DNA of 64,000 bases from Clostridia bacterium (GTDB lineage: Bacteria > Bacillota > Clostridia > Oscillospirales > Acutalibacteraceae), in the NCBI GenBank assembly GCA_017452785.1, contig JAFTLT010000022.1, positions 37,553 through 101,552 on the forward strand, written 5' to 3'. Both the position numbers and the translations under genes were made by a program. The notes beneath the pieces are model-generated. The model did not search any database. It saw only the letters and a program-made list of their open reading frames with translations, and had not been told where the DNA came from. How positions within the stretch are numbered: position 1 is the first letter of the stretch; the number at the start of each line of letters is the position of its first letter. Below are positions 1 through 64,000 of this stretch, one piece after another.

Positions 1-2
1 GT

Positions 3-395
3 AGCAGTAATATGTTTTTTAATATAAGCCACAGTGGCAGGTTTGTTGCAGTGGCACTGTCAGACAGTGAGGTTGGCTGTGATATTCAGGAAATAAAACC
101 TTATAACCCTAAGGTTGCAAAAAGGAATTATTGCCGTGAGGAAACAGCTCTCATTGAAAATGCCGAAGATAAAGACAGCATCTTTATAAAATTGTGGGCG
201 CTGAAGGAAAGTGTGCTGAAATACACGGGCAAAGGCATTTCGGGCGGACTTGCCACCTATGATTTTTCAGCCTTTGCAGATGAAGTGAAATTCACTGCCT
301 ATGGCTATGAGTTTTATACATTCAGATTGGAAGACACATTTTTTGCTCTTTGCTATGAGGGCGGAAATGTTGAAATAATAAAAACCGAAGTGTAA
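3..395 (+). CDS. Sfp-type 4'-phosphopantetheinyl transferase, 3' part
   Basis: This is the C-terminal part of a phosphopantetheinyl transferase, which moves the phosphopantetheine arm of CoA to a serine of carrier proteins. The frame is open to the left window edge, so the start lies outside; the ATG at 12 is internal. Visible family marks are NISHSG, the metal-binding GCDIQ and the helix LWALKESVLKYTGKG, which matches the W-x-x-K-E-S/A-x-x-K signature. The next gene starts 17 bases downstream, so the two are probably co-transcribed. A carrier protein that could be its substrate lies at 23957. Confidence 0.85.
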   Translation, partial: SSNMFFNISHSGRFVAVALSDSEVGCDIQEIKPYNPKVAKRNYCREETALIENAEDKDSIFIKLWALKESVLKYTGKGISGGLATYDFSAFADEVKFTAYGYEFYTFRLEDTFFALCYEGGNVEIIKTEV

Positions 396-412
396 GTTGA
401 AAGGAGAAAAAA

Positions 413-1828
413 ATGAACTCACTCAAGTACATCAAAAGTAAAATCGGCTACGGTGTAGGCGCAATAGGTCTTGACCTTAGCTACGGAATGTTTTACAGCT
501 TTCTTGCAAAATATCTCACTGATGTTTTAGGCATGAAGGCATCATTCCTTCTTATACTCACACCTATTGCAAGACTCTGGGATGGCATCAACGACCCGAT
601 GATGGGCACTATTGTTGATAACACCCACACAAAAATGGGCAAATATCGTCCTTGGATTCTCAGAGGTTCAATCCTCAACGCTATTGTACTTATTTTCTTG
701 TTTTCAAACCCCTTTAAGCTGACAGGCGCAGCGCTTATGGCTTATGTTGCTGTTATGTATGTTGGTTGGGGTATGAGTAACACACTGGCTGATATTCCCT
801 ATTGGTCAATGGTGCCTTCATTCACAAGTGACCCTGAGGAAAGAAGCCTTGTTTCAACTATTGCAAGAGTTTTCTCAGGTCTGGGTCAGGGTATAGTTTC
901 AATCCTTGCTCCCGTTGTTATGACAGCAGTGAGCGTTACAACTGCTCTTGATGAAAACGGCGAACTGGTTAAGGTTCACGATGCAAGAAGTTATTTTATC
1001 TGTGCTGTTGTTTGTGCTATTGCTCTTATTTTCTTCTCAAGTGTCAGTGTTGCCACCACAAAAGAGACACAGCAGACTCAGGCGGGTGAAAAGTTCTCAT
1101 TCAAGCGTACTCTTGAAATTATCAAGTCAAATGACCAGCTTCTTGTGTTTATGCTTTTTGCAATGATTTCAAATGCAGGCTGGTACCTGACATCAGGTGT
1201 TGCAACCTATTATTTCGACGTTGTTGTGGGTGACCCAAATAAGCAGGCTACCTTCTCAACAAGTCAGGCTGTTGGCTCAGTTGTGGGTCTTCTTGTGCTT
1301 CCCATACTCACAAAGGTTATGTCAAAGCGCAAGGCTTATCAGACATCACTTATTCTTTGCGCAATAGGCTACACCGGCATGGCAGTGGGTGCATTCACAG
1401 AAACCTTCATTCTTATGAATATCTGCTACTGCATAGGTGCTATCGGTATGTCATCAATGTTTATTGCTCAGACTATCTTCCTTGCAGACGTTGTTGACTA
1501 CGGTGAAGTTAAAATGGGCTTCAGAGCTGAGTCAATCACCTTCTCGATGAAGGGCTTCCTGCAGAAAATGGCATACACCATTCAGACAATTATTCTCTTT
1601 GTTTCTCTGGGTGTATCAAAATATGACGGCAGCCTTCACAACGCAAACCCTGAAAGTGCAAAGCTTGCAATCACAGTTATGCTGACGGTTATTCCTCCCG
1701 TGCTGTTTGTGATTTCACTTATCATCTTCACGACAAAATTCAAGCTCCATGGCGAGTTTATGGATAACGTTACAAAGATAGTTACAGAAAACAGAGCAAA
1801 GAGAGAAGCTGCTGCAGGCGAAAACTAA
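413..1828 (+). CDS. MFS transporter of the GPH (glycoside-pentoside-hexuronide:cation symporter) family
   Basis: A 471-residue integral membrane protein with about 12 hydrophobic segments. The N-terminal WDGINDPMMGTIVDNT segment matches the conserved loop of MelB-type sodium/proton-coupled sugar symporters, and the length is typical. The substrate cannot be read from sequence. It follows the phosphopantetheinyl transferase gene closely, with an AGGAG site 7-11 bases before the ATG. A second, longer GPH-type protein lies at 24292 beside a carrier protein and an acyl ligase. The substrate may therefore be something other than a sugar; this is inference. Confidence 0.85.
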   Translation: MNSLKYIKSKIGYGVGAIGLDLSYGMFYSFLAKYLTDVLGMKASFLLILTPIARLWDGINDPMMGTIVDNTHTKMGKYRPWILRGSILNAIVLIFLFSNPFKLTGAALMAYVAVMYVGWGMSNTLADIPYWSMVPSFTSDPEERSLVSTIARVFSGLGQGIVSILAPVVMTAVSVTTALDENGELVKVHDARSYFICAVVCAIALIFFSSVSVATTKETQQTQAGEKFSFKRTLEIIKSNDQLLVFMLFAMISNAGWYLTSGVATYYFDVVVGDPNKQATFSTSQAVGSVVGLLVLPILTKVMSKRKAYQTSLILCAIGYTGMAVGAFTETFILMNICYCIGAIGMSSMFIAQTIFLADVVDYGEVKMGFRAESITFSMKGFLQKMAYTIQTIILFVSLGVSKYDGSLHNANPESAKLAITVMLTVIPPVLFVISLIIFTTKFKLHGEFMDNVTKIVTENRAKREAAAGEN

Positions 1829-1836
1829 TTGAATAT

Positions 1837-1872
1837 AAAATGCTAAATGCAAAGTTTGTGTTTAGCATTTTT
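1837..1872 (+). terminator. intrinsic terminator after the GPH transporter gene
   Basis: AAAATGCTAAA pairs with TTTAGCATTTT around a 13-base loop and runs into a T tract. It ends the first operon. Confidence 0.8.
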
Positions 1873-1889
1873 CATTTTTTATGGGGACT

Positions 1890-1917
1890 TTTCACTTAAA
1901 TTTCACATTGGTATAAT
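1890..1917 (+). promoter_or_regulatory. candidate promoter with an OmpR-type direct repeat
   Basis: TTTCAC occurs twice, 11 bases apart, at 1890 and 1901. This is the spacing usual for OmpR/PhoB-family binding sites. A TATAAT lies at 1912-1917, and a second possible -10 (TATAAT) lies at 1949-1954. The site sits just before the response regulator gene, so autoregulation is plausible but not shown. Confidence 0.45.
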
Positions 1918-1978
1918 ATAATAGTTAAAAAATACAGCAGTTTTATGTTATAATAAAGCTGAAATGTGAGGTGTAAAT

Positions 1979-2659
1979 ATGGGAAAGATATTAGTTGTTG
2001 ATGACGATAAAAGAATAAATGAGCTTATGGTTGATATTTTCACTATGGAAGGCTTTGATGTGCTTTATGCTTTTGACGGTGATGAAGCTATCGAAATACT
2101 TGAGCAGGTCAGTGATATTGAGGTTGTAATTCTCGATATTATGATGCCCAGAATTGACGGCTGGGATTCTCTTGCCTACATAAAAATGCATTTTGATGTC
2201 AAGGTTATAATGCTCACAGCTCTTGACGATGAAGAGTATGAGGTCAGAGGCATAAGAAGCGGTGCAGATGACTATATCACAAAGCCTTTCAAGCGTGCTG
2301 TTCTTTTAGAGCGTGTAAAGCGCCTTTTAAGCAGCTATAAGGACAGAACGGACACCAAATATATCAGCGGACCTCTCACATTGATAAAAAGTGAATGCAG
2401 AGCTTATGTTGACGGGGTACCCATAAAACTGACAACAAAAGAGTTTCAGCTGCTTATGCTGCTTATGAAAAACGGCAGACACGCTCTTTCAAGAGAAACA
2501 ATACTTGCTAAGGTGTGGGGCTATGAATATGACGGCAATGACAGAACAATTGACACCCACATAAAAATGCTGCGACACGCTTTAGGCGATTACGGATATG
2601 TTATAAGAACAATCAGAGGCACAGGCTACAGCTTTGATGCAGAGGTAATTGAAAAATGA
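1979..2659 (+). CDS. OmpR-family two-component response regulator
   Basis: A 226-residue cytoplasmic transcription factor. The receiver domain covers about residues 1-120, with the acidic pair near residues 9-10, phospho-acceptor Asp53 in VVILDIMMPR and Lys102 in the ITKPFK turn. A winged-helix DNA-binding domain covers about 130-222 (RTIDTHIKMLRHAL, IRTIRGTGYSF). The start follows GTGAGGTG by about 7 bases. Its stop overlaps the start of the kinase gene (ATGA), so the two form a translationally coupled pair. The VanY-like gene downstream suggests a cell-wall role, but the signal is unknown. Confidence 0.93.
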   Translation: MGKILVVDDDKRINELMVDIFTMEGFDVLYAFDGDEAIEILEQVSDIEVVILDIMMPRIDGWDSLAYIKMHFDVKVIMLTALDDEEYEVRGIRSGADDYITKPFKRAVLLERVKRLLSSYKDRTDTKYISGPLTLIKSECRAYVDGVPIKLTTKEFQLLMLLMKNGRHALSRETILAKVWGYEYDGNDRTIDTHIKMLRHALGDYGYVIRTIRGTGYSFDAEVIEK

Positions 2660-4065
2660 TAAAGAGCTTTCGTTTAAAAGTAATTTTCTCTTTTACTGTT
2701 GCTATTCTGTTTTGCATTGCACTGCTTATAACAAGCTGCAAGTTTATGCTAAGGCCTATATTTATCTATGACACAAAAAACAGCCTTGAAAATTATGCTC
2801 AGCTTATTGCAGATGCCTATGCAGGCGGCTCGGTTACGGTCAGAAGTCTTATTGATAAATTGGATTCGTCACACGACATACAGTCTGCATTAGTGACAGA
2901 GAATATTGACATAATAGTCAACAGCGGCGAAGAGATATTTCCTGCTTCATATAAGGTGACACAGCTCAGGCAATGGGTAGATATTTATGAAAAGGATAAA
3001 AACAAAGACGGCGTATACTGCAATGAAATAATTGACTCAACAGATAATCTTGCAAGAGTGGTTTATGTTGAGCGTATAGATGACAGCAGCTATATATGCA
3101 TGAGCAAGGTTGTCAGAGGCATTGACCAGGAGGTGAGAATTGCAACCTATGTTATATCGGGAATAGGCATAATGGTTATTCTTATGGGTGCAGTTATTTG
3201 GAGTGTGCTGACAAGACCCTTCACAAAGCATATGGAAAAAATGAGTGAAGTGACGAAGAAAATGTCGCAGCTTGAGTTTGACGAAAAAATTAATTACAAG
3301 AGCAGTGATGAAATAGGTCTTCTGGCTAAAAGCATTGACGAAATGAGCGGTGAGTTGAAAAAGAGTATTGAGAAGCTTCAGAAGGATGTTGACAGAAGAA
3401 AACGGCTTATAAGAGATATTTCTCACGAGCTGAAAACTCCCGTAACAACAGTAAGAGGCTACACAGAGAATATAGAGATAGTTGCAGGTGATAACGAAAG
3501 AATAAAGCGTTACTGCAGCATAATGCTTGAAGAGTGTGATGTTATAGAGTCTTTGTTAAGTGAGCTGCTTCATATGTCAAAGTTGGAGGATGAGGGCTAT
3601 GAGTGCCGTATGGAGATAATAGACACCTGCGGTCTTGAAAACAAAATAAAAGCAAGGCTCAGAAATGAATTCGGCGAAAAGGATATAGATGTCAGCTTTG
3701 AAAAGGCAGTGATTTGTGCGAATGAAACTCTCACTGAAAGAGCAGTTTTCAATTATATATCAAATGCCGTGAAATACAGAACTCCTGACACGCCCATAAC
3801 TGTTAAAGGCTACTGTGAAAAAGACGGTTACACCTTTACTGTCAGCAACCACGGCAATGAAATCAGCCCGGAAGACAGAGAGCTTATGTGGGATGTATTT
3901 TATAAGAGTGACAAATCACGCAGTAGAAGCACAAAGGGTCATGGCATCGGGCTGACAATGGTTAAGCAAATTGCCCTGCTTCATGGCGGTGAAGTTGCAA
4001 TTGAAAGCGAAAACGGAATAAACACGTTTATTATCCGGTTTCCTAATCAGCAAAATAAAGCCTGA
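2656..4065 (+). CDS. membrane sensor histidine kinase
   Basis: A 469-residue kinase, the partner of the preceding regulator. Membrane segments lie at about residues 8-28 and 163-185 and enclose an extracytoplasmic domain of about 130 residues. A HAMP linker follows at about 186-240. The H-box is DISHELKTPVTTVRGY with His257. The ATP-binding region carries the N-box (FNYISNAVKY) and a G-box (GHGIGLTMVKQI). It overlaps the regulator gene by 4 bases. A terminator at 4133 closes the pair. Confidence 0.93.
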   Translation: MIKSFRLKVIFSFTVAILFCIALLITSCKFMLRPIFIYDTKNSLENYAQLIADAYAGGSVTVRSLIDKLDSSHDIQSALVTENIDIIVNSGEEIFPASYKVTQLRQWVDIYEKDKNKDGVYCNEIIDSTDNLARVVYVERIDDSSYICMSKVVRGIDQEVRIATYVISGIGIMVILMGAVIWSVLTRPFTKHMEKMSEVTKKMSQLEFDEKINYKSSDEIGLLAKSIDEMSGELKKSIEKLQKDVDRRKRLIRDISHELKTPVTTVRGYTENIEIVAGDNERIKRYCSIMLEECDVIESLLSELLHMSKLEDEGYECRMEIIDTCGLENKIKARLRNEFGEKDIDVSFEKAVICANETLTERAVFNYISNAVKYRTPDTPITVKGYCEKDGYTFTVSNHGNEISPEDRELMWDVFYKSDKSRSRSTKGHGIGLTMVKQIALLHGGEVAIESENGINTFIIRFPNQQNKA

Positions 4066-4132
4066 GTGTACGTGTCATAGTTTTGCTATAGACGAAACAC
4101 TTTCCCACTCTTAACAGATGCAAAATCAAATT

Positions 4133-4166
4133 AATCCGTCTGATAAAAATTTCAGGCGGATTTTAC
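4133..4166 (+). terminator. intrinsic terminator after the histidine kinase gene
   Basis: AATCCGTCTGA pairs with TCAGGCGGATT (one G-T pair) and is followed by TTT. Confidence 0.7.
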
Positions 4167-4241
4167 ATTTTTTCTATTGCGTTTTTTATCTTTTAGGTAT
4201 AGTATTATACTTACCACAACAAACAGAAAGAGGACGATCAG

Positions 4242-5285
4242 GTGAGAAATAAAGCAATTGGCTGTTTGATAATATTTCTTGCAGCTTTGATAGTAGGTCT
4301 TTACTTTGTCGGACCAAGTGTAAGAGATAAGCTTTTCACAACTCAGGTTGCAAGCGAGGATACAATTACCACTACTCGGCAGAGTACAACCAACGAAACA
4401 ACAACAGCTGCCACAACGGTTTCGCAGACACAGACTACCACTCATATTCAGCAGGTGGTTACAACCACTGCACCTCAGAACAGCGTTTACACCGAAAAAG
4501 AGGAAAATGTCTGGGCAACGAGAGATGTCAATATCAGGGCAAAGCCTACCACTAATTCAAAACAAGTGGGCAAGCTCCATGAGGGCAACAAAATTCTCAG
4601 ACTTGCCAAGGGTACTGACGGCTGGAGCCGTGTTATGTTTGAGGGTGAGGTCTGCTATATTTACAGCGAATATCTCACAACAACCGAACCTTTTAAGGTC
4701 AGCAGCAACAGAACAGTTATTGACCCCACGGGGGAGGACTGGAATCTTGTTGTCGTCAACACCAAAAGAGAAATTCCTGCCGACTATGTGCCGAAGCTGG
4801 CTGAAGTTGCATCATCGGGAGTATATATGGATTACCGTGTTGCACCGTATTATAACGCAATGTATGAGGCGGCTAAAAAAGACGGCATAATTCTCACACC
4901 TTATTCAGGTTACCGTTCATACGCAAGGCAGCAGCGAAACTATAATAACCTGACACAGCAGTATATGACACAGTATTCTCTTTCTAAAGAGGATGCAGCA
5001 GCAAAGGCCGCAACGGTTATTCTGCCACCGGGAACAAGTGAACATAACTTGGGTCTTGCTATGGATATATGCAACACTAACTCAACCTTTAAAAATCAGA
5101 AGGAATATAAGTGGCTCACAGAGCACGCCCATGAATACGGCTTTATTCTCAGGTACACTGCCGAAAAGCAACCTATAACAGGAATTATCCCTGAGCCGTG
5201 GCACTGGAGATTTGTGGGAGTGGAATATGCTGAAAAAATCAAAAACAGCGGACTTTGCCTTGAAGAATATCTCGGAATTGAATAA
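4242..5285 (+). CDS. VanY-type D-alanyl-D-alanine carboxypeptidase with SH3b domain
   Basis: A 347-residue membrane-anchored enzyme predicted to trim the terminal D-Ala of peptidoglycan stem peptides. A GTG start follows AGAAAGAGGA. Residues about 5-25 form a membrane anchor, followed by a Thr-rich linker (about 35-80). A bacterial SH3 domain covers about 88-145 (VNIRAKPTTNSKQVG). The M15 peptidase domain covers about 160-345, with the zinc-site features SEHNLGLAMDIC and EPWHWRF. It lies downstream of a two-component pair, as vanY does, but no vanH, ligase or vanX gene is present. I read it as a housekeeping wall enzyme. Confidence 0.9.
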   Translation: MRNKAIGCLIIFLAALIVGLYFVGPSVRDKLFTTQVASEDTITTTRQSTTNETTTAATTVSQTQTTTHIQQVVTTTAPQNSVYTEKEENVWATRDVNIRAKPTTNSKQVGKLHEGNKILRLAKGTDGWSRVMFEGEVCYIYSEYLTTTEPFKVSSNRTVIDPTGEDWNLVVVNTKREIPADYVPKLAEVASSGVYMDYRVAPYYNAMYEAAKKDGIILTPYSGYRSYARQQRNYNNLTQQYMTQYSLSKEDAAAKAATVILPPGTSEHNLGLAMDICNTNSTFKNQKEYKWLTEHAHEYGFILRYTAEKQPITGIIPEPWHWRFVGVEYAEKIKNSGLCLEEYLGIE

Positions 5286-5287
5286 AA

Positions 5288-5328
5288 CAAAAGAGGACTG
5301 TATCAGCGAAGTGTACAGTCCCTTTTAT
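5288..5328 (+). terminator. intrinsic terminator after the VanY-like gene
   Basis: AAAAGAGGACTGTA pairs with TACAGTCCCTTTT. It directly follows the carboxypeptidase stop codon. Confidence 0.75.
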
Positions 5329-5333
5329 ATAAT

Positions 5334-5363
5334 GAAAAAGAACCTCTCTTTAAGAGAAGTTCT
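5334..5363 (-). terminator. intrinsic terminator of rpmB
   Basis: On the minus strand AGAACTTCTCTT pairs with AAGAGAGGTTCT and is followed by a T run. It lies just beyond the end of rpmB. Confidence 0.65.
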
Positions 5364-5384
5364 GTAATCATCAATATCCTATAA

Positions 5385-5573
5385 TCAGATAGCGCGAGTA
5401 ACCTTGCCTGAGCGTAAGCAACGAGTGCAAGCGTGAACTCTCTTAGGAGAGCCGTTAACGATAGCCTTTACGCGCTTTACGTTGGGTTTCCATGTTCTGT
5501 TTGAACGTCTGTGTGAGTGGGATACTTTGATGCCGAAGGATACATCCTTGCCGCAGAAATCACATTTTGCCAT
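5385..5573 (-). CDS. rpmB: 50S ribosomal protein L28
   Basis: A 62-residue ribosomal protein of the large subunit. The order MAKCDFCGKDVSFG, SHSHRRSNRTWKPN and CTRCLRSGKV is typical of L28, with the two CxxC pairs of the zinc-binding form. I choose the ATG at 5573 because AAGGAGGT lies 7 bases upstream. The longer frame, starting GTG at 5582, would place its start on that ribosome binding site. It is divergent from recA. Confidence 0.95.
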   Translation of the reverse strand: MAKCDFCGKDVSFGIKVSHSHRRSNRTWKPNVKRVKAIVNGSPKRVHACTRCLRSGKVTRAI

Positions 5574-5677
5574 GTGTCGCACCTCCTTAAATATATTAAA
5601 CTACATAAGCAGGGAATATAATAACAGAAATCAAAATAAAATGCAAGTCTTTTTTGAGAATTTCTTTATAAAAACTG

Positions 5678-5729
5678 TTGATTTTTTTATTTAATTGTAG
5701 TATAATGCTATCAAACGAACATTTGTACG
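5678..5729 (+). promoter_or_regulatory. recA promoter with LexA/DinR-type SOS box
   Basis: TTGATT (5678-5683) and TATAAT (5701-5706) are 17 bases apart. CGAACATTTGTACG at 5716-5729 overlaps the expected start of transcription. It matches the Gram-positive LexA box CGAAC-N4-GTTCG with one mismatch. Repression of recA by LexA until DNA damage is the expected reading. Confidence 0.8.
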
Positions 5730-5747
5730 ATTGGGAGGACAAAATCC

Positions 5748-6872
5748 ATGGCAGATAAAAGCAGTGCACTCAATGCAGCTCTGGCGCAGATTGAAAAGCA
5801 ATACGGCAAGGGAGCAGTTATGCGTCTTGGTCAGAACACGGAAATGAATGTTGAAGCAATTTCAACAGGCTCACTTTCACTTGACCTTGCAACAGGCATA
5901 GGCGGGCTTCCGAAGGGAAGAATAGTTGAAATCTACGGCCCCGAATCATCAGGTAAAACAACTCTTGCACTTCACTGTATTGCCGAAGCTCAAAAGGCAG
6001 GCGGCGAGGCAGCCTTTATTGATGCTGAGCACGCACTTGACCCTGTTTATGCAAGGGGCATAGGTGTTGATGTTGATTCACTTCTTGTTTCACAGCCGGA
6101 TAACGGTGAAGATGCCCTTTCAATCACAGAGGCTCTTGCACGTTCAGGTGCTCTTGATATAATTGTTGTTGACTCTGTTGCTGCTCTTGTTCCCAGAGCA
6201 GAAATCGAGGGTGAAATGGGTGACAGTCATGTTGGTTTGCATGCAAGACTTATGTCACAGGCACTCAGAAAGCTCACAGCAGTTATTGCTAAGTCAAATA
6301 CTCTTGTTATTTTCATTAATCAGCTTCGTGAAAAGGTTGGTGTTATCTACGGCAACCCTGAGGTTACCACAGGCGGTCGTGCACTTAAATTCTATTCTTC
6401 AATGAGAATTGATGTCAGAAAAATTGAGCAGCTCAAGGCTTCAGGCAATGAGTTCATCGGTGCAAGAACAAGAGCAAAAATCGTTAAGAATAAGGTTTCA
6501 CCTCCGTTTAAAGAGGGTGAATTCGATATTATGTACGGCACAGGCATATCCCGTGAGGGTGAAATAGTTGACCTTGCTGTTAAGTTTGATATTATCAACA
6601 AGAGCGGTGCATGGTTCTCTTACGGTGAAACAAGACTCGGTCAGGGCAGAGATAACGTTAAAGCTCTTTTAAAGAAAGAGGATTCTCTGCGTGAGGAAAT
6701 TGACAGGAAGGTCAGAGAACGCTTTATGGAAGAAAAGGCTGCAGGTCAGGGCAAGGGCAAAGCTGAGGAAGCCAAGGCTCCTGCCGCAGAAGAAAAGAAG
6801 CCTGCCGTGAGAAGAACTGCAAGCTCAGTCAGAGCAAAAATAGACATTCTTGTTGACGATGATGACGAATAA
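5748..6872 (+). CDS. recA: recombinase RecA
   Basis: A 374-residue DNA strand-exchange ATPase and LexA co-protease. Walker A is GPESSGKTT, Walker B includes [12 protein letters not shown], and the DNA-binding loop region is around [22 protein letters not shown]. The C-terminal tail is Lys/Glu/Ala-rich and ends in Asp residues, as usual. The start has GGGAGG 9 bases upstream. Its TAA overlaps the ATG of recX by one base, so RecA and its modulator are co-translated. Confidence 0.98.
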
Positions 6873-7501
6873 TGAAACTGACATATAAAAAAGGAAAACA
6901 GGATAAAATTCACATTTCAGTCGACGGTGAGTATAGCTTTACCGTCGACGAAGCATATTTTCTGTCTTTAGGCATTTATAACGGAAAAGAGATAGGCATA
7001 GAAGAACTGAGTGAGCTTAAGGAAAATGTAAACATAAGACGTGCCTATAACTATGCAGTGTCGCTTCTTGCAAGGCGTGACCACAGTGAGAGAGAACTGA
7101 AAGACAAGCTCTCACTAAAAGGGTACAAAGAAGGTGCTGAAGAAGCTGTTGAAAAGCTTAAAAAGGGCGGCTATGTTGATGACAGCCGTTTTGCAAGGCT
7201 CTATGTCAGAGAATTGCAGACTCTCAAAAAGTACGGCAAAAGGCGCATAGAGCAGGAGCTTTTCAGAAAAGGTGTTGACAGGGATATAATAAGAGAGGTT
7301 TTAGACGAAACGGAGTTTGACGAAGATGAGCTCGTCAGGCTAATTGAGCGAAAATATGCCCGTTATCTCGGTGACGAAAAGGGTGTAAAAAAGACAATTA
7401 ATGCCCTTCTCAGACTTGGCTACAGCTATAGTGAAATCCGTGACGCACTGCGGCAAATCAGTGAAAACACAGAATTGGACGATGAGGTTTTTTATGAGTA
7501 A
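6872..7501 (+). CDS. recX: regulatory protein RecX
   Basis: A 209-residue RecA modulator made of helical three-helix repeats. Family marks include the segments RRDHSERELKDKL, YVDDSRFARLYVRE and KYGKRRIEQEL. It starts on the last base of recA's stop codon, and its own end overlaps rimO by 8 bases. The arrangement recA-recX is widespread in Firmicutes. Confidence 0.93.
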   Translation: MKLTYKKGKQDKIHISVDGEYSFTVDEAYFLSLGIYNGKEIGIEELSELKENVNIRRAYNYAVSLLARRDHSERELKDKLSLKGYKEGAEEAVEKLKKGGYVDDSRFARLYVRELQTLKKYGKRRIEQELFRKGVDRDIIREVLDETEFDEDELVRLIERKYARYLGDEKGVKKTINALLRLGYSYSEIRDALRQISENTELDDEVFYE

Positions 7502-8825
7502 AGTTGGAATGATATCTTTAGGTTGCCCAAAAAATCAGGTTGATGCAGAAATGCTGCTCTCACGCCTTAATGATTCTGGCTTTGAGATAGTCGGTGATGT
7601 TGAGGCTGATATTGTTATTATCAACACTTGCGGTTTTATAGGCGATGCAAAAAAAGAGGCAATTGACACTATTCTGGAAATTTGTCAGCTCAAGGACGAG
7701 GGCATTGTGGGTGCTGTTGTTGTCACAGGCTGTCTTGCTCAGCGTTATAAAGAGGAGATAATGAAGGAAATCCCTGAGGTTGATGCAGTTGTGGGCATCG
7801 GCGGTAACATTGACATTGTGTCCGTATGTCGCGATGTGCTTAGAAATAAAAAGGTAAATTTTTTCCCGCCGAAGCTGTTACTGCCATTAGAGGGTGACAG
7901 AATGCTGACCACACCTGCGCACTATGCTTATCTTAAAATTGCAGAGGGATGCTCCAACTGCTGCACTTACTGTGCTATACCTAAAATAAGAGGCAAATTC
8001 CGCAGCCGTGAAATGGAAAATATTATAGCCGAAGCAAAGTCTCTTGCTGCAAACGGAGTTAAAGAGCTCATTGTTGTGGCACAGGATACCACAAAATACG
8101 GCATAGATTTATACGGTGAGCTGAAGCTTTCCGAGCTTCTTCGTGAGCTTTGCAGAATAGACGGCATTGAGTGGATACGCACCCTTTACTGCTATCCTGA
8201 ATCAATAACCGATGAGCTTATTGACACCATGGCAAGTGAAAGCAAAATCTGCAAATATATTGATATACCCCTTCAGCACTGTGACGGCAGTGTGCTGGGA
8301 AGAATGAACCGTAAAGGTGACAGAGAAAGTCTCACGGCACTTATCTGTAAGCTCCGTGAGAGAATTCCCGGCATTATTATCAGAACAACCTTTATTGTGG
8401 GATTTCCCGGGGAAACAGAGAAAAGCTTCGAGAGCTTATGCGAATTCGCTGACGAAATGAAGTTTGACCGCTACGGCTGTTTTGCCTATTCTGCCGAGGA
8501 GGACACTCCGGCGGCACTGATGGAAAATCAGATAGACGAGGATATAAAAGCAGAGCGTGCAGGCATAATGAATTCTCAGCAGCAGCGCATTTTTGAGGAT
8601 AAGCTTGAAGCACTTCTCGGCAAAGAGCTGACAGTTATAGTTGACGGCTTTGATGAGGAAGAAATGCTTTATTTTGGCAGAAGCTATATGGATGCTCCCG
8701 ATATTGACACTGTGGTTATTATCTCAAGCGAAGAGGAGCTGACGGCAGGTCAGTTTGTCATGGGCACTGTTAAGGGCAGCCTTAACGGGGAACTCATTGT
8801 GGAAATTATGAATGAGGAATTATGA
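7494..8825 (+). CDS. rimO: ribosomal protein uS12 methylthiotransferase RimO
   Basis: A 443-residue radical-SAM enzyme that methylthiolates Asp89 of ribosomal protein S12. The N-terminal MTTase domain starts MISLGCPKNQVDAE with conserved cysteines. The radical-SAM motif is C-x3-C-x2-C in EGCSNCCTYCAIPKIRG, and a C-terminal TRAM domain covers about 375-443. I choose ATG 7494 because GAGG lies 6 bases upstream and MSKVGMISLGC is the family N-terminus. A longer in-frame start at 7401 lies inside recX. The last codons (IMNEEL-stop) fall in an AATTATGAATT-type repeat, so the natural C-terminus may have been altered. Confidence 0.95.
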   Translation: MSKVGMISLGCPKNQVDAEMLLSRLNDSGFEIVGDVEADIVIINTCGFIGDAKKEAIDTILEICQLKDEGIVGAVVVTGCLAQRYKEEIMKEIPEVDAVVGIGGNIDIVSVCRDVLRNKKVNFFPPKLLLPLEGDRMLTTPAHYAYLKIAEGCSNCCTYCAIPKIRGKFRSREMENIIAEAKSLAANGVKELIVVAQDTTKYGIDLYGELKLSELLRELCRIDGIEWIRTLYCYPESITDELIDTMASESKICKYIDIPLQHCDGSVLGRMNRKGDRESLTALICKLRERIPGIIIRTTFIVGFPGETEKSFESLCEFADEMKFDRYGCFAYSAEEDTPAALMENQIDEDIKAERAGIMNSQQQRIFEDKLEALLGKELTVIVDGFDEEEMLYFGRSYMDAPDIDTVVIISSEEELTAGQFVMGTVKGSLNGELIVEIMNEEL

Positions 8826-8834
8826 ATTATGAAT
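8818..8834 (+). repeat. AATTATGAATTATGAAT repeat, copy at the rimO end
   Basis: AATTATGAATTATGAAT contains the TGA stop of rimO. The same word occurs at 13092 and 15472, in shortened form at 10034, and inverted and imperfect at 19261. Confidence 0.7.
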
Positions 8835-8857
8835 GAGACAAATTGGAGCAATAATCA

Positions 8858-9745
8858 ATGATTTACTTAAACACTTTTCATTTTCCGTCACCGGAGCAGG
8901 AGGAAGATTATTTTTTCTCTTTTAATCCGAAAAACGCCCGCACCTGTTACACAACCAAATATCCTTTCGGTATGTTCCGTCAAAGAGGTTTGCCTGAGGA
9001 TTTTGAGTTTGACGATATAACAGTTTTCTGCGGTAATAACGGAAGCGGTAAAAGCACGATGCTTAATGTTATTGCGGAAAAACTGAATCTCAAGCGCAAT
9101 TCACCTTTTAACAGAAGTGATTTTTTCAGCGATTATGTGGAGCTTTGCGACTATGAATTAGACAAAACGCTGTCTTTAAATAGCTGCGTTATTACCAGTG
9201 ATGATGTGTTTGATCGAGTGCTTGATATACGGCGTGTTAATAACGGAATAGATGATAAAAGAGAGGATTTGCTCAGAGAGTGGCTTGACAGTAACAGTGA
9301 TAATGCTGATACTACACTTCACGGACTGGATGATTATGAACGTTGGAAAAGAGTATCCGATGCCCGTAACAAAAGGAAATCTCAATCACAGTTTTTGCGT
9401 TCCCGTTTAATCAGAAATATTCAGGAACGTTCCAACGGTGAAAGTTCATTAGCTCTTTTTGTCGACAGTATAGCGGATGATGCCTTATATCTGCTTGATG
9501 AACCTGAAAACAGCCTTTCACCACATAATCAGCTTGAACTGAAATATTTTATTGAGGACTGTGTAAGAAATCACGGCTGTCAGTTTATCATATCCACTCA
9601 TTCTCCGTTTCTGCTTTCGCTTAAAGGTGCAAGGATATATGATATCGACTCCAATCCTGTGAAAATGTGCAAATGGACAGACCTCCTGTGTGTGAGAGTA
9701 TATCAGGAGTTCTTTAAGGAGAATGAAGATAAGTTTGCGAAATAA
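8858..9745 (+). CDS. AAA/ABC-type ATPase, unknown function
   Basis: A 295-residue cytoplasmic ATPase. Walker A is GNNGSGKST at about residue 66, and Walker B with the D-loop is LYLLDEPENSLSP near 215. An H-loop-like STHSPFLLSL follows. It resembles the compact RecF/OLD-like ATPases annotated AAA_15/AAA_21. It has no membrane segments, no TOPRIM domain and no transporter partner. GGAG lies 9 bases before the start. A strong cysE promoter begins 4 bases after its stop. The function is unknown. Confidence 0.75.
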   Translation: MIYLNTFHFPSPEQEEDYFFSFNPKNARTCYTTKYPFGMFRQRGLPEDFEFDDITVFCGNNGSGKSTMLNVIAEKLNLKRNSPFNRSDFFSDYVELCDYELDKTLSLNSCVITSDDVFDRVLDIRRVNNGIDDKREDLLREWLDSNSDNADTTLHGLDDYERWKRVSDARNKRKSQSQFLRSRLIRNIQERSNGESSLALFVDSIADDALYLLDEPENSLSPHNQLELKYFIEDCVRNHGCQFIISTHSPFLLSLKGARIYDIDSNPVKMCKWTDLLCVRVYQEFFKENEDKFAK

Positions 9746-9748
9746 CCA

Positions 9749-9777
9749 TTGACATTTCACCTGAAACTGTATATAAT
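9749..9777 (+). promoter_or_regulatory. consensus promoter of the cysE leader
   Basis: TTGACA (9749-9754) and TATAAT (9772-9777) are separated by 17 bases and match the vegetative sigma consensus exactly. Transcription would start near 9784, ahead of the T-box. Confidence 0.85.
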
Positions 9778-9799
9778 ATACTATAATATCGAAATGCGA

Positions 9800-10034
9800 T
9801 AAAAGGGAGAAGTAATCACATTCTCTTCTTCTCAGAGAGAGGCAGTAAGGTGAAAGTGCCTCGTTGAAGACGTGATGAAATGCACCCTGTAGCACCCGTG
9901 GGGAAAGATATCGAGTATCTTCGGGCGTATACCGGCGTTAACGGTAGGGCAATAATTAAGTTGCCTTGAGTTATAAATCAGAGTGGAACCGCGTTACACG
10001 CCTCTGGTGCTTTAGGGCACAGGAGGCGTTTTTA
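9800..10034 (+). promoter_or_regulatory. T-box riboswitch, cysteine specifier (UGC)
   Basis: The T-box core GAGTGGAACCGCG is at 9981-9993 and is followed by a terminator hairpin (ACGCCTC/GAGGCGT, 9998-10030, then Ts). In stem I, AGGG and ATCAC (5' side) pair with CCCT and GTGAT (3' side). They enclose an AGTA motif facing GAAATGCA, so the specifier codon is TGC at 9881-9883, followed by A. The bulge reads UGGA, which pairs with UCCA and fits the U73 discriminator of tRNA-Cys. Uncharged tRNA-Cys should therefore switch on cysE-cysS. Two inserted genes now lie between leader and cysE. Confidence 0.9.
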
Positions 10035-10041
10035 ATTATGA

Positions 10042-10093
10042 ATTGCAGGGAACTTTTGCTGAGATGGTGAGGTTCTTCCCGCAGAGTGAAGTT
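10042..10093 (+). repeat. direct repeat copy 1 upstream of the 10118 gene
   Basis: About 50 bases, starting ATTGCAGGGAACTTTTGC, that recur at 10615-10665 with few differences. Each copy can fold, because its GGGAA end faces TTCCC near its other end. The two copies bracket the gene at 10118. Confidence 0.8.
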
Positions 10094-10117
10094 TAGAAAA
10101 AATGAGGATTTGGCCTG

Positions 10118-10585
10118 ATGAAAAGAGTATATTCAAAGTATGATTTTAAAAATTATACTATGTTGAAACAAGTATTATCTGATTTGAATTTGCTAGACAA
10201 AAACTATTTATGGTTAATAAGTGATGTCGAAGCATATCCAACAAAAAAGGAGTATCAGGAGATTTTAGAAAACGACTATCTTCTGATAAGCACAAGCGAA
10301 CTAGTCAAAATATTGGAAAACGACGATTTTCAGTGGATATGGGCAGTGTTTTCTGCTATTCCTTCAACATACAAAAAAGAAGATATACTCGGTTTCAATT
10401 TGCCATGTGTTCAAAGTATAGATGATGGAATGTATGATCCTCATAACGATGTGCCAAGAGTTCAACATCCATATTCAGCGTTTGAAATATATGCAGTTGA
10501 TAGCTCTTACATGTTTATTATTTCAGATGATGAAGAACTAATAAACAGATTTAAAGAAAGTTATCCTTTATATATTGAAGAGTAA
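10118..10585 (+). CDS. hypothetical protein, possibly DUF2691-like
   Basis: A 155-residue soluble acidic protein I do not firmly recognise. LWLISDVEAYP near residue 31 and WIWAVFSAIPSTYKK near 97 recall the DUF2691 family, but this is weak. The coding DNA is visibly AT-richer than cysE/cysS. It sits between the Cys T-box and cysE, with a copy of the same 50-base repeat on each side, which suggests an insertion. The start codon has only a weak GAGG further upstream. A role in cysteine metabolism is not indicated. Confidence 0.6.
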   Translation: MKRVYSKYDFKNYTMLKQVLSDLNLLDKNYLWLISDVEAYPTKKEYQEILENDYLLISTSELVKILENDDFQWIWAVFSAIPSTYKKEDILGFNLPCVQSIDDGMYDPHNDVPRVQHPYSAFEIYAVDSSYMFIISDDEELINRFKESYPLYIEE

Positions 10586-10614
10586 AAATTTTCAATATAT
10601 ATAATTTTTTATCT

Positions 10615-10665
10615 ATTGCAGAGAACTTTGCTGAGATGGTGAGGTTCTTCCCGCAGGGTGAAGTT
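10615..10665 (+). repeat. direct repeat copy 2 upstream of the 10672 gene
   Basis: Second copy of the repeat at 10042, starting ATTGCAGAGAACTTTGC. It lies immediately before the next hypothetical gene. An in-frame ATG inside it (10636) could extend that gene, but I take the extension as repeat sequence. Confidence 0.8.
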
Positions 10666-10671
10666 GATATA

Positions 10672-11031
10672 ATGAAAATTTATGAAGGTGATATTGTGGC
10701 TAAAGATAAAAGAATACCCGACGATAAATATCGCATTATAAAAATTGGTAAAGAAGCCCTATTTGAATTAATATGTGAGGCATTTAAAGAAAGTGAAGAA
10801 GCATTTTTTGATGTTTCAGATGCAACAACAATAGTTAAAAGCTTTTCTATAGATTGGGAAAAAGGTGAATTTATCTGTGTTGCCAGAAATGAACTTCCCC
10901 AAGAAGAGGAGCATCTGCAGTTTGATTTTGACACTCATAAGCTTATATCAAAAATTGAAGACACAACCGATACTCTCTTTGCACCGAACAGATATATTGA
11001 GGTGTTAAAGTCTGATATAGACAATTTGTAA
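10672..11031 (+). CDS. hypothetical protein, unrecognised
   Basis: A 119-residue soluble acidic protein starting MKIYEGDIVAKDKR. I do not recognise it. The start at 10672 is preferred over ATG 10636 because the 12 extra codons are encoded by the repeat that also lies in front of the preceding gene. The DNA is AT-rich like that of its neighbour. It ends 21 bases before cysE and must be read through by any transcript from the Cys T-box. It has no membrane segment and no recognisable motif. Confidence 0.55.
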   Translation: MKIYEGDIVAKDKRIPDDKYRIIKIGKEALFELICEAFKESEEAFFDVSDATTIVKSFSIDWEKGEFICVARNELPQEEEHLQFDFDTHKLISKIEDTTDTLFAPNRYIEVLKSDIDNL

Positions 11032-11052
11032 TTTACTATAAGGTGATATAAT

Positions 11053-11691
11053 ATGTTTGAACGCTTAAAAGAAGATCTGCAGTGTGTCAAAGACCGTGAC
11101 CCTGCAGCAAGAAGCAATTTAGAGATTATGCTGCTTTATCCCGGTTATAAGGCAGTCAGAGCTCACAGAAGAGCCCACTGGTGCTATGAGCACAGGCTGT
11201 TTTTCCTTGCAAGAGCAATTTCACAGCACTGTGTTAAACAGACCAATATTGAAATACATCCCGGTGCCGAAATCGGCAGACGTTTTTTCATCGACCACGG
11301 TACGGGTGTAGTTATCGGTGAGACGGCAATTATCGGTGATGACTGCACTGTTTATCAGGGCGTCACTCTCGGCGGTACGGGTAAGGACCACGGCAAAAGA
11401 CACCCGACCCTTGGCAATAATGTGCTTGTGGGTGCAGGTGCAAAGGTCCTCGGTCCCTTTAAAATAGGTGATAACTCAAATGTAGCCGCAGGCTCGGTGG
11501 TACTCAATGAAATTCCCGAAAACTGCACAGCTGTCGGCTCACCTGCAAGAGTTGTCAAGCAAAACGGTAAAAAAGTTGACAGGCTCGACCATATTCATAT
11601 GCCTGACCCCATATCTCAGGAGCTTTGCCGACTTCAATATAAAATTCAGAAATTAGAAAGCAAAATAAAAGAATTGGAGGAAAATTCATGA
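11053..11691 (+). CDS. cysE: serine O-acetyltransferase
   Basis: A 212-residue enzyme that acetylates serine with acetyl-CoA, the first step of cysteine synthesis. A short N-terminal helical part precedes left-handed beta-helix hexapeptide repeats (about 65-165) containing DHGTGVVIGE and the GGTGKDHGKRHP loop. A coiled C-terminus follows. The length fits the short Firmicute form. Its stop overlaps the ATG of cysS by 4 bases. Control is probably by the cysteine T-box about 1 kb upstream. The product O-acetylserine would feed the cysK at 57821. Confidence 0.96.
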   Translation: MFERLKEDLQCVKDRDPAARSNLEIMLLYPGYKAVRAHRRAHWCYEHRLFFLARAISQHCVKQTNIEIHPGAEIGRRFFIDHGTGVVIGETAIIGDDCTVYQGVTLGGTGKDHGKRHPTLGNNVLVGAGAKVLGPFKIGDNSNVAAGSVVLNEIPENCTAVGSPARVVKQNGKKVDRLDHIHMPDPISQELCRLQYKIQKLESKIKELEENS

Positions 11692-13088
11692 GAATTTTTA
11701 ACACACTTTCAAGAGAAAAAGAGGAGCTTATCCCCATTACTCCGGGCGAATTCAAAATCTATGCCTGCGGTCCTACAGTTTATAACTTTATTCATATCGG
11801 TAACGCAAGACCTCTCTGCGTTTTTGATGTAATGCGCCGTTACCTTGAATACAGAGGCAACAAGGTTAACTTCGTTCAGAATTTCACAGATATTGACGAT
11901 AAGATTATCCGACGTGCAAATGAAGAGGGTGTAACCTTCAAGGATATCAGTGAAAAGTATATCGAAGAATTCTGGGTAGATGCCAAGGGTATGAATATTC
12001 GTGAAGCTACTACGCACCCCAAAGCAACAGAAAACATCGGTGAGATTATCGACATCGTTTCAACACTTATTGAAAAAGGCTATGCTTACGAAGCAAACGG
12101 AGATGTTTATTTCAGCACAAAGAAATTTACAGAATACGGCAAGCTTTCACATCAGCCTCTTGAAGACCTTGAAGCAGGTGCAAGAATCAACGTCGGTGAA
12201 GTAAAAAGAGAGCCTATGGATTTCGCTCTGTGGAAGAGTGCAAAGCCCGGTGAGCCCTATTGGGAATCACCTTGGGGTCACGGCAGACCCGGTTGGCATA
12301 TTGAGTGCTCAGCTATGGTCAGACATTATCTCGGTGAAACTATCGATATTCACTGTGGCGGTCAGGATCTCATCTTCCCTCACCACGAAAATGAAATAGC
12401 TCAGAGTGAATGCTGCAACGGTGCTGCTTTCTCAAGATACTGGATGCACAACGGCTTTATCACTGTTGACAAGGTTAAGATGTCAAAGTCACTTGGCAAC
12501 TTCTTCACAGTTCGTGATGTTGCAAATCAGTATGGCTATGAGCCCATTCGTTACCTTATGATTTCCTGCCAGTACAGAAGCCCCATCAACTACAGCTTTG
12601 ATGCTATTGAGCAGTGCAAGGCTTCACTTGAAAGACTTTACACCTGCCGCAACAATATGGACTTTGCCCTTCAGAACGCAGTAGAAGAAGCAGGCGAAAA
12701 GGATGCAGAAATCATTGCTGCTATCGATGCAAAGAAAGATAAGTTCATTGAAGCAATGGAAGACGACCTCAACACAGGTGAGGCTCTCGGTGCTGTTTTC
12801 GAGCTTGTAAGAGAAATCAACTCAAATGTAAATGACGGCGTTCAGTCCAAGGCACTCGTTGAATATGCTATCAAGGTCTTTGACGAGCTTATGGATGTTC
12901 TCGGTCTTCTTTATAACAGAAATGCTGAAAAGAGCCTTGACGACGAAATTGAAGCTCTTATTCAGGCTCGTAACGATGCAAGAAAGGCTAAAAATTGGGC
13001 AGAGGCTGACCGCATCCGTGACGAACTCAAAGCACAGGGCATTGTGCTTGAGGATACACCTCAGGGCGTTAAGTGGCACAGAGCGTAA
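11688..13088 (+). CDS. cysS: cysteinyl-tRNA synthetase
   Basis: A 466-residue class I synthetase that charges tRNA-Cys. It has the first zinc-ligand cysteine in YACGPTVYNF, the HIGH-like HIGNARP and the KMSKSLGN loop. Further zinc-site residues are in HIECSAM and PHHENEIAQSE. The length is normal. It overlaps cysE by 4 bases, so charging and synthesis of cysteine are coupled, as in the classical cysES T-box operon. Confidence 0.97.
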   Translation: MRIFNTLSREKEELIPITPGEFKIYACGPTVYNFIHIGNARPLCVFDVMRRYLEYRGNKVNFVQNFTDIDDKIIRRANEEGVTFKDISEKYIEEFWVDAKGMNIREATTHPKATENIGEIIDIVSTLIEKGYAYEANGDVYFSTKKFTEYGKLSHQPLEDLEAGARINVGEVKREPMDFALWKSAKPGEPYWESPWGHGRPGWHIECSAMVRHYLGETIDIHCGGQDLIFPHHENEIAQSECCNGAAFSRYWMHNGFITVDKVKMSKSLGNFFTVRDVANQYGYEPIRYLMISCQYRSPINYSFDAIEQCKASLERLYTCRNNMDFALQNAVEEAGEKDAEIIAAIDAKKDKFIEAMEDDLNTGEALGAVFELVREINSNVNDGVQSKALVEYAIKVFDELMDVLGLLYNRNAEKSLDDEIEALIQARNDARKAKNWAEADRIRDELKAQGIVLEDTPQGVKWHRA

Positions 13089-13091
13089 GCT

Positions 13092-13217
13092 AATTATGAA
13101 TTATGAATCGCGGGGGAGACCCGTCGAGGCAACAAGTCTTTTCCCGCCGATAATATTCTCTATGTTTGTTCGGCTCCCTCTTTGAGGGAGCTGTCAGCGT
13201 TAGCTGACTGAGGGAGT
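13092..13217 (+). repeat. intergenic repeat cluster downstream of cysS
   Basis: It begins with AATTATGAATTATGAAT, then an imperfect GCGGG/CCCGC hairpin (about 13109-13149). Next come GCTCCCTC-TTT-GAGGGAGC (13173-13191), GTCAGC-GTTA-GCTGAC (13193-13208) and a trailing TGAGGGAG. The last three modules are the kind of REP-like hairpin scattered through genomes of gut Firmicutes. Confidence 0.7.
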
Positions 13218-13226
13218 TATTACTAT

Positions 13227-14012
13227 ATGAAGAATATTAACATTAAGATGCCAAAAGATAAATATGAGTATTATGATATAATTGCTAAGGCTGCTGAAAC
13301 TGATGAATTGAAAGATATTGGTGTAGAGACAAAGCATAGAAAAACAGCCAACAAGAATAAACTTTACACTTTCCGCAAAATTCATCGAGAACTAAAGGAT
13401 AAATATGATCTCTTGGATATAGCCGGGTCGGACGGGGATTTATCAAAAGCTGTAAATATCATGTCATGGCTTAGAAATAATACTTATTATTGCGGAATGT
13501 CTACTAATATTACGGCTGACAACGGTCTGGATATATTAGATACATGTTTTGGTAAAGATTTTGATAAAGCAATTAACTGCCGTTTTACAGCCATTGCTTT
13601 TGCTGATTGTCTTGTTGCTGTTGGTATAAAAGCATATCCTGTAGCTCTGTTGTCTTATAAGGATAAAGAAAATGGTGGTTTTGCCTGTCATTTGATGACT
13701 CATGTTTTTCTTCCTGAAATGAATAAATGGTGTTTGTTCGATCCGTCCTTTAATGTTTATTTTTGCAATGAGAAGGGCAGTTTGTTAAATGTGTTTGAAT
13801 TAAGAAAGTTATTTCTTAATGGACAGCATCCCATTGTTCAAGGTTACAGTTTTAATGGAGAAGACATACATAAAGATATGTATGTTGATATATTTGTAAA
13901 GCAGTGTCTTACAAATATATCAACATGGCATGATAATTCTATGATTGGACGCACATATTCAAGAATGAATTTTGCCTTCAGAAAGAAGTTTAATTGTAAA
14001 CTTCCTGAATAA
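13227..14012 (+). CDS. transglutaminase-like superfamily protein
   Basis: A 261-residue soluble protein with a transglutaminase-like core. A candidate catalytic Cys lies in INCRFTAIAFADCLVAVGIKAYPV, where a helix Cys precedes a GIKA(Y/R)-type strand. His follows in CHLMTHVFLP and Asp in WCLFDPSFN. The triad order Cys-His-Asp fits the fold, while substrate and activity are unknown. The gene is AT-richer than its neighbours and sits after a repeat cluster, between cysS and murI, which hints at insertion. GAGGGAG from the repeat may serve as its ribosome binding site. Confidence 0.7.
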   Translation: MKNINIKMPKDKYEYYDIIAKAAETDELKDIGVETKHRKTANKNKLYTFRKIHRELKDKYDLLDIAGSDGDLSKAVNIMSWLRNNTYYCGMSTNITADNGLDILDTCFGKDFDKAINCRFTAIAFADCLVAVGIKAYPVALLSYKDKENGGFACHLMTHVFLPEMNKWCLFDPSFNVYFCNEKGSLLNVFELRKLFLNGQHPIVQGYSFNGEDIHKDMYVDIFVKQCLTNISTWHDNSMIGRTYSRMNFAFRKKFNCKLPE

Positions 14013-14024
14013 AAGGAGTAAACT

Positions 14025-14801
14025 ATGATAACTAAAACAAGTCCCATTGCTGTTGTTGATTCGGGCATGGGTGGCATAACGGTGCTGAAAAAGCTTCACC
14101 GCATTATGCCAAATGAAAACTATATATATTTCGGCGATTCAGCCAATTCTCCCTATGGCACCAAAACAAAGGAGCAGATAAGAGAAATCACTGTCGCTCT
14201 TGTTGAGCGTATGATGAAAAGGGGAGCAAAGAGCGTTGTTATTGCCTGCAACACGGCTACAAGTGCAGCGGCAGAGTACCTGAGAGAAAAATATCCCGAC
14301 TACCCCTTTGTTGGTCTTGAGCCTGCGCTGAAGCCTGCGGCGCTTTCATCAAAGTGGCCGAGAGTGCTTGTGCTTGCTACACCTCTGACTTTGAGGGAAG
14401 AGAAATTCAATAAGCTCATGGCTCGATTCGAGGGTGAAGCTGAGTTTATTAAGCTGCCTGCCCCCGAGCTTGTTGGTTTTGTGGAAAGAGGCGAGGTTGA
14501 AACTCAGCAGTGCACTGAATATCTTGAGAGAATACTTGAGCCATATGCTGACCACAAGGTTGATGCAGTTGTTTTGGGCTGCACGCACTTTCCTTTTGCA
14601 AGAAAGCCTGTTCAGCAGATTTTAGGTGAAGAAGTTCTCGTGTTTGAGGGTTCAATGGGAGCTGCAAAGCAGTGTCAGCGCTTGCTTGAGGCAAGGGGAC
14701 TGCTCAATGACAGTCAGCAAGAGGGGATAATTTCCTTTGAAAACAGTGACGACAGTAAAATTGAGCAGTGCATAGCAATGTTTGGCTGCGGTGATGTGTG
14801 A
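14025..14801 (+). CDS. murI: glutamate racemase
   Basis: A 258-residue enzyme making D-glutamate for peptidoglycan. The catalytic cysteines lie in ACNTATSAAA and LGCTHFPF, and the N-terminal VVDSGMGGITVL is family-typical. AAAGGAG precedes the start by 6 bases. The QueG-like gene follows after 9 bases, so they are probably co-transcribed. Confidence 0.96.
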   Translation: MITKTSPIAVVDSGMGGITVLKKLHRIMPNENYIYFGDSANSPYGTKTKEQIREITVALVERMMKRGAKSVVIACNTATSAAAEYLREKYPDYPFVGLEPALKPAALSSKWPRVLVLATPLTLREEKFNKLMARFEGEAEFIKLPAPELVGFVERGEVETQQCTEYLERILEPYADHKVDAVVLGCTHFPFARKPVQQILGEEVLVFEGSMGAAKQCQRLLEARGLLNDSQQEGIISFENSDDSKIEQCIAMFGCGDV

Positions 14802-14810
14802 GGTGTTACA

Positions 14811-15479
14811 GTGAGTATTAAGGATGAGCTTAAAGAGTACCTTTTATCTCAGGGTGCAAGCGATGTGGGCTTTTGCAAAATCCCCGACGGAGATTTTGGT
14901 GAGTGCAGATATGGCATAAGCATAATTGTGCGTCTGTCTGGTGATATTGTGGATGAAATAGGTGCTGAACCGACTCACACCTATTTCAATCATTACAGAA
15001 GTGTAAATGCTTTTATTGATTCACTTCTTCTTAAGGCAGGTCTTTTCCTTCAGAATAAAGGCTACAGATATATTACCGTTGCCGCTTCACAAAGCATAAA
15101 TAAAGACGGATGGAACTATAAGGGCAGATATTCTCATAAAAAGGTAGCCACCCTTGCAGGGCTTGGCTCTATAGGCAAAAGCTCAATGTTTCTTCATAAA
15201 GACTACGGAGCAAATGTGCGTCTTGGCAGCATTTTCACAGATTGTGAGTTTGATGTCAGTGATGTTGTACCGCTCGACCTTTGCAATGCCTGTGACAAAT
15301 GTGTTAAGGCTTGTCCCAGCGGAGCAATATCGGGAAATGTGTGGTATGAAGGCTGCAAAAGAGAGTATATGTTTGACCCTGAAAAGTGCAGCAATTATAT
15401 GAAAAATCACTTTAAACACATCGGCAGGGGAGCAGTATGCGGCATCTGCATGAAGGTGTGTCCTTATGGAAAATTATGA
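14811..15479 (+). CDS. QueG-like protein with two 4Fe-4S clusters
   Basis: A 222-residue protein related to epoxyqueuosine reductase. It carries two ferredoxin-type cysteine sets, CNACDKCVKACPSG near residue 162 and CGICMKVCPYG at the end. The segment LAGLGSIGKSSMFLHKDYG matches the cobalamin-binding part of QueG-type proteins. It is shorter than QueG proper (300 or more residues), so the substrate may differ. The start is GTG with GAGGTG upstream. The final TTATGA lies in an AATTATGAATT repeat copy. Confidence 0.8.
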   Translation: MSIKDELKEYLLSQGASDVGFCKIPDGDFGECRYGISIIVRLSGDIVDEIGAEPTHTYFNHYRSVNAFIDSLLLKAGLFLQNKGYRYITVAASQSINKDGWNYKGRYSHKKVATLAGLGSIGKSSMFLHKDYGANVRLGSIFTDCEFDVSDVVPLDLCNACDKCVKACPSGAISGNVWYEGCKREYMFDPEKCSNYMKNHFKHIGRGAVCGICMKVCPYGKL

Positions 15480-15488
15480 ATTATGAAT
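15472..15488 (+). repeat. AATTATGAATTATGAAT repeat, copy at the QueG-like gene end
   Basis: An exact copy of the word at 8818. It contains the TGA stop of the QueG-like gene (15477-15479). Confidence 0.7.
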
Positions 15489-15541
15489 TATCGTGGCCGC
15501 AGATCATTTCATCAAAAAGAGACTAAAACCCTTCAGGGATT

Positions 15542-15573
15542 TGCCGAGTGTTCTAAGGACACTCGGCAGTTTT
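15542..15573 (+). terminator. intrinsic terminator after murI and the QueG-like gene
   Basis: TGCCGAGTGT pairs perfectly with ACACTCGGCA around a 7-base loop and is followed by GTTTT. Confidence 0.8.
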
Positions 15574-15661
15574 ATTCGCCTTATGGCGAGTGATATTGCT
15601 TTGCAGTGATATTATACCATGCATAGTTATATTGCTCTTCGGTCAGTTTTGGTGAATAAAA
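15570..15661. mobile_element. small element with terminal inverted repeats (MITE-like)
   Basis: TTTTATTCGCC at 15570-15580 and GGTGAATAAAA at 15651-15661 are inverted repeats with one mismatch. Between them lie short hairpin words such as GCGAGTGATATTGC and TTGCAGTGATATTA. There is no coding capacity. The sequence type resembles the ATATCAC-rich repeats common in gut clostridia. The left end overlaps the T tract of the murI terminator. Confidence 0.5.
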
Positions 15662-15729
15662 TATCACTTGCTATTCGGAAATGAAAGGTGTATTTGCTCA
15701 CTACCAAAGGTTAAAGTGTAAAAAAATGA

Positions 15730-15764
15730 GAGGCAATACGGTTTTGTCCGCATTGCCTCTTTTT
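15730..15764 (+). terminator. intrinsic terminator, plus strand
   Basis: GAGGCAAT pairs with ATTGCCTC and is followed by TTTTT. No gene lies directly upstream, so it may back up the murI terminator or belong to an unseen RNA. Confidence 0.6.
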
Positions 15765-15811
15765 GTATCGTAAAACCACGCATCTAATGCGTGGTTTTAC
15801 GATACAAAAAG
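15759..15811. repeat. 53-base perfect palindrome with a 3-base centre
   Basis: Two 25-base arms pair without mismatch around CTA. The outer part reads CTTTTTGTATCG and the inner part CCACGCAT, each with its exact reverse complement. The terminal T5 and A5 tracts double as the U tracts of the terminators on both sides. Confidence 0.85.
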
Positions 15812-15844
15812 GATGCGTGTTCAAATTCCTTATGAACACGCATC
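15806..15844 (-). terminator. intrinsic terminator of tRNA-Leu(GAG)
   Basis: GATGCGTGTTCA (15812-15823) pairs perfectly with TGAACACGCATC (15833-15844). On the minus strand it is followed by CTTTTT. It begins one base past the tRNA CCA end. Confidence 0.8.
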
Positions 15845-15845
15845 A

Positions 15846-15930
15846 TGGTGCGAGAGACGGGACTTGAACCCGTACGAGCTGCCCCACACGCCCCTCAAAC
15901 GTGCGCGTCTGCCGATTCCGCCACTCTCGC
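15846..15930 (-). tRNA. tRNA-Leu (anticodon GAG)
   Basis: An 85-base tRNA including an encoded CCA. The acceptor stem is GCGAGAG/CTCTCGC with discriminator A. The anticodon arm is CACGT-TTGAGGG-GCGTG, giving anticodon GAG, which reads CUC and CUU. A long variable arm fits class II leucine tRNA. CUC is also the specifier proposed for the first sensor of the T-box at 48118. Confidence 0.95.
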
Positions 15931-16128
15931 ATATTCACTTCACTCCCTCGAGTGCTTGTATACTATATCACTTTTGTTTTCACTTGTCAAGACTTTTTTT
16001 GAAGTTTTTTCGTGATTTTTGTCTTTTATTTTATTTTACTGCTGATTTTGTAAATATTGCCATGCAAACTCTTTATTTTAGTGACGTCTTATGCTATAAT
16101 CTGTAAAAAATAACTAAGGAGAACGCAT

Positions 16129-17076
16129 ATGCATTTAATAAAGGCAGATAAGACTCACTATCAAGGGCAAGCTGACCCGTACATATTAAAAAGCGGTGGC
16201 AGATATTATATTTATGTAACAGGACACGATGCTGTTTATGCCTATGAATCGGATAATCTTTTTGATGGCTGGAGCTATTACGGTAAGGTTATGACTATGG
16301 AAGATCACAGCTCTTTCTGGGCACCGAGTGTAATTGAGCTTGACGGCAAGTTTTATATGTATAATTCAATTGAAATCTATAATGATACTCCCGATAAAGG
16401 GGGCCATAGGGGAGCGATGCATGTCAGTGTTGCTGATAATCCTTTAGGGCCTTTTATGGGTACTAAGCAGATTCTGCATCCCTTTTCAATTGATTCACAC
16501 ATTGTTAAGAATGAAGCAGGTCTTTTTCTCTTTTATTCGGCTAACAGATTTGAAGGGGAGCGTATCGGTACCTGTATATATGTTGATAAAATGCTTGATC
16601 CCTACACTCCGGCGGGGGAGCCTGTGCTTGTTGTTGAGCCTACTCTTGATGAAGACATCTACAGACGTGACCGTTATAAAAAGGGTCAGCACTGGCATAC
16701 AATTGAGGGCGCCTTCTATTTTAAAGAGGGTGACTGGCAATATCTTATGTATTCCGGTAACTGCTTTGAGCAGCCCACATATTATATCGGATACGCAAGA
16801 GCAAAAACAGATGAAACTGACCTGACAAAAATTAAATTCGAGAAGTATCCCGATGATAACACCTATCACCCGGTGCTCAGCGCCAATGAATTTGAAGAGG
16901 GAACAGGTCACCATTCCATGATCAAAGAGGACGGTCAGTGGTACGCAGTTTATCATGCCCGTGACTATGATAATGATGACGGAGCTAGTGCTTTTGATGC
17001 ACGAAATGCCCGAATCTGTAAGCTGAATGTCAGTGACGGCATAATCACTGCCGAGCGCTATAAAGATCATATATAA
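16129..17076 (+). CDS. glycoside hydrolase family 43-like protein
   Basis: A 315-residue five-bladed beta-propeller type glycosidase, probably acting on arabinose- or xylose-containing glycans. It has no signal peptide, so it would work inside the cell on imported oligosaccharides. ADPYI near residue 16 carries the expected catalytic base Asp. DSHIVK and EGAFYF supply the usual second Asp and acid Glu. AAGGAG lies 7 bases before the start, and an extended -10 (TGCTATAAT, 16092-16100) precedes it. It stands alone, bounded by hairpins. Confidence 0.85.
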   Translation: MHLIKADKTHYQGQADPYILKSGGRYYIYVTGHDAVYAYESDNLFDGWSYYGKVMTMEDHSSFWAPSVIELDGKFYMYNSIEIYNDTPDKGGHRGAMHVSVADNPLGPFMGTKQILHPFSIDSHIVKNEAGLFLFYSANRFEGERIGTCIYVDKMLDPYTPAGEPVLVVEPTLDEDIYRRDRYKKGQHWHTIEGAFYFKEGDWQYLMYSGNCFEQPTYYIGYARAKTDETDLTKIKFEKYPDDNTYHPVLSANEFEEGTGHHSMIKEDGQWYAVYHARDYDNDDGASAFDARNARICKLNVSDGIITAERYKDHI

Positions 17077-17131
17077 TTAAAAGGGGACCGGTTCTCTGTG
17101 CATATTACACAGATGCAACCTGCCCTTTTAA
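17077..17131 (+). terminator. terminator-like hairpin after the GH43 gene
   Basis: TTAAAAGGG pairs with CCCTTTTAA, and TCTGTG pairs with CACAGA inside it. It directly follows the stop codon. Confidence 0.55.
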
Positions 17132-17253
17132 ATGTAATGTTATCAATGACCTGATAAAAAACTCTTAATATTTATTCAAAATTCCCGTAAACTATTGATA
17201 AAATTTGAGTAATGGTATAAAATGGTTGCATAAAAATTAAAGGAGAAATCAAA

Positions 17254-19035
17254 ATGAAAAAAATCAAACAAACCATTTGTCTCATTCTTGCGGTGATTAT
17301 GGTTATGTCATCGTGTATGCTCGTGTCATCTGCTGCAGATGAAAAGACTGCTTATGTGGCTGACTATGACACAGAAACTCCCGTAGTTATTGTTCACGGT
17401 ATGAGCCAGAATAACACCTATCTCGTTGACGAAAACGGCAACTGGGCAAAAGATGATGACGGCAAATATATTACTGCATGGCCTCTTAAGATAGAGATTT
17501 CAGCACTGCTTAAAAATGCTCTGCTTCCTCTTCTCGGTGCTATCGTTACAAGAAAAGACTGTGGTCTTGCTGCAGCTCTTGATAAGTCAGCACGTGAGGC
17601 TCTTTGGGTTATTGAAAAGGATAATAAGGGTAACTATGTTAAAAATATTGAAGTGCCCTGCTATGAGTGCCCCATGAGTGAGCTCAGCCCCGAAGTGAAG
17701 GAAGAATACTATAAATTCCTTCCTATTCAGGAGCTCAGCCAGATTGTCGGTGAAGATAATGTATTCTACTTCGGTTATGATTCACTGGGTGATGTTAATG
17801 CAATTACTGAGCATCTCAACTACTACATTCATAATGTTGTTATGCCTCAGACAGGTGCAAAGCAGGTTAAAATCTGCTCGATCAGCCTTGGTGGTACCAT
17901 CGCAATCAAATATCTTGAAGATTATCCCGAAGATTATAATCTTATAAAGAAGGTTGTTTTTGTTGAACCTGCACTTGACGGCTCAAACATTATCGGTGAC
18001 CTTTTCATTGATAACCTCAGCTTCTATTCAGATGAAGATCTTTATGAAAATGTGCTTGTAGGTCTTTTTGGTGAAACTCCCGTTGCTTACCTTCTTAATA
18101 TGGTGCTTCGCATTCTTCCCAGAGATGTGCTTATGAATGCTCTTAGAGGTCTTGCAACAGGTCTTGTTGACCATGCACTGCGTCCTTCAACAATTCTTTG
18201 GGCTCTTTGTCCCACTGCTTATTATGAAGAAGCGAGAGCTAAGTGGCTTATGGATGAGGAGTATAAGGAAATCAGAGAACAGGTTGACGAATTCATGGCT
18301 GCAAGAGCAAACTTCAAGGATAACCTCTTTGAGCTTATGGAAACAGGCTGTGTTGTTGCTGACGTTGCTTGCTATGATGTTAACCTCTTCCCCGTCTGTA
18401 AGGACTATAAGACAACAAACGCTGACAGAGTTATCCATGCCGCTTCAACCACAATGGGCGCAACCTTTGCAGATCTTGGCACAACTCTCGGTGAAAACTA
18501 CAAGGCAGCCGGCACATACTGCAGCAACCCTGCTCATAACCACCTTTCACCCGACGGCGTTGTTGACGCAACAACAGGTTACATTCCCTGCTCAACATGG
18601 TACTTCAAGGGTCAGGCACATGAGCTTCTTCCTCACAATGACGTTGCTCTTAAGCTTGCTATACGCATTATGACAGACAACAATATGGTTGATGTTTATT
18701 CAAACCCCGAAGCATATCCTCAGTTTAACAACGGCAGACTTACACGTGATATCAATGCAAATCTTCTGGCTTGGGATGAAGCAGACAAGAGTAAGGTTTC
18801 AGCTGAAGATAAGGCTGCAATTGAAGCAGCTATAGCTGATGTAAATGCACTTCTCAACGAAACTGTTGTTGATGTTGAGGCTTGGGCTGCAGCTGAAGAA
18901 AACCTTGAAAACGCTCTTGCAGCAGCAGGCGTTATTGAAGATCCCGATCCTACTGTTATTGATAACACTCTCACAAGCATTCTCAGAAGCATGAACAGAG
19001 GTGTAAACAAGGTTTACGGCGCATTCCAGAAATAA
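17254..19035 (+). CDS. secreted alpha/beta-hydrolase (lipase-like)
   Basis: A 593-residue exported protein. Residues about 1-28 form a signal peptide (Lys-rich start, hydrophobic core, cleavage near SSAADE). The hydrolase fold shows PVVIVHGM near residue 48 (oxyanion strand). The nucleophile elbow is ICSISLGGTIA, a variant of GxSxG in which the first Gly is Ser. The C-terminal 80 residues form an Ala/Glu-rich helical region (AEDKAAIEAAIADVNALLNE). Substrate is unknown; lipids or esters of the gut are likely. A promoter TTGATA-17-TAAAAT precedes it. Confidence 0.75.
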   Translation: MKKIKQTICLILAVIMVMSSCMLVSSAADEKTAYVADYDTETPVVIVHGMSQNNTYLVDENGNWAKDDDGKYITAWPLKIEISALLKNALLPLLGAIVTRKDCGLAAALDKSAREALWVIEKDNKGNYVKNIEVPCYECPMSELSPEVKEEYYKFLPIQELSQIVGEDNVFYFGYDSLGDVNAITEHLNYYIHNVVMPQTGAKQVKICSISLGGTIAIKYLEDYPEDYNLIKKVVFVEPALDGSNIIGDLFIDNLSFYSDEDLYENVLVGLFGETPVAYLLNMVLRILPRDVLMNALRGLATGLVDHALRPSTILWALCPTAYYEEARAKWLMDEEYKEIREQVDEFMAARANFKDNLFELMETGCVVADVACYDVNLFPVCKDYKTTNADRVIHAASTTMGATFADLGTTLGENYKAAGTYCSNPAHNHLSPDGVVDATTGYIPCSTWYFKGQAHELLPHNDVALKLAIRIMTDNNMVDVYSNPEAYPQFNNGRLTRDINANLLAWDEADKSKVSAEDKAAIEAAIADVNALLNETVVDVEAWAAAEENLENALAAAGVIEDPDPTVIDNTLTSILRSMNRGVNKVYGAFQK

Positions 19036-19140
19036 TTGGGAATTAGCAATGAGCAATTGTGGTTGCGGATATACAGCTGACTAACAGCAAGGCTCTATCC
19101 GTAGAGCAAAAGCTTGAAGATTATCAATCTTAAATAAACG

Positions 19141-19176
19141 GCAGGTCACTACCGAATCGGTAGTGACCTGCTGAAT
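19141..19176 (+). terminator. intrinsic terminator after the lipase-like gene
   Basis: GCAGGTCACTACCGA faces TCGGTAGTGACCTGC with a single-base centre, followed by TGAATTTT. The arms are perfectly complementary over 15 bases. Confidence 0.7.
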
Positions 19177-19260
19177 TTTATAATCGAGAGAGTTGATATT
19201 TATTCTTTACTTTTTTGCGAGTGAAATCTTACTTATAAGCAAATAGTGAATTGCGACCAC

Positions 19261-19287
19261 AATTCATAATTCATCATTCATAATTAA
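19261..19287 (-). repeat. AATTATGAAT-type repeat at the end of the GNAT gene
   Basis: Inverted copy of the repeat word seen at 8818, 13092 and 15472. It encodes the last residues (IMNDEL) and the TGA stop of the acetyltransferase. Confidence 0.65.
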
Positions 19288-19860
19288 CATATAGTAGTTA
19301 TCAATATTTTCTCTTTCCCAATGCTCATGCTTGATAACCTTAAAGCCCAGTTTCTCGTAAAAAGCCACATTGACAGGATTTTGTGCTTCAAGACCTACGT
19401 TATATCCCTGAGCCATAATATCAGCAATGCCTTGCTTTATGAGCTTTGTGGCAATACCCTTGCCCTGATGTTCGGGAGAAACAAAAACAGGTGAGATAAT
19501 ATATGTGTTTTCAGGAAAAACTTTAACATCAAGGTGAGAATATGCCATAAGTGTTCTTATTGTGTTGGGCCAGTAAAAGGAAAGAAAGACCCAGTTGGGG
19601 CAGAGCATAAAATCAAAGAATGTATATTCATTATGAGCTCTGCGCCAGACGCAAATGCCCCTGTTTTCTTCGTCAACATAGATAAAATCATCCTGCCTGT
19701 TTGAGGTGGCAAGCCTTTCGAGCTGAAAATGATAGACATATTTTTTTCTTATCTTTTCATTTTTTGTTGCATAAGAATGGACAGGATCATTAACATAGCT
19801 TTCTGCTGCCATTCGGGCAAAGTATTTGAGTTCTTTTCGTGTCAGTTTCTTTTTATTCAT
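19264..19860 (-). CDS. GNAT-family N-acetyltransferase
   Basis: A 198-residue acetyltransferase. The acetyl-CoA motif is in SPEHQGKGIATKLIKQG (Q/RxxGxG/A), followed by GLEAQNPVNVAFYEKLGFKVI. The substrate is unknown. Its ATG overlaps the stop of the upstream phosphotransferase-like gene by 4 bases, so the two are translated together. The C-terminal IMNDEL is encoded by a repeat, and rimO ends in the very similar IMNEEL. Confidence 0.88.
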   Translation of the reverse strand: MNKKKLTRKELKYFARMAAESYVNDPVHSYATKNEKIRKKYVYHFQLERLATSNRQDDFIYVDEENRGICVWRRAHNEYTFFDFMLCPNWVFLSFYWPNTIRTLMAYSHLDVKVFPENTYIISPVFVSPEHQGKGIATKLIKQGIADIMAQGYNVGLEAQNPVNVAFYEKLGFKVIKHEHWERENIDNYYMLIMNDEL

Positions 19861-20768
19861 AGCAATTTCTCCATATAATAATTTAATTTATCTGTTTGCT
19901 TTTTAACGAGCATATTCTTAATAGGGTGCCCTGATTTATAATAGTGCTCAATTTCTGTGAAAAGCTCATAAAAAGCCATTTTTTCAAGGCAGTTTTCGCT
20001 TAGTTGCTTCTTTCGGGCATACACTTCAAAAAGGTGCAGATGTTTTCCGTTAGCGTTATTAAGCTGATATAAATCATATTCGCTGTCAGCCCACATACAG
20101 CCGCAAGGGTCTATTACGGCTGTGACCTTGCACCGCTGTTTATTAACCATAATATTCCACATGTTATAGTCACCGTGAATTAAGCATGCCTCTGTAATGG
20201 GGAGGTAAAATATTTTATCAAACTGTGTTACAGCCTTTTGCATAATGTTATAAGCGTACTCGGAAAGCTCGCCTTTATTTTTTAATTGCAGAGCCATATC
20301 AAGAATGGTTGCTGCTTTTTCTTTGTAGTATTCGTTCCATACTTCATAGCGTTTCTTACTGCCAACTTCACCGAAGCCGTCGGGACTTTTAACACTGTGA
20401 AAGGCAATAAGATTATCAATTACCTGATTTGCCAGCCTTTCTCTTTTAGCTTTTGAGAGATAAAATATATTTCCGCCGTTTTCACCCTCAAGATAATTCA
20501 TAATGATAAAATCTTTGTCATATTCTTTGTTGGCTAAGTGGGAAAACAAAACCTTTGGCATGGGAAACAAAGAGTGCCTACCGAGAAGCTCAATTTGTGA
20601 TATTTCACTTTGCATTACACCAGCGGATTTATAAACCTTAACTATTATAGGTTCACTGTTTTGATAGTCAAATTTATACACATCGGCGTAATAACCGCCG
20701 CCTATGCGCTTGACAGAGTGGGGGAGCGAGCCGATTTCTTTATGTATAATGTTTTTTAACACTTCCAC
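19857..20768 (-). CDS. APH-family phosphotransferase
   Basis: A 303-residue protein with a kinase-like fold of the aminoglycoside/choline phosphotransferase family. The catalytic loop is LIHGDYNMWNIMVN (HGDxxxxN) and the metal-binding region is VIDPCGCMWADSEYDL. An N-terminal lobe with IIVKVYKS supplies the ATP-binding Lys. Whether it acts on an antibiotic or a small metabolite cannot be told. It forms an operon with the GNAT gene. Confidence 0.85.
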   Translation of the reverse strand: MEVLKNIIHKEIGSLPHSVKRIGGGYYADVYKFDYQNSEPIIVKVYKSAGVMQSEISQIELLGRHSLFPMPKVLFSHLANKEYDKDFIIMNYLEGENGGNIFYLSKAKRERLANQVIDNLIAFHSVKSPDGFGEVGSKKRYEVWNEYYKEKAATILDMALQLKNKGELSEYAYNIMQKAVTQFDKIFYLPITEACLIHGDYNMWNIMVNKQRCKVTAVIDPCGCMWADSEYDLYQLNNANGKHLHLFEVYARKKQLSENCLEKMAFYELFTEIEHYYKSGHPIKNMLVKKQTDKLNYYMEKLL

Positions 20769-20832
20769 CTTTTACCACTCCTTGTATTGCTTTATATTTA
20801 CACTATTGTATCATTAACATTATATTTTGTAA

Positions 20833-20868
20833 AGAAAAAATCAAAGCCGCCTTCTTTTGAAAGCGGCT
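20833..20868 (-). terminator. intrinsic terminator of alr
   Basis: On the minus strand AGCCGCTTTC pairs with GAAGGCGGCT, followed by a T-rich run. Confidence 0.75.
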
Positions 20869-20874
20869 GCAGCA

Positions 20875-22032
20875 TTAAACTAATTTTCCGTCTTTATAAT
20901 AAAGTCTTGCAACTCTCTTTGTGAAATTGCAGATAACCTCATAATTAAAGCTGTTACTCATTTCGCCAAGCTCCTCGGCGGTGATGGTGCTTGAATTGCT
21001 TACACCCATAATTACGGCACGTTCTCCCACGCGTACACCGTCAATATCTGTAACATCCACCATTATCTGATCCATGCATACCTTGCCCACAACAGGAGCT
21101 TTTTTGCCTTTGATAAGCACATAGCCCTTGCCGGTGCAGCTTCTGCTGTAGCCGTCAGCATAGCCTATGGAAACAGTGGCAATAACTCTCTCTGAGGGAG
21201 CCTCATAAATATGACCGTAGCCTATCTTATAGCCTGCGGGAACAGTTTTGACATGAACCACGTGGCTGATAATTTCCATAGCAGGGATAAGGTTCAGCTT
21301 TGATTTATCCACTTCATCAGAGGGATAAAGTCCGTAAAGAAGCACACCCACACGGCACATATCATATTGCTTGCTCAAGGAAATTGTGCCTGCACTGTTG
21401 CAGATATGCTTTATAGGGGGATTAACGCCTCTTTCGCTGAGAAGATCTATAAACTTGTCAAAAAGTGCTGTTTGCAGGGCAGCGTCGCTTTTATCTGCAG
21501 AGTCAGCACAGGCATAGTGGCTGAAAACGCCCTCAACAAAAATATTTTTAAGCTGTGCAATTTTCTTTGCCGTGTCAGCTCCTTTTTTATCGGGAGTCAG
21601 TCCTATCCTGCCCATACCGGTGTCAACTGCAATGTGCACCGAGGCTGTTTTGCCCTTTTCGGCAGCAGCCTTGCTCAGAAGCTCAGCATCACCAAGGTCA
21701 TAGACAGTGGCAGTTATATCATTGTCGACCACATCTGAAAAACGGCGGGGGGGAATATAGGAAAGAGCGAGCACGGGCTTTGTAATGCCTTCACGTCTTA
21801 CTTCGATTGCCTCATCAATGCTCGTAACACCGAAATAATCAATGTGATCTTCAATTGTTTTTGATACGGGTACACTGCCGTGACCGTAGCTGTCTGCCTT
21901 GATAACGGCAAGCATCTTAACACCGTCAGAAAGGCATTTTTTTATTTCAAAAAGATTATGACTGATTGCGCTGAGGTTAATTTTTGCAACGCATCTGTAA
22001 TAACTCTCGTTAATGATAGGGGATAATGTCAT
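20875..22032 (-). CDS. alr: alanine racemase
   Basis: A 385-residue PLP enzyme that makes D-alanine for peptidoglycan. The PLP lysine is Lys45 in LAVIKADSYGHG. The C-terminal domain carries IGYADGYSR and VCMDQIMVDVTDI with the usual catalytic-site residues. Length is normal. It is a single-gene unit with its own terminator. It is divergent from the acyl-ligase operon across a 335-base AT-rich gap. Confidence 0.95.
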   Translation of the reverse strand: MTLSPIINESYYRCVAKINLSAISHNLFEIKKCLSDGVKMLAVIKADSYGHGSVPVSKTIEDHIDYFGVTSIDEAIEVRREGITKPVLALSYIPPRRFSDVVDNDITATVYDLGDAELLSKAAAEKGKTASVHIAVDTGMGRIGLTPDKKGADTAKKIAQLKNIFVEGVFSHYACADSADKSDAALQTALFDKFIDLLSERGVNPPIKHICNSAGTISLSKQYDMCRVGVLLYGLYPSDEVDKSKLNLIPAMEIISHVVHVKTVPAGYKIGYGHIYEAPSERVIATVSIGYADGYSRSCTGKGYVLIKGKKAPVVGKVCMDQIMVDVTDIDGVRVGERAVIMGVSNSSTITAEELGEMSNSFNYEVICNFTKRVARLYYKDGKLV

Positions 22033-22367
22033 TATATTTACGACCTTTCGGAATTAGCTGTAACTATATTATTAGCATACAGTTTGATTATACTATTGCA
22101 AGATTGAATTGTCAAATGATATGGAAAAAATATATAATTATTTATTGTTTAATTCAGTGTACAGTTTATTGTTTATCCTGAATGTGGTATATGATGTTGG
22201 ATTTTTAGCAAATGCAATACGAATGTTTTATTTTTACAGAATATTAATATTGTTTTATTATTCGCTTAACAACTGAAAGGCTCATTTTGTTTATCATTAT
22301 ATTATGTGAAATTTAGGTAATTTTAGCAATAAATTTACTGTATATAGATTTTTATGGAGGTAATTTT
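22033..22367. other. AT-rich divergent intergenic region
   Basis: 335 bases between alr (minus) and the acyl-ligase operon (plus). It holds no ORF with a ribosome binding site, no tRNA and no clear hairpin. It presumably contains both divergent promoters, but many AT-rich words prevent a firm choice. The only clear signal is GGAGGTAATTTT before the GTG start at 22368. Confidence 0.5.
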
Positions 22368-23972
22368 GTGACAAAAAAGATTAAATACTATCCTCATGAA
22401 GAAGTCAATTCAATTGTTGAAATTGCAGAGCGCTCAAAAAGACTTTACGGTGACTCAGTTGCGTACATATATAAAGAGAAAAAACAAAGAGTAGAAAAGA
22501 CATATAATGATCTCGTTTCCGACAGCAAAAAGCTTGCGCAGTTTCTTATGAGACATAATTTAAAAACGGGTCATATTGCTCTTATCGGCAGCTCAAGCTA
22601 TCAGTATGTTGTCAGCTACTATGCTGCTATGTATGCAGGTCTGGTTATTGTACCTCTTGATAAAGAGTTGGTATTTGAAGATGTCTATGAGCAGATGGAA
22701 AGAGCAGATGTTGACTTCCTGCTCTACGATAAGAATTACAGTGATTACGCTGAGCTTGTAAGCGAAAAAACAAATGGAGCTATGGGTATGTTCTGCATCA
22801 ATGACCCCGTAGTTATCGAAGGTGAAGACCTTCCCTTGCCTGAAGTTGACCCTGACAAGCTTTCAACTATAATATTCACCTCAGGCACCACAGGTAAGGG
22901 TAAGGGCGTAATGCTCACTCAGAGAAATATTGCCAGAAATGCTCTCGTAGGTGTGTCTCACGTAAAAGGCTATCACGAAAGTGATGTGTCTTTGTCAGTT
23001 CTTCCTATGAATCACGCCTATGAATGTATCGGTAACCTTTTTGTTATGGTGTACTTTGGTATTCCCGTATGCATCAGCAGTGGTATCAGACATATTGCTA
23101 AAGAGCTGAAGGAGTATAAACCGACAGCACTTTTTGTGGTTCCTCTTATTCCGCAGATGCTTATTGACAGAGTCTGGTCAACAGCAAAAAAAGACGGCAA
23201 AGAGAAGAAGCTGAAAACCGGCATTAAGATTTGTAACTTTCTTAAGAAATTCGGTATTGACCTTACAGATAAGATTTTGGGTGAAGTCAAGGCTGCTTTT
23301 GGCGGCAGACTCAGAATTTTAATTGCAGGCGGTGCACCGGTGTCTCCCTCACTTGTGAAATCATGCGAAGATCTTGGTATAAAGCTGGTTCAGGGATACG
23401 GACTTTCGGAATGCTCTCCCATTCTTGCAGTTAACTTCGATTATTTCCAGAAACCAAATTCTGTGGGCAAAATTGCAGAAGGCTGCGAAATGAAGGTAGT
23501 TGACGGTGAACTCTGGGCAAGAGGCGTTTCAGTGTCAACAGGATATTATAATGACCCTGAAAACACTGCTGAAAATTTTGTTGACGGTTGGTTCAGAACC
23601 GGTGATATGGGTTATATTGACGAAGACGGATTTGTTTACATAACAGGCAGAAAGAAAAACCTTATTATTCTTGCAAACGGTAAAAATGTTGCACCTGAAG
23701 AAATAGAGGAGCTCATTTATCAAAAAATGCCATATGTCAGTGAGGTTATTGTTTCTGCAAACGGGGATAAACTGCAGGCTGAACTCTACCTTAACGAGGA
23801 AATGCCTGAATACGATGAAAAAACGGCTAACGCAGATATAGCAAAGCTAAATTCGGAAATAGCTTTCTATAAAAATATTTCAGTTGTCACTTTCAGGAAT
23901 GAGCCATTCCCGAAGACAACTACAAAAAAAATTATAAGAAGTGGGGCAAAAGAAGCATGTTTGAAAAATTAG
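22368..23972 (+). CDS. AMP-dependent acyl-CoA/acyl-ACP ligase (ANL superfamily)
   Basis: A 534-residue adenylate-forming enzyme. The P-loop-like motif is TIIFTSGTTGKGKGVML. Later motifs are QGYGLSECSP, GWFRTGDMGYIDEDG and a C-terminal TTTKKIIR with the catalytic Lys. The start is GTG with GGAGG upstream. It overlaps the carrier-protein gene by 16 bases, so it very likely loads an acyl group on that carrier. A second homologue lies at 39815. The acyl substrate is unknown. Confidence 0.88.
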   Translation: MTKKIKYYPHEEVNSIVEIAERSKRLYGDSVAYIYKEKKQRVEKTYNDLVSDSKKLAQFLMRHNLKTGHIALIGSSSYQYVVSYYAAMYAGLVIVPLDKELVFEDVYEQMERADVDFLLYDKNYSDYAELVSEKTNGAMGMFCINDPVVIEGEDLPLPEVDPDKLSTIIFTSGTTGKGKGVMLTQRNIARNALVGVSHVKGYHESDVSLSVLPMNHAYECIGNLFVMVYFGIPVCISSGIRHIAKELKEYKPTALFVVPLIPQMLIDRVWSTAKKDGKEKKLKTGIKICNFLKKFGIDLTDKILGEVKAAFGGRLRILIAGGAPVSPSLVKSCEDLGIKLVQGYGLSECSPILAVNFDYFQKPNSVGKIAEGCEMKVVDGELWARGVSVSTGYYNDPENTAENFVDGWFRTGDMGYIDEDGFVYITGRKKNLIILANGKNVAPEEIEELIYQKMPYVSEVIVSANGDKLQAELYLNEEMPEYDEKTANADIAKLNSEIAFYKNISVVTFRNEPFPKTTTKKIIRSGAKEACLKN

Positions 23973-24184
23973 TAGAAATTGTAAAAGACTATGTTGATAT
24001 AGATGTGTCAACGGTTACACTTGAAAGCAATTTTATGATGGATTTCGGTGTTGATTCTTTCACACTTTCAGAAATTGCCTGTGCAATTGAAGATGAGTTT
24101 GATGTTGAAATTCCCGACCGTAAGGTTCACGAGCTTAAGACTGTTGGTGATGTTGTAAAGTTCCTTGAGGAAATCACAGAATAA
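23957..24184 (+). CDS. acyl carrier protein
   Basis: A 75-residue acidic four-helix carrier protein. The phosphopantetheine serine is in DFGVDSFTLSE, a variant of the usual D-S-L motif with Phe in place of Leu. Its start lies inside the ligase gene, which indicates tight coupling. It differs from housekeeping AcpP in that motif and is not next to fatty-acid synthesis genes. I read it as a dedicated carrier. The phosphopantetheinyl transferase fragment at the left edge could modify it. Confidence 0.92.
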   Translation: MFEKLVEIVKDYVDIDVSTVTLESNFMMDFGVDSFTLSEIACAIEDEFDVEIPDRKVHELKTVGDVVKFLEEITE

Positions 24185-24197
24185 AATAAAATTATCT

Positions 24198-24225
24198 GAG
24201 GCGGCAAAAGTCGCCTCTTAATTTT
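24198..24225 (+). terminator. weak terminator or attenuator between carrier protein and transporter genes
   Basis: GAGGCG pairs with CGCCTC around 8 bases, followed by TTAATTTTG. The short stem may allow partial read-through to 24292. Confidence 0.5.
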
Positions 24226-24291
24226 GTTTTGCCTTGACTTTACACCGATAAAATGTTAAAGTATATATACATATTAAAAAGGAGCGTTAAA

Positions 24292-26049
24292 ATGGAACAG
24301 AAAATTCTTAAGCTGCTGGGGGTCAAAGGTACTTTCAAAAAAGACGTAATGCCTATGATCAACTACAGCAGTGCAAACATTACAACATCAGGCTCAGGTT
24401 ATGTCATAAGCCTTTATTTCACTCTTTTCCTGACAGGTGTTGTTGACCTTGAGCCCGAATATGCGGCAATCGTTACATTCATTGCAGGTATATGGGATGC
24501 AGTTATCGATCCGTTTATCGGCATTATAACTGACAGAACCCGATCAAAATACGGCAGACACAGACGATATATTCTCTGGGCAATGCCACTTTACTCTGTC
24601 AGCTTTGCTTTGCTATGGAACTCCTACGGTCTTAACGGCAGAGAAAGACCGATGCAGGCTGTTGTATACTTCACCATAGTATACGTGCTTTATAAAACAG
24701 CTTACTCCTTTGTCGATGTTCCCCATGTCGCAATGCTTCCTGAGCTTGCACCGGATTATGATTTAAGAACACAGTATAACTCTGTGGGATATATATTCAA
24801 CTCCTTTGGTATGTTCCCCTCGTTCTTCCTTGCTATGGCTATTCTCGGTGTTTTCGGCTTCAGTGACCCTGAAAGCGGCGCAGAATTCCCGATGCTTCTT
24901 GTTGGTATTATCCTTGCATTAGTATACGCTGTGTGCCTTGTCCATACCTTCAGAAAAACAAGAGAAAAGCCATCGCTCGATATGGTGCTGCAAAAATTCG
25001 ATTTCAAATATTTCTTGCAGGAGTATGCACTCGTTATTAAGAATAAGGCCTTCAGACAGTATTTTACTATGAGCCTTTCTTATAATATCGCATGTAATTT
25101 CTACCGTTCATCACTTGTATTTTACATAAGATATATTGCACGTCTCATTAAGCTTTACGGTCTTTTCACTACAATTGAAGGTGTATTTGAGGCCTCAGCC
25201 TTCCCCTTTAACTACGCTATAACAATGAAGCACGGCAAGAAAAAGTGTGCTAATATTGTTACACCGCTTATGATTTTAGGCTTTGCTATATGCCTGTTTA
25301 TGAACCCCACCGATGAAAACAGCGACTCAATTATATGGGTTATCATTCTTATGCTTACCGCTGTGTTCTATCCCTTCGGTAAATCAGGTATCGGTTATAC
25401 CGCAACAAACATTTTTCCTGATATTTCCGACATCGATGAGGCAATTACAGGCAGAAGACGTGAAGGCGTTATCGGTACCTTCAACACCCTTATAAAGACC
25501 TGTGTTTCAACTACTGTTCAGAGCCTTGTGCTTGTTATTCTCGGTGTGTTTGGTCTTGAAACCGGCAGTGAGGTCACAGAATATGAAAAGACCACCGGTT
25601 TACTCTTTGACCAGCCCGACAGCGCACTTTTAGGTGTACGACTTTGCGTTGTTATTGTACCTATTGCTTTTACCCTTCTTTCACTTTTCCTTCTTCATAA
25701 GTTCCAGATGAATAAGAGTGATCACAGACTTATTTGTGCCGCAATTGCCACAAAACACAAGTACGGCAATGTTACTCTCACTGCTGAGCAGATTAAGGTT
25801 GTTGAACAGATTTCCGGTCAGAAGTATGAAAAAATGTGGCTCGGTCAAAACAACGAAGGTGAACCGCATACAGTTGAAGTGAACGAAAACGGTGAGTACG
25901 ATATCCTTATTGAAAAAGAAGCAGAAATGGCTGCTATAAGAAATTCAAAAGAAGGCAAAACCGAAACATCTAAGGCCACAGAAGACACTAACAGTGATTA
26001 TAATGAATCACTTGAAAGAGTAAAAAAAGCCCTTGGCGAAGATGAATAA
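24292..26049 (+). CDS. MFS transporter, GPH-like, long C-terminal tail
   Basis: A 585-residue membrane protein with about 12 hydrophobic segments. The N-terminal loop IWDAVIDPFIGIITDRTRSKYGRHRRY is the GPH signature. A charged tail of about 120 residues follows the last membrane segment. I choose ATG 24292 because AAGGAG lies about 9 bases upstream; the longer frame from 24253 lacks a site. It is related in type to the transporter at 413. The neighbourhood (acyl ligase, carrier protein, HExxH membrane protein) suggests a non-sugar substrate. Confidence 0.83.
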   Translation: MEQKILKLLGVKGTFKKDVMPMINYSSANITTSGSGYVISLYFTLFLTGVVDLEPEYAAIVTFIAGIWDAVIDPFIGIITDRTRSKYGRHRRYILWAMPLYSVSFALLWNSYGLNGRERPMQAVVYFTIVYVLYKTAYSFVDVPHVAMLPELAPDYDLRTQYNSVGYIFNSFGMFPSFFLAMAILGVFGFSDPESGAEFPMLLVGIILALVYAVCLVHTFRKTREKPSLDMVLQKFDFKYFLQEYALVIKNKAFRQYFTMSLSYNIACNFYRSSLVFYIRYIARLIKLYGLFTTIEGVFEASAFPFNYAITMKHGKKKCANIVTPLMILGFAICLFMNPTDENSDSIIWVIILMLTAVFYPFGKSGIGYTATNIFPDISDIDEAITGRRREGVIGTFNTLIKTCVSTTVQSLVLVILGVFGLETGSEVTEYEKTTGLLFDQPDSALLGVRLCVVIVPIAFTLLSLFLLHKFQMNKSDHRLICAAIATKHKYGNVTLTAEQIKVVEQISGQKYEKMWLGQNNEGEPHTVEVNENGEYDILIEKEAEMAAIRNSKEGKTETSKATEDTNSDYNESLERVKKALGEDE

Positions 26050-26064
26050 AAGGAGATAAGAATT

Positions 26065-26565
26065 ATGAGTAGGATTGATATTTCAGTAAAAGAACCCCCT
26101 AAAAAGAAGAAATGCTGGCAGCAGAGTCTTAAGGATTTTCTGTTTATGTTTGTGCAGTGGACATGGGGATTTTGCGTAAACATTGTTGGCTGGATTGCAT
26201 TTACAATCTGCACAAAGATAATGGGTTATCGTTGGCAGCATTTCGGCTATGCTAAGATAGTTTATGTGCCTTGGAAGGGCGGCGGACTTTCAATGGGTCT
26301 TTTCATCTTTATTAAAGATAACCATAAGAGCAAGGAATGGACATATAACTGCCGCATCCATGAATACGGTCACACATGGCAGTGCCTTCTCTTAGGACCT
26401 CTTTATTACATCGTCATTGCACTTCCCTCAGTTATCTGGTGCAACTGCTTTGCGGGCTACAGAAAGAAGAATAATGTACCTTACTCAAAGCTTTACTGTG
26501 AAGGCTGGGCAAACGCATGGGGACAGAAATTCAGCGGTCTTAAGCAGACTGAAAACCACAACTAA
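26065..26565 (+). CDS. predicted membrane protein with HExxH motif
   Basis: A 166-residue protein I do not recognise by name. A hydrophobic N-terminal segment (about 25-50) and a second one (about 112-130) flank HEYGHTWQ near residue 99. This has the HExxH zinc-site form. YCEGWANAWG near residue 146 could offer a third ligand (Glu), as in gluzincin-type sites. AGGAG lies 10 bases before the start, 15 bases after the transporter gene. A role as a small membrane metalloenzyme is inference. Confidence 0.65.
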   Translation: MSRIDISVKEPPKKKKCWQQSLKDFLFMFVQWTWGFCVNIVGWIAFTICTKIMGYRWQHFGYAKIVYVPWKGGGLSMGLFIFIKDNHKSKEWTYNCRIHEYGHTWQCLLLGPLYYIVIALPSVIWCNCFAGYRKKNNVPYSKLYCEGWANAWGQKFSGLKQTENHN

Positions 26566-26574
26566 AAACAAATT

Positions 26575-26605
26575 AACCGGGAACATTCAACTGTTCCCGG
26601 TTTTT
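26575..26605 (+). terminator. intrinsic terminator of the acyl-ligase operon
   Basis: AACCGGGAACA pairs perfectly with TGTTCCCGGTT around a 6-base loop and is followed by TTT. Confidence 0.9.
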
Positions 26606-26655
26606 GCATATAATAAAGGACGATGAGTGAAACACCGTCCTTTGCTTTAATATAT

Positions 26656-27978
26656 TTATGCTTCTTTGATTACATATTTATAGAAGTCAACAGCAGGAGC
26701 TAGTGTATCCACATCAACATTTTCATCAATGCCATGAACGCTGTCAAGCTGCTGCTTATTAATCTTGAAGGGTACAAAACGGATGCAGTTGTCACAAACC
26801 TTGCAAAAATATCTGCTATCTGTCGCTGCATTCATAATATAGGGAACAGCTCTGTATTCGGGGAAAACGCTATTGACTGCCTTCTCAATAAACTTGAATG
26901 CATCACCCTTGAAATCTGTAATATCTGACTCAATTCCGTCATCGATAATTTCAGTGTCAATATCATATTTCTTAGCGAGTGCCGTAATTGCCTCAACGCT
27001 TGATTTTTTGCCCTGATGATGTGAAAAACGCATATTTCCCACAACCCATGCTTCCTGAGGAATAACATTTGCGCCGTCAGAGCCCTTGCTCATTGTGAAT
27101 GCAAGAGTTGTTCTGAGCATTGCTGCGCCTGCCGGTGAAATCATAGGCATTACTTTCTTAAGCACCGGCTTGAATGTATTTACGTTGCCGCATGCAGCTT
27201 TCATAACGCCACTCATTGTGGGTGCAAAGCGTGAAAGCATTTCCTTAACTGTGTCTGACATCTGAACTTCAAAGCATTCTGCCTTTTCTGCCTCCGCCAT
27301 AAATTTTCCGAGACGGACAAGGGGAGTGTTTTTTCCGGGAGCAGATGCGTGACCACCATTTGATTTTGCAATAAATTTAAGGTCAACATAACCTTTTTCG
27401 CCAACACCGATCATTGCAAAGGTACCATCGGCGCCACCGATAGGATCATATAAAATCATACCGCCTTCGTCAAGCACCATATAAAATTCCATATTTCGGT
27501 CAGCTAAGGTCTTTGACATAACAACTGCGTCTCTACCGCCGATTTCTTCAGAGCAGGCAGTAACAAAATATGTGTCTCTCTTTGGCATGAAGCCTTCTTT
27601 GATAAGCTCCTCCGCAGCTTGAAGCATCATTACAAGACCGCCCTTTGTGTCAAGGGTACCTCTGCCCCAGACCTTACCGTCTGCAATTGCGCCTGAAAAT
27701 GCAGGATGTGTCCAGTCACCGCTTGCTTCAACAACATCGTGGTGATTCATAAGCATAATGGGCTTTAAAGACGGGTCAGTACCCTTCCATTTAAGCAAAA
27801 GGCTGCCGTTAAACTCTTCGCACTCTACTGTTTTGAAAAAGTTGGGAAAGGTTTCACGAAGTGCCTTGTGGAATTCTAAAAATTTAGTAATATCATTACT
27901 TTCTCTTGATGAAATAGTTTCAATCTTGATAAGTTTTGAAAGAATTTCAGCATACTGCATTGAACGATTTTCACTCAT
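26656..27978 (-). CDS. M20-family metallopeptidase
   Basis: A 440-residue cytoplasmic dizinc peptidase of the carboxypeptidase/ArgE/DapE type. Zinc-site and catalytic motifs are LMNHHDVVEAS, VWGRGTLDTKGG and the SEEIGGRD segment with the general-base Glu. The dimerisation domain follows (GEKGYVDLKF, NGGHASAPGK). It resembles long PM20D1-type members more than DapE. It stands alone, convergent with the acyl-ligase operon. Confidence 0.9.
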   Translation of the reverse strand: MSENRSMQYAEILSKLIKIETISSRESNDITKFLEFHKALRETFPNFFKTVECEEFNGSLLLKWKGTDPSLKPIMLMNHHDVVEASGDWTHPAFSGAIADGKVWGRGTLDTKGGLVMMLQAAEELIKEGFMPKRDTYFVTACSEEIGGRDAVVMSKTLADRNMEFYMVLDEGGMILYDPIGGADGTFAMIGVGEKGYVDLKFIAKSNGGHASAPGKNTPLVRLGKFMAEAEKAECFEVQMSDTVKEMLSRFAPTMSGVMKAACGNVNTFKPVLKKVMPMISPAGAAMLRTTLAFTMSKGSDGANVIPQEAWVVGNMRFSHHQGKKSSVEAITALAKKYDIDTEIIDDGIESDITDFKGDAFKFIEKAVNSVFPEYRAVPYIMNAATDSRYFCKVCDNCIRFVPFKINKQQLDSVHGIDENVDVDTLAPAVDFYKYVIKEA

Positions 27979-28116
27979 TTTTCACATCTCCTGAATTAAA
28001 TAGTAAAAAAATTATATCACAAGTTTTTTGCAAAATAAAGTGTTTTATTAATTTTATATTGAAATACCATTGGCTATAATACTCAATCGGGTACTGCTTT
28101 TATTTAACTTTGCATG

Positions 28117-28150
28117 AAAACAGCAGCATCCTTTCGGCTGCTGCTGTTTT
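28117..28150. terminator. orphan perfect hairpin
   Basis: AAAACAGCAGCA pairs perfectly with TGCTGCTGTTTT. It lies upstream of the M20 gene and of the 28236 gene, so it ends neither. It may mark the boundary of the accessory region. Confidence 0.5.
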
Positions 28151-28235
28151 GGCCCAAGTGTTCATAAGGGATTGCTCTTTATGTTTGCTTTTGTTTTCGG
28201 CTATGTTATACTTAACATGAAATGAGGTGTTTTAT

Positions 28236-28535
28236 ATGACATTAGACGAAATTTATGAATCATTTATTTGGGATGCATCATACACTAATGAAGAATATGA
28301 ATCTAAAATTTCCATTGGTATAAACGAGGCAAAAAATTATAAATACCTTTATCCTTTTATTCAACCAGTAATTCCCGAAAAAACAAAAAACACCTCCAAA
28401 GTCCCTCGTTACAAACATTGTTGCCCTGCAGAAAAATCCCGGAAATCGGAGGGCATTTGGAGGGCAAAATATGAATCAGCTGCTGACAGACTAAAAGATG
28501 GAGTTGATTTATATGACAAAAAGACAGTATTATGA
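28236..28535 (+). CDS. small hypothetical protein
   Basis: A 99-residue basic protein starting MTLDEIYESFIWDASYTNEE. I choose ATG 28236 because GAGGTG lies 6 bases upstream; a GTG at 28227 is part of that site. I do not recognise a fold. The N-terminal 45 residues look like a folded acidic helix. The remainder is Lys/Ser-rich and may be poorly ordered. It overlaps the next gene by 23 bases and forms a three-gene unit with it and the DUF6809-like gene. Confidence 0.6.
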   Translation: MTLDEIYESFIWDASYTNEEYESKISIGINEAKNYKYLYPFIQPVIPEKTKNTSKVPRYKHCCPAEKSRKSEGIWRAKYESAADRLKDGVDLYDKKTVL

Positions 28536-28761
28536 AATTCAATTTTCAACCTATCCCGACATAGTAAACCTCAAGCAGTTCCGTGAAATGCTTGGCGGCA
28601 TAGGAGAAGGCACCGCACTGAAGCTGATGCAGGAAAACAGAGTGGAGCATTTTAAGCTGAGGAATGTGTACTACATACCCAAGGACAGCGTTATCGACTA
28701 TCTGCTCGGCTATCATTACAGAAGATACAAGAAGCTTCTTAAGCACAAGATTGAGAGGTGA
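28513..28761 (+). CDS. small helix-turn-helix (excisionase-like) protein
   Basis: An 82-residue protein. LKQFREMLGGIGEGTALKLMQENRVEHFKLRNVYYIPKDSVIDYLL has the order of a MerR/excisionase-type winged helix: recognition helix, short wing, then a Y-I-P-K-D-S-V-x-D-Y tail. I choose ATG 28513, with GGAG 9 bases upstream, over 28498. Proteins of this kind often occur on mobile elements. No integrase is nearby, so it may be a remnant or a domesticated regulator. Confidence 0.65.
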   Translation: MTKRQYYEIQFSTYPDIVNLKQFREMLGGIGEGTALKLMQENRVEHFKLRNVYYIPKDSVIDYLLGYHYRRYKKLLKHKIER

Positions 28762-28766
28762 TTTCG

Positions 28767-29036
28767 ATGTCAAATGTTATTGAAGAATTATTCTACGGCA
28801 ACCTTGAGCCGCAGGAGCTGACAACGGAAATCACACCTAAACTCAAAAAGAAGCTAAGCGAGCTTGTGAAAAAAGAGGAAGAGCTGACTGCTATGCTCCC
28901 CGAAAAGGAAAAAGAGCTGTTTGCAAATTATGTGCTTGCTTATAATGAGTTTCCGAGCATAAGCGATTCGGACAGTTTTATATCAGGATTCAGATTGGGC
29001 GCAAGGTTTGCGTATGATACTTTTATAAAGGGATAG
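28767..29036 (+). CDS. DUF6809-like hypothetical protein
   Basis: An 89-residue acidic helical protein starting MSNVIEELFYGNLEPQEL. This N-terminus is that of a small clostridial family I believe is DUF6809. GAGGTG lies 7 bases upstream of ATG 28767. A C-terminal SFISGFRLGARFAYDTF is amphipathic. It follows the excisionase-like gene directly. The function is unknown; such genes are common beside mobile elements. Confidence 0.65.
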   Translation: MSNVIEELFYGNLEPQELTTEITPKLKKKLSELVKKEEELTAMLPEKEKELFANYVLAYNEFPSISDSDSFISGFRLGARFAYDTFIKG

Positions 29037-29049
29037 GCTGAGATGTAAA

Positions 29050-29086
29050 AACCTCCTTAACTTCATCGCACAAAGTTAAGGAGGTT
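29050..29086 (+). terminator. intrinsic terminator with CCTCC/GGAGG arms
   Basis: AACCTCCTTAACTT pairs perfectly with AAGTTAAGGAGGTT. It closes the three-gene unit. A similar hairpin occurs at 34427. Confidence 0.75.
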
Positions 29087-29127
29087 ACTTTATATCTCTT
29101 TCACATTAAGATTTAATGCCAAATCGG

Positions 29128-29156
29128 TTGCCTTAACCTCTCACTTGGTATATAAT
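29128..29156 (+). promoter_or_regulatory. promoter of the permease-amidohydrolase operon
   Basis: TTGCCT (29128-29133) and TATAAT (29151-29156) are spaced by 17 bases. Confidence 0.65.
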
Positions 29157-29190
29157 GACACTAACAGCAAAATTAAAGGAGTGCAAAAAT

Positions 29191-30330
29191 ATGGAAAAGA
29201 ACAAACTTACAGTATGGCAAAGTGCCTGCATAATCACAGGCTACGGTGTCGGTGGCGGCATTATGGCTATGCCCTACCTTGCCGAGAAAAACGGTATCTT
29301 AATGGCTTTGGCTATTCTTGTGCTGTCATTCCTCGCTAACTATGCTATTCACCTTATGATTGCCGATATCTCAATCAAAAGCGGCGGTAAATCACAGATG
29401 GTCGAGGTTTTCTCAAAGTATCTCTTCACAGGTAAATATCAGAAGCCAATCACCCTTTTCTTCTTCGTGGTAATGGCTCTCGTTATGTTCACAAACCTTG
29501 CCGCTTACATATCCGGTGCCGCTGAAATCATCACCGACCTTATCGGCGTACCGATGATAGTTTCAAAGCTGATTTTCTATGTGGCTGCCGCAAGTGTTGT
29601 TCTTTTCGGACTTAAAGCTGTGGGACTCAGCGAAACAGTTGCCGTAACGGTTATCTTTGCCGTTATCGGTGTGCTTGGTGTGTTCTCACTTTTCAATATC
29701 AATAATCCTCTCAATTTCAGCATCGGTCAGCCTAACCATATCCTTGCTTTCTTCGGTATGGCGATGCTTGCTTTCTCCGCTTTCTTCTCCGTACCCCAGG
29801 CAGTTAAAGGTCTTGACGCTGATGCTAAAAAGGTCAAAAAGGCTGTGTTCCTCGGTCTTATGAATAACCTTGTACTTATGGTTGTTATCACAATTTGTGC
29901 TCTTCTCTCCTCGGCCGAGATTACAGAGGTTGCTATGATTGGTTGGAGTAAGGGCATCGGTGCATGGGCACAGATTGCAGGCTCAGTTTTCACTATCCTT
30001 GCTATGATTACAAGCTATTGGGCAATCTCTCTCGCCCTTGCCGATATTACCGAGGAGCAGATTAAAAAGGACAAGAGAATCTGCTGGATTATCGCAACAC
30101 TTCCCTCACTTATTATGACCTTCCTCAACCTTGGCGGTTTTATGGAGTTTATGAGAATTGGTGGCGGCCTTATCGGTATTCTTATCGCTATTCTTGTTAT
30201 CCCTGCTTACAGAAAGAGCCTTAAAGACCCGGGTGACAGTACCCTTGGCAACAAGTGCGGTACCTTTGTGCAGATTCTCGTTATCATCGCACAGCTTCTT
30301 ATGGCTGTGGGTAATGTGGTGCCCGTATGA
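29191..30330 (+). CDS. amino-acid permease of the aromatic/hydroxy amino-acid type
   Basis: A 379-residue membrane protein with about 11 hydrophobic segments. The N-terminal ITGYGVGGGIMAMPYLAEKNG has the glycine-rich unwound first helix of HAAAP/APC transporters (Mtr, TnaB, TyrP, SdaC). I choose ATG 29191 because GGAG lies 9 bases upstream; the frame from 29155 lacks a site. Its stop overlaps the amidohydrolase start. This suggests uptake of an amidated or N-acylated compound followed by hydrolysis, which is inference. Confidence 0.8.
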   Translation: MEKNKLTVWQSACIITGYGVGGGIMAMPYLAEKNGILMALAILVLSFLANYAIHLMIADISIKSGGKSQMVEVFSKYLFTGKYQKPITLFFFVVMALVMFTNLAAYISGAAEIITDLIGVPMIVSKLIFYVAAASVVLFGLKAVGLSETVAVTVIFAVIGVLGVFSLFNINNPLNFSIGQPNHILAFFGMAMLAFSAFFSVPQAVKGLDADAKKVKKAVFLGLMNNLVLMVVITICALLSSAEITEVAMIGWSKGIGAWAQIAGSVFTILAMITSYWAISLALADITEEQIKKDKRICWIIATLPSLIMTFLNLGGFMEFMRIGGGLIGILIAILVIPAYRKSLKDPGDSTLGNKCGTFVQILVIIAQLLMAVGNVVPV

Positions 30331-31925
30331 TGAAAAGACTTTACTTTAACGGCAAGATTCACTCTATGGTGTCGGAGGAAGATATCTTCTCCGTAATGGT
30401 AACCGAGGGTGAAAAGATAGCCTACACAGGAAACGAAATCCCAAGTAGCAACTTCGATGAAAAGATTGACCTGAAGAATAAGCATGTGTACCCCACAATG
30501 ACGGACTCACACTTACATCTGCTTTATACTATCGTCCTTGCGGCGGCGAGCTTTAATATCTGCGAAATCACTTCTGACGGTGTAAAGCCCAACAATATGG
30601 CTGACATCGGCAAGAGAGTGCGTGACTACTGCAAGACAAATTCCAAGCAAAAAATTATCACCGCCAACGGCTTTATTATCTCTGCAGTTAAAGAAAAGAG
30701 ACTGCCTAACCGTTTTGAGCTTGATGAATGGTCAAAGGGCAGAGCGATGATTGTTTACAGCATTGACGGTCACAGCAGTGCTATTTCAACCAAGCTTATG
30801 GAAATGCTTAAGCTCCCCACCGAGGACAGCGACGGTGTTTTCTCAGGCGAGGCTCACGAGTTTATGCAAGGCAAGGTTACTACCCTTATTGCTTCAAATG
30901 TTACTCCCGCAATTATTGCAAAGGGTATCGCCAATTTCTCAAACCTTTGTGCATCCTTCGGCATCAGCAGAGTCTGTGCTATGGACGGCAACGAGGATGT
31001 GGAAAATGACATTCTCACAAAGGCGCTTGCTTTTCTTGCAGAGCGAATGGACATTGATGTAAGACTTTTCCCACAGTATATGGACTATGACAGACTGCAG
31101 AGCTTCAGCAAAAAGCAGAGGACACTCCGTGCAGGCGGTTGCGGCGTGTGGGAGCTTGACGGCTCCGTCGGCTCACACAGTGCGGCATTTAATGAGCCCT
31201 ACAAGGACAGCGGCACACAAGGTCATTGTTACTACGAAAAAGACAAAATCAAAGCCAAGGTCAAAGAGGCACTTGACAAAAACATTCGTCTTTCTTGTCA
31301 CGCTATCGGTGAAAGTGCCATTGACCAGATTACGGAAATTTACGGTGAGCTTGAAGACCGCATCCCCACAAGCGGTGCTATGATGAGAATTGACCACTTT
31401 GAATTTCCGTCAAAAAAGGCTGTGGAGCTTATCAAAAGGCTTCCTCTTGCCATTACTGTTCAGCCGGGCTTTTCCTGGATAGATAAGCATTTTCTTAAAA
31501 GCTATGAGCAGTTTTTACCTGAGAGCATCATAAACCGACAGTTGCCACTCAAGGACTTGCTCGAAAATGATGTATGTGTCTGCGGTTCAAGTGACTCTCC
31601 CGTGCAGTCGGTTAACCCCTATGAGCAGATGCTCGGTATGGTTGACTTTTATCTCTCCGACCAATCAATCACGCCCTATGAGGCTCTTAAAACTTATACT
31701 GTTAATCCTGCAAGGATGCTCGGCGAAGAAAACACGGGCACGCTTCAGGCAGGCAACGATGCTGACTTTTTCGTCTGTGATAGAGATATTCTTGCCTGCA
31801 AGGGTGCGGATATTACTCTTTGCAAGGCAGAGTATATGGTTGTCCGAGGCGAGAGGTATAGGGAGAAGAAAGGGTCGGTTGGTGAGCTGGTGAAGATGTT
31901 GATGAAGAAACCGCATAAGATATGA
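30327..31925 (+). CDS. amidohydrolase, YtcJ-like
   Basis: A 532-residue metal-dependent hydrolase of the amidohydrolase-3 type. The N-terminal metal motif is TMTDSHLHLL (HxH). Later features are a His in SCHAIGESAIDQI and the C-terminal CVCGSSDSPVQSVNPYEQMLG (Asp of the metal site). The final section (NPARMLGEENTGTLQAGNDADFFV) is family-typical. It overlaps the permease gene by 4 bases. Substrate unknown. Confidence 0.88.
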   Translation: MMKRLYFNGKIHSMVSEEDIFSVMVTEGEKIAYTGNEIPSSNFDEKIDLKNKHVYPTMTDSHLHLLYTIVLAAASFNICEITSDGVKPNNMADIGKRVRDYCKTNSKQKIITANGFIISAVKEKRLPNRFELDEWSKGRAMIVYSIDGHSSAISTKLMEMLKLPTEDSDGVFSGEAHEFMQGKVTTLIASNVTPAIIAKGIANFSNLCASFGISRVCAMDGNEDVENDILTKALAFLAERMDIDVRLFPQYMDYDRLQSFSKKQRTLRAGGCGVWELDGSVGSHSAAFNEPYKDSGTQGHCYYEKDKIKAKVKEALDKNIRLSCHAIGESAIDQITEIYGELEDRIPTSGAMMRIDHFEFPSKKAVELIKRLPLAITVQPGFSWIDKHFLKSYEQFLPESIINRQLPLKDLLENDVCVCGSSDSPVQSVNPYEQMLGMVDFYLSDQSITPYEALKTYTVNPARMLGEENTGTLQAGNDADFFVCDRDILACKGADITLCKAEYMVVRGERYREKKGSVGELVKMLMKKPHKI

Positions 31926-31928
31926 AAT

Positions 31929-31977
31929 AAACCTCTTTGATTGTACTATGATGTACAAATCAGGGAGGTTGTTTTTG
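31929..31977 (+). terminator. intrinsic terminator after the amidohydrolase gene
   Basis: The AACCTC end and GTAC core pair with GTAC and GAGGTT across an inner loop, followed by GTTTTTG. Confidence 0.75.
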
Positions 31978-32065
31978 TGGAAGAATAAATTCTGATGTTA
32001 TATGCACTCATAATACAATTTTATATAAGCGACCGATAATTTGGACTTAGAGTTTATACTTTGTA

Positions 32066-32095
32066 TTGAAAATTCGTCCTTTTATATGCTATAAT
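32066..32095 (+). promoter_or_regulatory. promoter of the unknown two-gene unit
   Basis: TTGAAA (32066-32071) and an extended TGCTATAAT (-10 at 32090-32095) are separated by 18 bases. Confidence 0.55.
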
Positions 32096-32132
32096 ATGAT
32101 AAAATTACTGTTATGTAGAAAGAGGCAACATT

Positions 32133-32843
32133 ATGTTTGGAGAACCTGAAACCTTAATAATTATTTATAAGGACGAAATGCTTGCAAATCAAATGAAAAA
32201 ACTTATTGAAACAAAAGACGATACCGACGATTCAATTAACGGCACAGCAGACAAATCAATCAATGTTGTATCTTGGTCGGAAAAAATATGGCTTGGAAAT
32301 AAAAAAGCCGGAAATATTACATCTAAAGTTTTATTTTTGGGAAATATTAAAGGCGTTGATAAGTTAATTCCAGTTATCGACACCAAATACGATAATTTTG
32401 GTATTCGTTACGGTTGGGCAGGAAACCAAGCTGTAATTTACGCTGAACCAAATGAAATTAAGTCCATTGATAAATATATTGCTTTTTTTGAAGAACTGTC
32501 AAAATCACCAGCACCTCAAGTAATAAAGGAACTTCACAAACCTAAAGTAACTAAAGAAAATGAGAATACCATAACCGAAGAAATAATTATTAACGAACCC
32601 GTGGTAGAAGATATTCTGATTGATGACTCATCTGATGCAAAAGCTAAGTTTTTTGACAAGAGCAAAAATTTATTCAAAAAAGCAAAAACAAAGTTAGAAG
32701 AAAGCTATACAGAAATTTCTAAAAAAGCACAGGATTTCACAGAGGAGAATTTTAGAAATAAAAAAGCTATAGAACAGCAGATGTTGTTCTATGGTGTTAT
32801 CCAGTTGTATAATAATGACCTTGAAGGTTTTATGAACTCATAA
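32133..32843 (+). CDS. hypothetical protein, unrecognised, partner of 32856
   Basis: A 236-residue soluble protein. The first 130 residues look like a compact alpha/beta domain (ETLIIIYKDEMLANQMKKLI and VVSWSEKIWLGNKKAGNITSKVLFLG). An acidic, proline-containing linker follows (about 135-170). The end is a Lys/Glu-rich helix likely to form a coiled coil (FDKSKNLFKKAKTKLEESYTE). I cannot name the family. It is 12 bases upstream of the next gene and AT-rich like it. A sensor or regulatory subunit for that gene would fit, but this is inference. Confidence 0.6.
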   Translation: MFGEPETLIIIYKDEMLANQMKKLIETKDDTDDSINGTADKSINVVSWSEKIWLGNKKAGNITSKVLFLGNIKGVDKLIPVIDTKYDNFGIRYGWAGNQAVIYAEPNEIKSIDKYIAFFEELSKSPAPQVIKELHKPKVTKENENTITEEIIINEPVVEDILIDDSSDAKAKFFDKSKNLFKKAKTKLEESYTEISKKAQDFTEENFRNKKAIEQQMLFYGVIQLYNNDLEGFMNS

Positions 32844-32855
32844 TGGTGATTGAAC

Positions 32856-34355
32856 ATGCAAAAGAAAACTGAAATACAACAAGGTTGGGAGTTTATGGCT
32901 CAACTTATGGGAGTTGATTTAGCAACTCAACGTGCATTTTTGGAATATATGAATGTTGCAAATGAAAACGCAACTATTTCAGATATTAATCTGCACATAC
33001 AAGAAATCAACAAAGCCATTGACCAGTTAGCGAAAAGCATAAATGAACATCCTAGTTTAAACCTAGGTGTAGAACAATTTAAGGGATTTGTTGCAGAAGA
33101 ATTTCATACATGGACATTCAATATTGACGCAATAAAAAAAGGTTCAGAACATAGAGCCTTCACACTGCATAAAACGGATTATGCTAGTGTCGATATCGAT
33201 ACAAACTTTGGAAAAGCATATAGTTTAAAATATGCCAATTTACCAAAAGATGCTGAAAACTATCAATCAACATTAAATCCACAAACACGCACGTCGAAAT
33301 ATCACGGACACGAAAGACTTATTGCAGCCGAACAAATTGATGAAGCTAAATGGTGGGCTGAAAGACGTGCTAACAAAGATATGTTTAATCGACCCGACGT
33401 TGCTGAATCACACCGAGAAACCTCTAAGCATTTGGTTGGGCAAGTCTCTGACGATGAGGGAGTAATTTCTAAAAAGCTATCAATTAAAGAGTCTAAAGAA
33501 ATTGCACGTGAGGCTAAGGATGGTGGATTTGACCCTGAAAAGCATGGTATAACAAGAGAAACATATCTTACTGAGGTTAGGGCTGATTACTTAAACCAAG
33601 CTCTTAAAGCAGGATTAACTTCTGCTACAATCACCGCTATAACTCAACTTGTGCCAGAACTATACAAGGCTATCGACTACTTGATAAAACATGGTGAAAT
33701 TAATGTTAAGCAACTCAAACAGTCTGGAAAGCAAATAATCTCTGCAAGTGGCGAATCTTTCCTGAGGGGTTCAATTGCCTTTGGTGTGCAAATGGCTCTA
33801 CAAGAAGGCTTGTTTGGAGAACCATTGAAAAGTATCGACCCTACTGTTGTCGGAACAGTAGTTTCAATTGTTCTTGGAACAATAAAAAATAGCCTTTTAG
33901 TTGCTGCAGGAAAAATGACAAAAAAAGAAATGGGTATAAAATTTGTTGACAGTTTATTTATCTCATCGGGCTATTTAGTTTCAATGAAAATTGGTGGCGC
34001 TATATCACAAGCACTCTTTCCAGAACTCCCCGGAATTGGATACGCAATAGGAAGTCTTCTCGGATGCACCATAGCAGTTGCATATAACATTGGCAAGAAG
34101 AAATTTATTTCTTTCTGTGTTGAAACTGGTTTTACTTGTTTTGGGTTGGTGGAACAGAACTATGAAATTCCAGATGAAATATTGAATGAAATCGGAATAA
34201 CCACAGCCAAGGTTAGCCGTTCAAACGTAAAAACTTCTACAGTAGATAAAATACAATCAAATGATGTAGTAAGCAGACATTACTATGAAACTGTTAATCT
34301 CACAGTTTTACGCCGAGGTATTATTGGTGTTAATAAAATCGGATATGTTTTTTGA
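32856..34355 (+). CDS. large hypothetical protein with hydrophobic C-terminal half
   Basis: A 499-residue protein I do not recognise. N-terminal helices (about 1-70) precede FKGFVAEEFHTWTFNIDA and then VDIDTNFGKAYSLKYA. The spacing Glu, Asp, x-x-Lys resembles a PD-(D/E)XK nuclease core, without proof. Residues about 260-430 form long hydrophobic Gly/Ser/Ala-rich helices (VVGTVVSIVLGTIKNSLLVAAG, GYAIGSLLGCTIAVAYNIG) that could enter a membrane. I choose ATG 32856, with GGTGAT upstream, over a TTG at 32850. It forms a unit with the preceding gene, next to a transposon remnant and defence-type genes. Confidence 0.6.
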   Translation: MQKKTEIQQGWEFMAQLMGVDLATQRAFLEYMNVANENATISDINLHIQEINKAIDQLAKSINEHPSLNLGVEQFKGFVAEEFHTWTFNIDAIKKGSEHRAFTLHKTDYASVDIDTNFGKAYSLKYANLPKDAENYQSTLNPQTRTSKYHGHERLIAAEQIDEAKWWAERRANKDMFNRPDVAESHRETSKHLVGQVSDDEGVISKKLSIKESKEIAREAKDGGFDPEKHGITRETYLTEVRADYLNQALKAGLTSATITAITQLVPELYKAIDYLIKHGEINVKQLKQSGKQIISASGESFLRGSIAFGVQMALQEGLFGEPLKSIDPTVVGTVVSIVLGTIKNSLLVAAGKMTKKEMGIKFVDSLFISSGYLVSMKIGGAISQALFPELPGIGYAIGSLLGCTIAVAYNIGKKKFISFCVETGFTCFGLVEQNYEIPDEILNEIGITTAKVSRSNVKTSTVDKIQSNDVVSRHYYETVNLTVLRRGIIGVNKIGYVF

Positions 34356-34426
34356 TTTTAAACAATATAACTGCTTGCTAAAACAACATTTATTGCAACA
34401 AAGAATTCTCACACATTCGACAAATC

Positions 34427-34468
34427 CTCCTTAACTTTGTACAATTAAGCTACAAAGATTAAGGAGGT
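34427..34468 (+). promoter_or_regulatory. hairpin that covers the ribosome binding site of tnpV
   Basis: CCTCCTTAACTTTGTA pairs with TACAAAG-A-TTAAGGAGG (one bulge). The right arm contains AAGGAGG, the Shine-Dalgarno sequence of the gene at 34475. Folding would hide it. The hairpin may instead be a terminator for the upstream unit or a transposon end. Confidence 0.6.
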
Positions 34469-34474
34469 CATTTT

Positions 34475-34858
34475 ATGTTATCTAAACACTACACAAACCA
34501 ACAAACAGGCATCAGCTACACCCTTCACGGGGACTACTATCTGCCGGATTTGGTTCTCCCCGAGCAGGAGGATAACCGTTCGATAGGCAAGTGGGGAAAT
34601 ATGAGAAAACGCTATCTGCAACAGCACAAAAGAGCTGTGTATAATTTTCTCGTCTGCAACCTAACTATCCACACCCACCTTGCCGATACGGAAGAACAGG
34701 CACGGGATATGTTTGACACTCTCGTAGAGCAGATGAAGAAAAGTGAAGAGATCACCGAAAAACTCAAAGAGCAGAATCAGATGGAGTGGGTAGGCCGTAT
34801 GAACAACATCAGAGAACGAGCTAATGAGATTGTCTGCAATGAGCTGATATACACATGA
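34475..34858 (+). CDS. TnpV-type transposon-encoded protein
   Basis: A 127-residue protein resembling TnpV, a small accessory protein found on clostridial mobilisable transposons. The opening GISYTLHGDYYLPDL, the middle KWGNMRKRYLQQHKRAVYNFL and the C-terminal acidic helix fit that family. The role of TnpV is not established. No tnpX-type recombinase is in the window, so this is a remnant or a mobile cargo gene. The Shine-Dalgarno is embedded in a hairpin. A terminator follows at 34862. Confidence 0.78.
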   Translation: MLSKHYTNQQTGISYTLHGDYYLPDLVLPEQEDNRSIGKWGNMRKRYLQQHKRAVYNFLVCNLTIHTHLADTEEQARDMFDTLVEQMKKSEEITEKLKEQNQMEWVGRMNNIRERANEIVCNELIYT

Positions 34859-34861
34859 AAA

Positions 34862-34892
34862 CGCCCCTGACTTTTTTTCAAAGTCGGGGGCG
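34862..34892. terminator. bidirectional terminator between tnpV and the XRE gene
   Basis: CGCCCCTGACTTT pairs with AAAGTCGGGGGCG around a short T-rich loop. Both flanking genes converge on it. Related CCCCTGAC hairpins occur at 37613, 38879 and 39510. Confidence 0.7.
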
Positions 34893-34900
34893 AAACTATT

Positions 34901-35206
34901 TTATTTTAAACCTTTTGCAATAGCAATTAAATGTTCTAACTGTTCATTACTTAAATTCTTTGTGGCGTCGAGAAGTTCTTTTGATTTTGTAGGATTCTTT
35001 ACTGATACATCAAAAAACTCCATAGGTGTAATGTCGAAATAGTCGCAAATATAAAAGAAGCCCGAAAGTGACGGAAGAGCCTTTCCGGATTCTATTCCAT
35101 TAATGTATCCGGGATTTTGCCCCATTGATAAACTCATTTCACGAGCAGATACACCTTTACTGAGTCGCAACTGTGTTATTCTCAAAGCAAAATCTTTTTC
35201 TTCCAT
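34901..35206 (-). CDS. XRE-family helix-turn-helix regulator
   Basis: A 101-residue DNA-binding protein. The HTH covers about residues 8-62 (LRLSKGVSAREMSLSMGQNPGYINGIESGKALPSL). A C-terminal helix (about 75-101) may dimerise. It is divergent from the SLOG/SMODS genes across a gap with an inverted repeat TGATATAT-N6-ATATATCA. It could therefore regulate itself, the defence genes, or both. Confidence 0.88.
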   Translation of the reverse strand: MEEKDFALRITQLRLSKGVSAREMSLSMGQNPGYINGIESGKALPSLSGFFYICDYFDITPMEFFDVSVKNPTKSKELLDATKNLSNEQLEHLIAIAKGLK

Positions 35207-35314
35207 TATATCACCGCCTTTATTATATTTTAACCTATAAACAGCGTGAAAATATCATATAATATGCGATAAAAGTATTGAAATATAGTTTTATATATGA
35301 TAAAATTGATTTAA

Positions 35315-35336
35315 TGATATATTGCAGGATATATCA
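35315..35336. promoter_or_regulatory. inverted repeat, candidate operator for the XRE protein
   Basis: TGATATAT-TGCAGG-ATATATCA is perfectly symmetrical. It lies in the divergent gap between the XRE gene and the SLOG gene. AT-rich context makes chance possible. Confidence 0.45.
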
Positions 35337-35433
35337 TAACTTAAATCTTATTGACCGCTATACACACAGTTTAATTAAAGGTTAGCTTTACACCCTTAAG
35401 TGGGTACACAGAGATAGCGAGGTCATAAGATAG

Positions 35434-35459
35434 CCCACCGAAGAAAATCGGTGGGTTTT
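35434..35459 (+). terminator. terminator-like hairpin ahead of the SLOG gene
   Basis: CCCACCGA pairs perfectly with TCGGTGGG around 6 bases and is followed by TTTTG. Placed 19 bases before the start codon, it could attenuate transcription into the gene. Confidence 0.6.
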
Positions 35460-35478
35460 GTAAATTGGAGGGATAATT

Positions 35479-35904
35479 ATGACGGTAACCTTCTTCGGTC
35501 ACAAGGACACACCCAAAAATATAGAGCCGACCCTGAGGACGACTCTTGTTGATTTGATTGAAAATCACGGTGATACTGTGTTTTATGTGGGCAACAACGG
35601 CAGCTTTGACTCTATGGTACGCCGTCAGTTTGAAGCTTTATCCCAAACTTACCCTATAACCTACAGCGTTGTTTTAGCCTATCTCCCCACAAAGAAAAGT
35701 GAGTATGACGACTTCACAAATACTATCCTCCCCGAAGGTATTGAAACCGTACCCAAGCGCTTTGCAATATCTTACCGCAACAAGTGGATGATACAGCGGG
35801 CAGATGTTGTTGTAACTTATGTTACCCACAGCTTCGGCGGTGCGGCACAGTTTAAGGCATCGGCACAAAGGCAAGGGAAGACAGTAATTGAATTGAGTGA
35901 GTGA
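35479..35904 (+). CDS. SLOG-domain protein
   Basis: A 141-residue single-domain protein with a Rossmann-like fold. The order MTVTFFGHKD, FYVGNNGSFDSMVRRQF and NKWMIQRADVVVTYVTHSFGGAAQF is that of SLOG/DUF1273-type proteins. SLOG domains are thought to bind or process nucleotide-derived ligands and recur in prokaryotic conflict systems with SMODS and SLATT proteins. Both are encoded just downstream. GGAGG lies 7-11 bases before the ATG. A decayed second copy lies at 38745. Confidence 0.82.
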   Translation: MTVTFFGHKDTPKNIEPTLRTTLVDLIENHGDTVFYVGNNGSFDSMVRRQFEALSQTYPITYSVVLAYLPTKKSEYDDFTNTILPEGIETVPKRFAISYRNKWMIQRADVVVTYVTHSFGGAAQFKASAQRQGKTVIELSE

Positions 35905-36020
35905 TCATTGTTTTTTTACTTATGGGTTATATCATTTATTTCTGTTATCTATTGTTCCTTAAAAAAGCTCCATTAATATATCTTTCGTTGTACGGAGTCC
36001 GAAAATATGTACTTCAAAAT

Positions 36021-36049
36021 TTGCGTTTTCATAATATTTCTGATATAAT
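36021..36049 (+). promoter_or_regulatory. promoter of the SMODS-SLATT pair
   Basis: TTGCGT (36021-36026) and TATAAT (36044-36049) are 17 bases apart. The gene pair therefore has its own start and need not depend on the SLOG gene. Confidence 0.6.
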
Positions 36050-36079
36050 ATACTATAAAAAGTAATATGGGAGGACATT

Positions 36080-36970
36080 ATGGGAAAGATTTCTGTATCG
36101 GATGATTTTCAACAGTTTTGCAAGAATCTTCGTATGAGTGATTCCGTCGTTTCAAATGTTCAAAGTCGCTATCATTCAATTACTAAGAGAATTAATCAAG
36201 ATTTTTGGAACAGCGATTCCGAAACGCGTCACAGTTTATATGTAGGTTCATACGGCCGAGGAACAGCGATATATACAAGTGATATAGATATTGTAGTAGA
36301 ATTGCCTTGGGATATATTTTCTAAATATGATAACTACAGTTACAATGGACAATCTGCACTTTTGCAAGCAGTAAAAAATAGTCTAATGAAAACATATAGT
36401 TCCTCGTACATCAATGCAGATGGCCAAGTTGTGGACATTGCTTTTTCTGATGGAGTTAAATTTGAAGTTGTACCCGCATTTAAGTTTTCTAATAATTGCG
36501 GTTATTATTATCCAGATACTCATGATGGAGGTTCCTGGAAGAGTATGAACCCTAAAAGTGAAATAGATATTTTTAATGGTAGAAATTTGATAACCAACGG
36601 AAACTTAAAACGCTTGTGCCGAATGATACGGGCTTGGAATGCTCATAATAATGTTTTTATGCCTGGTGTTTTAATTGATACTTTAGCATATAAATTTATG
36701 CAAGACTATGAACACTCGGATAAATCCTATATGTATTACGATTGGATGTCAAGAGACTTTTTTCAATACTTGACTGATGTGTCTGGTCAAGACTATTGGC
36801 TTAAACCTGGTAGCAATCAAAGAGTTTACGATAAATATGGGTTTGAAAAGGAAGCAAAAGAAGCACATATTAAATGCATAAAAGCGTTAGATTATTGCTC
36901 TAAAGGTTATAATTATCTTTGGAATGATGAATGGAGAGAAATTTATGGAAACAAATTCCCAACAACATAA
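36080..36970 (+). CDS. SMODS-type nucleotidyltransferase (CD-NTase-like)
   Basis: A 296-residue polymerase-beta-fold enzyme. VGSYGRGTAIYTSDIDIVVE contains Gly56-Ser57 and the catalytic pair Asp68/Asp70. The third acidic residue would be Glu129 in KFEVVPAF, where Asp is more usual in this family. A C-terminal helical domain follows. Enzymes of this group make cyclic di- or oligonucleotide alarm signals on phage infection. The overlapping SLATT gene would encode the membrane effector. GGGAGG lies 7 bases before the ATG. The DNA is AT-rich, suggesting transfer. Confidence 0.85.
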   Translation: MGKISVSDDFQQFCKNLRMSDSVVSNVQSRYHSITKRINQDFWNSDSETRHSLYVGSYGRGTAIYTSDIDIVVELPWDIFSKYDNYSYNGQSALLQAVKNSLMKTYSSSYINADGQVVDIAFSDGVKFEVVPAFKFSNNCGYYYPDTHDGGSWKSMNPKSEIDIFNGRNLITNGNLKRLCRMIRAWNAHNNVFMPGVLIDTLAYKFMQDYEHSDKSYMYYDWMSRDFFQYLTDVSGQDYWLKPGSNQRVYDKYGFEKEAKEAHIKCIKALDYCSKGYNYLWNDEWREIYGNKFPTT

Positions 36971-37502
36971 GGATCTTCTTTACAGTATGATAGAAGATGC
37001 CTATGGTAAAGTTGTATATACTTATACCACACAAATTATACATGCAGGACGTCTTAAGAAACGCTACACTGTTTTGAAGTGGCTTCAAATGATACTTTCC
37101 GCGTTGTCAACTGGTGGTTTTTTAGGCTCGGTTATTACTAATAAGACAGCATTAGTTTGGGCTGGTGGGTTATGTTCGGTAGTATTATTGGCGCTTACAG
37201 CTTACTTTAAAGATTCTGAGTTTTCTAACACTTATGCAAAACACCACATTACATCAAATAGTTTATGGATTATAAGAGAAGAATACCTTGCACTTCTAAC
37301 TGATTTTCAGATAATGTCAACAGATGAAATAATAAAAAAGAGAGATGATCTTCGCAAAAAAACATCTAAAATATATGAATCTGCACCATTAACAGATGCA
37401 AAAAGCTATTCATTGGCACAAAAAGCAATCAAAGATAATGAATCGCAATTCTTTTCCCGTGAAGAACTTAACCACATGGAACCTGAAAAATTGAGAAAAT
37501 AG
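36945..37502 (+). CDS. SLATT-domain two-helix membrane effector
   Basis: A 185-residue protein with helices at about 44-64 and 69-88 in the membrane. A long cytoplasmic helical C-terminus (about 95-185) follows. The arrangement GRLKKRYTVLKWLQMILSAL, second helix, then YAKHHITSNSLWIIREEYL is that of SLATT effectors, proposed to form nucleotide-gated pores that depolarise infected cells. I choose ATG 36945, with GGAGAG 6 bases upstream, over 36924. It overlaps the nucleotidyltransferase gene by 26 bases, so the two are one functional unit. Confidence 0.83.
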   Translation: METNSQQHKDLLYSMIEDAYGKVVYTYTTQIIHAGRLKKRYTVLKWLQMILSALSTGGFLGSVITNKTALVWAGGLCSVVLLALTAYFKDSEFSNTYAKHHITSNSLWIIREEYLALLTDFQIMSTDEIIKKRDDLRKKTSKIYESAPLTDAKSYSLAQKAIKDNESQFFSREELNHMEPEKLRK

Positions 37503-37612
37503 TAAAGTGAATTTATCTGCAACACTTTTTATTTTTCACTGTATTATTTAGAGAACTTCTTTTTAACAAAACATACCACCGCATTTGTGGCATAGGTATC
37601 ATTGCAAGAAAC

Positions 37613-37647
37613 AACCCCTGACTTTTATGTGATGGTCAGGGGTTAAA
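37613..37647. terminator. bidirectional terminator between SLATT and alcohol dehydrogenase genes
   Basis: AACCCCTGAC pairs perfectly with GTCAGGGGTT across 12 bases. It has AT-rich flanks on both sides. Confidence 0.8.
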
Positions 37648-37650
37648 ATA

Positions 37651-38688
37651 TTATTCATTCACAATCGCAATCTTAATAACACCGTCCAGCTTATTCTCAA
37701 AAATATCATAAGCCTTTTCGATGTTTTTAAGAGCGAATCTGTGGGTTATGAGAGGTGTGGTGTCAATCTTGCCCTCAGCGATAAGAGAAAGCACCTCGTC
37801 GCAGTCACAGCCGTCAACACCGCCCGTTTTAAAGATAAGATTCTTGCCGTACATATCGGGAAGAGGTAAGGTCTGCGCCTTATCGTAAAGAGCAACCACC
37901 GTAACAATGGCGTTAGGTCTTGCACACTCCCATGCAAGGCGGAAGGTATCCTCTGCACCTGCGACCTCAAGTGCAACATCTGCACCGCCGTGGTCAGAAT
38001 TTTCGAGTACAAACTCTTTGCAGTTTTCAGGCTCGCAGACGAGTACATCGGGATAGTGAGCTTTCACAAAGTCAATGCGATTCTTGTCCTTTTCGCAAAC
38101 AATGATACGCTTGGGATTTTTCAGCATAGCACAAAGAAGAGTACAGATACCCGTAGGACCTGCACCGATAATAAGCACCGTGTCGTCCTCTGTGATTTCG
38201 GAAATGCGTGTCGCCCAGAAGCCCGTGGCAAGAACATCACCAACAAAGAGAGCCTGTTCATCGCTGACGCTGTCAGGGATTTTGTTAAGCCCCATATCGG
38301 CATAAGGCACACGGACAAACTCTGTCTGACCACCGTCGATACGGCAACCTAAAGCCCAACCGCCATTCTTGTCGGTGCAGTTATTCACATAACCCTTCTT
38401 ACAGAAAAAGCACTCTCCGCAGAAGGTTTCAACATTAACGGTAACTCTGTCGCCGGGCTTTACCTTTGTGACGTCGCTACCAACGCTTTCGACGACACCG
38501 ACCATTTCGTGACCGACGGTGATACCCGGAACGGCACGGGGCACAGAGCCGTGCTTGATATGTAAATCACTCGAGCAGATACTACTCATAGTCACTCTGA
38601 CAATGGCATCACGTGAGTCGATGATTTCGGGTTTGGGTTTGTCGGTGAGTTCAAATTTTCCGTGTTCTTTGTATGTGTAAGCTATCAT
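37651..38688 (-). CDS. zinc-dependent alcohol dehydrogenase (MDR family)
   Basis: A 345-residue medium-chain dehydrogenase. Catalytic zinc ligands appear in SSICSSDLH and GHEMVGVVES. Structural zinc cysteines are in CGECFFCKKGYVNNC, and the NAD-binding GAGPTGICTL follows. I choose ATG 38688, with GAGG 6 bases upstream, over the longer frame from 38751. The substrate is unknown. The extended promoter region overlaps the decayed SLOG copy. Confidence 0.92.
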   Translation of the reverse strand: MIAYTYKEHGKFELTDKPKPEIIDSRDAIVRVTMSSICSSDLHIKHGSVPRAVPGITVGHEMVGVVESVGSDVTKVKPGDRVTVNVETFCGECFFCKKGYVNNCTDKNGGWALGCRIDGGQTEFVRVPYADMGLNKIPDSVSDEQALFVGDVLATGFWATRISEITEDDTVLIIGAGPTGICTLLCAMLKNPKRIIVCEKDKNRIDFVKAHYPDVLVCEPENCKEFVLENSDHGGADVALEVAGAEDTFRLAWECARPNAIVTVVALYDKAQTLPLPDMYGKNLIFKTGGVDGCDCDEVLSLIAEGKIDTTPLITHRFALKNIEKAYDIFENKLDGVIKIAIVNE

Positions 38689-38744
38689 ATTAAACCTCAT
38701 TTGTATTAAAAGCATTTGGCTTATTATACCACAAATACATAAGG

Positions 38745-38874
38745 CTTGCAATGATAGCTTTTTACAGAAATAAATGGTGATACAGCAGGTAGAAATTGTC
38801 GTAACTTATGTTACACACAACTTTTTTGGGGGCAGTACAGTTTTATGAAAAATGGCAATAAGTTGAGCAAATGA
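38745..38874 (+). pseudogene. decayed second copy of the SLOG-domain gene
   Basis: The reading FYRNKW, then after a one-base deletion IQQVEIVVTYVTHNFFGG, matches the 35479 protein (SYRNKWMIQRADVVVTYVTHSFGG). The last codons LSK-stop match its LSE-stop end, with a shortened segment between. Only the C-terminal third remains. A CCCCTGAC hairpin follows 4 bases later. Confidence 0.75.
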
Positions 38875-38878
38875 AAAT

Positions 38879-38904
38879 ACCCCTGACTTTTTGCGGTCAG
38901 GGGT
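38879..38904. terminator. CCCCTGAC-type bidirectional terminator
   Basis: ACCCCTGAC-TTTTTGCG-GTCAGGGGT. It lies between the SLOG remnant and the end of the nitroreductase gene and is nearly identical to the hairpin at 39510. Confidence 0.75.
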
Positions 38905-38914
38905 TGCTTATATT

Positions 38915-39433
38915 TTAAAACTCGTCATAAAATACAGTTTCGTTTATATCACGGAACTTGTAGTGCAAATCAAGGGGCTTTGCATCGTCGGCAGGGTACC
39001 CCATAACCATAAGTGCTGTAGGCTCAATATTTTCGGGGATGTTGAAAGCTTCGCACATTGCCTTCGGGTTGAAGTGCATTACCCAGCAAGTACCAACGCC
39101 CTCATTCTGTGCGGCAAGCATTATATAGGTAGCAACTATGGTCGCATCCACAGGTGATGAAAGTGCACTGTCGTAAACACGCTTCCAACTTTCATCCTTG
39201 TTATGGCATACCAGCATAGCAGTAGGTGCATTAAAGTGGCATTTGGTACAGCCCTTGAGCTTTTGAATTGACTCATCTGTATTGAGGACAAGGATTCTCT
39301 GCGGCTGATAGTTGCAACCCGTAGGTGCTTTGTGTGCCGCCGCTATGATTTTACCCGTTACCTCTTTGGGAAGATGCTCCTGCTTAAAGTTTCGTACGGA
39401 ATAACGCTCCGTAATCAGTTTTTCAAAATCCAT
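38915..39433 (-). CDS. nitroreductase-family protein
   Basis: A 172-residue FMN-dependent oxidoreductase. ITERYSVRNFKQEHLP is the N-terminal FMN-binding motif, and APTGCNYQPQRILVL and EGVGTCWVMHF follow. An insert with CTKCHF might carry a redox or metal site, but nothing proves it. I choose ATG 39433, with AAAGGAG about 7 bases upstream. The frame from 39493 has an unrelated extension. Substrate unknown. Confidence 0.9.
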   Translation of the reverse strand: MDFEKLITERYSVRNFKQEHLPKEVTGKIIAAAHKAPTGCNYQPQRILVLNTDESIQKLKGCTKCHFNAPTAMLVCHNKDESWKRVYDSALSSPVDATIVATYIMLAAQNEGVGTCWVMHFNPKAMCEAFNIPENIEPTALMVMGYPADDAKPLDLHYKFRDINETVFYDEF

Positions 39434-39509
39434 AGTGTTGCTCCTTTGCTTTTTATAGGGATGATTATAACATAATTTAGATGAGGTTTTCAATAACAGT
39501 CAGGAAATA

Positions 39510-39533
39510 CCCCTGACTTTTTGCGGTCAGGGG
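39510..39533. terminator. CCCCTGAC-type hairpin upstream of the nitroreductase gene
   Basis: CCCCTGAC-TTTTTGCG-GTCAGGGG, near-identical to 38879. With no plus-strand gene ending here, it is probably a relic of a lost gene. Confidence 0.6.
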
Positions 39534-39570
39534 CAAATATTACATTTCAACAACTATCGCTCACTCAAAT

Positions 39571-39619
39571 AAAAAATCCGAACTCTTTTCCTATTAGGAA
39601 AATCTGGTTCGGATTTTTT
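39571..39619 (-). terminator. intrinsic terminator of tRNA-Leu(TAA)
   Basis: AAAAAATCCGAAC pairs with GTTCGGATTTTTT, with a second inner pairing TTTTCCT/AGGAAAA. The minus-strand side ends in a T run. Confidence 0.8.
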
Positions 39620-39624
39620 GTGTT

Positions 39625-39711
39625 TGGTGCCGGTGACCGGACTTGAACCGGTACGGTGTTGCCACCGAGGGATTTTAAGTCCCTTGCGTCTGCCTATTTC
39701 GCCACACCGGC
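39625..39711 (-). tRNA. tRNA-Leu (anticodon TAA)
   Basis: An 87-base class II tRNA with encoded CCA. The acceptor stem is GCCGGTG/CACCGGC with discriminator A. The anticodon arm AGGGA-CTTAAAA-TCCCT gives anticodon TAA, which reads UUA (and UUG by wobble). A long variable arm is present. Confidence 0.95.
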
Positions 39712-39814
39712 TTGTCAAGCGACTAAATTATTATACTGTTATTCTATGCGCTTGTCAAGGATTTTGTGACAAATTTTCCATTATTTTTCTCTTGCCTCTT
39801 CGGCAGAGTACCTG

Positions 39815-41470
39815 TCATTTGTCTCTTTTAATTTTATGTGTGGAGGTTTTGCTGAAGGGCTCATCACGCAGATTAACTTTCTTTATGCGTTTGTAGGAGG
39901 GGAGAGCTCTGTTAACGCTACGTACAGCTTCTTTAACAGCGGAGTGTGTTTCCTCATAGGTGAGCTCTTCTTTGCCGAGCTTTTTCTTTATTGAGTCAGT
40001 GTCAGGCAAAATCTCGGCAGCAAGAATGTCGGCTGTTTCACTGTAAACCATGCACTCGGCAATGGGAGAGTGCCTCAGAAGATAAAACTCAATTTCTTCA
40101 GGATAAATGTTTTTGCCGCCTCTGGTGACGATAAGGTTTTTAATTCTGCCTGCAATATGATAGTTGCCGTTTCTGTCAACATAACCTGAATCACCTGTGT
40201 GAAACCAACCGTCTTTTATAACAAGTTCTGTCTGAGCCGTGTTTTTATAGTACCCCTTCATTACCATAGGCCCTCTCACACATATTTCACCAATACCGTT
40301 TGCGTCGGGTCTGTGAAGCTTTATTTCGGTACCGGGCAGGGGTCTGCCAACAGTGTCGGTTGTGGGCTCGGTGTCAGTGTTGCATATGACAATAGGTGAG
40401 CACTCCGTCAGACCGTAGCCTATGATAACAGGTATGCCGTAGGATACGAAATTTTGTGCTGTTTCCTTTTTCAGTGCTGCTGCACCGCAGATAATCATTC
40501 GCAGCCTGCCTCCGAAAAATGCGTGAATATCGCTGAAAATTTTCTTTTTGCTGTCTTTTGGTATAACGGGAGACATTTTTGAAATCAGCTTTGAAATATT
40601 ACGCTTGCCGCTTTGCTCCATTTTGGATAATATGCGAGCATCTATTTTTTCAAGCATAAGAGGTACGGTGACAAAAACAGTAGGCTTATAATCTTCAAAA
40701 TCCTCTTTGAGTGTGCGTATGCCTTTGCAAAAGCTCATTGAGGCACCTGAATAAATGACCATAAGAAAAGCTATAAGCTCATAGGTGTGATGAAGGGGGA
40801 GAACACTCATTGAAAGGTCGCCCTCATATATCTTTATATATTCACTCACAGCAATGAAATCTGAGCAGAGATTATTGTTTGTCAGCATAACTCCCTTTGT
40901 CATGCCTGTTGTACCTGAGGTGAAAAATATGGCGGCTGTGTCTTCGGGCTGTGTTTTGGTAAGACTGAAGTTGCTGTCATTATGAGTGATAAGCTCACTG
41001 CCTTTTTTTAGCAAATCGGCATAATAATGAGTGTCTTTTATTGCAGATGAGTCTGTGATAATAATTTCGGGCTTTCTTTTCAGATTTTCAACGCTTTTTA
41101 AAAGAGTTTTACTTCTTTTCTCATCGGTTATTATGATGTCTGTTTCAGCAAAATCTATAATGTTATACAGTTCCTGATCGTTCAGGTCTTTGTCAAGGGG
41201 TACTGCAGTGCCTACCCCTGAGGTTATTGCCATAAAAGAGCAGCACCATTCATAGGAGTTTTCCATAAATATGCCGATGTTTTTGCCTTTTGAGCCACAA
41301 ATGCTCATAAGTGCAGTGCTAAGGGACTTAACATCATTTTCAAACTGCTCATAGCTAAGGCTGAAAATTGCGCCGCCCTTGTCCTTCAATAAAAAGGCAG
41401 TGCGCTCTTTGTGCCTTTTGCAGCTCTCACTCAGGAGAGCTTTCAGGGTGTTAACTTTATATTCTGACAT
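39815..41470 (-). CDS. AMP-dependent acyl ligase (ANL superfamily), second copy
   Basis: A 551-residue adenylate-forming enzyme of the same type as the one at 22368. Motifs are AAIFFTSGTTGMTKGVML, IGYGLTECSP, GWFHTGDSGYVDRNGNY and the C-terminal KTSTHKIKR with the catalytic Lys. I choose ATG 41470, with AGGG 8 bases upstream, over ATG 41476. No carrier protein is adjacent. It could make acyl-CoA or load the carrier at 23957. The acyl chain is unknown. Confidence 0.88.
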   Translation of the reverse strand: MSEYKVNTLKALLSESCKRHKERTAFLLKDKGGAIFSLSYEQFENDVKSLSTALMSICGSKGKNIGIFMENSYEWCCSFMAITSGVGTAVPLDKDLNDQELYNIIDFAETDIIITDEKRSKTLLKSVENLKRKPEIIITDSSAIKDTHYYADLLKKGSELITHNDSNFSLTKTQPEDTAAIFFTSGTTGMTKGVMLTNNNLCSDFIAVSEYIKIYEGDLSMSVLPLHHTYELIAFLMVIYSGASMSFCKGIRTLKEDFEDYKPTVFVTVPLMLEKIDARILSKMEQSGKRNISKLISKMSPVIPKDSKKKIFSDIHAFFGGRLRMIICGAAALKKETAQNFVSYGIPVIIGYGLTECSPIVICNTDTEPTTDTVGRPLPGTEIKLHRPDANGIGEICVRGPMVMKGYYKNTAQTELVIKDGWFHTGDSGYVDRNGNYHIAGRIKNLIVTRGGKNIYPEEIEFYLLRHSPIAECMVYSETADILAAEILPDTDSIKKKLGKEELTYEETHSAVKEAVRSVNRALPSYKRIKKVNLRDEPFSKTSTHKIKRDK

Positions 41471-41577
41471 AACCATCGCCCTATCTGTTGTTATTTCTTT
41501 TAAATTATAGGGACTTGGCTTTGGTTTTATGCAAAAGTATACGCAGACAGCTTCTTTGTGAAGTGCCTGCGCATATT

Positions 41578-42981
41578 TTATTCGTATATGAATTCTTTTA
41601 TAATCGACTTATTTTCCTCGAAGTTCATTTTGAGAACATCCTGACCGTTGATGCGTGCATTTGACCATGTTCCTTCTGCAGGAACATGCTGCTGAAGAAT
41701 ATCATAGTGCATATAGATGAGGGCACCTGCGCCAAGACCGAGAAGGCCGTTTCTGTCAATATTGGTTGAGATGTTGGGCAAAATCTGCTTGACAATGTCA
41801 ACTAAAGTGAAGGGATTGGTTTTTGTTGCCTTATCAATGATTGCCGAGAGCACCTTTCTCTGTCTTTCTGTTCTGCGAAAATCGTTGTCAACATATCTTA
41901 TTCTGCAGTACCACATAGCAGTTCTGCCGTCAAGATGGTTGGTGCCTGCTTTAAACTTGGGTCTGTTGACCTTATCACGCATATATTTTGCCTCAGCCTC
42001 GGTTGCATCGTGAATTGTAATGCCGCCGAGCAGGTCAACAAGCTCAATGAAAACATCATAATTTACCATAACATATTCATCTATTTCCACGCCGAAGTTA
42101 TATTCCAGTGTTTCCATAAGAAGCTGAGCACCGCCGTAATTGAAGGCTGCATTCAGTTTGGTGTTATAGCCCTTTGAAGGAATATAGACATAGCTGTCAC
42201 GAAGAAAAGATGTGAGCTTGATTTTGTGATTTTTATTATCAATTGAAAAGAGAATCATTGAGTCTGAGCGTTGACCGCCCAGTCCTTCTCGTGCATCCGA
42301 ACCGATAAAAAGTATGTTTCTGACACTTTCATCTGATACAAGGGTGCTTTCGTCGAGGTACGCATTTTCAGTTATGCTGCTGTCATAGCTAAGACCGCCA
42401 AGTGCACTGTAGCCGTAAATGAAAACTGCACCTGCAAGTATGAGAAGTACACATAAAAGACCTAAAACTATTTTGCCTTTGCCACTTTTTTTCTTAACGG
42501 GTCTGCTGCCTTGAGGTGTGCGATGCACAGGCGGGTGAGGAGCAGGTCTTTGTGTCGGATGCACAACCGGCTGAGGTGTGGGTCTTGAGGGTGCAGTGCC
42601 CTGAACTCTTGCACCTTGGGGTGTGCGATTTACACTCTGAGGTGAAGCTGTTGAAGGCTGAACTCTGTGAACTGTTCCCGGTGTGACACGCCTGCCCTGA
42701 GGTGTGCGTGACGGGGTGGAAGAATAGATATTATGATTTGGTGCTTCAATGTGTCCGGGTTCGGGAATGTCTATATCAAAATCGGGAATATCAACTTTAA
42801 AATTGCCTTTCTTTTCGGGAAAGGGCTGACTTGTGCCTTTTTGCTTGAAATCAAGCTCGAAGACCTCATCGTCATAATCACTGTCTAAAAATTTATCACT
42901 GACTATTCTTTTTGAGGAAGCAGGCTCATCACCTGATTTTTTTCTTCTTTTATCTTTATCTGAAAAATATATGTCGTCCAT
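41578..42981 (-). CDS. LytR-CpsA-Psr (LCP) family protein
   Basis: A 467-residue membrane enzyme predicted to attach glycopolymers to peptidoglycan. The N-terminal 165 residues are cytoplasmic, Pro/Gln/Arg-rich and contain the word TPQG three times. One membrane segment lies at about 168-190. The LCP domain (about 215-445) has FIGSDAREGLGGQRSDSMIL, SFLRDSYVYIP and DNDFRRTERQRKVL, with the Asp/Arg residues that bind the polyprenyl pyrophosphate head group. It stands alone. Confidence 0.92.
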   Translation of the reverse strand: MDDIYFSDKDKRRKKSGDEPASSKRIVSDKFLDSDYDDEVFELDFKQKGTSQPFPEKKGNFKVDIPDFDIDIPEPGHIEAPNHNIYSSTPSRTPQGRRVTPGTVHRVQPSTASPQSVNRTPQGARVQGTAPSRPTPQPVVHPTQRPAPHPPVHRTPQGSRPVKKKSGKGKIVLGLLCVLLILAGAVFIYGYSALGGLSYDSSITENAYLDESTLVSDESVRNILFIGSDAREGLGGQRSDSMILFSIDNKNHKIKLTSFLRDSYVYIPSKGYNTKLNAAFNYGGAQLLMETLEYNFGVEIDEYVMVNYDVFIELVDLLGGITIHDATEAEAKYMRDKVNRPKFKAGTNHLDGRTAMWYCRIRYVDNDFRRTERQRKVLSAIIDKATKTNPFTLVDIVKQILPNISTNIDRNGLLGLGAGALIYMHYDILQQHVPAEGTWSNARINGQDVLKMNFEENKSIIKEFIYE

Positions 42982-43185
42982 GAGGAACCTCCCATAATAT
43001 TCTTTTCTTATTTTAACTCAAACAGGTGAAAATGGCAAGACCTTTTTTACTTCTTCATCTTTTCTTAAGGTTTGAGAGCTTTTAATTATTACAATTTTTT
43101 CATAATTTCATAATTTTTCTTAATTAAAACTAAGGTTGAAGGTTTATCATTCGTTTACAATTAAAAAAAGAGGGGAGTGAACACT

Positions 43186-43857
43186 ATGAAATTCAGACAC
43201 GAGCTCAAACACGAAATAAGCCTTTCCGACAGGTTAGCTGTGGCAGCAAGACTGTCTGCTGTGGCAAAAAGAGACCTTAACAGCATTGACGGCAAATATG
43301 AAATCAGAAGCCTTTATTTTGATAACATAAAAGATAAGGCTCTGCTTGAAAAGGTTAACGGCGTAAATTTCAGGGAAAAATTCCGTTTGCGCTGCTATAA
43401 CGGTGACACATCATATATCGTGCTGGAAAAAAAGAGCAAGATAAACGGTCTTTGCAATAAAGTAAGCACAGTGATAAGTGAAGACGAAGTAAAGAAAATG
43501 CTTGCAGGTGACATTGACTTCATGGCAAAGAGTGACAGAGCACTTCTCAGTGAGCTTTATTCAAAGATGAAGTCGCAATGTCTCAGACCAAAAACAATTG
43601 TTGATTACACAAGAGAGGCTTTTACCTATGCACCGGGCAATGTGAGAGTAACTCTGGATTATAATATCCGCACGGGAATTAACTCAAAAGACTTCCTCAA
43701 TCCGAACTGTGTTACGGTTCCGGTTGCAGAAAACATAACTGTGCTTGAGGTTAAGTGGGATGAATTTTTGCCTGAGATTATCCGTGATGCCGTTTCTCTT
43801 AAGGACACACGGAGCACTGCTTTTTCAAAATATGCAGTCTGCCGTATTTACGGCTAA
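43186..43857 (+). CDS. VTC-domain polyphosphate-polymerase-like protein
   Basis: A 223-residue cytoplasmic protein with a triphosphate-tunnel VTC domain. FRHELKHEIS, EIRSLYFDN, FREKFRLRCY, LEKKSKING and VTLDYNIRTG supply the basic and acidic tunnel residues. VTC domains can make or bind polyphosphate. I choose ATG 43186, with GGGGAG 8 bases upstream. It starts a three-gene cluster with a DUF4956 membrane protein and a CotH kinase, a recurrent combination in Firmicutes. Confidence 0.88.
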   Translation: MKFRHELKHEISLSDRLAVAARLSAVAKRDLNSIDGKYEIRSLYFDNIKDKALLEKVNGVNFREKFRLRCYNGDTSYIVLEKKSKINGLCNKVSTVISEDEVKKMLAGDIDFMAKSDRALLSELYSKMKSQCLRPKTIVDYTREAFTYAPGNVRVTLDYNIRTGINSKDFLNPNCVTVPVAENITVLEVKWDEFLPEIIRDAVSLKDTRSTAFSKYAVCRIYG

Positions 43858-43884
43858 AAAAATTAATTAAGGATGGTACTTATT

Positions 43885-44556
43885 ATGACTTTCAATGACA
43901 TTTTCAAATCGAGCTTTCTCGAAAACGTAAACAGTGTAAGCCTTATTGATATGGCTGTTGCTCTTGTGCTTGCCTTCTGTCTTGGTATGCTGATTTTCTT
44001 TGTTTATAAAAAGACCTGCAGCGGTGTTATGTATTCCTCCTCTTTTGCAGTAACACTTGTTGCTCTTACAATGATTACAACCACACTTATTCTTGCCGTA
44101 ACATCAAATGTGGTGCTGTCACTCGGTATGGTCGGTGCTCTTTCGATTGTGCGTTTCCGCACCGCTATAAAAGAACCGCTTGATATTGCCTTTCTTTTTT
44201 GGTCGATAGCAGTGGGCATTGTGCTTGCAGCCGGACTTATTCCTCTGGCAGTTATAGGCAGTGTGCTTATTGCAGTGCTTCTTATGGTGTTTGTCAACAA
44301 ACAGCCTCACTGCAACCCTTATATCGTTGTTGTGCAGTGTGACGGCTTTGAAAGTGAAACAAGTGTAAGAAAGTTTTTATCTGACAGCACAAAAAAATGT
44401 GTTGTGAAAAGCAAAACAGCTCAGAAGGGCATGGTGGAGCTTAATATGGAAGTCAGACTCAAGGATGATAACACTGATTTTATTAACGCTCTTGCTGCTC
44501 TTAAAGGTGTGAGCAGTGCAGTGCTCGTCAGCTATAACGGCGAATATATGGGCTGA
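43885..44556 (+). CDS. DUF4956 membrane protein
   Basis: A 223-residue protein with about four membrane helices in the first 135 residues, including ITTTLILAVTSNVVLSLGMVGALSIVRFRTAIKEP. A soluble C-terminal domain follows (about 140-223). GALSIVRFRTA is the family hallmark. The function is unknown; the family repeatedly accompanies VTC and CotH genes. I choose ATG 43885 (AAGGATGG upstream) over 43873. Confidence 0.85.
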   Translation: MTFNDIFKSSFLENVNSVSLIDMAVALVLAFCLGMLIFFVYKKTCSGVMYSSSFAVTLVALTMITTTLILAVTSNVVLSLGMVGALSIVRFRTAIKEPLDIAFLFWSIAVGIVLAAGLIPLAVIGSVLIAVLLMVFVNKQPHCNPYIVVVQCDGFESETSVRKFLSDSTKKCVVKSKTAQKGMVELNMEVRLKDDNTDFINALAALKGVSSAVLVSYNGEYMG

Positions 44557-44567
44557 GGAGGACTTAT

Positions 44568-46451
44568 ATGTCAACGCATAAAAAAATAGATATAGTTTGC
44601 GTTGCGGCTGTCATAATTGCCCTTGTTATCACTGCTGTTTTTATGAACGGTGAACTGTTAGGTATTGCGAAGGCCGAGGCTACGGCAGGGTACGAAAAGA
44701 GACTTTTTAACACTGAAAAGGTGCACACACTGGATATCGTAATCGATGATTGGGACAGCTTTATTTCTTCATGTGTCAGTGAAGAATACAGCGTTTGTGA
44801 TGTAATAATTGACGGTGAAGCCTTCAATAATGTTGCAATAAGAGGCAAGGGAAACACATCCCTTAGCAATGTTGCCTCTATGGACAGTGACAGATACAGC
44901 TTCAAAATCGAGTTCGACCATTTCAGCAGTGGTAACAGCTATTACGGTCTTGATAAGCTGAGTCTTAACAATATCATTCAGGATAACACATATATGAAGG
45001 ACTATCTTACTTATCGGCTTATGGGAGAATTCGGTGTGAGTGCACCTCTTTGCAGCTATGTTTATATAACTGTGGGTGGCGAAGATTGGGGACTCTATCT
45101 TGCTGTTGAGGGCATAGAGGACGCATTTTTGCAACGCAATTACGGCAATGATTACGGTGAGCTTTATAAGCCTGACAGCATGAGCTTCGGTGGCGGCAGA
45201 GGTAACGGCAAAGACTTTGATATAAATGCATTTGTGTCTGATGAGTCTGGTGAAGGAGTTGATGACTCAATTTCTGCTCAGATGCCGGTCAGGGGAGAAA
45301 GACCGCAGGAATTCAGTCCATCTGAATCCGGCGATAAAATGCCGCAGCTGCCTGAAGATTTTGACTTCTCGCAAATGCAGGGCGGAAAAGATTTCGGCTT
45401 GAGAGGCGATAAGGGCGGTATGGGCAGCGACGATGTAAAGCTCAAATATATTGACGACAACGTCAGCAGCTATCAGAATATTTTCGACAACGCAAAAACT
45501 GATATTACCTCTGCGGATAAGCAGAGACTTATAGAGTCACTGAAGTCCCTTTCAGCCTATGAAGACCTTGAAAATACAGTTGATATTGATAAGGTTTTAC
45601 GCTATTTTACGGTGCATAATTATGTGTGTAACGGTGACAGCTACACGGGCTCAATGATTCACAACTATTATCTTTATGAAAAAGACGGTCAGCTGTCAAT
45701 GATTCCGTGGGACTATAATCTTGCTTTCGGTACTTTTCAGTCCGCTGATGCGGTGAGCACTGTCAATTCACCGATAGATACACCTGTTTCGGGCGGCAAT
45801 GCAGATGACAGACCTATGGTAGGGTGGATTTTTTACTATGACAGCTATAAAGAACTCTATCATAAGTATTTCGCAGAATTTATTAATACAGCTGATATTC
45901 AGGGTATAATAGCATCTGCCAAAGAAATTATTTCTCCCTATGTGGAAAAGGATCCGACAAAGTTCTGCACCTATGACGAGTATCTGAAAGGGGTAGAGGT
46001 TCTCAGTGAGTTTTGCCGTCTTCGCAGTGAGAGTGTCAAGGGTCAGCTTGACGGAACTATTCCCCCAACCTCAGAAGGACAAAGTGAAGACAGCTCAAAG
46101 CTTATTGATGCGTCAGATATAAACATATCCGATATGGGCACAATGGGTATGGGCGGTGGCAGGGGTGAAAGGCCTGACATGTCAGACAAAACACCTGATA
46201 TTAAGGATGAGACCGCAGCTCAGGAGGGTACCATTCAGGAAAACACCATGCAAGAAAATACCACTCAGGAAGATGCTTCGCAGCAGCCGGAAGAACCTTC
46301 TCAGGGTGGCATGGTACCGCCGCAAGGTGAAATGCCTCAGAACGGAATGGTACCGCCACAAGGTGAAATGCCTCAGGACGGCTCTATGCCACAGCCACCT
46401 GAGGGTATGCCTCAAAGAGGTGAAAGGCCGCAGCCCGGTTTTCAGACTTGA
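44568..46451 (+). CDS. CotH-kinase family protein, exported
   Basis: A 627-residue protein with a single N-terminal membrane segment (about 8-28) and an extracytoplasmic kinase-like domain. VAIRGKGNTSL carries the ATP-binding region, and the catalytic MIPWDYNLAFG contains the metal-binding Asp. CotH proteins phosphorylate coat or surface proteins. The C-terminus is Gly/Pro/Met/Gln-rich, with a duplicated MVPPQGEMPQ(N/D)G unit. Its TGA overlaps the -35 box of rnpB. Confidence 0.88.
   Translation: MSTHKKIDIVCVAAVIIALVITAVFMNGELLGIAKAEATAGYEKRLFNTEKVHTLDIVIDDWDSFISSCVSEEYSVCDVIIDGEAFNNVAIRGKGNTSLSNVASMDSDRYSFKIEFDHFSSGNSYYGLDKLSLNNIIQDNTYMKDYLTYRLMGEFGVSAPLCSYVYITVGGEDWGLYLAVEGIEDAFLQRNYGNDYGELYKPDSMSFGGGRGNGKDFDINAFVSDESGEGVDDSISAQMPVRGERPQEFSPSESGDKMPQLPEDFDFSQMQGGKDFGLRGDKGGMGSDDVKLKYIDDNVSSYQNIFDNAKTDITSADKQRLIESLKSLSAYEDLENTVDIDKVLRYFTVHNYVCNGDSYTGSMIHNYYLYEKDGQLSMIPWDYNLAFGTFQSADAVSTVNSPIDTPVSGGNADDRPMVGWIFYYDSYKELYHKYFAEFINTADIQGIIASAKEIISPYVEKDPTKFCTYDEYLKGVEVLSEFCRLRSESVKGQLDGTIPPTSEGQSEDSSKLIDASDINISDMGTMGMGGGRGERPDMSDKTPDIKDETAAQEGTIQENTMQENTTQEDASQQPEEPSQGGMVPPQGEMPQNGMVPPQGEMPQDGSMPQPPEGMPQRGERPQPGFQT
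46311..46382 (+). repeat. two tandem 36-base coding repeats in the CotH tail
   Basis: Each copy encodes MVPPQGEMPQNG or MVPPQGEMPQDG. The copies differ by only a few bases, mainly at third codon positions, suggesting recent duplication. Confidence 0.85.
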
Positions 46452-46476
46452 CAATCACACCGCTTTAGTGTAAAAT
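46448..46476 (+). promoter_or_regulatory. promoter of rnpB
   Basis: TTGACA (46448-46453) overlaps the CotH stop codon. TAAAAT (46471-46476) is 17 bases further. The predicted start near 46483 coincides with the first paired base of RNase P RNA. Confidence 0.85.
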
Positions 46477-46482
46477 ATCGGC

Positions 46483-46814
46483 GAGTACACTGGGCAGTTG
46501 CGGGTCTCTTATGAGACGTGAGGAAAGTCCGGGCTTCACACAGCAGGGTAACGGCTAACGGCCGCCGAGGGTGACCTTAGGGAAAGTGCAACAGAAATAA
46601 ACCGCCGCTTTTGCGGTAAGGATGGAAAGGCGAGGTAAGAGCTCACCGGCATAAAGGAGACTTTATGGCCATGTAAACCCTACCCGAAGCAACACCGACA
46701 GGATATAATGCGCCAGCTGGGCGCCAAACCGACAGGTGGCTTGAACTGCGGAGCAATCCGCCGTCTGGATAGATGACTGCCTTAAATGACAGAACCCGGC
46801 TTACAGGTGTACTC
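46483..46814 (+). ncRNA. rnpB: RNase P RNA, bacterial type A
   Basis: About 332 bases forming the catalytic RNA that trims tRNA 5' ends. P1 is GAGTACAC (46483-46490) paired with GTGTACTC (46807-46814). The universally conserved GAGGAAAGTCCGGGC occurs near the 5' end and AGAACCCGGCTTACAG near the 3' end. ACAGAAA, the GCCGCTTTTGCGGT hairpin and GACAGGTGGC lie between. A T-rich run follows the 3' end. Confidence 0.95.
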
Positions 46815-46837
46815 ATTTTCTTTTTTGGAGAATACCT

Positions 46838-47866
46838 ATGTCATCATTGTTTCTGACAATTAAAAACATTTTCCACGGTGCTGTTGCGGTTCTGATGCTT
46901 ATTCCGATTATGCTCACTATGGGTGATGCAGGCGACTCTGACACAGAGGTTGTGACTTTTCCCGAATCAACAAATCAGTATATAAGCCAATATCTTAACC
47001 CTGACATTGCAGCTCACCGCTCAGGTGGGGGAATTGCACCGCAGAACACGCTGATGGCATTTGAAAATATATTGGCAAATGCCGATACTCTTGGGGTTGA
47101 CACTTTAGAATTTGATGTGCAGATAACCAAAGACGGTGAACTGGTACTCATTCACGATTTAACCTATGATGCAGTGTCAGATGCAAAGGAAGCCTTTGGC
47201 AAAAGTAATGTATTTGTTTCTTCACTGACTTTGGAGCAGGCGAAAACTCTTAACATGGGCGAAAACTTTTATGTTGACGGTGAGTACCCTTACAGGGGCC
47301 TGAGAGGGGAGGATATCCCTCATAATCTCAGGGTGGTGACCTGTGACGAGGTTATTGATTATGTTGAGGCTAACTGCGGCGGCAGGCAGTACCGCTATGC
47401 AATAGAAATTAAAAGTATAGGCTCAGGCGGCAGAAGGGCGGCAGACAAGCTTCACTCAATTATAACTGAGCGAAAGCTTCAGCATAGAGTTATGTGGTCA
47501 ACCTTTGCACCCATAACATCAGCATATATGCAGTCACGGTACCCTGAAATTTTCCGCACGGCAGATGCCATTGAGGCGGTTCAGTTTTATTTCTACTACA
47601 GAATGAACTGGGATCTGCAGGATGTGAGTCCTTCCTACACAGCTTTGCAGATCCCTTACGGTGCGAGTGCATTTGACAACCTGATAAATCTCGGCACAAG
47701 AGAGATGCTCAATTACGCACATAAAAACAACATTGCAGTGCAGTATTGGACAATCAACAGCGAAGAGGAAATCAGAACCCTCACCGAAAACGGTGCAGAC
47801 TGTATTATGACCGACTATCCTGATACTGCATATGAAACAGTGAAGTCTTTCGGAGTGAAGAAATGA
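46838..47866 (+). CDS. membrane-anchored glycerophosphodiester phosphodiesterase
   Basis: A 342-residue enzyme that cleaves glycerophosphodiesters or related teichoic-acid bonds. Residues about 10-30 form an N-terminal anchor. The TIM-barrel GDPD motifs are IAAHRSGGGIAPQNT, LEFDVQITKDG and LIHD, with QYWTINSEEEIR and DCIMTDYPD near the end. This supplies the catalytic His pair and metal-binding Glu/Asp residues. It follows rnpB, and a terminator closes it. Confidence 0.92.
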   Translation: MSSLFLTIKNIFHGAVAVLMLIPIMLTMGDAGDSDTEVVTFPESTNQYISQYLNPDIAAHRSGGGIAPQNTLMAFENILANADTLGVDTLEFDVQITKDGELVLIHDLTYDAVSDAKEAFGKSNVFVSSLTLEQAKTLNMGENFYVDGEYPYRGLRGEDIPHNLRVVTCDEVIDYVEANCGGRQYRYAIEIKSIGSGGRRAADKLHSIITERKLQHRVMWSTFAPITSAYMQSRYPEIFRTADAIEAVQFYFYYRMNWDLQDVSPSYTALQIPYGASAFDNLINLGTREMLNYAHKNNIAVQYWTINSEEEIRTLTENGADCIMTDYPDTAYETVKSFGVKK

Positions 47867-47876
47867 GAATAATTAA

Positions 47877-47909
47877 ACCGAGGCAACTACAGTGGTTGTC
47901 TCGGTTTTT
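47877..47909 (+). terminator. intrinsic terminator after the GDPD gene
   Basis: ACCGAGGCAAC pairs with GGTTGTCTCGGT around a short loop, followed by TTTTG. Confidence 0.85.
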
Positions 47910-48063
47910 GTGTGGGTAGAGTTATCTAATTGGAAATGATTTAATAAATTACACCCTTGGTTTTCACATATTAAGTTAGTTTGGCAATTAAGATTATAGC
48001 TAAAGAAAAAATAATATTCAATAATAATTCAAAAATGTATTTCATATTTCTTTCAAAAACCCC

Positions 48064-48092
48064 TTGACATCCTCACTTTAAAGTGATAAACT
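48064..48092 (+). promoter_or_regulatory. promoter of the ilvA-leuACDB leader
   Basis: TTGACA (48064-48069) is followed after 17 bases by TAAACT (48087-48092) with TG just before it. Transcription would begin near 48099, 20 bases before the first T-box stem. Confidence 0.65.
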
Positions 48093-48117
48093 ATAAAAGC
48101 AAAATGAATATTGATTA

Positions 48118-48576
48118 AAAGCTGTGACGAAGATCGGTCAAGGCGAAAACATTCAGAGAACTGATGGACGGTGCGAATCAGTATGTTCGGAACTTGATTT
48201 TCTCCCTTCTGAGCTGCTTGCCTGAACCCCGCTTTGCGGTGTATAGGGTAAGCCGTGTATGCTACGTTAGTGCATAGAGGTTGTTCGACTTCGAAAATAA
48301 AGGCTATGACGAAGACGGAAGCTACGAGCCATTTTTCCAGAGAGTCGGGGACGGTGTAATCCCGATAAAATGCAGTAGATTTTCCCATCACTTCCGAGCC
48401 GGAAGTCCCAAAGGCTTAACACCCAGTAGGCGCTTCCCGTGGATGCTGCGTTAATGCATAGAAGTTGTCTGACTTCGAAGAGGTGGCGGATTTTATTTCC
48501 GCAATTTGAGTGGTACCGCGAGTGATTTTTTTCATTTCACCCGTCTCAAAGCAAACTTAGCTTTGAGGCGGGTTTT
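48118..48576 (+). promoter_or_regulatory. double-sensor T-box riboswitch, Leu (CUC) then Ile (AUC), one antiterminator
   Basis: Two tandem units of about 183 bases each hold a complete stem I base and stem II region. Unit A (48120-48295) has AGCT/AGCT, a GTGAC kink-turn and GAAG/CTTC enclosing the specifier CTC (48202-48204). Unit B (48302-48479) has GGCT/AGCC and GAAG/CTTC enclosing ATC (48387-48389). Only unit B is followed by the T-box core GAGTGGTACCGCG (48508-48520) and a terminator (CCCGTCTCAAAGC/GCTTTGAGGCGGG, 48540-48572, then T4). The bulge UGGU fits the A73 of both tRNA-Leu and tRNA-Ile. Readout of both amino acids suits the downstream genes. Confidence 0.8.
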
Positions 48577-48630
48577 GTCTTTGCCTTAAAGCAACAAACT
48601 TATGCATAGTATAGAATATGGAAAGGCGGA

Positions 48631-49827
48631 ATGAATATGTTATCTCTATCAAAAGTATTCAATGCACAGACGGTGCTTAAAAGCATTATCCGTGAAACTA
48701 ATGTTGTAAGGGCTCACGGTATTGCTCCCGACTGTAAGCTATATCTCAAGCCTGAAAATTTGCAGTTCACAGGTTCATTTAAAGTCAGAGGTGCCGCATA
48801 TAAGATTGCGATGCTGTCAGAAGAAGAAAAGAAAAAAGGTGTAATTGCCTGTTCGGCAGGTAACCACGCTCAGGGTGTGGCTCTTGCGGCAACAAAAAAC
48901 GGCATAAAGTCACTCATCTGCCTGCCTGATACAGCACCTATTTCAAAGGTTGAAGCAACCAAGGGCTTCGGGGCGGAGGTTTGTCTGGTTGAAGGCTGCT
49001 ATGATGACGCGTACCAGAAAGCTTTGGAGCTAAAAGAAAGTGAAGGCTATACCTTCGTGCATCCCTTCGACGATGAAAATGTTATTGCAGGTCAGGGTAC
49101 GGTGGCTCTTGAAATTCTGAATGACCTTGACGATATTGATGCTATTGTTGTACCCATCGGTGGCGGTGGACTCATTGCAGGTGTTGCCTATACGGTCAAG
49201 CAGATTAAGCCTGAGGTCAAGGTTTACGGTGTGCAGGTTTCGGGTGCACCGAGCATGTATAACTCGATTAAAGACGGAGAAATTGAGTGTCTCAGCTCCG
49301 TTTCAACCATTGCCGACGGCATCGCCGTTAAAAAGCCGGGTGAAAACACTTATGCACTTGTCAAAGAGTATGTGGATGATATTGCTCTTGTTAGTGATGA
49401 CGAGGTGTCAAGTGCAATTCTTGCCCTAATTGAAAAGCAGAAGATGATTGCTGAGGGCGCAGGTGCTGCTGCCGTTGCAGCGGTGATGTTTGATAAGTTT
49501 GACCTTAAGGGCAAGCGGGTTGTTGCAATTGTTTCAGGCGGCAACATTGATGTTACAAGTCTTTCCCGTGTTATTGACCGAGGACTTCTCAATTCGGGTC
49601 GTTCCTCAAGTCTTCTTATTGAGCTTATTGACAAGCCCGGCCAGCTTAAGGATATTTCACGCATTATTGCCGATTGCGGCGGTAACGTAACAGGTGTTCA
49701 CTATGAAAAGGGCAACACCGAAAGCGTAAACGGATGTTTCCTGCGAATTGAAATGGAAACGAGAGACTATGACCATGTTAACCTCATCATTCAGTCTTTG
49801 CGTGATGAAGGCTTTAAAACAGTATAA
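48631..49827 (+). CDS. ilvA: threonine dehydratase (ammonia-lyase)
   Basis: A 398-residue PLP enzyme converting threonine to 2-oxobutanoate, the entry to isoleucine synthesis. The PLP lysine is in FTGSFKVRGAAYK, the Gly-rich phosphate loop is VPIGGGGLIAG and an ACT domain covers about 325-398 (LLIELIDKPGQLKDISRII). The ACT domain suggests allosteric control. The length fits the short Firmicute form. It is the first gene of the leu operon, which explains the Ile specifier in the leader. Confidence 0.92.
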   Translation: MNMLSLSKVFNAQTVLKSIIRETNVVRAHGIAPDCKLYLKPENLQFTGSFKVRGAAYKIAMLSEEEKKKGVIACSAGNHAQGVALAATKNGIKSLICLPDTAPISKVEATKGFGAEVCLVEGCYDDAYQKALELKESEGYTFVHPFDDENVIAGQGTVALEILNDLDDIDAIVVPIGGGGLIAGVAYTVKQIKPEVKVYGVQVSGAPSMYNSIKDGEIECLSSVSTIADGIAVKKPGENTYALVKEYVDDIALVSDDEVSSAILALIEKQKMIAEGAGAAAVAAVMFDKFDLKGKRVVAIVSGGNIDVTSLSRVIDRGLLNSGRSSSLLIELIDKPGQLKDISRIIADCGGNVTGVHYEKGNTESVNGCFLRIEMETRDYDHVNLIIQSLRDEGFKTV

Positions 49828-49850
49828 AATTAAGAAAAGAGGTAGTTGTT

Positions 49851-51527
49851 ATGATGGATTCAACAAAATATCAGGTGGGATATTTTCCCGTAGACAAGAA
49901 GTATAACAAATGGGTAGAAAAAGACCATGTTGAAAAGCCACCCGTATGGTGCAGCGTAGATATGCGTGACGGCAATCAGAGTCTGGTTATTCCCATGAGC
50001 CTTGAAGAAAAGCTCGAATATTATCAGGTGCTCCTTGATGTCGGCTTCAAGGAAATTGAAGTTGGCTTTCCTGCAGCAAGCGAAACTGAATATGAGTTTC
50101 TGCGCACCCTTATTGATAACAATATGATTCCCGATGATGTAACTGTTCAGGTGCTCACACAGTGCCGTGAGCATATTATCCGCAAGACCTTTGATGCCTG
50201 CAAGGGCGCACCGAGTGCTATTATTCACTTTTATAACTCAGTGAGTGTGGCTCAGCGTGAGCAGGTCTTTAAAAAGAGCAAAGAAGAAATCAAGCAGATT
50301 GCCATTGACGGTGCAAAGCTCGTTAAGAAGCTGGCAAGTGAATATGAAGGCAACTTCCGTTTTGAATATTCGCCCGAATCCTTTACAGGTACCGAGCCGG
50401 AATATGCCCTTGAGGTGTGCAACGCAGTTCTTGATGTGCTTGAGCCGAGTGCAGATAACAATGTCATTATTAACCTGCCCGTTACAGTTGAAATGAGTCT
50501 TCCTCATGTTTACGCTTCACAGGTTGAGTATATGAACGAAAACCTCAAATACCGTGAGCATGTAACTATTTCACTTCATCCTCACAACGACAGAGGCACG
50601 GGCGTTGCCGACACAGAGCTTGCACTGCTTGCAGGTGCAGACCGTGTTGAGGGCACTCTTTTCGGCAACGGTGAGAGAACGGGTAATGTTGACATAATAA
50701 CTCTGGCTATGAATATGTATTCCCACGGTGTTGACCCGAAGCTTGATCTTTCAAATATGAACAACCTTGTTGAAACCTATGAAAGATGCACCCGTATGCA
50801 CGTTTATGAAAGAGCACCCTATGCGGGAGCGCTTGTCTTTGCTGCATTCTCAGGCTCACATCAGGATGCTATTGCAAAGGGTATGAAATACAGAAGCAAA
50901 AACAAGCTTCATCAGTGGAGTGTTCCCTATATCCCCATTGACCCGAAGGATATCGGCAGAACTTACGATGCCGATGTTATCAGAGTTAATTCACAGTCAG
51001 GCAAGGGCGGCATCGGCTATCTGCTTGAGCAGACCTTCGGATACAACCTGCCTGCAAAAATGCGTGAGCATTTCAGCTATATGTGCAAGAGCGTTTCCGA
51101 TCACGAGCATAAAGAACTCAAGCCCGATGAGGTTCTCGATATCTTCACAGAAAACTATCTTAATCTTAACAGCGGTATTGAAGTTACAGACTTCGACTTT
51201 GAGCGTGAAAACGATGCCGTGAAAATAAATATCACCTTTATGCGTGGCGGGGAGGAGACAGAGCTTGAAGCTGAAGGCAACGGCTCTCTCAGCGCAATCA
51301 ACAATGCACTTAAGGCATATACCGGCCAGGATTACACCTTGCAGGTATTCACTCAGCACAGTATGCAGGGACAAGGCTCACACAGTGTAGCAGCCTCATA
51401 TATCGGACTTGAAAGAGAAAACGGCGACATGTTCTGGGGAGCAGGCACTGACACAGACGTTATCACAGCAAGCACTAATGCGCTTTTGAGTGCCTTCTAT
51501 AATATGACAAAAGGAGATGCAGAATAA
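49851..51527 (+). CDS. leuA: 2-isopropylmalate synthase, LeuA2 type
   Basis: A 558-residue enzyme condensing acetyl-CoA with 2-oxoisovalerate, the first committed step of leucine synthesis. The N-terminal DMRDGNQSL and [13 protein letters not shown] are the metal/substrate motifs of the HMGL TIM barrel. The C-terminal regulatory domain covers about 430-558. The length and the N-terminal extension fit the LeuA type 2 subfamily. GAGG lies about 9 bases upstream. It overlaps leuC by one base. Confidence 0.93.
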
Positions 51528-52786
51528 TGGGAATGACAATGACACAAAAAATTCTTGCCGCTCACGCAGGACTTGAAAGCGTTACGGCAGGACAGCTTAT
51601 AAGCGCAAAGCTCGATATTGTTCTTGGCAATGATATTACAACACCCGTGGCGGTAAATGAATTTAAAAAGGCAGGCTTTGAGAAGGTCTTTGACAAAGAC
51701 AGAGTTGCTATTGTACTCGACCACTTTGTGCCGAATAAAGACATTAAAGCCGCTGAGCAGAGTAAAACCTGCCGAGAGTTTGCCTGCTCACACTGCGTAA
51801 GTCACTTTTACGATGTGGGCAAAATGGGCATTGAGCACGCTCTTCTTCCAGAACAGGGTGTTGTCACTGCAGGCGACTGCATTATCGGTGCAGACAGCCA
51901 CACCTGCACCTACGGTGCATTAGGTGCCTTCTCAACGGGTGTGGGCTCAACAGATATGGCAGCAGGCATGGCAACGGGTATGGCATGGTTTAAGGTGCCC
52001 TCAGCAATTAAGTTTAATCTTACGGGTACTCTGCCGAAAAACTGCAGCGGTAAGGATGTTATCCTCACCATTATCGGTATGATCGGTGTTGACGGTGCGC
52101 TCTATAAGAGTATGGAATTCACAGGTGACGGTGCACACTCACTTTCAATGGACGACAGACTCTGTATTTGTAATATGGCTATTGAAGCAGGTGCAAAAAA
52201 CGGCATTTTCCCCGTTGACGATGTTACACTTGAATATTTTGATGGCAGAAGTGAAAGAAATCCAGTCATATATCAGGCTGACGAGGATGCAGAATATGAA
52301 AGGGTAATTGATATTGATTTAAGCAAAATCGTGCCCACTGTTGCTTGTCCTCATCTTCCTGAAAACACACACCCTGCAAGTGAGCTCAGTCACATCAGGG
52401 TTGATCAGGTGGTTATCGGTTCATGCACCAACGGCAGAATGGAGGATATGGAAGCGGCATATAACATCCTTAAGGACAAAAAGATTGCTGACGGAATCCG
52501 TTGCATCATCATTCCCGGCACAATGCAGATTCTTCGTGAATGTGTTGAAAGAGGCTGGTACACCGCATTCATCGATGCAGGTGCAGTTGTTTCAACTCCT
52601 ACCTGCGGCCCCTGTCTTGGCGGATATATGGGCATACTTGCTGCAGGCGAAAAGTGCATTGCTACAACCAACCGTAACTTTGTCGGCAGAATGGGACATA
52701 CAGAAAGCGAAGTCTACCTTGCGTCCCCCCACACAGCCGCCGCAAGCGCCCTGACAGGATATATCACCGAATATAAGGAGGACTGA
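51527..52786 (+). CDS. leuC: 3-isopropylmalate dehydratase large subunit
   Basis: A 419-residue aconitase-type subunit. The 4Fe-4S ligands are the Cys in [12 protein letters not shown] and the pair in CGPCLGG. It works with LeuD to isomerise 2- to 3-isopropylmalate. The start overlaps the leuA stop (TAATG) with GGAG 10 bases upstream. Confidence 0.96.
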
Positions 52787-52789
52787 CAG

Positions 52790-53287
52790 ATGAATACACA
52801 AGGTAAAGTTTTTAAATATCCCGACAATGTTGACACTGACGTTATTATTCCCGCACGTTATCTCAACACTCCCGATGCAAAGGAATTAGCTCTTCATTGT
52901 ATGGAAGATATAGATACTGAATTCGTCAAAAAAGTACAGACAGGCGATGTTATGGTTGCAGGCTGGAACTTTGGCTGCGGCTCATCGAGAGAACACGCAC
53001 CTCTTGTTATAAAAACCTGCGGCACGGGTTGCGTTATTGCCAAGAGCTTTGCAAGAATTTTCTACCGTAATGCAATAAATATCGGTTTGCCCATTCTTGA
53101 ATGTGAAGAAGCCGCAGAAGAAATAAACGCAGATGATGAAGTAAAGGTTGATTTTGACACAGGTATCATCACAAACATCACAAGCGGAAAAACCTATAAG
53201 GCTCCGCCTTTCCCACCCTTTATTCAGAATATTATAAAATGCGGAGGACTCCTTAAATCCTTGAAAGAAGGCGAAAACAATGACTAA
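52790..53287 (+). CDS. leuD: 3-isopropylmalate dehydratase small subunit
   Basis: A 165-residue swivelling-domain partner of Leu[13 protein letters not shown] and the [11 protein letters not shown] loop bind substrate. The length is that of stand-alone bacterial LeuD of the short kind. It follows leuC by 3 bases and overlaps leuB by 8. Confidence 0.96.
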
Positions 53288-54344
53288 AAATATTGCTGTT
53301 ATCCGTGGTGACGGAATAGGACCCGAAATTGTTGGTGAGGCTCTTAAGGTGCTTGATAAGGTTGCAGAACTTTACGGACACACTTTCAATTATACCGATG
53401 TAGATATGGGTGGTTGTGCCATTGATAAATACGGCGACCCCCTGCCCGAAAGTGAGCTTAAGAAGTGCATAGAATCTGACAGCGTGCTTCTTGGTGCTGT
53501 CGGCGGAGATAAGTGGAACGATGTTCCCGGTCATATGCGCCCTGAGAAAGGGCTTCTCAGGCTTCGTGCAGGTATGGGTGTTTATTCCAACAACCGTCCT
53601 GCAAAAATCTGGAAGCAGCTTTCTGCTGCTTCACCCTTAAAGAAAAGCATTGTTGATGAGGGCATTGACTTCATTATTGTCCGTGAGCTTATCGGCGGTA
53701 TATACTTCGGTGAACACAAAACTGAGGGTGACACTGCCATTGATATACTCAAATACAATGAAGCTGAAATCGAGCGTATCGGCAGAATCGGCTTTGAAAC
53801 TGCACAGAAACGAAACAAGAAGCTCTGCAGCGTTGAAAAGAGCAATGTGCTTGACAGCAGCCGTCTTTGGAAAAAGGTTATGCATAAACTCGCTGAGGAA
53901 TATCCCGATGTTGAGCTCAGCGATATGCTTGTTGATAACTGTGCAATGCAGATAGTGAAAAATCCCTCTCAGTTTGATGTAATTGTAACAGAGAATATGT
54001 TCGGTGACATTCTTTCTGACGAGGCTTCAATGATTACAGGCTCAATCGGTATGATTCCTTCCTCAAGCCTCGGTGCAACCTCCTGCGGACTTTATGAGCC
54101 TATTCACGGTTCAGCCCCCGATATTGCAGGCAAGGATATTGCTAACCCCATAGGCACAATTCTTTCTGCAGCTATGATGCTTCGCTTCAGCTTTGATATG
54201 GCTAAGGAAGCAGATGCAATTGAAAATGCTGTTTCTGCTTATCTTGATGCGGGATATCGCACAGGTGACATTATGAGCGAAGGTATGATAAAGGTTGGCT
54301 GCAAGCAGTGTGGGGAGCTGATTGCAGAAAGAATCGGGATATAA
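53280..54344 (+). CDS. leuB: 3-isopropylmalate dehydrogenase
   Basis: A 354-residue NAD-dependent decarboxylating dehydrogenase. GDGIGPEIV opens the fold. The substrate arginines are in [18 protein letters not shown], and [16 protein letters not shown] holds the metal-binding Asp residues. It is the last gene of the operon and overlaps leuD by 8 bases. No clear terminator follows before the trpB promoter at 54389. Confidence 0.97.
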
Positions 54345-54380
54345 ACTATATGTATTTCAAATTATTATCGAAAAAATTTA

Positions 54381-54417
54381 TTTACCTCTTGACAAGGTAG
54401 GTAAACAGGAATATAAT
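54381..54417 (+). promoter_or_regulatory. consensus promoter of trpB overlapped by an Rrf2-type operator
   Basis: TTGACA (54389-54394), 17 bases and TATAAT (54412-54417) match the consensus exactly. The inverted repeat TTTACCT-N11-AGGTAAA (54381-54405) covers the -35 box and spacer. The same operator recurs at 56330 and 56372 before metY. Confidence 0.75.
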
Positions 54418-54439
54418 GTAGTAAACTTAATAATCAAAC

Positions 54440-54716
54440 CGTTGAAGCGGAGATAACGGCAATGATGCCTTTACAGAGAGCCTGTGGTGCTGAGAGTCAG
54501 GTAAGAAACAAGTTGTCAAATGGACCGCTGAGGGCGCAGTCAAATGGATTTTTCCAAAGTATTCTGCGACGCTGTAGGCAAGCGTATAAATGCCGGGGAT
54601 ATGTTGGTATCCTGCTAAGCGCATAGGGTCATCCCTATGAATCAAGGTGGCACCGCGGATAGTGTTTATATTATTCGTCCTTGACAGATGGTATTATTCT
54701 GTCAGGGGCGTTTTTT
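54440..54716 (+). promoter_or_regulatory. T-box riboswitch, tryptophan specifier (UGG)
   Basis: The T-box core AGGTGGCACCGCGG is at 54645-54657, and the terminator hairpin (54676-54710) runs into six Ts. In stem I AGCGG (54446-54450) pairs with CCGCT, and the specifier just before it is TGG at 54521-54523, followed by A. The bulge UGGC pairs with GCCA and fits the G73 discriminator of bacterial tRNA-Trp. Uncharged tRNA-Trp should turn on the trpB gene. Confidence 0.9.
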
Positions 54717-54773
54717 ATTTTCTTTTTGACAGCGATAATAAAAAGATTATCATTTTATAAGGAGGTAAATACA

Positions 54774-54902
54774 ATGTTATTGACAAAACGATGGCGTCAG
54801 GTTAACGGCGCCAAACAACAAAAATCAAAACATAACAAAGAATCGAAAACATTTTATTTATCAGGAGGCAATTATTATGAAACAGGAAAAAATCCCTTAT
54901 AA
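54774..54902 (+). CDS. short leader ORF upstream of trpB
   Basis: A 42-codon ORF starting MLLTKRWRQVNGAKQ with a strong AAGGAGGT 7 bases upstream. It overlaps the trpB start by 26 bases. It holds one Trp codon and a small internal hairpin TGGCG/CGCCA. Its end contains the AGGAGG of trpB, so translation here could affect trpB initiation. It is Lys/Asn-rich and may be only a coupling leader. Confidence 0.45.
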   Translation: MLLTKRWRQVNGAKQQKSKHNKESKTFYLSGGNYYETGKNPL

Positions 54903-56250
54903 AATTTATCTTAATGAAAGCGAGATGCCGAAGGCTTGGTACAATCTGCGTGCTGATATGAAAAAGAAGCCTGCACCGCTGCTTAATCCTGCAACACATA
55001 AACCTATGACGGCTGATGAGCTTGCGGGTGTTTTCTGTGAAGAACTCATAAAGCAAGAACTTGACAACACAACACCTTATTTTGAGATTCCGAAGGAGAT
55101 CCGTGATTTTTATAAAATGTATCGTCCTTCTCCCTTGGTACGTGCCTACTGTCTTGAAGAAAAGCTGGGCACTCCTGCAAAGATTTACTACAAATTTGAA
55201 GGAAATAACACAAGCGGCTCACACAAACTTAATTCCGCAATCGCTCAGGCTTATTATGCTAAAAAGCAAGGTCTTAAAGGAGTAACTACCGAAACAGGTG
55301 CAGGTCAGTGGGGCACAGCACTTTCAATGGCTTGCTCATATTTTAACCTTGACTGCAAGGTTTATATGGTAAAATGCTCATATGAGCAGAAGCCGTTCCG
55401 TCGTGAAGTTATGCGTACCTACGGCGCATCGGTAACTCCTTCGCCGTCAACGGAAACCGAAGTCGGCAAGAAGATCCTTGCCGAACATCCCGGCACAACG
55501 GGAAGCCTTGGTTGTGCTATATCCGAAGCAGTTGAAAAAGCTGTTACAAGTGACGGCTACCGTTATGTACTCGGCAGTGTACTCAATCAGGTGCTGCTGC
55601 ATCAGTCAGTTATTGGTCTTGAAACCAAGGCGGCGCTGGATAAATACGGCATCAAACCCGATATGATTATCGGATGTGCAGGCGGTGGCTCTAACCTTGG
55701 CGGTCTTATCGCACCTTTCATGGGCGAAAAGCTCCGTGGAGAAGCCGATTACCGTATCATTGCTGTTGAGCCTGCATCTTGTCCGAGTCTGACCAGGGGT
55801 GTATATGCTTACGACTTTTGTGATACCGGAATGGTTTGCCCACTTGCAAAGATGTACACTCTGGGCAGTGATTTCATTCCTTCTGCAAACCATGCAGGCG
55901 GACTTCGCTATCACGGTATGAGTTCTACTCTATCTGAACTTTATAACCAGGGACTGATAGAAGCAACATCTGTTAAGCAAACCGATGTATTTGAGGCGGC
56001 AGAATACTTTGCAAGAGTCGAAGGCATTCTTCCTGCACCCGAAAGTTCTCACGCTATTCGTGTGGCAATTGATGAGGCACTTAAATGCAAGGAAATCAGC
56101 GAAGAAAAAACAATCGTCTTCGGTCTTACCGGTACCGGCTATTTTGATATGGTGGCTTATGAGAAATTCCACGATGGTGAAATGAGTGACTATATTCCTA
56201 CAGACGAAGAACTTGCAATCTATCGTGCAAAGCTTCCGAAAATAGACTAA
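54877..56250 (+). CDS. trpB: tryptophan synthase beta subunit, TrpB2 type
   Basis: A 457-residue PLP enzyme, longer than TrpB1 (about 400). The PLP lysine is in NNTSGSHKLNSAIA, and the phosphate loop is CAGGGSNLGGL. TrpB2 proteins make tryptophan from indole and serine, usually without TrpA. No other trp gene is nearby, so it may salvage gut indole. AGGAGG lies about 9 bases upstream. It is controlled by a Trp T-box and apparently by the Rrf2-type operator. Confidence 0.92.
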   Translation: MKQEKIPYKIYLNESEMPKAWYNLRADMKKKPAPLLNPATHKPMTADELAGVFCEELIKQELDNTTPYFEIPKEIRDFYKMYRPSPLVRAYCLEEKLGTPAKIYYKFEGNNTSGSHKLNSAIAQAYYAKKQGLKGVTTETGAGQWGTALSMACSYFNLDCKVYMVKCSYEQKPFRREVMRTYGASVTPSPSTETEVGKKILAEHPGTTGSLGCAISEAVEKAVTSDGYRYVLGSVLNQVLLHQSVIGLETKAALDKYGIKPDMIIGCAGGGSNLGGLIAPFMGEKLRGEADYRIIAVEPASCPSLTRGVYAYDFCDTGMVCPLAKMYTLGSDFIPSANHAGGLRYHGMSSTLSELYNQGLIEATSVKQTDVFEAAEYFARVEGILPAPESSHAIRVAIDEALKCKEISEEKTIVFGLTGTGYFDMVAYEKFHDGEMSDYIPTDEELAIYRAKLPKID

Positions 56251-56265
56251 AACATCCATTCAACC

Positions 56266-56297
56266 AAAACGGCGTTGCTTAACGGCAGCGTCGTTTT
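56266..56297 (+). terminator. intrinsic terminator after trpB
   Basis: AAAACGGCGTTGC pairs with GCAGCGTCGTTTT, allowing two G-T pairs. The right arm ends in TTTT. Confidence 0.75.
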
Positions 56298-56329
56298 GCA
56301 TATAAAAAATTTTTTTGCATAAAAAAATC

Positions 56330-56394
56330 TTTTACCTCTTGACAAGGTAGGTAAAAGGAGGTATAATACAGTTACCTACTAAAAAGGTAGGTAA
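56330..56394 (+). promoter_or_regulatory. metY promoter with two Rrf2-type operators
   Basis: TTGACA (56339-56344), 17 bases and TATAAT (56362-56367) form a consensus promoter. Operator 1 is TTTTACCT-N11-AGGTAAAA (56330-56356), covering the -35 box. Operator 2 is TTACCTAC-N7-GTAGGTAA (56372-56394), just past the start of transcription. Both share TTACCT-N11-AGGTAA. Binding would block polymerase twice. Confidence 0.8.
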
Positions 56395-56409
56395 AAGAAG
56401 GTGCTTATT

Positions 56410-56523
56410 TTGAAATACTATTTTGAAAAGCTCGTCAGAGCAAATTTCCGTTTCGGTCGAATGTGTCGATGCATAAACCGTATAAATACAATACATCAAA
56501 TATTCGATTATGAAAGGAAATAA
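56410..56523 (+). CDS. candidate Cys-containing leader peptide upstream of metY
   Basis: A 37-codon ORF from TTG 56410 with AAGG 8 bases upstream, ending 5 bases before the metY ATG. It contains FRFGRMCRCINRI, so two Cys codons lie close together. Its last codons contain the AAAGGAAA ribosome binding site of metY. A cysteine-sensing leader is possible. The start codon is weak, so this could be chance. Confidence 0.4.
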   Translation: MKYYFEKLVRANFRFGRMCRCINRINTIHQIFDYERK

Positions 56524-56528
56524 GAATT

Positions 56529-57815
56529 ATGTCAAATCTTAAATTTGAAACTTTACAACTCCATGTAGGTCAGGAGAATCCCGATCCTGTTACCGATGCC
56601 CGTGCGGTACCGATTTATGCAACCACATCTTATGTCTTTAAAAACTCCGCTCATGCAGCTGCTCGTTTTGGTCTTGCAGATGCCGGAAATATCTACGGTA
56701 GACTCACAAACTCTACACAGGATGTATTAGAACAGCGTGTGGCAGCTCTTGAAGGAGGTGTAGCGGCTTTGGCTCTTGCTTCAGGCGCTGCGGCAATTAC
56801 ATACACGCTTGAGGCTCTCGGTCAGAACGGTGGTCATTTTGTTGCTCAAAAAACTATTTATGGTGGCAGTTATAATCTACTCGCTCATACACTCCCTAAC
56901 TTCGGCATTACTGCTACCTTTGTAAACATTCACGATTTAGCAGAGGTTGAGGCGGCTATTCAGGATAACACCAGAGCAATCTATATCGAAACACTCGGCA
57001 ACCCCAACAGCGATATTCCCGATATTAACGCTCTCGCAGCGCTTGCCCACAAGCACGGTTTACCGCTTGTAGTAGATAACACCTTCGGAACTCCGTATCT
57101 CATCCGTCCTATCGAGCACGGTGCAGATATCGTAGTCCATTCCGCAACAAAATTCCTTGGCGGTCACGGTACCACTCTCGGCGGCGTGATCGTTGACTCC
57201 GGCAAATTCGACTGGGCGGCAAGCGGAAAGTATCCTGCTATCGCTGCTCCGAATTCCAGCTATCACGGTGTGTCTTTTGTTAAAGCAGTAGGCCCCGCAG
57301 CGTTTGTTACTTATATTCGTGCAATACTTCTTCGTGATACAGGCGCTACAATTTCTCCGTTTGCAGCGTTCTTGCTTTTACAAGGTATTGAAACCTTGTC
57401 GCTTCGCTTGGAACGTCATGCAGAGAACACCAAAAAGGTGGTTGAATTCTTAAAGAGTCATCCGCAGGTTGAAAAGGTCAACCATCCGTCCTTGCCCGAC
57501 CATCCCGACCATGGGCTATACCGGAGATATTTCCCGAACGGCGGCGGCTCCATATTCACCTTTGAAATTAAGGGTGGCCAGGAGGAAGCCCACAAGTTTA
57601 TTGACACCTTAAAGATTTTCTCACTCCTTGCCAATGTGGCAGATGTCAAAAGTCTTGTAATCCATCCTGCAACCACCACTCACAGCCAGCTAAGTAAAGA
57701 AGAGCTTGAGGATCAGGGGATTAAGCCCAATACAATCCGTCTTTCAATCGGCACAGAGCATATTGACGATATTATTGCCGACCTTAATGGCGGTTTTGAT
57801 GCAGTGAAGGAGTAA
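56529..57815 (+). CDS. metY: O-acetylhomoserine sulfhydrylase
   Basis: A 428-residue PLP enzyme of the Cys/Met metabolism family that makes homocysteine from O-acetylhomoserine and sulfide. [20 protein letters not shown] is the characteristic N-terminus, and the PLP lysine is in [13 protein letters not shown]. The length fits MetY rather than MetB (about 380). It is followed after 5 bases by cysK. The promoter carries two Rrf2-type operators. Confidence 0.94.
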
Positions 57816-57820
57816 TTATT

Positions 57821-58750
57821 ATGTCAAAAGTATATACATCTGCCACAGAACTTATTGGTAAAACCCCTCTTCTTGAACTAACACATATTGAAAAAAACTT
57901 AGGACTTAAAGCGAAGATAGTCGCAAAGCTTGAATATTTTAATCCTGCAGGGTCTGTTAAAGATCGTATTGCAAAAGCAATCATTGACGATGCCGAAGCA
58001 AGCGGCAAGCTGAAGCCGTATTCGGTTATTATTGAGCCAACAAGCGGCAACACAGGAATCGGTCTTGCATCGGTAGCGGCAGCACGAGGATACCGCATTA
58101 TCCTTACGATGCCGGAAACAATGTCGGTAGAGCGCAGACAGTTAATGAAGGCTTACGGTGCAGAGCTTGTGCTCACCGAAGGTGCAAAAGGCATGAAGGG
58201 TGCTATTGCAAAGGCAGAGGAACTTGCCGCAGAGACACCTAACAGTTTTATCCCCGGCCAGTTTGTAAACCCTGCCAATCCGAAAGCACACAGAGAAAAT
58301 ACCGGTCCTGAGATTTATGAAGATACCGACGGAAAGGTGGATATCTTTGTTGCAGGCGTAGGCACAGGCGGCACAGTGACGGGTGTAGGCGAATATCTTA
58401 AGTCAAAAAATCCCGATATTAAAATCATAGCGGTTGAGCCCGCATCTTCTGCTGTTCTTTCCACAGGTGTAGCAGGAGCGCACAAAATTCAAGGCATTGG
58501 TGCAGGTTTTGTCCCCGATGTTCTTAACACAAAAATTTATGACGAAATTATTCCCGTTTCAAATGAGGATGCCTTTGCCGCAGGAAAATTAATCGGCAAA
58601 AGTGAGGGTGTTCTTGTAGGGATTTCTTCAGGTGCAGCCACCTTTGCGGCCATTGAACTCGCAAAACGTCCTGAAAACGAAGGCAAAACCATCGTCGTTC
58701 TGCTCCCTGATACAGGCGACAGATATTTATCAACACCGTTGTTTGATTAA
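57821..58750 (+). CDS. cysK: cysteine synthase A (O-acetylserine sulfhydrylase)
   Basis: A 309-residue PLP enzyme forming cysteine from O-acetylserine and sulfide. The PLP lysine is in [12 protein letters not shown], the substrate loop is [10 protein letters not shown] and the phosphate loop is [10 protein letters not shown]. Length is normal. It is co-transcribed with metY. The O-acetylserine would come from CysE at 11053. Confidence 0.96.
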
Positions 58751-58757
58751 ATGACAT

Positions 58758-58794
58758 AAAAGCCGTTGTCTTTTTCGATAAAGCAGCGGCTTTT
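58758..58794 (+). terminator. intrinsic terminator after cysK
   Basis: AAAAGCCGTTG pairs with CAGCGGCTTTT (one G-T pair) and ends in TTTT. Confidence 0.8.
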
Positions 58795-58815
58795 GTTCAT
58801 AAATCAAGAAATATC

Positions 58816-58845
58816 TTGATTTACCTAGCCGTTTAGGTGTATAAT
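58816..58845 (+). promoter_or_regulatory. promoter of the metF remnant and rrf2, with operator-like half-sites
   Basis: TTGATT (58816-58821) and TATAAT (58840-58845) are 18 bases apart. Between them ACCTA-N6-TAGGT is symmetrical. It shares the ACCTA half-site of the metY operators but has shorter spacing. Autoregulation of rrf2 is plausible. Confidence 0.55.
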
Positions 58846-58873
58846 ATACTACAAGATTAAAAGAACTACTCTT

Positions 58874-59401
58874 ATGAAAATCATTGATTTACTTAAAAAG
58901 AAAATTCTTCTCTTTCCTTTGAAGTTTTTTCTCCAAAAACAGACACTGTTTTTGAAAAATGTGAGAATTGCTACTGAAAAAATTGCAAAACTTTCTCCTT
59001 TTTTTATGAGTGTTACCTATGGTGCAGACGATGGAATAAGCAAATATTTAGATATTGCCAAGCGGATAAAATAACAATCTGCTCTATAATTTTTTTGTAA
59101 AATCCGTGAAGCAGGAATTACGATTCCAATTATTCCGGGTATTATGCCCATTACAAATTCCAATAAGGTAGAGTGCGCCATTAAGCTTTCGGGCTCCTTT
59201 ATGCCCCAGCGTTTTAAGAGCCTTGTTGATAAATTCGATTACGATCCTGCGGCTATGAAACAGGCGGTTATCGTTTAAGCTACCGGCCAATTTATAGAGC
59301 TGTATTCCAGCAGAATTACCAATGTACACGTATACTCAATGAATAAATCTGATGTTGCATCAAAAATTCAACACAATCTTTCAGATATTCTTGGTAAATA
59401 A
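58874..59401 (+). pseudogene. metF remnant (5,10-methylenetetrahydrofolate reductase)
   Basis: The first part encodes a damaged MTHFR N-terminus with RIATEKIAKLSPFFMSVTYG. After the stop at 59074 the frame resumes near 59100 with REAGITIPIIPGIMPITNS, GSFMPQRFKSLVDKF and, past a further stop, SSRITNVHVYSMNK. These are MTHFR C-terminal motifs. About half of the enzyme, including the central barrel, is missing. It follows the sulfur genes, so loss of this copy would break methionine methyl supply unless another metF exists. Confidence 0.85.
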
Positions 59402-59423
59402 AATTATTTAGGGAGTAAAAAAC

Positions 59424-59825
59424 ATGCTGATTTCCACAAGAGGACGATATGCTTTGCGCATATTACTTGATCTCGCAGAACATAATAATGACGGCTATAT
59501 CGCAATGAAAAATGTGGCGGAACGCCAAGGTCTATCACTCAAATACATTGAAAAAATTATGCCCGTTCTTTCAAAAAATAATTATGTTGAGGGTGTTCAC
59601 GGCAAGGGCGGTGGTTACCGATTGACAAGAGAACCAAAAGATTATAAAGTGGGTGATATTTTACGACTTGCCGAAGGAGATCTGGCACCGGTAACTTGCC
59701 TTCAATGCAACGCCGAAAAGTGTGAACGTGCTGACACGTGTCCCACTTTACCTATGTGGACTGAATTTCATAATATGGTAAATAATTATTTTGACAGTAT
59801 CACTCTAAGCGATTTGATGAAATAA
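59424..59825 (+). CDS. Rrf2-family transcriptional regulator
   Basis: A 133-residue dimeric winged-helix regulator. MLISTRGRYALRILLDLAEH is the family N-terminus, with the HTH at about 25-50 (ERQGLSLKYIEKIM) and the wing GKGGGYRL. The effector region holds cysteines spaced CLQCNAEKCERADTC. These recall the Fe-S ligands of IscR, although CymR-type cysteine regulators also belong here. It lies beside metY-cysK, and the shared TTACCT-N11-AGGTAA operator is its likely target. GGGAG lies 9 bases upstream. Confidence 0.9.
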   Translation: MLISTRGRYALRILLDLAEHNNDGYIAMKNVAERQGLSLKYIEKIMPVLSKNNYVEGVHGKGGGYRLTREPKDYKVGDILRLAEGDLAPVTCLQCNAEKCERADTCPTLPMWTEFHNMVNNYFDSITLSDLMK

Positions 59826-59921
59826 TATAGTGATAGCAGACACTAAAAATGTGCCTGCTATTATTTTTGATATAGAAAACCCACTGCACTTAGCCGGGGG
59901 TACTATTATAATAAAAAACAA

Positions 59922-59965
59922 CCTGCACGTTACATAACAAGACAAAAAGATATGTAACGTGCAGG
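59922..59965. terminator. bidirectional terminator between rrf2 and the hydrogenase gene
   Basis: CCTGCACGTTACAT pairs perfectly with ATGTAACGTGCAGG. The minus-strand side is followed by a long T-rich run, the plus side by CATTTATTTT. Confidence 0.8.
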
Positions 59966-59978
59966 CATTTATTTTGAG

Positions 59979-61400
59979 CTATTTCAAGATGGAAACAGCA
60001 TCACTTATTGTTTTTTCGAGTGCTTCTTTTCCGTAAACATCAACCTGTGCTTTATTCTTTTCTCCGTGTGTAAGGCAGCCTGCACCGCCGATACAGCCGC
60101 CGATACAAGCCATACCTTCGATAAAGTTTGCATCAAGCACATTTTTGCTTTTTTTCAGTAAAGCTATCTTACAAGCCTCTATTCCGTCACATACGGCAGG
60201 TTTCACTGTAAAATCAATCTTCTGTTCAGTCAGCGCCTGAACAACAGCATCTGAAAGACCGCCTGAACGTGCAAATATTCTGCCAAAGTATGATGCGTTG
60301 TCAAGAACATCTTCAGAAAGAGTTGTTATATCAATATCTTTACTGTCAAAAAGTGCCTGAAGTTCTTCAAATGTAAGAACTTCATCCACAAATGGCTTGA
60401 CTGTTTCAAGCTGTGCCTCTGCTTTCTTTGCAGTACAAGGTCCGATGAATACGACCTTTGCGCCCTCACTTGTTTCCTTGATATACTTCGCAAGCATTGC
60501 CATAGGTGACAGGTTATGTGATATATAAGGCATAAGAGCAGGAAAAGCTGACTTGATATACTGCACAAAGGCAGGACAGCATGAACTTGTCAAAAATTCT
60601 TTTTCGCTAAGTTCTTTTGATTCTTCCATAGCGACCATATCTGCACCGAGAGCTGCTTCAACAACGGTGAAAAAACCAAGTTCCTTTAATCCTGTAATTA
60701 CCTGACCAAGTTTAGCATAAGTAAACTGGCTTGAAATTGATGGAGCAACCACAGCATAAACCTTATATTTTTCATTGTTCTGACTTTTTTTCAGAATATC
60801 GATAACGTTTAATATATATGACTTGTCACTTATTGCACCAAATGGACACTGATATACACAAGCACCACACTGAATACATTTATTGTTATCAATTGCTGCT
60901 GCGTTATCATCATTGATTGAAATTGCTTTGACTTTACAAGCAATCTGACATGGGCGCTTGTGATTGACAATGGCTGCAAAAGGACAAACCTTTGCGCACT
61001 GACCGCATTCAACACACTTTGACTTATCAATATGTGCGACATGGTTGTGGTCAAAAGAAATTGCACCACGCTTACAAACATCCTCACATCTGTGGGCAAG
61101 ACAACCACGGCAAGAATCCGTTACCTCGTAACCTGCAGCGGGACATTCATCACAAGCGATATCGATAACCTCAATAACATTGGGGTTATCTTTGTCACCG
61201 CCCATTGCAAGTTTTACACGCTCACCGAGAATCGCACGCTCTTTATAAACACAGCAGCGCATCGTTGAGGTCTTGCCGGGCACAATCTTCTGTGGGATAT
61301 CAAGAAGATTCTGAAGAAGTGTGTCATTCCATGCCTCGTGAGCCACCTGACGCAAAACTTTATATTTAAGATACTGAACCTTGGTGTCAAATTTTCTCAT
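59979..61400 (-). CDS. monomeric [FeFe] hydrogenase, group B-like
   Basis: A 473-residue iron hydrogenase. N-terminal cysteines include CDECPAAGYEVTDSCRGC. Ferredoxin-type clusters follow (CVECGQCAKVCP, CIQCGACVYQCP). The H-cluster motifs are L1 TSSCCPAF, L2 IGPCTAKKAEA and L3 EGMACIGGCIGGAGC. It would oxidise or form H2 with ferredoxin. I choose ATG 61400, with AAGGAG 8 bases upstream; GTG 61409 lies too close to that site. It is downstream of a SpoIIE-type phosphatase and a hydrogenase-like sensor. Confidence 0.9.
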   Translation of the reverse strand: MRKFDTKVQYLKYKVLRQVAHEAWNDTLLQNLLDIPQKIVPGKTSTMRCCVYKERAILGERVKLAMGGDKDNPNVIEVIDIACDECPAAGYEVTDSCRGCLAHRCEDVCKRGAISFDHNHVAHIDKSKCVECGQCAKVCPFAAIVNHKRPCQIACKVKAISINDDNAAAIDNNKCIQCGACVYQCPFGAISDKSYILNVIDILKKSQNNEKYKVYAVVAPSISSQFTYAKLGQVITGLKELGFFTVVEAALGADMVAMEESKELSEKEFLTSSCCPAFVQYIKSAFPALMPYISHNLSPMAMLAKYIKETSEGAKVVFIGPCTAKKAEAQLETVKPFVDEVLTFEELQALFDSKDIDITTLSEDVLDNASYFGRIFARSGGLSDAVVQALTEQKIDFTVKPAVCDGIEACKIALLKKSKNVLDANFIEGMACIGGCIGGAGCLTHGEKNKAQVDVYGKEALEKTISDAVSILK

Positions 61401-61412
61401 TATATACACTCC

Positions 61413-62585
61413 TTAGAAATAACTGACTTTAATGCGTTTACCCATTTTTCTGAGAGACTTAGAAAGCTCCTCAACAAGATTCATTTTAATGCTAAAGTTT
61501 ATAGGTAAGTCAGGGTTCTGATGAGCAGGATTAATTGCACGACCAACATAGAAATTGATGTCCGTAGCCTCTTCAAACAGTAGACGGCAGATGAGAGATG
61601 CGCCATCTTTTTTGAAACTCCAGTGCTCATAATGCTTGTTTTCGCCGAGATAATCTTCAGCGTATTCAACGACCTTATTAACCGTTATTACACCTTCTGT
61701 CACCAGGTCAACCCCCTCTAATTCCGCAATAGGAGGAACATCACTCTGCTCAAATATAAGCGACGGTCTGAGAGGTTTTCTCAAGAATTTTGCGGCTATT
61801 GAGGAAGTTGTACCTCCACAAATGATATGTTTGCCCTCCTTTGAGAAGAACAGTGACATCATTCTATCAGCATCATCACGGTTAGACGGAGGCCCGAAAA
61901 GCATATTCATAGGAACCCTTTTTCTTATACGCACAATACAAGCTGTTGCATCATCACCCGGTTTATGACCGTAAAGCTTATCACATTCATCAACAAGTAT
62001 TGTTGAAAGTGTTTTAGCAGTATAGCCTGCAGGTGCAAGAGTTTCAAGAAAATCAATAATATCTTCTCTCTTCCATCCAAAATTGTAAGAAATTCCGATT
62101 CCTGCATGAGGACAACCGTCACTCATTGCAATAAAAATATCGTTTTCCTGCAAATTGATAATGGATTTGAATATCTTTTTGCCACCGATGTTCATTTCTG
62201 TCTTGGGATAATCCCAATTCTTTTCATCACGGATAATAATCGCATGAGGATTATCGTACTGAATAAGCTCAGCAGTCTGATTGTTTTTAAGATGAATAAT
62301 TGTGAAAGTCGAATATGCCACGCCTCTGACTGAGCATACAGGCAGAGTTGCTGCAATTGTTTCAACACATTCTTCAAGTGACAATCCTTCTGCAAGCATA
62401 GTTGAAATAATCTTGGATGTAAGAGTAGAAAGAATACTTGCTTTTACACCGCTGCCGAGTCCGTCCGACAACACAATAACTGTCGATTCGTCATTCGGCT
62501 CAACTATATCAACATGGTCTCCGCAAAGCTCTTCACCGTGATGATTTATACTTTTATATCCGATATCAGCACATAAATCATTCAT
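61413..62585 (-). CDS. SpoIIE-family protein phosphatase
   Basis: A 390-residue cytoplasmic PP2C-type Ser/Thr phosphatase. DGLGSGVKAS supplies a metal-binding Asp, and IAMSDGCPHAGIG and PGDDATACIVRI the later ones. About 150 C-terminal residues form an extra domain of unknown role. It has no membrane helices, unlike sporulation SpoIIE. It overlaps the sensor gene by 8 bases and precedes the hydrogenase by 12. A signalling link to hydrogenase function is likely. Confidence 0.88.
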   Translation of the reverse strand: MNDLCADIGYKSINHHGEELCGDHVDIVEPNDESTVIVLSDGLGSGVKASILSTLTSKIISTMLAEGLSLEECVETIAATLPVCSVRGVAYSTFTIIHLKNNQTAELIQYDNPHAIIIRDEKNWDYPKTEMNIGGKKIFKSIINLQENDIFIAMSDGCPHAGIGISYNFGWKREDIIDFLETLAPAGYTAKTLSTILVDECDKLYGHKPGDDATACIVRIRKRVPMNMLFGPPSNRDDADRMMSLFFSKEGKHIICGGTTSSIAAKFLRKPLRPSLIFEQSDVPPIAELEGVDLVTEGVITVNKVVEYAEDYLGENKHYEHWSFKKDGASLICRLLFEEATDINFYVGRAINPAHQNPDLPINFSIKMNLVEELSKSLRKMGKRIKVSYF

Positions 62586-64000
62586 TGGTAATTGACTCCT
62601 TCAGCTTTGCAAGAGCAATTTTGGTTTCAGCGGCTGTTTCTCCCAAAAGGGATGCAATTTCCTGAACGATACGCATCTGCTTTTCAACAACCTTGTCAGC
62701 AACTTCTACAGTTTGCTTACTGATGGTATCTTTTCTTTCCTTTGCATATTGCTCATCAGTAACATCACGCATAATACCTACAAGAAGTCTTGAATCACGG
62801 TCATAAACTATTGTCTGTTCAACATAACGCTTGTACTCAGCGAAGTATACACGCTCGTTATGAATTCCTATACCCGTGTCACGGACTTTCATAAAAGGCG
62901 TGGGATCAAGAATTCTTATACACTGAGTACCGAGAACATCGGAAGCATAACGGATATTCATAATTTCTCTTGCAGCCTTGTTAATCTGCTGAACTTCAAG
63001 CTGGTCGTTAAGAACAATAAGTCCATTAGGTGAATTGTTAACGATTGTATCAGAAAAGCTTTCAGCCTTATCCTTGAGGAATGGAAGACACATGGAGCTT
63101 TCTGCTTTGCCCTGAATAATAGCGATTGCCTTTTCACGGCAGGTATTGTATCCGCAGGAGCCACAATTAAGCTCCTGAGAGGGCTTAAATTTGCCCATCT
63201 GACGCAGAACATTATTTATTTCATAATCAGAAGGCTGGGGAGAACGCTGTTCGATAAATTCAAAATGTTTTTTTAGTTCCTTTGCTTTAGGCTGAGAAAC
63301 ATCGAAATCCTTTGCGCCCGCATATTTTGTGATGGTGATATAATCCTTTACTGTTTCTGTATGATGATATTTTTCCATAACGGGACCACCCATACAGCTT
63401 CCGACACAAGCAGACATCTCAATAAAGCATTTATGAATTTTTCCGCTTTCAATATCCTTAAGAGCTGCGATGCAGTTTTCTACACCGTCAAGTGCAAGAT
63501 ATGTAAAGCCGGAGTTTTCCTGTGACATTGTTTTAAGCACACCGCCCGTGGTCGGAAAAAATCTTGCACGGGAGCAGATATCATTATCCATTTCCGACTC
63601 AATTTCTATATTTTCAGATTTTAACCATTCGGTTAATTCTTCAAATGTAAGTACTGCATCCACAATGCCTTCATAATGCTCAGCTTCATCCTTTTTTGCG
63701 ACACAAGGTCCGATAAATACAGTTTTTGCATTCTGATATCGCTGCTTTATATCGTTACAATGAGCCTGCATAGGAGAAACAACATCGGCAAGATACTCAA
63801 GAGCCGCAGGATGATGCTTCTGAATAAGAAGGTTAATAGAATGGCAACAAGAGGAAATTATTACATCTCTGTCTTACTCTTTTATCATTCTTTCATATTC
63901 ATTTTTTACAATAGTTGCACCGTTTGCAGTTTCCTCAAAATCATAAAATCAGAGCTTTTTAAGGGCTTTTCTCATTGAGTTGATACATGTACAGTCGTAG
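62578..64000 (-). pseudogene. sensor-type hydrogenase homologue with PAS domain, two in-frame stops, partial
   Basis: The frame runs off the right window edge. Visible in order from the edge: a ferredoxin-like CTCINSMRKAL, a TGA stop (63949-63951), FEETANGATIVKNEYERM, a TAA stop (63874-63876), then DVIISSCCHSINLL (altered L1), IGPCVAKKDEA (L2) and MSACVGSCMGG (L3). LNCGSCGYNTC (4Fe-4S), a PAS domain (NSPNGLIVLNDQLEVQQ) and a helical tail follow. The open part from ATG 63771 (397 residues) lacks L1 and the ferredoxin part, so it may be non-functional. Sensory hydrogenases of this kind are thought to detect H2. Confidence 0.75.

Follow-up and report, generated by a model that had tools for sequence, protein, structure and literature searches.

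A T-box leader variant in Clostridia in which a leucine and an isoleucine sensor module precede a single antiterminator

The leader of an ilvA-leuACDB operon in a Clostridia bacterium raises the question of how one T-box antiterminator can be joined to two sensors that specify different amino acids. Read directly from the sequence, positions 48118-48576 of the window (the whole 64,000-nt stretch of DNA analysed) hold two T-box sensor modules, units A and B, each with a stem I, a stem II and a stem IIA/B, and downstream of both a single stem III, T-box core, antiterminator and terminator, followed by the operon (Table 1). A first-pass annotation made from the letters had named the genes ilvA and leuACDB, and profile matches bore this out for all five. 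The modules, from stem I with its specifier and T-loops to the terminator, are those found throughout single-sensor transcriptional T-boxes for Leu or Ile (RF00230), the difference being one extra complete sensor, unit A, about 185 nt 5′ of the normal sensor position. The specifiers, CTC and ATC, are 185 nt apart in separate stems, at the coordinates first annotated. CAGAGA occurs at 48154 and 48338; GGTACCGCG occurs once in 48001-48600, at 48512, and the only terminator-like site in 47850-48640 is the one in Table 1, against 0.7 expected from shuffles. Only the second unit is thus followed by a T-box core and a terminator, as had been claimed, and that single platform has the core, UGGN bulge and competing intrinsic terminator of a transcriptional T-box. 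The promoter-like match just 5′ of unit A is weak alone because three such sites were found in the region against 1.6 expected.

Table 1. Coordinates in the window of the leader elements, the operon genes and a predicted tRNA partner
Feature	Position	Strand	Evidence
tRNA-Leu(GAG), discriminator A73, predicted ligand of unit A	15846..15930	-	tRNA search
Promoter-like TTGACA-17-TAAACT, just 5′ of unit A	48064..48092	+	Consensus match 10/12
Unit A stem I	48120..48215	+	Stem I model, 70.1 bits; alignment and pairing tests
Unit A specifier CTC (Leu)	48202..48204	+	Sequence position; conservation in relatives
Unit A stem II and stem IIA/B	48216..48295	+	Alignment structure; pairing test
Linker between sensors, 6 nt, without terminator	48296..48301	+	Linker measurement; terminator scan
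Unit B stem I	48302..48400	+	Stem I model, 81.3 bits
Unit B specifier ATC (Ile)	48387..48389	+	Sequence position; conservation in relatives
Unit B stem II and stem IIA/B	48401..48479	+	Alignments
Stem III hairpin	48487..48501	+	Folding; covarying in unit B alignment (columns 191-210)
Single antiterminator, T-box GAGTGGTACCGCG (48508-48520), bulge UGGUACC	48505..48550	+	Rfam alignment; sequence
Single intrinsic terminator	48539..48573	+	Terminator scan
ilvA, threonine ammonia-lyase	48631..49827	+	TIGR01127
leuA, 2-isopropylmalate synthase	49851..51527	+	NF002991
leuC	51527..52786	+	TIGR02083
leuD	52790..53287	+	TIGR02084
leuB	53280..54344	+	TIGR00169

Whether unit A is a genuine T-box stem I was judged with a stem I model trained on 25 single-sensor T-boxes (17 Ile and 8 Leu by specifier), a set that excluded the window leader and included L011, another T-box in the window's own genome; stem I model R1, which has only six pairs, was left out of the results. 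Run on the 64-kb window, the model matched both unit B (E = 2.2e-18) and unit A (E = 1.5e-15), so that each has the stem I and specifier of a transcriptional T-box, and in the leader of every one of 22 double loci scanned it gave two matches. The Rfam T-box model (RF00230), which spans stem I to antiterminator, matched unit B and the antiterminator only (48297-48551), at 76.1 bits against a gathering score of 93, which is a curators' threshold rather than a mechanistic feature, and had no match to unit A at E up to 1. The Rfam scan that had been suggested as a check therefore left unit A unreported and unit B below the gathering score; that unit A matches a T-box stem I model holds for the custom 25-leader model and not for Rfam's. 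At the gathering score, Rfam missed 15 of 16 double leaders, and its one match, in L132, ran from unit B onward. When units A and B were aligned with each other, 117 of 168 aligned columns were identical and the score was 133.5, compared to 59 ± 7 in 300 mononucleotide shuffles (maximum 82.5). The similarity is far above chance; the earlier wording that they align base for base was too strong, as the alignment is gapped. Two further T-boxes lie in the window: a standard one at 9790-10008 (106.4 bits) and one at 54433-54685, in the interval separating leuB from a TrpB-like gene, which narrowly missed the cut-off, at 92.5 bits, when the organism's own genome was searched; the stem I model weakly matched 54438-54534 (20.1 bits).

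Both units are conserved in relatives. In 17 double leaders, the unit B specifier was ATC in every case and the unit A specifier was CTC in 14 and GTC (Val) in three, consistent with the expectation that the specifiers would recur. AGAGA was invariant in all 17 rows of both unit alignments and, by reading of the same alignments, the UGxRA loop was kept in both (motif names from PMC7583486), giving each unit the T-loop motifs of a transcriptional T-box; TGAYGAAGA was also kept in all 17 unit A rows. Across 15 distinct sequences, 96.7% of the cells in a 36-pair unit A structure were paired and 12 of the 36 pairs had changes on both sides; the structure came mostly from RNAalifold on the same alignment as was tested, which tilts these figures in its favour. 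For paired cells, both-side changes and covariation score, none of 500 shuffles was as high, and sliding the structure by 1-3 columns left only 25-49% of cells paired. One of the five measures, further pair types, was not above the shuffles (439 of 500 as high). Mean column identity was 76% in the unit A alignment compared to 85% in that of unit B, a gap widened by the inclusion of the conserved T-box core in the latter. The proposal that the C after CTC might weaken unit A was not well supported, as the base after the specifier is C in 17 of 18 distinct unit As and 15 of 17 distinct unit Bs as well as in four of eight single-sensor Leu leaders, compared to one of 17 single-sensor Ile leaders.

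The search for the same double stem I in relatives, proposed with the first description of the leader, found the architecture in 25 genomes, 22 with Leu (or Val) then Ile and three with Ile then Leu, one of the latter cut by a contig end; this count is a lower bound because the search patterns were strict. Of 28 matches to a junction pattern run against genome contigs, 16 were double leaders and the other 12, which lacked T-box motifs, were dropped as chance (L054, L057, L059, L061, L062, L070, L071, L072, L075, L076, L079 and L081). In all 17 leaders made up of these 16 and the window's, the inter-unit linker is 6-12 nt, which is too short for a terminator, so that the sensors lie less than a terminator apart on one platform, as in adjacent aptamers. 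When 394 genomes of the order were searched separately for IlvA, 26 loci were obtained at E <= 1e-190, in which motifs and the stem I model identified two sensors at seven, one at 12 (7 Leu, 5 Ile) and none at seven, one of these cut by a contig end. Of the seven doubles, three belonged to the 17 leaders above, namely the window, G086 (L073) and G347 (L080); the search added G290, G153, G289 and, with the reversed order, G417. Pattern searches added G508 and G598, from other families of the class and with ilvA further downstream, and G688, with the reversed order upstream of ilvN-ilvC. The same reversed pair is present in G804, a genus-mate of G417 whose contig ends inside unit B with the platform beyond view. 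Within the window's genus, a nucleotide search found the double leader in two of 35 genomes, and IlvA was matched at E <= 1e-90 in seven of these genomes.

Chance pattern matches were expected since a reversed-pattern control gave 12 matches in the order search and nine in the class search, and matches left unnamed in the order and class searches were set aside on a reading of their first 80 bases. Several candidates proved to be single T-boxes: G118, G158 and G138 from the order search; L115 and L117, which have two AGAGA motifs and are single Leu leaders by reading and model; and the four T-box-like matches of one class-wide pattern, which misses this clade. Most named genomes are metagenome bins, while the records of Gemmiger sp. 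An87 and An194 carry no MAG label. Two nearly identical double leaders, L214 (G508) and L217 (G598), come from genomes placed in separate families of the class, reflecting either gene transfer or mixed bins, and L213 (G688, 1462-1918) is a strongly diverged Ile-then-Leu double sensor outside the window's order. With the stem I model matching both units and relatives sharing specifiers and architecture, the central observation of two different sensors on one antiterminator is confirmed, and the layout is a real, conserved and recurrent new variant of the T-box.

The double layout has at least two origins. A tree of 62 units joins the unit As to single Leu T-boxes (90/77) and 15 of the 17 unit Bs to a single Ile T-box (80/92), with those of L058 and L077 standing apart; these moderate supports suggest that the usual doubles were assembled from two existing sensors and not by fresh duplication. 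In G417, the two units are each other's closest kin, at 100/100 in this tree and 97/98 in a 78-row stem I tree, so that there the pair arose by internal duplication, with a separate origin and the opposite order. The reversed order occurs in G417, G804 and G688, and in G417 and G688 the stretch scanned contains one terminator-like site, after the second sensor. G688 may represent a third origin; the 78-row tree has few columns and does not place its units. The GTC unit As form one clade (100/96), most simply explained by a single Leu-to-Val specifier change.

Sensor type was compared with the downstream genes of the 26 ilvA loci, which are related, so the figures are given as counts with no test. 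Where leuA was in view (15 loci), five leaders were double, six single Leu, none single Ile and four without a sensor; where ilvB was in view, two were double, three single Ile, none single Leu and one without a sensor; five of the 26 loci showed neither gene. Dual sensing is not required for such operons, as only one sensor, for Leu, precedes an ilvA-leuA operon of the same genus (L047), six of the 15 leuA-linked loci are single Leu and seven of the 26 loci have no T-box sensor found by motif or model. A strict rule is also countered by L058 and L077, in which leuA follows the double leader immediately and ilvA is absent. The GTC unit As belong to three Fournierella genomes, two with ilvA-ilvB downstream and a third whose locus ends after ilvA. 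An ilvB-like gene follows ilvA in five of seven Fournierella and Gemmiger loci, the other two ending after ilvA, and the genes checked downstream in Gemmiger An194 are ilvB, ilvN and ilvC; a link between GTC and ilvB is suggestive only because CTC also occurs in four of these seven loci. Other regulatory RNAs were seen near related loci. L077 carries a T-box (4946-5188) and a glycine riboswitch aptamer (5911-6003) a few kilobases from its double leader, and three loci of the window's genus (L019, L036 and L043) have single Ile T-box leaders (ATC) before genes with similar first residues that resemble, by eye, an XRE-type regulator; L011 of the window's own genome is a similar Ile T-box.

The window itself encodes tRNA-Leu(GAG), the tRNA that unit A is predicted to bind, and the A73 of this tRNA complements the U of the UGGU bulge, in agreement with the suggestion that the shared bulge suits tRNA-Leu; tRNA-Val(GAC) of the same genome has A73 too. 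The check covered 27 of 30 tRNA loci, the other three lying in a cluster covered by one of the 27. The list of 30 tRNAs for this draft genome, which is 89.8% complete, lacks tRNA-Ile(GAU), probably because of a gap in the draft. A Gut-1 sRNA match (15567-15637, 50.2 bits against a threshold of 50) lies about 200 bases from tRNA-Leu(GAG).

Partially double T-boxes with a duplicated terminator-antiterminator, reportedly described by Vitreschak in 2008, also have part of the T-box duplicated and are the mirror image of the present leader, which has two sensors on one platform. Other systems were compared through partial texts that included PMC7778990, PMC2494555, PMC12452182, PMC9481103, PMC4052509, PMC11477304 and PMC9413887. 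Tandem T-boxes (trpE, thrZ, thrS, ilv) likewise have two sensors per leader, each on its own platform according to the portions available (PMC2494555, PMC12452182), in contrast to the shared platform here, where each sensor is not followed by its own antiterminator and terminator. The two terminators in series of tandem complete T-boxes are read, in the same partial text, as needing both tRNAs uncharged (PMC12452182). The two-codon T-box of Clostridium acetobutylicum (Saad 2013), as described in excerpts of PMC4052509, likewise serves two tRNAs from one leader and one platform, but with overlapping codon positions in one stem-loop rather than two whole stem I/II modules with distant specifiers. 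Glycine tandem aptamer and guanine-PRPP riboswitches also join two aptamers to one expression platform (PMC9481103, in part), although their ligands are small molecules and not tRNAs that must touch the platform. As excerpted, the same review of tandem riboswitches counts OR among the logic functions for which no natural case has been observed and suggests that it could be built from two ON switches that interact (PMC9481103). Literature searches, which did not extend to Vitreschak 2008 or the 2009 MMBR review, turned up no published leader with two stem I modules sharing a single antiterminator.

Given this anatomy, we consider it probable that the leader is a two-module, one-discriminator T-box that allows read-through when either leucine or isoleucine is short. 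The Leu CUC module and the Ile AUC module that follows it, each a complete decoding unit, would each dock its own tRNA through specifier-anticodon pairing and an elbow contact, with stem III, the antiterminator and the terminator serving both as a shared discriminator. The uncharged 3′-ACCA end of either tRNA would fill the single UGGU bulge and hold the antiterminator, that of the unit A tRNA having to reach the bulge across unit B, and the operon would be read through upon shortage of leucine or isoleucine. With a single platform, either tRNA could serve the bulge when uncharged, an arrangement that would suit an operon for two amino acids. A two-input function is likely and OR logic plausible; what we infer from the layout is that the tRNAs bind, that they share the bulge and that the output follows an OR truth table, and bases alone cannot tell OR from other logics.

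One such logic is AND, or tuning by the unit A tRNA of unit B affinity or folding, in a hierarchical or cooperative manner. Adjacent aptamers on one platform can interact, as in the guanine-PRPP IMPLY gate (PMC9481103, in part), and we regard this as possible but rather unlikely: the single UGGU bulge means that two tRNA ends are not usable at once, and the sensors occur in both orders, neither point being decisive. It is improbable that unit A is instead the relic of a Leu T-box whose platform disappeared at operon fusion, with the Ile unit alone at work. Its lack of an antiterminator and its greater variability relative to the unit B alignment would fit decay, yet its both-side changes, invariant AGAGA and TGAYGAAGA motifs, Leu or Val specifier in all 17 leaders and separate origin in the reversed order argue against it. 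Ordinary tandem T-boxes seen incompletely can be dismissed: full tandem T-boxes are enriched before branched-chain amino acid operons in the portion of PMC12452182 available, but the 17 measured linkers, one T-box core and one terminator-like site in each of three leaders scanned refute a second core or terminator between the units. An assembly or duplication artefact, which the many metagenome bins might have suggested, is refuted by independent genomes, as the leader recurs in separate assemblies, including those of Gemmiger sp. An87 and An194, and its two units differ from each other.

If the proposed OR reading is correct, tRNA decoding and aminoacylation sensing would be separable modules acting at a distance, and the distance between unit A and the sole bulge opens the tRNA-bridging model of T-box action to a direct test. 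An operon for two amino acids would then answer either shortage, whereas tandem full T-boxes would demand both. This conserved T-box layout is overlooked by Rfam-based scans, and Rfam models were used in the surveys of PMC12452182 and PMC9413887 by their own statement in the partial texts. Somewhat more tentatively, we lean toward regarding the leader as a natural RNA OR gate built from plug-in T-box sensor cassettes, with the two-on-one-antiterminator arrangement having arisen at least twice and in both orders, matching operons that serve two amino acids.
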